Of a DNA stretch of 9,270 bases, positions 1 to 9,270 are shown in pieces. The stretch's first letter is position 1. The number at the start of each line of letters is the position of its first letter. Origin of the DNA: Candidatus Undinarchaeales archaeon (lineage in GTDB: Archaea; SpSt-1190; JASMDC01); NCBI GenBank assembly GCA_030753015.1, contig JASMDC010000008.1, positions 1 through 9,270 of the forward strand. The letters run 5' to 3'. Below the pieces are notes generated by a model that had not been told where the DNA came from, made no database searches, and saw only the letters and a list, made by a program, of their open reading frames with translations. Both the position numbers and the translations under genes were made by a program.

Positions 1-2085
1 ACAATCGGTCGTGAACGTACATGACCGTCCAAGGCCGCTCCTGCACAGTCCATCTGCGCACGTGAGACCACCTTCACACTGGCACGTTCCGCTGCATACG
101 TCCCCAAGCGCAACGGTCTGGGATCCAAGGCACATACCGTCAGCACAACAACCCGATGTGCATTGCTCATCATTGTCACATGACATCCCAGTTGCCCTTT
201 TACATACTCCAGGATCCTTGCATGAGAGCCCTGACGCGCACTGGCAATCGGTCTCGCACGGTCCATCAAATATCATGGTCGTACCACAGGAACCGCCACA
301 GCAGAGTCCGAGAGCACCATCGTCCGTAACGCAGATGGCTCCCGTGTTATCTGTGCACCAACCGCACTCGCTCGGCGTACCGCTCCCGAGCCTGTCAAGG
401 CACGTCGTCTGATATCGGCAATCATCGGAGTCCGAACACTCATCGGAGCAGACCCCGTTCGTACATGGGTACGGGCCGCAGGACTTACCGCTCCCGCATG
501 AACCTTCGGAGCATGTACCCTTGCTCCCGGGGCCATCGCAGCAGGTTACGCCTTCGCTCGAGCATACCCATGTGCTCCCACATACGACCTTACCTGAGCA
601 CGAGCCTGAACCGCATGCATCACCCGAGTTGAGCAGATGGTCGCCGTTTATGTCTCCAAGGGAGGTCGACTGGCATGCGCCGTCACAACAGTAGCCCGTG
701 CCAGTAGTAGCGTCGCATCGGACACCATCGACCTTACATAGGTCACAGACGTCGAGGGTACCGTCATCGTTCGCATCGAGGCATGCATACGAAGCACTGC
801 AACCGGACGAGGATGTGCAGCTCTTCTTGCATGCTTTCTTCCCCACCTCCAATGAGACGCATTCGAAACCGTCCGCGCAGTCACCGTCCGAGTCACAAGA
901 CACACTGCATGAACCTGCCATACAGATGTTCGGGCTGCATGCCTGTACACCACCGGCAGCAGTACACTCCCCTGCGTCATCACATCCATAGACGTTGTCG
1001 CCCTCGCCGCAACATTGCTTTCCCTCTGACGCACATCGCCATGCCGGGCCGCCTGGGCCATCAGTGATGCATTCATAGGCGGAGATGCACTTCCCCGAAC
1101 CACAACCATCCACACCCGAGTCGAGAACGCCGTTGCTGTTCACGTCGACGACCGATCCGGGAACTATCGCGCACTCATCACCACAGCATCGTCCGACCCG
1201 TCCCCCCTCGTCCTTGCAGGTCGCACCCGGATTGTCCTCGCAAGAGGAGCAAACGAGGCCTGTACTCCCGACGATATCGATGCAGTCAGCGTCGCCTGAC
1301 GGGTGACAGTCGCTGGCATCCGAGCATGTTCGCTCTATGATTAGCTCGGGACCTATGGTGCTCGTGGTGAGGAGGTGGATACCGGTGAAGGGTGCTGAAT
1401 CGACAGCGGTGCATTCCCCGCCCCCCGTTGAGCAAGGAAGGTCCGGGAGCGAGGGCCACGAGTAGTAATGCGTGGGTGTGAACGCCTCTAGGTGGAAAAG
1501 GATGGTCAGCCACCCTGACTTGTGTGCGAATGCGACCGCATCTGATACGTCACGTTCAATGATGCACCCGTCCCCCGTACAGCCTGTTCCCGTGTCACCA
1601 AGGGAGTAGTCGATGCACGCTTCACGGACGTTGGGTATACTGCACGAGCCGAAGGAGCAGTAGTATAGCGTTACCTTACCTTCAGGTGTACAGATGTCAT
1701 TCTCGGCTTCAGCGCACGCGTGATGGAGCTTGAGCACCGCGGAACTGAACGGGGTCTGGCCAGAGATCGCGAACGCGACGACTGCCCCGTTGTTCAACGG
1801 TTCAAGAGGGTCCTGACAGCAAGCAGCATCTTGCACCAGGTCCTCCCTGCATGGTTTGCCCTCGAGCTCACGACAGCACCCGCTAAAGGACTTGCCAGGC
1901 ATGCATCCTGCATGGCGATATGTCTGGCGGACGGCCACCCGAGTGAAATCTGCCTCGGTGTCCACCGCACCTTCCGTACTTATCGCACCCGAACACAAAG
2001 GCGCGATAGTGGCCCCGGACGATAGCAAAAGAAGGAGAATGAGCGTACAGGTACAGGCCCGTGTCCTTCCCCTGGGCGCTCCCAT
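1..2085 (-). CDS. Large secreted cysteine-rich multidomain protein (partial, C-terminus beyond window)
   Basis: The frame is open without a stop for 695 codons from ATG at 2085 to base 1, so the C-terminus is missing. Residues 1-36 form a signal peptide: an Arg-rich start (RGRTR) then a Leu-rich core (LILLLLLSS). Residues 100-252 contain alternating hydrophobic strands (FSSAVLKL, KVTLYYC, DVSDAVAF, GPELIIER) that resemble a DNRLRE/CBM96-type beta sandwich. From residue 254 on the protein is about 16% Cys and is built from repeated modules. Three calcium-loop-like motifs occur: DVNSNGVLDSG (314-324), DANDDGTLD (437-445) and GDINGDHLLNSGD (477-489), similar to dockerin or thrombospondin type 3 loops. 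The C-terminal part has paired CQC..GL.C motifs (614-628 and 668-681). There are 88 Cys in all, with many CC pairs, implying extracellular disulfides. No enzymatic motif is visible. A surface adhesin or matrix protein is a guess; the secretion call is firm. Confidence 0.85.
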   Translation of the reverse strand, partial: MGAPRGRTRACTCTLILLLLLSSGATIAPLCSGAISTEGAVDTEADFTRVAVRQTYRHAGCMPGKSFSGCCRELEGKPCREDLVQDAACCQDPLEPLNNGAVVAFAISGQTPFSSAVLKLHHACAEAENDICTPEGKVTLYYCSFGSCSIPNVREACIDYSLGDTGTGCTGDGCIIERDVSDAVAFAHKSGWLTILFHLEAFTPTHYYSWPSLPDLPCSTGGGECTAVDSAPFTGIHLLTTSTIGPELIIERTCSDASDCHPSGDADCIDIVGSTGLVCSSCEDNPGATCKDEGGRVGRCCGDECAIVPGSVVDVNSNGVLDSGVDGCGSGKCISAYECITDGPGGPAWRCASEGKQCCGEGDNVYGCDDAGECTAAGGVQACSPNICMAGSCSVSCDSDGDCADGFECVSLEVGKKACKKSCTSSSGCSASYACLDANDDGTLDVCDLCKVDGVRCDATTGTGYCCDGACQSTSLGDINGDHLLNSGDACGSGSCSGKVVCGSTWVCSSEGVTCCDGPGSKGTCSEGSCGSGKSCGPYPCTNGVCSDECSDSDDCRYQTTCLDRLGSGTPSECGWCTDNTGAICVTDDGALGLCCGGSCGTTMIFDGPCETDCQCASGLSCKDPGVCKRATGMSCDNDEQCTSGCCADGMCLGSQTVALGDVCSGTCQCEGGLTCADGLCRSGLGRSCTFTTDC
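286..1326 (-). repeat. Internal protein repeat: duplicated Cys-rich plus calcium-loop modules
   Basis: Module A appears three times in the encoded protein: residues 254-305, 423-471 and 550-600. Each copy starts with C.....C, passes through a central C..C pair (CSSC, CDLC, CGWC) and ends in CC-[GD]-x-x-C (CCGDEC, CCDGAC, CCGGSC). Module B follows the first two copies: an Asp/Asn loop running into a CGSG[KS]C motif (314-333 and 478-496), then W-x-C-[AS]-S-E-G-x-x-C-C (349-359 and 506-516). The repeat unit is therefore roughly 130-170 residues. DNA identity between copies looks low, so the duplication is old and kept by selection on the cysteine pattern. Confidence 0.75.
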
Positions 2086-2114
2086 ATCTATCAAGACACA
2101 CACACTTCATCCTT

Positions 2115-2125
2115 GTTTAAATAGC
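2115..2125 (-). promoter_or_regulatory. TATA-like box for the Cys-rich secreted protein gene
   Basis: On the minus strand the sequence reads GCTATTTAAAC, a good archaeal TATA box. Its centre lies about 35 bases before ATG 2085, so transcription would start near 2095 and leave a leader of about 10 nt. No Shine-Dalgarno sequence precedes the ATG, which fits a very short or leaderless mRNA. Confidence 0.55.
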
Positions 2126-2148
2126 TTGGTAAGACATTAACATTGGGC

Positions 2149-2162
2149 CGGGCACACGCCCG
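2149..2162. promoter_or_regulatory. Short GC inverted repeat in the divergent promoter region
   Basis: CGGGC-ACAC-GCCCG is a perfect 5-bp inverted repeat with a 4-base spacer. It lies between the two divergent TATA-like boxes, about 10 bases upstream of the plus-strand one. It could be a regulator binding site or chance in GC-rich DNA. No trans-acting factor can be named. Confidence 0.25.
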
Positions 2163-2171
2163 AGCGGGAAG

Positions 2172-2181
2172 CTTCTTAAAG
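2172..2181 (+). promoter_or_regulatory. TATA-like box for the first DUF4870-like gene (leaderless)
   Basis: CTTCTTAAAG is centred about 24 bases upstream of ATG 2201. That is the usual archaeal TATA-to-transcription-start distance, so the mRNA would begin at or next to the start codon. The bases just before the ATG (CCCCAATTA) hold no ribosome binding site, which agrees. An almost identical box (CTTCTAAAG) precedes the 7TM gene at the same distance. Confidence 0.5.
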
Positions 2182-2200
2182 GTGCCCTAGCCCCCAATTA

Positions 2201-2677
2201 ATGATGGCACCGAGCGTGGACGATGCCTTCCCTGTAACAGAGATCGGGTTCGGTGAGAACATCGAAGGGGTCCTGTGCTATGCTCTGGGCCCCGTCTCGG
2301 CCACATTCTTCCTCACAAAGGAATGGAACAACAATTTCGTGAGGTTCCATGCGATTCAGTCCATCCTTGCGTCGATCACCCTCATGCTCATCGTGTTCCT
2401 CATACCTATCACCCTCATCATCGCTCTTTCGCAGCAGGCTCTGGACATGGATGCCATCAATGCTCTGGACGAGGATGAGATTATCAAATTCTTTAGTGCA
2501 ACCATCGGTGTCATCATTGCCATGAACGTTCTTGTAATCATGGCGATCGCATTCCTCGTCCGGGCTATGTACAAGGCGTTCCTCGGGGAACGTTACAAGC
2601 TACCGCTTGTAGGCGCTCTCGCCGAGAGATGGTCGGCCCCTCCCCCGGATGGACCGGTTCTCATCTATGACGGATAA
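2201..2677 (+). CDS. DUF4870-like small membrane protein (paralogue 1)
   Basis: A 158-residue membrane protein. It carries the family hallmarks: E-N-x-E-G near residue 19, YALGPVSATFFL (28-38), NNFVRFHAIQS (44-54) and YKLPLVG (132-138). Hydrophobic segments lie at about 22-40, 54-77 and 98-122. Between the last two is an acidic linker (DMDAINALDEDE) that the neighbouring paralogue lacks. The family has no established function; members are small integral membrane proteins. The start is the first of two tandem ATG codons, chosen from the TATA spacing; ATG 2204 is equally possible. The same family follows 201 bases downstream at 2879. The short proline-rich tail (APPPDGP) lacks the repeats seen there. 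Confidence 0.85.
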   Translation: MMAPSVDDAFPVTEIGFGENIEGVLCYALGPVSATFFLTKEWNNNFVRFHAIQSILASITLMLIVFLIPITLIIALSQQALDMDAINALDEDEIIKFFSATIGVIIAMNVLVIMAIAFLVRAMYKAFLGERYKLPLVGALAERWSAPPPDGPVLIYDG

Positions 2678-2728
2678 TCGGTACCGCCTGCGTCCTCCCT
2701 TGGATTCAACCTCGCTACATTTTGGAGG

Positions 2729-2764
2729 CCCGTACACGAAACACGGTCCTATCCGTGTGTAGGG
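2729..2764 (+). other. Two mutually exclusive hairpins between the DUF4870-like genes
   Basis: ACACGG (2741-2746) can pair with CCGTGT (2753-2758) around a 6-base loop. Alternatively CCC plus TACACG (2729-2738, one bulged G) can pair with TGTGTA plus GGG (2756-2764). The second arm is shared, so only one stem can form at a time. This lies in the 201-base gap after the first gene, which otherwise holds only the promoter of the second. It could act in 3'-end formation; no T-run follows, so a terminator is not convincing. Confidence 0.25.
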
Positions 2765-2830
2765 GCGTATGTGTCAAGGTCCTCATCATAGTCTAAGGAG
2801 ACCGAGCAGCATGTCCCGCTCTTGGCGTAG

Positions 2831-2841
2831 CTTTTTATAAT
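2831..2841 (+). promoter_or_regulatory. TATA box and ribosome site for the second DUF4870-like gene
   Basis: CTTTTTATAAT is a strong archaeal TATA box. Transcription would start near 2861, giving a leader of about 18 nt. The leader contains AGGTG at 2870-2874, a GGTG-type Shine-Dalgarno core 4 bases before ATG 2879 and 10 bases before ATG 2885. The first DUF4870-like gene appears leaderless, so the two paralogues seem to differ in how translation begins and are probably transcribed separately. Confidence 0.5.
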
Positions 2842-2878
2842 TGCCAACAGAAGTACGATGCATCATTACAGGTGTTGA

Positions 2879-3367
2879 ATGACCATGCCTAACGGACAAC
2901 AGACCCCAACGGCCCTTGGCGTCACTGAGAACCTCGGGGGTGCTCTTGCCTACTTACTGGGACCTATCACAGGGATCCTCTTCCTGCTCATCGAGAAGAA
3001 CAACCAGTTCGTGCGCTTCCACGCCATGCAGTCGACCATTCTCTGGGTGGCTATGTTCATCCTCTCCAGTGTGCTGGGAATAATCCCTATCCTCGGCTGG
3101 CTCGTACTTCTCCTTTTGATACCGTTCCAGATCATCCTGTGGCTCTTCCTCATGTACAAGGGCTACTCGCATGAGTGGTACAAGCTCCCTATTGTGGGAG
3201 ACATCGCCGAGCAGCAGATGGGTGCCATTGGTGGCGCTGCCGCTCCCCAGCAGGGCTACCAACAGCCTCAACAGGGCTACCAACAGCCTCAGCAGGGCTA
3301 CCAGCAGCCCTTCCAGCAAGGACAGCAGCCCCCCCAGCAGGGACAGGAACCCTACTACCAGGGCTAG
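2879..3367 (+). CDS. DUF4870-like membrane protein with Gln/Pro/Tyr-rich repeat tail (paralogue 2)
   Basis: 162 residues. The core aligns with the neighbour at 2201: TENLGGALAYLLGPITGILF (16-35), NNQFVRFHAMQS (41-52) and YKLPIVGDIAEQ (101-112). Hydrophobic segments span about 22-38, 54-67 and 69-93. The tail from residue 124 is three QQGYQQP heptads, then FQQGQQP and PQQGQEP, ending YYQG. Such Q/G/Y/P-rich tails are seen on many small archaeal and bacterial membrane proteins and are probably disordered and cytoplasmic. ATG 2879 was chosen; ATG 2885 (starting MPNG) has a better spacing from AGGTG and is a real alternative. The gene converges with the reductase gene ending at 3424. Confidence 0.87.
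   Translation: MTMPNGQQTPTALGVTENLGGALAYLLGPITGILFLLIEKNNQFVRFHAMQSTILWVAMFILSSVLGIIPILGWLVLLLLIPFQIILWLFLMYKGYSHEWYKLPIVGDIAEQQMGAIGGAAAPQQGYQQPQQGYQQPQQGYQQPFQQGQQPPQQGQEPYYQG
3248..3352 (+). repeat. Tandem 21-bp coding repeat (heptad QQGYQQP)
   Basis: Five in-frame 21-bp units: 3248-3268, 3269-3289, 3290-3310, 3311-3331 and 3332-3352. Units 1 and 2 differ by one base (CAG/CAA). Unit 3 differs from unit 1 at two synonymous positions. Units 4 and 5 are diverged (FQQGQQP, PQQGQEP). The near-identity of the first three at DNA level suggests recent expansion by slippage, so copy number may vary between strains. Confidence 0.9.
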
Positions 3368-3385
3368 AACGGTTTAATAGCGACA

Positions 3386-3409
3386 GGGATCCCGAGAGAA
3401 TGGGGTTCC
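3386..3409. terminator. Hairpin between convergent genes, possible transcription terminator
   Basis: GGGATCCC (3386-3393) can pair with GGGGTTCC (3402-3409) over 8 positions, two of them G-U as RNA, around an 8-base loop. A pyrimidine stretch (TTCCTTC) follows on the plus strand. It sits in the 56-base gap between the plus-strand gene ending at 3367 and the minus-strand gene ending at 3424. Archaeal termination relies mainly on U-rich tracts, so this is a weak call. Confidence 0.3.
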
Positions 3410-3423
3410 TTCCTTCAACAGGT

Positions 3424-4104
3424 TCAGATCTCGATCTCGTACCGCAGCCACACGATGCCGTCCTTGAGCTCTTCTGCCTTCAGCAAACGGGCCTTGATGA
3501 TCCCAGCGGGATTCTCCAGGTCCACTGCATTGAATATCGACGCGGATTGGGTGTCACCCACCAGGCAAGGATGGACGAGAACGCTCACTTCGTCCACGAG
3601 ACCGGCTCTGAGCATGACACCGTTGAGGGTACCTCCGCTATCCATGCGCACGATTCTCACACCATAACGCTGATTTAACTCCTTTAAAGCAGCGCACATA
3701 TCGACATGATCGTCCCCAGCAACGATTGTAGCAATATTCCGCTCTTTCAGATAGTCTATGTATTCTCTCGGTGTGGACATTGACACAAGTGCGACAACAT
3801 CCCGCCATATGCCGCTGTTCCGCAGATGATGCCACATGCGCACTCGTCCACGGCTGTCAGGGATGACAAGGAGCGGTCGATCATCGTCAGGAGCGATCTT
3901 CCATGGTTTGAGGTCATCAGGAGTCTCTGGTGGGACCTCCTCACCGAACAGCTCAGGGCCCGCGAGGATCGTATCGGCCCCTGCAAGGGTGGCATCCTCG
4001 CCCCACTGATGGACCAGCCCGTAGTATACACCAAGGTTGGGCATGAAACCAGTGATACGGCCATCGATGCTCGACGCGTTATGGATAATGACTCGGGGGA
4101 GCAT
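3424..4104 (-). CDS. RibD C-terminal / dihydrofolate-reductase-like NAD(P)H-dependent reductase
   Basis: 226 residues, the usual length of the stand-alone archaeal reductase. The N-terminus RVIIHNASSIDGRITGF (4-20) is the first strand and substrate loop of the family. DADTILAGP-like residues (43-50) fit the second part. SGGTLNGVMLRAGLVDEVS (156-174) is the classic G-G-T-L-N nucleotide-binding and dimer region, followed by HPCLVG (178-183). Relatives reduce the ribosyl side chain of the diaminopyrimidine intermediate in riboflavin and F420 synthesis. The middle (residues 51-90) is divergent, with a Pro/Asp-rich insertion instead of the usual DNP-x-LT motif, so the exact substrate is uncertain. 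No riboflavin gene lies beside it. It is the last gene of the minus-strand block, 61 bases after the 7TM gene. Confidence 0.85.
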   Translation of the reverse strand: MLPRVIIHNASSIDGRITGFMPNLGVYYGLVHQWGEDATLAGADTILAGPELFGEEVPPETPDDLKPWKIAPDDDRPLLVIPDSRGRVRMWHHLRNSGIWRDVVALVSMSTPREYIDYLKERNIATIVAGDDHVDMCAALKELNQRYGVRIVRMDSGGTLNGVMLRAGLVDEVSVLVHPCLVGDTQSASIFNAVDLENPAGIIKARLLKAEELKDGIVWLRYEIEI

Positions 4105-4123
4105 AGACGTAGACTACCTGCCA

Positions 4124-4134
4124 AGAAATAAAAC
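4124..4134 (-). promoter_or_regulatory. TATA-like box for the RibD-C-like reductase gene
   Basis: The minus strand reads GTTTTATTTCT, centred about 25 bases before ATG 4104. This predicts a leaderless mRNA and independent transcription of the reductase despite its close upstream neighbour. No Shine-Dalgarno sequence lies at a suitable distance (the nearest AGGT is about 10 bases off). Confidence 0.4.
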
Positions 4135-4165
4135 CCTATTTCAGGAGCGACCGTTCGCATGCTGT

Positions 4166-5308
4166 TCATGGATCACGGTCTTCTTCGATCCCAGCCTCGC
4201 TCTTCACATCTCGCTCCATCCTCTCATGATCCTCTTTTGTGATGTCGAGCGCCGCCCTGAGCGCCTCAAGCATCTTCCTTTCCTTTTTCGTGAGGATACC
4301 ATCATCCCACGCGATGGCAAGCTCCGTTCGATACAGCTCGGCATTCTTCTTGTTGTCCGTTGGAGGGGATCGTCCACCGTTCGGGAGGAGCTTGTCGGTG
4401 AGATTCTGGCTCAGGGACCGGGCCGGGATGGAGAGCAGTACAACGAATCCGGCAGATACCACATTGGACAGGTGCATTCCAGCGAACACCGTCGTCGAGA
4501 CGAGGTCCTCCATGAGCTCCTGGACGACGAAGAACACAAGGGTGAGGATGCTCGTCATCATGCCGTAGAGCACGCTCTTGCGCACGATGATGTCGATGTC
4601 GAACAAGCGTTCCTTGACGATACCGTATGCAATGATACCGAACGAGATGGGCAACGTCATCAGCACGGGATTGATCCCGGGAGATGTGTTGAACATGAAT
4701 CGATAGACCAACAGGGCGAACGAAGTGATGAACGGGACGAACGAGGAGAGCACGAAGTATGCAGATCGCCGTCGGAGTTCGATGTCGTCCCTTTGCCTGA
4801 ACATACGGAAGAACGTCGAGAACACCAGAGCGAGCATGACGGGAACGTAAACGAAGATGAACAGCATCAAGTATGAATCAGGACTCGGTGAGAACGCACC
4901 GAACGATGCATCCCAACCTATGACTGAATCCCCGATAACCATGTCGGGTACCAAGACCATGGATATGGCAGCGATGGTGGGAAGGATGTAGACAGCAAGG
5001 TATCTCCTGTGTTTGAGGACAATCCCCTTCTCCCAGAATACGTATGCGAAGTGAAGGAACGCAGAGACCGAAAAGACGTCCGAGATTATATACACACCGA
5101 ACCATAGTCGCCAGGTGGAGAGGTCCTGGCTGCATACCAGCATCGCTGCAGAGAGGCAGATGAGTGCGGCGAGGAAGAGCGCGAGCGCGAAGAGCCTGAC
5201 ATAGCCCTCATCACGCTTCTTCTTCAGCAGGAATGCGCCCAAGAGCGTGCAGACTAAGAAAGGGATTATGTAAAGGATTGCACGGGGATCGAACACGTAT
5301 GATGTCAT
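4166..5308 (-). CDS. 7TM membrane protein resembling histidine-kinase N-terminal sensor regions, without a kinase domain
   Basis: 380 residues. Hydrophobic segments occur at about 10-28, 39-58, 68-92, 103-124, 146-167, 182-206, 213-232, 245-266 and 282-299. The stretch ending IIAYGIVKERLFDIDIIVRKS (225-245) is typical of the 7TM sensor region found at the N-terminus of some histidine kinases. No H-box, N-box or ATPase motif follows. Instead residues 325-367 form a charged helical tail: YRTELAIAWDDGILTKKE (326-343), then MLEALRAALDIT and H361. Tails of this kind recur in archaeal membrane and signalling proteins, from memory, and may be a protein-interaction domain. The start is ATG 5308, 35 bases after the ATP-grasp stop, supported by a TATA-like box 23 bases upstream. 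It may sense a signal linked to the preceding metabolic genes; that is speculation. Confidence 0.7.
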   Translation of the reverse strand: MTSYVFDPRAILYIIPFLVCTLLGAFLLKKKRDEGYVRLFALALFLAALICLSAAMLVCSQDLSTWRLWFGVYIISDVFSVSAFLHFAYVFWEKGIVLKHRRYLAVYILPTIAAISMVLVPDMVIGDSVIGWDASFGAFSPSPDSYLMLFIFVYVPVMLALVFSTFFRMFRQRDDIELRRRSAYFVLSSFVPFITSFALLVYRFMFNTSPGINPVLMTLPISFGIIAYGIVKERLFDIDIIVRKSVLYGMMTSILTLVFFVVQELMEDLVSTTVFAGMHLSNVVSAGFVVLLSIPARSLSQNLTDKLLPNGGRSPPTDNKKNAELYRTELAIAWDDGILTKKERKMLEALRAALDITKEDHERMERDVKSEAGIEEDRDP

Positions 5309-5326
5309 CTTTGGTCACATACTCTT

Positions 5327-5335
5327 CTTTAGAAG
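5327..5335 (-). promoter_or_regulatory. TATA-like box for the 7TM gene
   Basis: CTTCTAAAG on the minus strand is centred about 23 bases from ATG 5308 and nearly matches the CTTCTTAAAG box before 2201. It suggests that the 7TM gene can be transcribed on its own as a leaderless message. Cotranscription with the upstream ATP-grasp gene is also possible because the gap is only 35 bases. Confidence 0.4.
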
Positions 5336-5343
5336 CCGGGATC

Positions 5344-6324
5344 TTACCTGTACCTATCCACCGCGGAAACGAGCACCGCCTGGATGAGCTGCTGATAGTC
5401 CTTCCCGAGCGTGCTCCATGCGTCGTAGAACGAACCGCTCTGGTGGATAGCGGCCATTGAGTTGAGCTCGAGTATCCATGGATTGCCGTCATCATCTATC
5501 CTGAAGTCCACACGTGCACAATCCCGGCACCCAAGAGCCTGGAATGCCGAGACGGTGAGGTCCTGAACGTTCTCGGTCTGCTCGTCAGAGAGGCGCGCAG
5601 GGCACACGTGACTTGCGACACGGTCACGCTTGGTCTCGAACGAGAGGATGCGTGACGTCCCTTTCATGTTACCGAAGTCGATCTCGAGCACAGGGAGCGC
5701 CTTCGGAGGATCGTTGCCGAGCACACCACAGTTGACCTCCATACCGGAGATGAACCGCTCAACAAGGGCGGGTTGCTGGTATTCGTCGATGATGGCCGCT
5801 ACGGCCTTTCGCAGGCTAGGCTCATCCTCGACGACCTGGATACCAAAGCTCGTGGACTCCATCTTGGGCTTCACGATAAGCGGGAAGACCAGTTCGTCGG
5901 TCAACACATCATCAGGTGTATTGAATAGCTGGAAGGCTGGTGTAGGGAGCCCGGCGCTCCTGAGAACGACCTTAGCCAGGTACTTGTCGAGCGCGATGGT
6001 ATGTGCCCTGGGCCCAGAGCAGACATAGGGGATCCCAGCTAGTTCGAGTATCGATGGAATGTGTGTGTACCTGCATTCCCCCTGGACGCCATAGGCGAGG
6101 TTGAACACCATGAGGTCGGCTGGATCCTCAAGGGAAGAAAGGAGGCTCTCTAGACGAGGGATCAGGTCCACGTCACCTTCGAGCACTGTTACGTCATGGC
6201 CGCTGGCGCTCAAGGCCTTCTTGACCGCTTCAATATCCTCCTCTTTGTAGTACTCCTTGTTCTGCATACCGAGCTGGCGAAGCCGTCGCGCCTCGGGCGT
6301 GTTGCGGACGATAGCGATGTGCAT
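5344..6324 (-). CDS. ATP-grasp ligase, D-Ala-D-Ala-ligase-like
   Basis: 326 residues. ATP-grasp enzymes activate a carboxylate as acyl phosphate and join it to an amine. The N-terminal domain begins MHIAIVRNTPEA. FNLAYGVQGECR (74-85) matches the FN...G..GE region of Ddl enzymes. LDK (112-114), FPLIVKPKMESTSFGI (147-162) with K152, and LVERFI (187-192) with GMEVNCGVLG (194-203) are the central ATP-binding elements. CARVDFR (269-275) and LELNS (285-289) are the metal-binding elements. The Ddl sequence that usually follows (N-T-x-P-G-[ML]-T) is replaced by NSMAAIHQSG, so the second substrate is probably not D-alanine. GAGGTGA at 6330-6336, five bases before ATG 6324, fixes the start; a longer in-frame extension inside the M20 gene is unlikely. 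It lies 16 bases after the M20 stop. It probably links an amino acid, perhaps the beta-amino acid from the aminomutase. Confidence 0.88.
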   Translation of the reverse strand: MHIAIVRNTPEARRLRQLGMQNKEYYKEEDIEAVKKALSASGHDVTVLEGDVDLIPRLESLLSSLEDPADLMVFNLAYGVQGECRYTHIPSILELAGIPYVCSGPRAHTIALDKYLAKVVLRSAGLPTPAFQLFNTPDDVLTDELVFPLIVKPKMESTSFGIQVVEDEPSLRKAVAAIIDEYQQPALVERFISGMEVNCGVLGNDPPKALPVLEIDFGNMKGTSRILSFETKRDRVASHVCPARLSDEQTENVQDLTVSAFQALGCRDCARVDFRIDDDGNPWILELNSMAAIHQSGSFYDAWSTLGKDYQQLIQAVLVSAVDRYR

Positions 6325-6329
6325 AGGGT

Positions 6330-6336
6330 TCACCTC
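6330..6336 (-). promoter_or_regulatory. Strong Shine-Dalgarno site that sets the ATP-grasp start
   Basis: The minus strand reads GAGGTGA, five bases (ACCCT) before ATG 6324. It closely complements the archaeal 16S rRNA 3' end and overlaps no coding sequence, lying in the gap after the M20 stop (6341-6343). It shows that this gene is translated from its own site within a longer transcript. Confidence 0.75.
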
Positions 6337-6340
6337 AAGG

Positions 6341-7531
6341 TCAGTTCGATCTATCGTACGAGACATATGTAGCGAGCAATGTCGCAGTGAGCATGGAACG
6401 TTGGAAGAGCGAAGGTAGGTACAGGCGCTCCTGAGGAGTATGATCGTCGAAGCCGATGGGGCCAAGACCATCCAGTGTAGGGACTCCGGATGCTCCGAAC
6501 CAGCTCGAGTCAGCCGTACCGGTACGACGCTCCTTCTGCACGTTCTGTCGGAGCGCTGCGGCCACGGACTGTATCCTTTCGAGGAGGTAGCCTGTCCCCT
6601 CGTTCTCGGGCCAGGCTGGACGGAAGCTCGTGAGCTTGAGCGAGTTCTGGGCACCGGTCACGGTCGGGATTGCACATATCTGCTCCATGTCCTCCTTGAT
6701 CGCTCTTTCTGATGCGGGATCCCAGAACCAGATGTCCACTAAAGCGGTAGCAGAAGATGGGACCGTGTTCCTGGCCTCTCCTCCCCATGCTCGTCCCACG
6801 TTGAAGGCCGTCCCTGGATACTTCCCGTTAAGACCTTCCACAGCGATTATCTTGTGGGAGAGCTCCTCGAGGGCGCTCGTCTTGAACGATTGGAGCAATC
6901 CCGCATGATAAGCTACTCCTTGGACATCCAGCTGGTAGGCGACCTTGGCACGTCGTGAGACGACGACCTCGCCTTTGGGGCCTCCGCACTCGAAGTATAG
7001 GGCCAGCTCGGTGTTACGGGCCAAGGGTTTGAAGAGAGGCCGTGATGTCGTTGAAGCACGCTCCTCATCGCTGTTCAGAACAACGGTGATGGCAAGCCCG
7101 TCCATTAGTCCCGCTGCCTTCAGAGATTCCAGGGCAGCGAGCATGACGACGATACCGCCCTTCATATCGCTCGTACCGGGGCCTATCGCGTACTCACCGT
7201 TGATCGTGAAGGCGGGCAGCTGAGTGTAGTCCGTATAGGTGGTGTCTGTATGTCCTCCGAGCACGATCTGCTTACCTTCCATGCCGTTGGTGGCTACTAG
7301 ATGGTCGCCGAACCCTCGCGCAGAGTGACGTCTTACGGTCATTCCGAGGGCCTTAAGCCTCAGCTCAATGAGCTCATTGACTCTTTGAACGCCTTCGACC
7401 ATATCGGAACCGCAGGGTATGTCGACGAGTTTCTTGAGCGTCTCGATGTACTGCTGTTGCTCCTTCTCAAGGATCGCTTTGAACTGTCCAACGACCGATT
7501 GCGGGACAGTGATGCTATCCTGTTCGGTCAT
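6341..7531 (-). CDS. M20 family metallopeptidase (carboxypeptidase G2 / ArgE-DapE-like)
   Basis: 396 residues from ATG 7531. It is a two-zinc amidohydrolase or peptidase with all ligands in place: H94 and catalytic D96 in GGHTDT, bridging D122 in GPGTSDMKGG, catalytic E156 with E157 in NSDEE, E181 in LYFECGG, and H364 in DDHTPQE. GVPTLDGLGP (349-358) is typical of the carboxypeptidase G2 and glutamate carboxypeptidase branch, which removes C-terminal amino acids from dipeptides and acyl-amino acids. H209 in GVAYHAGL is the dimer-domain histidine. A GTG at 7540 overlaps the aminomutase stop (GTGA) and is an alternative start, but GAGTGA-N5-ATG 7531 mirrors the ribosome site of the next gene, so 7531 is preferred. 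Its stop falls 16 bases before the ATP-grasp start. It may hydrolyse the peptide made by that ligase. Confidence 0.92.
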   Translation of the reverse strand: MTEQDSITVPQSVVGQFKAILEKEQQQYIETLKKLVDIPCGSDMVEGVQRVNELIELRLKALGMTVRRHSARGFGDHLVATNGMEGKQIVLGGHTDTTYTDYTQLPAFTINGEYAIGPGTSDMKGGIVVMLAALESLKAAGLMDGLAITVVLNSDEERASTTSRPLFKPLARNTELALYFECGGPKGEVVVSRRAKVAYQLDVQGVAYHAGLLQSFKTSALEELSHKIIAVEGLNGKYPGTAFNVGRAWGGEARNTVPSSATALVDIWFWDPASERAIKEDMEQICAIPTVTGAQNSLKLTSFRPAWPENEGTGYLLERIQSVAAALRQNVQKERRTGTADSSWFGASGVPTLDGLGPIGFDDHTPQERLYLPSLFQRSMLTATLLATYVSYDRSN

Positions 7532-7536
7532 TGACG

Positions 7537-8856
7537 TCACTCACGAATGTAATCGGGATCCCGCTTCTCATCATCGTAGTCCATTACAAGACCTTGCCAC
7601 GAGCGGAACCGTGCTTTGCCGTTAGCGTTGATGTTCAATAGGTAGTTGGGCATTACAGGCGTCTTGCCCCTGCCCATGGGTAGTGTGCAGATATAGGTGG
7701 GCACCGCAAGGCCTGATGTGTAGTTGCGCAGGTACTCCATGATGTTGTACCCGTCCTGGATGCTCGGCCTGAAATGTCGGATTCCCTCGAGCATCTTGCA
7801 GTTGAAGATGTAGTATGGTCTGACCTTGATGGTTAGGAGTTCTTGGCACAGCTTCTTCATCACATGACGGTCGGTGTTGATGCCACGCAGCAGCACGCTC
7901 TGGTTCCCGAGCAGGATGCCTGCACGAGTAAGCTTGTCGCAAGCTTCGGCGGCCTCGTTGGTGATCTCCTTCGGGTGGTTGTACTGTGTGTTGAGGTAGA
8001 GCGGGTCGTGCGTGGAGAGCATCTCGCACAGGTCGTCGGTGACACGCATGGGGAGCACACAGGGCATCCGAGTTCCAAGACGCTTTATCTCGACGTGAGG
8101 GATGGCATCCAGTTCACCGAGGATCCAATCAAGACGCTCGTTCGTAAGCGCGAACGCATCACCGCCTGTGATGAGCACGTCCCGAATCTCCTCATGCTCC
8201 TGCACGTAATCCAGTGCCATGGATATGTCCTTCTTGGAGTAGAGAAGGTTCTCATGGCTGATGTGCCGACGCCTGAGGCAATGTCGACAGAACATGGCGC
8301 AAGCGTTGGTGACATTGATGATGAGCCGGTCAGGATAGAGCCTGGTGATTAGGGGGGCCGGTGAATTGTACAGGACAGTCTCCGGGTCCTTCTCGACCGT
8401 GGTATCCAGCACTTCATTTACAATCGGGATGCTCTGCATACGTACGGGACAATTACGGTCTTTCCTGTCCATGAGACTGGCGTAGTAAGGAGAGACGCCC
8501 CAGCGGTACATCTCCTCGACATCCCTGATATGTCCATGTTCCTCCTTGGAGAGGTCGATGATACGGACGAGCTGGTCCACGCTCCTGATGGTGTTGCGGA
8601 GGTGCCATCGCCAGTCCTTCCAGTCGTCGTCCGTACCACCGAGCACGTCGAGGATGCGCTTCTTGTTCTTCACGTACTGAGCTGCGAGCTTTCGCCCGGT
8701 CGGGATCGAGTCCTTGACCGCCAGATAGTCGGCGATGGACTCCTTGTACGACTCACATCGCTCGAGGGCATACTTACGCTTCTCGGGTGTTATGTGGAGG
8801 AGGGTCTTCTCAACGGGTACGAACGTCGAATCGGATGTATCGTCCTTCTTTGCCAT
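7537..8856 (-). CDS. eam: KamA-family radical SAM aminomutase, probable glutamate 2,3-aminomutase
   Basis: 439 residues, in the KamA family, which moves an alpha-amino group to the beta carbon using SAM, a 4Fe-4S cluster and PLP. The cluster motif is CAMFCRHC (C186, C190, C193), followed by LRRRH. ITGGDAF (229-235), LGNQSVLLRGIN (316-327) and VRPYYIFNC (345-353) are family signatures. GKTPVMPNY (397-405) holds the PLP lysine K398. The Clostridium lysine enzyme binds the substrate amine with Asp293 and Asp330; the aligned residues here are K354 and T391. The characterised glutamate enzyme has Lys and Asn there, so an acidic substrate is likely and lysine is disfavoured. The N-terminal domain includes DWKDWRWHLRN (78-88). 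A GGTG lies eight bases before ATG 8856. It is coupled to the M20 gene. Alternative: an aminomutase for another acidic substrate. Confidence 0.85.
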   Translation of the reverse strand: MAKKDDTSDSTFVPVEKTLLHITPEKRKYALERCESYKESIADYLAVKDSIPTGRKLAAQYVKNKKRILDVLGGTDDDWKDWRWHLRNTIRSVDQLVRIIDLSKEEHGHIRDVEEMYRWGVSPYYASLMDRKDRNCPVRMQSIPIVNEVLDTTVEKDPETVLYNSPAPLITRLYPDRLIINVTNACAMFCRHCLRRRHISHENLLYSKKDISMALDYVQEHEEIRDVLITGGDAFALTNERLDWILGELDAIPHVEIKRLGTRMPCVLPMRVTDDLCEMLSTHDPLYLNTQYNHPKEITNEAAEACDKLTRAGILLGNQSVLLRGINTDRHVMKKLCQELLTIKVRPYYIFNCKMLEGIRHFRPSIQDGYNIMEYLRNYTSGLAVPTYICTLPMGRGKTPVMPNYLLNINANGKARFRSWQGLVMDYDDEKRDPDYIRE

Positions 8857-8919
8857 CAGCGTTACACCGTGCCATTGGCCCAGGGCTCGGGCCGCATGGG
8901 GACCCTGAGACAGAGCGTG

Positions 8920-8930
8920 GTATAAAAGGT
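8920..8930 (-). promoter_or_regulatory. TATA box for the aminomutase-peptidase-ligase operon
   Basis: The minus strand reads ACCTTTTATAC in the 102-base gap after the isomerase-like gene. Transcription would begin near 8900 and leave a leader of about 44 nt with a GGTG ribosome site (8865-8868). It is the only strong TATA box in the three-gene unit, consistent with one mRNA for the aminomutase, M20 and ATP-grasp genes. Confidence 0.5.
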
Positions 8931-8958
8931 TGTCGTTGGCCTCTGGTGGAACGGTCGC

Positions 8959-9240
8959 TCAGAAATAGCGTTCGAGATGCTCTCTGGACGCCACGGCGTC
9001 CTCGATGGTGTACCCTTCCCGCATCTCTATGTCAACGACCCTGAGATGAGGGAGCGTTGCCACCTGGCGGTAGACGTCATCGGGGAGGCTGCCGGAGACA
9101 GGTTGGTGAAGATCGGACCTTCCATCGTTGTCGTGCATGTGCACGTGTATGGTGTATTCGCCCAGCGCCTCGATCGACATTTCTTCCAGGTTTTTAGGCG
9201 CCGGTTTTTGTTGTTGGGGTTCCAAATCGTCGGTATCCAT
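8959..9240 (-). CDS. Short protein resembling the C-terminal part of a sugar phosphate isomerase / AP-endonuclease-2 TIM barrel
   Basis: 93 residues. IHVHMHDNDGRSDLHQP (31-47) matches the late-barrel motif h-H-x-H-D-N-D-G-x-x-D-x-H of xylose-isomerase-like TIM barrels, where the His and Asp residues bind metal. VVDIEMREG (68-76) fits the final strand with its metal-binding Glu, and EDAVASREHLERYF fits the last helix. The rest of the barrel (usually about 170-200 more residues) is absent. Residues 1-29 are acidic, then Gln/Pro-rich, and do not look like the barrel. An in-frame TAG at 9253-9255 closes the frame upstream. A good ribosome site (GGAGG, seven bases before ATG 9240) argues for a real short gene rather than decay. 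The missing N-terminal part could lie beyond the window edge in another frame, making this a broken gene. Confidence 0.6.
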   Translation of the reverse strand: MDTDDLEPQQQKPAPKNLEEMSIEALGEYTIHVHMHDNDGRSDLHQPVSGSLPDDVYRQVATLPHLRVVDIEMREGYTIEDAVASREHLERYF

Positions 9241-9243
9241 TGT

Positions 9244-9253
9244 CCACCCTCCC
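9244..9253 (-). promoter_or_regulatory. Shine-Dalgarno site of the short isomerase-like gene
   Basis: The minus strand reads GGGAGGGTGG, with the GGAGG core seven bases before ATG 9240. It decides the start and supports independent translation of the short protein. The first base or two overlap an in-frame TAG stop (9253-9255). Any promoter would lie outside the window. Confidence 0.6.
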
Positions 9254-9270
9254 TATATTGTGTATGGGAG

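Follow-up and report, generated by a model that had tools for sequence, protein, structure and literature searches.

The genome of a Candidatus Undinarchaeales archaeon carries three adjacent genes, encoding a KamA-type aminomutase, an M20-family metallohydrolase and an ATP-grasp ligase, whose functional linkage is strongly supported: the genes are co-conserved and co-inherited, and in some loci they are fused. On balance, judging from their sequences, the three genes appear to form one enzymatic cassette by which a beta-amino-acid conjugate of the glutamate type would be made, ligated and recycled. No description of an aminomutase/ATP-grasp/M20 cluster was found in the literature, and such a gene cluster appears to be previously undescribed.

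The genes lie in the window, that is the whole stretch of 9,270 nucleotides that was analysed (Table 1), on a contig that is genuinely archaeal as judged from its protein genes; an archaeal 16S model gave no hit in the genome. A sequence-only reading of this DNA had described three tightly packed minus-strand genes and its coordinates proved exact, with gaps of 5 bases between the aminomutase and M20 genes and of 16 bases between the M20 and ligase genes. Its family calls also agree with the profiles, which are Glu_2_3_NH3_mut/KamA, Peptidase_M20 with the M20 dimer domain, and Dala_Dala_lig_C. It had placed a Shine-Dalgarno-like site ahead of each gene; the one of the ligase is strong, but those of the aminomutase and of the M20 gene are weak. 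The TATA box that it reported before the operon is found as a TTTTATA heptamer 64 bases upstream of the aminomutase ATG; the 111.6-kb contig, both strands included, has only 12 copies of it. The gene encoding a 7TM membrane protein starts 35 bases past the ligase on the same strand and is followed by the RibD_C gene, and the transcript may therefore extend beyond the cassette. Neither of these two genes was found by tblastn beside the cassette in relatives.

Table 1. Features of the cassette and its surroundings in the window
Feature	Position	Strand	Basis or remark
KamA-type radical SAM/PLP aminomutase, 439 aa	7537..8856	-	TIGR04368 582 bits; KAM model 432
[4Fe-4S]/SAM motif C186-x3-C190-x2-C193 (CAMFCRHC), then Leu194	8278..8301	-	alignment to 2a5h and relatives
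Lys354 codon (KAM Asp293 position)	7795..7797	-	alignment; TIGR04368 favours Lys by 2.7 bits
Thr391 codon (KAM Asp330 position; Asn in ordinary EAM)	7684..7686	-	alignment, substitution scores
Lys398 codon, PLP-binding lysine (KAM Lys337)	7663..7665	-	alignment with 2a5h and relatives
M20-family metallohydrolase, carboxypeptidase-G2-like, 396 aa	6341..7531 (ATG at 7531)	-	profile match and metal site
Ddl-like ATP-grasp ligase, 326 aa	5344..6324 (ATG at 6324)	-	profile match, residues, AF2 model
Shine-Dalgarno-like GAGGTGA upstream of ligase	6330..6336	-	sequence
TATA-like TTTTATA, candidate archaeal promoter of operon	8921..8927	-	sequence
HisKA_7TM-type membrane protein, possibly co-transcribed, outside conserved cassette	4166..5308	-	profile; absent beside relatives' cassettes
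RibD_C gene	3424..4104	-	second gene after ligase

The check suggested with that reading, whether the three genes are adjacent in relatives, was run on 20 bacterial loci of the same aminomutase clade, which represent at least eight phylum-level lineages. The M20 gene is placed directly downstream of the aminomutase in all 20 (one is interrupted by a run of N) and an ATP-grasp ligase is adjacent in 18, whereas neither neighbour was present in 60 ordinary glutamate-aminomutase loci used as control. The two loci from which the linked ligase is missing are closely related and belong to the Planctomycetota. The order of the genes differs among loci, and the ligase slot is occupied by two different ATP-grasp families, one Ddl-like and the other, in one bacterial branch, here termed X-type. 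At two loci the X-type ligase and the aminomutase are encoded in a single reading frame (922 and 918 aa), and a Ddl-like::M20 fusion also exists. Moreover, the four subclades of the aminomutase tree are recovered in the M20 tree too, and the closest grouping of the window's aminomutase, M20 and ligase is in each case with the Zipacnadia locus or its clade. For the Ddl-like ligases the tree has little resolution, with 2 of 11 branches starred, so that a single origin of all the cassette ligases is no more than possible.

Cassettes of this kind, which outside this archaeon occur in anaerobic bacteria of scattered lineages, are rare and seem to pass between domains as one unit. Out-of-sample expansion gave almost no more of them, which means that they are infrequent and that the neighbourhood rule was checked on few new loci. 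Besides the window protein, TIGR04368 retrieved from 394 archaeal genomes just KAM-type or other KamA proteins, none of them near the cut-off, and among these the proteins aligned in the right frame were not EAM-like. A scan of viral contigs with P0003 gave no relatives.

The aminomutase belongs to the KamA superfamily (TIGR00238, 318 bits against a cut-off of 199). Its closest family is that of the glutamate 2,3-aminomutases (EAM, TIGR04368), by 150 bits over the 432 of the lysine 2,3-aminomutase (KAM) model, although the TIGR04368 cut-off of 650 bits is reached neither by the window protein (582.5) nor by its Zipacnadia relative (584.9). It has in common with EAMs the radical SAM and PLP machinery, the lysine at the KAM Asp293 position and its overall sequence (50-57% to clostridial EAMs), but it is found in a distinct clade, sister to the EAMs (the 'LKT' clade; support 100/100). 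The members of this clade are always accompanied by M20 and nearly always by an ATP-grasp ligase, while ordinary EAM loci have neither. In KAM, Asp293 and Asp330 bind the epsilon-amino group of lysine. Both aspartates are absent from the window enzyme, whose active-site signature is Lys354 plus Thr391, as against Lys plus Asn in EAM. The residues which we assume to occupy these positions in the glutamate 2,3-aminomutase of Clostridioides difficile, an enzyme reportedly described by Ruzicka and Frey in 2007, were indirectly checked by substitution scoring against TIGR04368, and an Asn in place of Thr391 would gain 3.6 bits. Lys354 and the profile scores (582 versus 432 bits) favour glutamate over lysine, as the sequence-only reading had proposed.

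Nevertheless, some other acidic or polar amino acid might be the substrate, since residue 391 is Thr and not the Asn of EAMs, and the score stays below the TIGR04368 cut-off. The Thr is invariant among the aligned clade members, whereas Asn is present in 20 of 20 ordinary EAMs examined; in addition, the whole clade has Leu after CRHC where ordinary EAMs have Gln, and a distinct FNCK motif. If the substrate were, for instance, a polar or modified acidic amino acid, a different beta-amino-acid conjugate would be formed and the rest of the scheme would be unchanged. We regard this as unlikely, though it is to be taken seriously: Lys354 is common to glutamate aminomutases, TIGR04368 leads by the margin given above, and the TAXI proteins encoded beside some cassettes (see below) retain their glutamate ligands.

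The ligase has the ATP/Mg residues of the ATP-grasp enzymes (K152, E189, D273, E286 and N288, invariant in the cassette homologues), and the 50 closest folds listed by Foldseek for its AF2 model (mean pLDDT 84) are all D-Ala-D-Ala ligases (Ddl). The likeness to Ddl extends to the fold and the ATP-grasp catalytic residues, but identity with a true Ddl was rejected: the scores are below the cut-offs (PRK01372, 171.6 versus 243 bits; TIGR01205, 162.8 versus 245.65 bits), and at the positions of His63 and Tyr216 (E. coli DdlB numbering) the ligase, aligned to Mtb Ddl 3lwb, has Tyr78 and Arg233. Moreover, the cassette ligases have QG-x-[CSA]-RYTH-x-P in place of G-x-x-GEDG, and in none of the homologues is there a Tyr after the loop Lys. 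The bacterial hosts of the cassette retain a separate, lower-scoring Ddl-type gene; with the cassette ligases' own profile, intact cassette ligases score 429-569 bits, and none of the true Ddls in those genomes exceeds 183. For the X-type ligase the nearest solved sequence is BesA (8yi6), a glutamate-using peptide ligase, and the structure search returned mostly generic ATP-grasp matches.

The metal ligands of the M20 protein (H94, D122, E157, E181 and H364), together with the catalytic Asp and Glu (D96 and E156), are invariant in 15 cassette homologues, which places it in the M20 family. It resembles carboxypeptidase G2 (CPG2) in its full metal site, its Glu-type fourth ligand and its conserved equivalents of His229 and Arg324, but it has Trp where CPG2 has Arg288 and it scores under the cut-offs of all named M20 subfamilies.

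The following route can be proposed. Judging from its residues and family, the aminomutase would produce beta-glutamate by shifting the amino group of L-glutamate, or of an acidic compound closely related to it, from C2 to C3. The ATP-grasp enzyme would convert a carboxylate into an acyl phosphate and couple it to an amine, giving a beta-glutamyl-type dipeptide or amide, and the M20 hydrolase, with its carboxypeptidase/aminoacylase-type metal site, would cleave the conjugate and recycle the parts. A compatible-solute or storage role of the conjugate is possible, and the M20 enzyme could act on something besides the ligase product. Ligation and recycling of a beta-glutamate-type compound had been put forward earlier; of this, the gene linkage has been upheld by the conserved neighbourhood, the glutamate side is favoured by Lys354 and the profile scores, and the substrate itself we infer.

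The same enzymes might instead serve catabolism or salvage, the M20 enzyme hydrolysing imported beta-glutamyl or related peptides, the aminomutase running from beta- to alpha-glutamate, as the reversibility of KamA aminomutase reactions allows, and the ATP-grasp enzyme only trapping or re-ligating intermediates. Importers of the TRAP-TAXI type do adjoin five bacterial cassettes, and their TAXI binding proteins keep Y45, S75, Q93, H123, E125 and Y200, the glutamate-binding residues of VcGluP (PMC11574862), which speaks for the glutamate side of the proposed pathway as well; TRAP-TAXI transporters are also placed downstream of nine ordinary EAMs. However, the ATP-consuming ligase is retained in 18 of 20 loci, is drawn from two families and is also fused to the aminomutase, and therefore synthesis is favoured over salvage, which we consider improbable. 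No TAXI transporter protein was found in the archaeon, which speaks against salvage there. That absence, like the two Planctomycetota loci without a linked ligase, also counts against the proposed pathway.

The KamA family and the archaeal host are shared with the standard osmolyte systems, either ablA-ablB, for N-epsilon-acetyl-beta-lysine, or beta-glutamine formation via glutamine synthetase, and beta-glutamate and beta-glutamine are known solutes of methanogens (PMC1224877). Such a system is nevertheless very improbable here. The ligase is an ATP-grasp enzyme and not a glutamine synthetase, and ablA-ablB was rejected on residues and gene content: AblA is alike in superfamily and reaction type, but the two substrate aspartates of KAM have no equivalents in the cassette, which also lacks the AblB acetyltransferase. 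No acetyltransferase is present among the window proteins, in agreement with the initial statement that this is not the standard pair. Adjacency of three unrelated genes by chance, which the rarity of the cassette and the two Planctomycetota loci might suggest, is scarcely credible and was rejected because the genes stay together in at least eight phylum-level lineages and in varied gene orders, are fused in some loci and are inherited together.

By analogy, the logic of the cassette resembles that of the carnosine or NAGGN systems. Carnosine is a beta-alanine dipeptide with an ATP-grasp synthase and an M20 dipeptidase (carnosinase), so that a beta-amino acid, an ATP-grasp ligase and an M20 hydrolase recur; however, the ATP-grasp family is another one, the cassette is a bacterial and archaeal operon with its own aminomutase, and its M20 enzyme has the carboxypeptidase-type Glu ligand where carnosinases have Asp. 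The NAGGN osmolyte system uses a GNAT-ATP-grasp fusion, an amidotransferase and an M42 peptidase, and is comparable in the ATP-grasp ligation of glutamate-family residues and in the dedicated peptidase. It was rejected as an identity for the cassette, whose peptidase is M20; in the families listed, no window protein matched GNAT, amidotransferase or M42.

A lysine-type arrangement, with KAM beside one or two Ddl-like ligases, is seen in about a dozen further loci. It may tentatively be suggested that pairs of KamA aminomutases and ATP-grasp ligases make up a general class, so far undescribed, of bacterial and archaeal pathways to beta-amino-acid conjugates. Its glutamate-type branch would be the present cassette, which includes M20, its other branch would be of the lysine type, and the small beta-peptides made would be solutes, stores or signals. 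If the proposed pathway is true, uncultured anaerobes would make a new family of beta-amino-acid metabolites independently of ribosome and NRPS, and radical SAM aminomutases would gain a new partner chemistry in a three-enzyme route that is directly testable. The archaeon would possess an entire pathway of bacterial type that it had taken up as one unit, and the Lys plus Thr signature would define a new class of specificity among enzymes whose substrate is set by two residues.

The three cassette genes have the positions and gaps that the sequence-only reading gave them (see table), and the TATA box that it described ahead of the operon is present as a TATA-like motif. Shine-Dalgarno-like sites had been proposed for each gene; that of the ligase is strong and no strong one was seen at the aminomutase or the M20 gene. 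Since two further minus-strand genes, encoding a 7TM protein and then a RibD_C protein, lie 35 bases past the ligase, the transcript may be longer than three genes. Comparison with the relatives' loci showed that these two genes are not kept beside the cassette.

Features of the aminomutase operon as read from the window sequence
Feature	Position	Strand	Source
Aminomutase gene	8856 to 7537	minus	window sequence
M20 gene	ATG at 7531, 5 bases after aminomutase	minus	window sequence
ATP-grasp ligase gene	ATG 6324 to 5344, 16 bases after M20 gene	minus	window sequence
TATA-like TTTTATA	8927-8921	minus	sequence

The best profile for the aminomutase is TIGR04368 (glutamate 2,3-aminomutase, EAM) with 582 bits, below its cut-off of 650, followed by lysine 2,3-aminomutase (KAM) with 432 bits. 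When aligned to KAM (structure 2a5h), the protein shows the same radical SAM cysteines and PLP lysine, whereas Asp293 and Asp330, which bind the lysine side chain, are replaced by Lys354 and Thr391. Ordinary EAMs have Lys and Asn at these two positions (20 of 20 sequences examined). Scored on TIGR04368, the change of Lys354 to Asp or Ala loses 2.7 bits and that of Thr391 to Asn gains 3.6 bits. Glutamate is somewhat favoured as the substrate.

Relatives were collected in a single genome scan with the patterns [RK]PYYIF[NH][CA] and [AGS][LM][FY]CRHC[LQ]R, set from an alignment (A2) whose extra rows were synthetic and used only for this purpose, and tblastn against the window protein itself confirmed each match. 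The scan gave at least 543 relatives, and the analysis kept the best 80 of them; relatives without the two motifs, or outside the matches listed, may be missing. Viral contigs scanned with the plain window aminomutase protein gave no relatives. Twenty loci (L036-L055) encode aminomutases with 57-71% identity to that of the window and share with it CRHC-Leu, FNCK or FHCK, and the Thr, whereas the other aminomutases examined have CRHC-Gln and Asn. In the IQ-TREE phylogeny these 21 sequences fall on one side of a branch with support 100/100, and at the level of sequence this clade constitutes a new active-site class. Its hosts include Zipacnadia, Planctomycetota, Desulfobacterota, Nitrospirota, Latescibacterota, Krumholzibacteriota, WOR-3, CSSED10-310 and Acidobacteria.

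The three-gene neighbourhood, whose conservation the sequence-only reading had left to a genome search, recurs in the clade. The M20 gene is directly downstream of the aminomutase in all 20 loci (the L048 copy is broken by a run of N), which are related by descent and so are not 20 independent events, and the linkage persists through four subclades. An ATP-grasp gene adjoins in 18, the two loci without it belonging to closely related Planctomycetota; neither gene is adjacent in any of 60 ordinary EAM loci (flanks of differing length). A Ddl-like ligase is present at L036, L042, L050-L055 and L041, where the end of the contig truncates it; L039, L040 and L043-L049 carry a ligase of a different family, X (PF02655). 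The ligase follows the M20 gene in the window and L036 and precedes the aminomutase in most other loci. Moreover, X and the aminomutase share one open frame in L043 (6477-9245, 922 aa) and L045 (556-3312, 918 aa), and L050 has a Ddl-like::M20 fusion. As two different ligase families fill the same slot and fusions occur, there is strong evidence from gene arrangement that the cassette genes would serve one pathway.

The Latescibacterota genome of L050 has a second Ddl-like::M20 fusion (L124, G408:C47, 3822-7590), without aminomutase, overlapping a gene whose sequence resembles that of a gamma-glutamyltransferase. A second KamA-like radical SAM protein without the PLP-lysine motif lies near the cassette in L055 (5678-6820) and L050 (5669-7462).

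The M20 protein retains all metal ligands. The fourth ligand in this family is Glu in carboxypeptidase G2 (CPG2) and aminoacylases and Asp in carnosinase and PepV; the Glu181 of the window protein thus resembles the former and not the latter. CPG2 His229 and Arg324 are also kept, whereas Arg288 is Trp. The predicted ligase structure is confident (pLDDT 84) and closest to Ddl folds, although the equivalents of Ddl His63 and Tyr216 are Tyr and Arg, and QG-x-[CSA]-RYTH-x-P stands where Ddl has its own motif. Intact cassette ligases score 429-569 bits on their own profile, whereas the remaining Ddl-type proteins encoded by those genomes reach at most 183; the window genome has only one other Ddl-type match, a weak one. 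For X the nearest solved sequence is BesA, L-propargylglycine--L-glutamate ligase (E 1.3e-9), and a fold search gave no informative match.

The four subclades seen for the aminomutase reappear in the M20 tree. The window aminomutase groups with Zipacnadia (L036) and two Planctomycetota (support 100/99, IQ-TREE), and the window M20 and ligase with the L036 clade; the ligase tree is otherwise poorly resolved. Judged from these trees, the cassette of this archaeon was probably acquired from a bacterial relative of L036. Around four cassette hosts, searches of 395, 289, 388 and 384 related genomes gave no cassette-type aminomutase (>700 bits) outside the genomes already known, and among 394 genomes near the window none was found except its own. 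The cassette is rare and patchy. The contig (111,644 bases, the window being its first 9270) is judged archaeal and no bacterial contaminant because its translated ORFs, by inspection, include transcription factor B, ribosomal protein S8e, a nascent-polypeptide-associated complex protein and a prefoldin-like protein. The operon has 56.5% GC, near the contig's 58.4%.

The genome assembly (G000) has 3.85 Mb in 117 contigs, the nearest relatives compared (same class only) having 0.6-1.1 Mb, and the whole genome gave no archaeal 16S match. Window 1-2103 encodes a large cysteine-rich protein, without Pfam or NCBIfam match, that runs off the contig start, with two DUF4870 genes adjoining on the opposite strand. 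Two overlapping minus-strand frames (window 8959-9240 and contig C106 9194-9967) each resemble one part of a single TIM-barrel isomerase of the sugar isomerase type, and a frameshift may separate them.

Five bacterial cassette loci (L039, L042, L046, L047, L049) have a TRAP-TAXI binding protein and permease nearby; no TAXI protein was found in the window archaeon. Compared with VcGluP, which is specific for glutamate, the cassette TAXI binding protein retains Y45, S75, Q93, H123, E125 and Y200 and has Thr in place of M201 (PMC11574862). This match is suggestive of glutamate binding and is no proof, because 54% of TAXI sequences overall have Q93 and 20% have Y200 (PMC11574862). TRAP-TAXI genes also lie downstream of nine ordinary EAMs (L058, L066, L076, L084, L085, L088, L095, L104, L110), whose TAXI proteins differ from VcGluP (Q93M, H123Y, Y200A or W) and are candidate beta-glutamate transporters.

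Ddl-like ligases adjoin lysine-type KAMs in about a dozen loci (L027, L134, L136, L137, L141, L142, L149, L153, L155, L161, L162, L168), so the combination of aminomutase and ATP-grasp may be a general pattern; no report of it was found in the literature searched, which took in few subscription papers. At L125 (G398:C170, 1460-6723) a lysine-type KAM precedes two Ddl-like ligases and what by inspection is a putative acetyltransferase::histone-deacetylase-like amidohydrolase fusion.

Gene linkage, fusions, co-inheritance and intact catalytic residues of the cassette are all evident from its sequences. In the proposed pathway the aminomutase would act on glutamate, the product would be a beta-glutamate conjugate and the M20 enzyme would recycle it. 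Methanogens have beta-glutamate and beta-glutamine among their solutes (PMC1224877), so it is plausible that this product would serve as an osmolyte.
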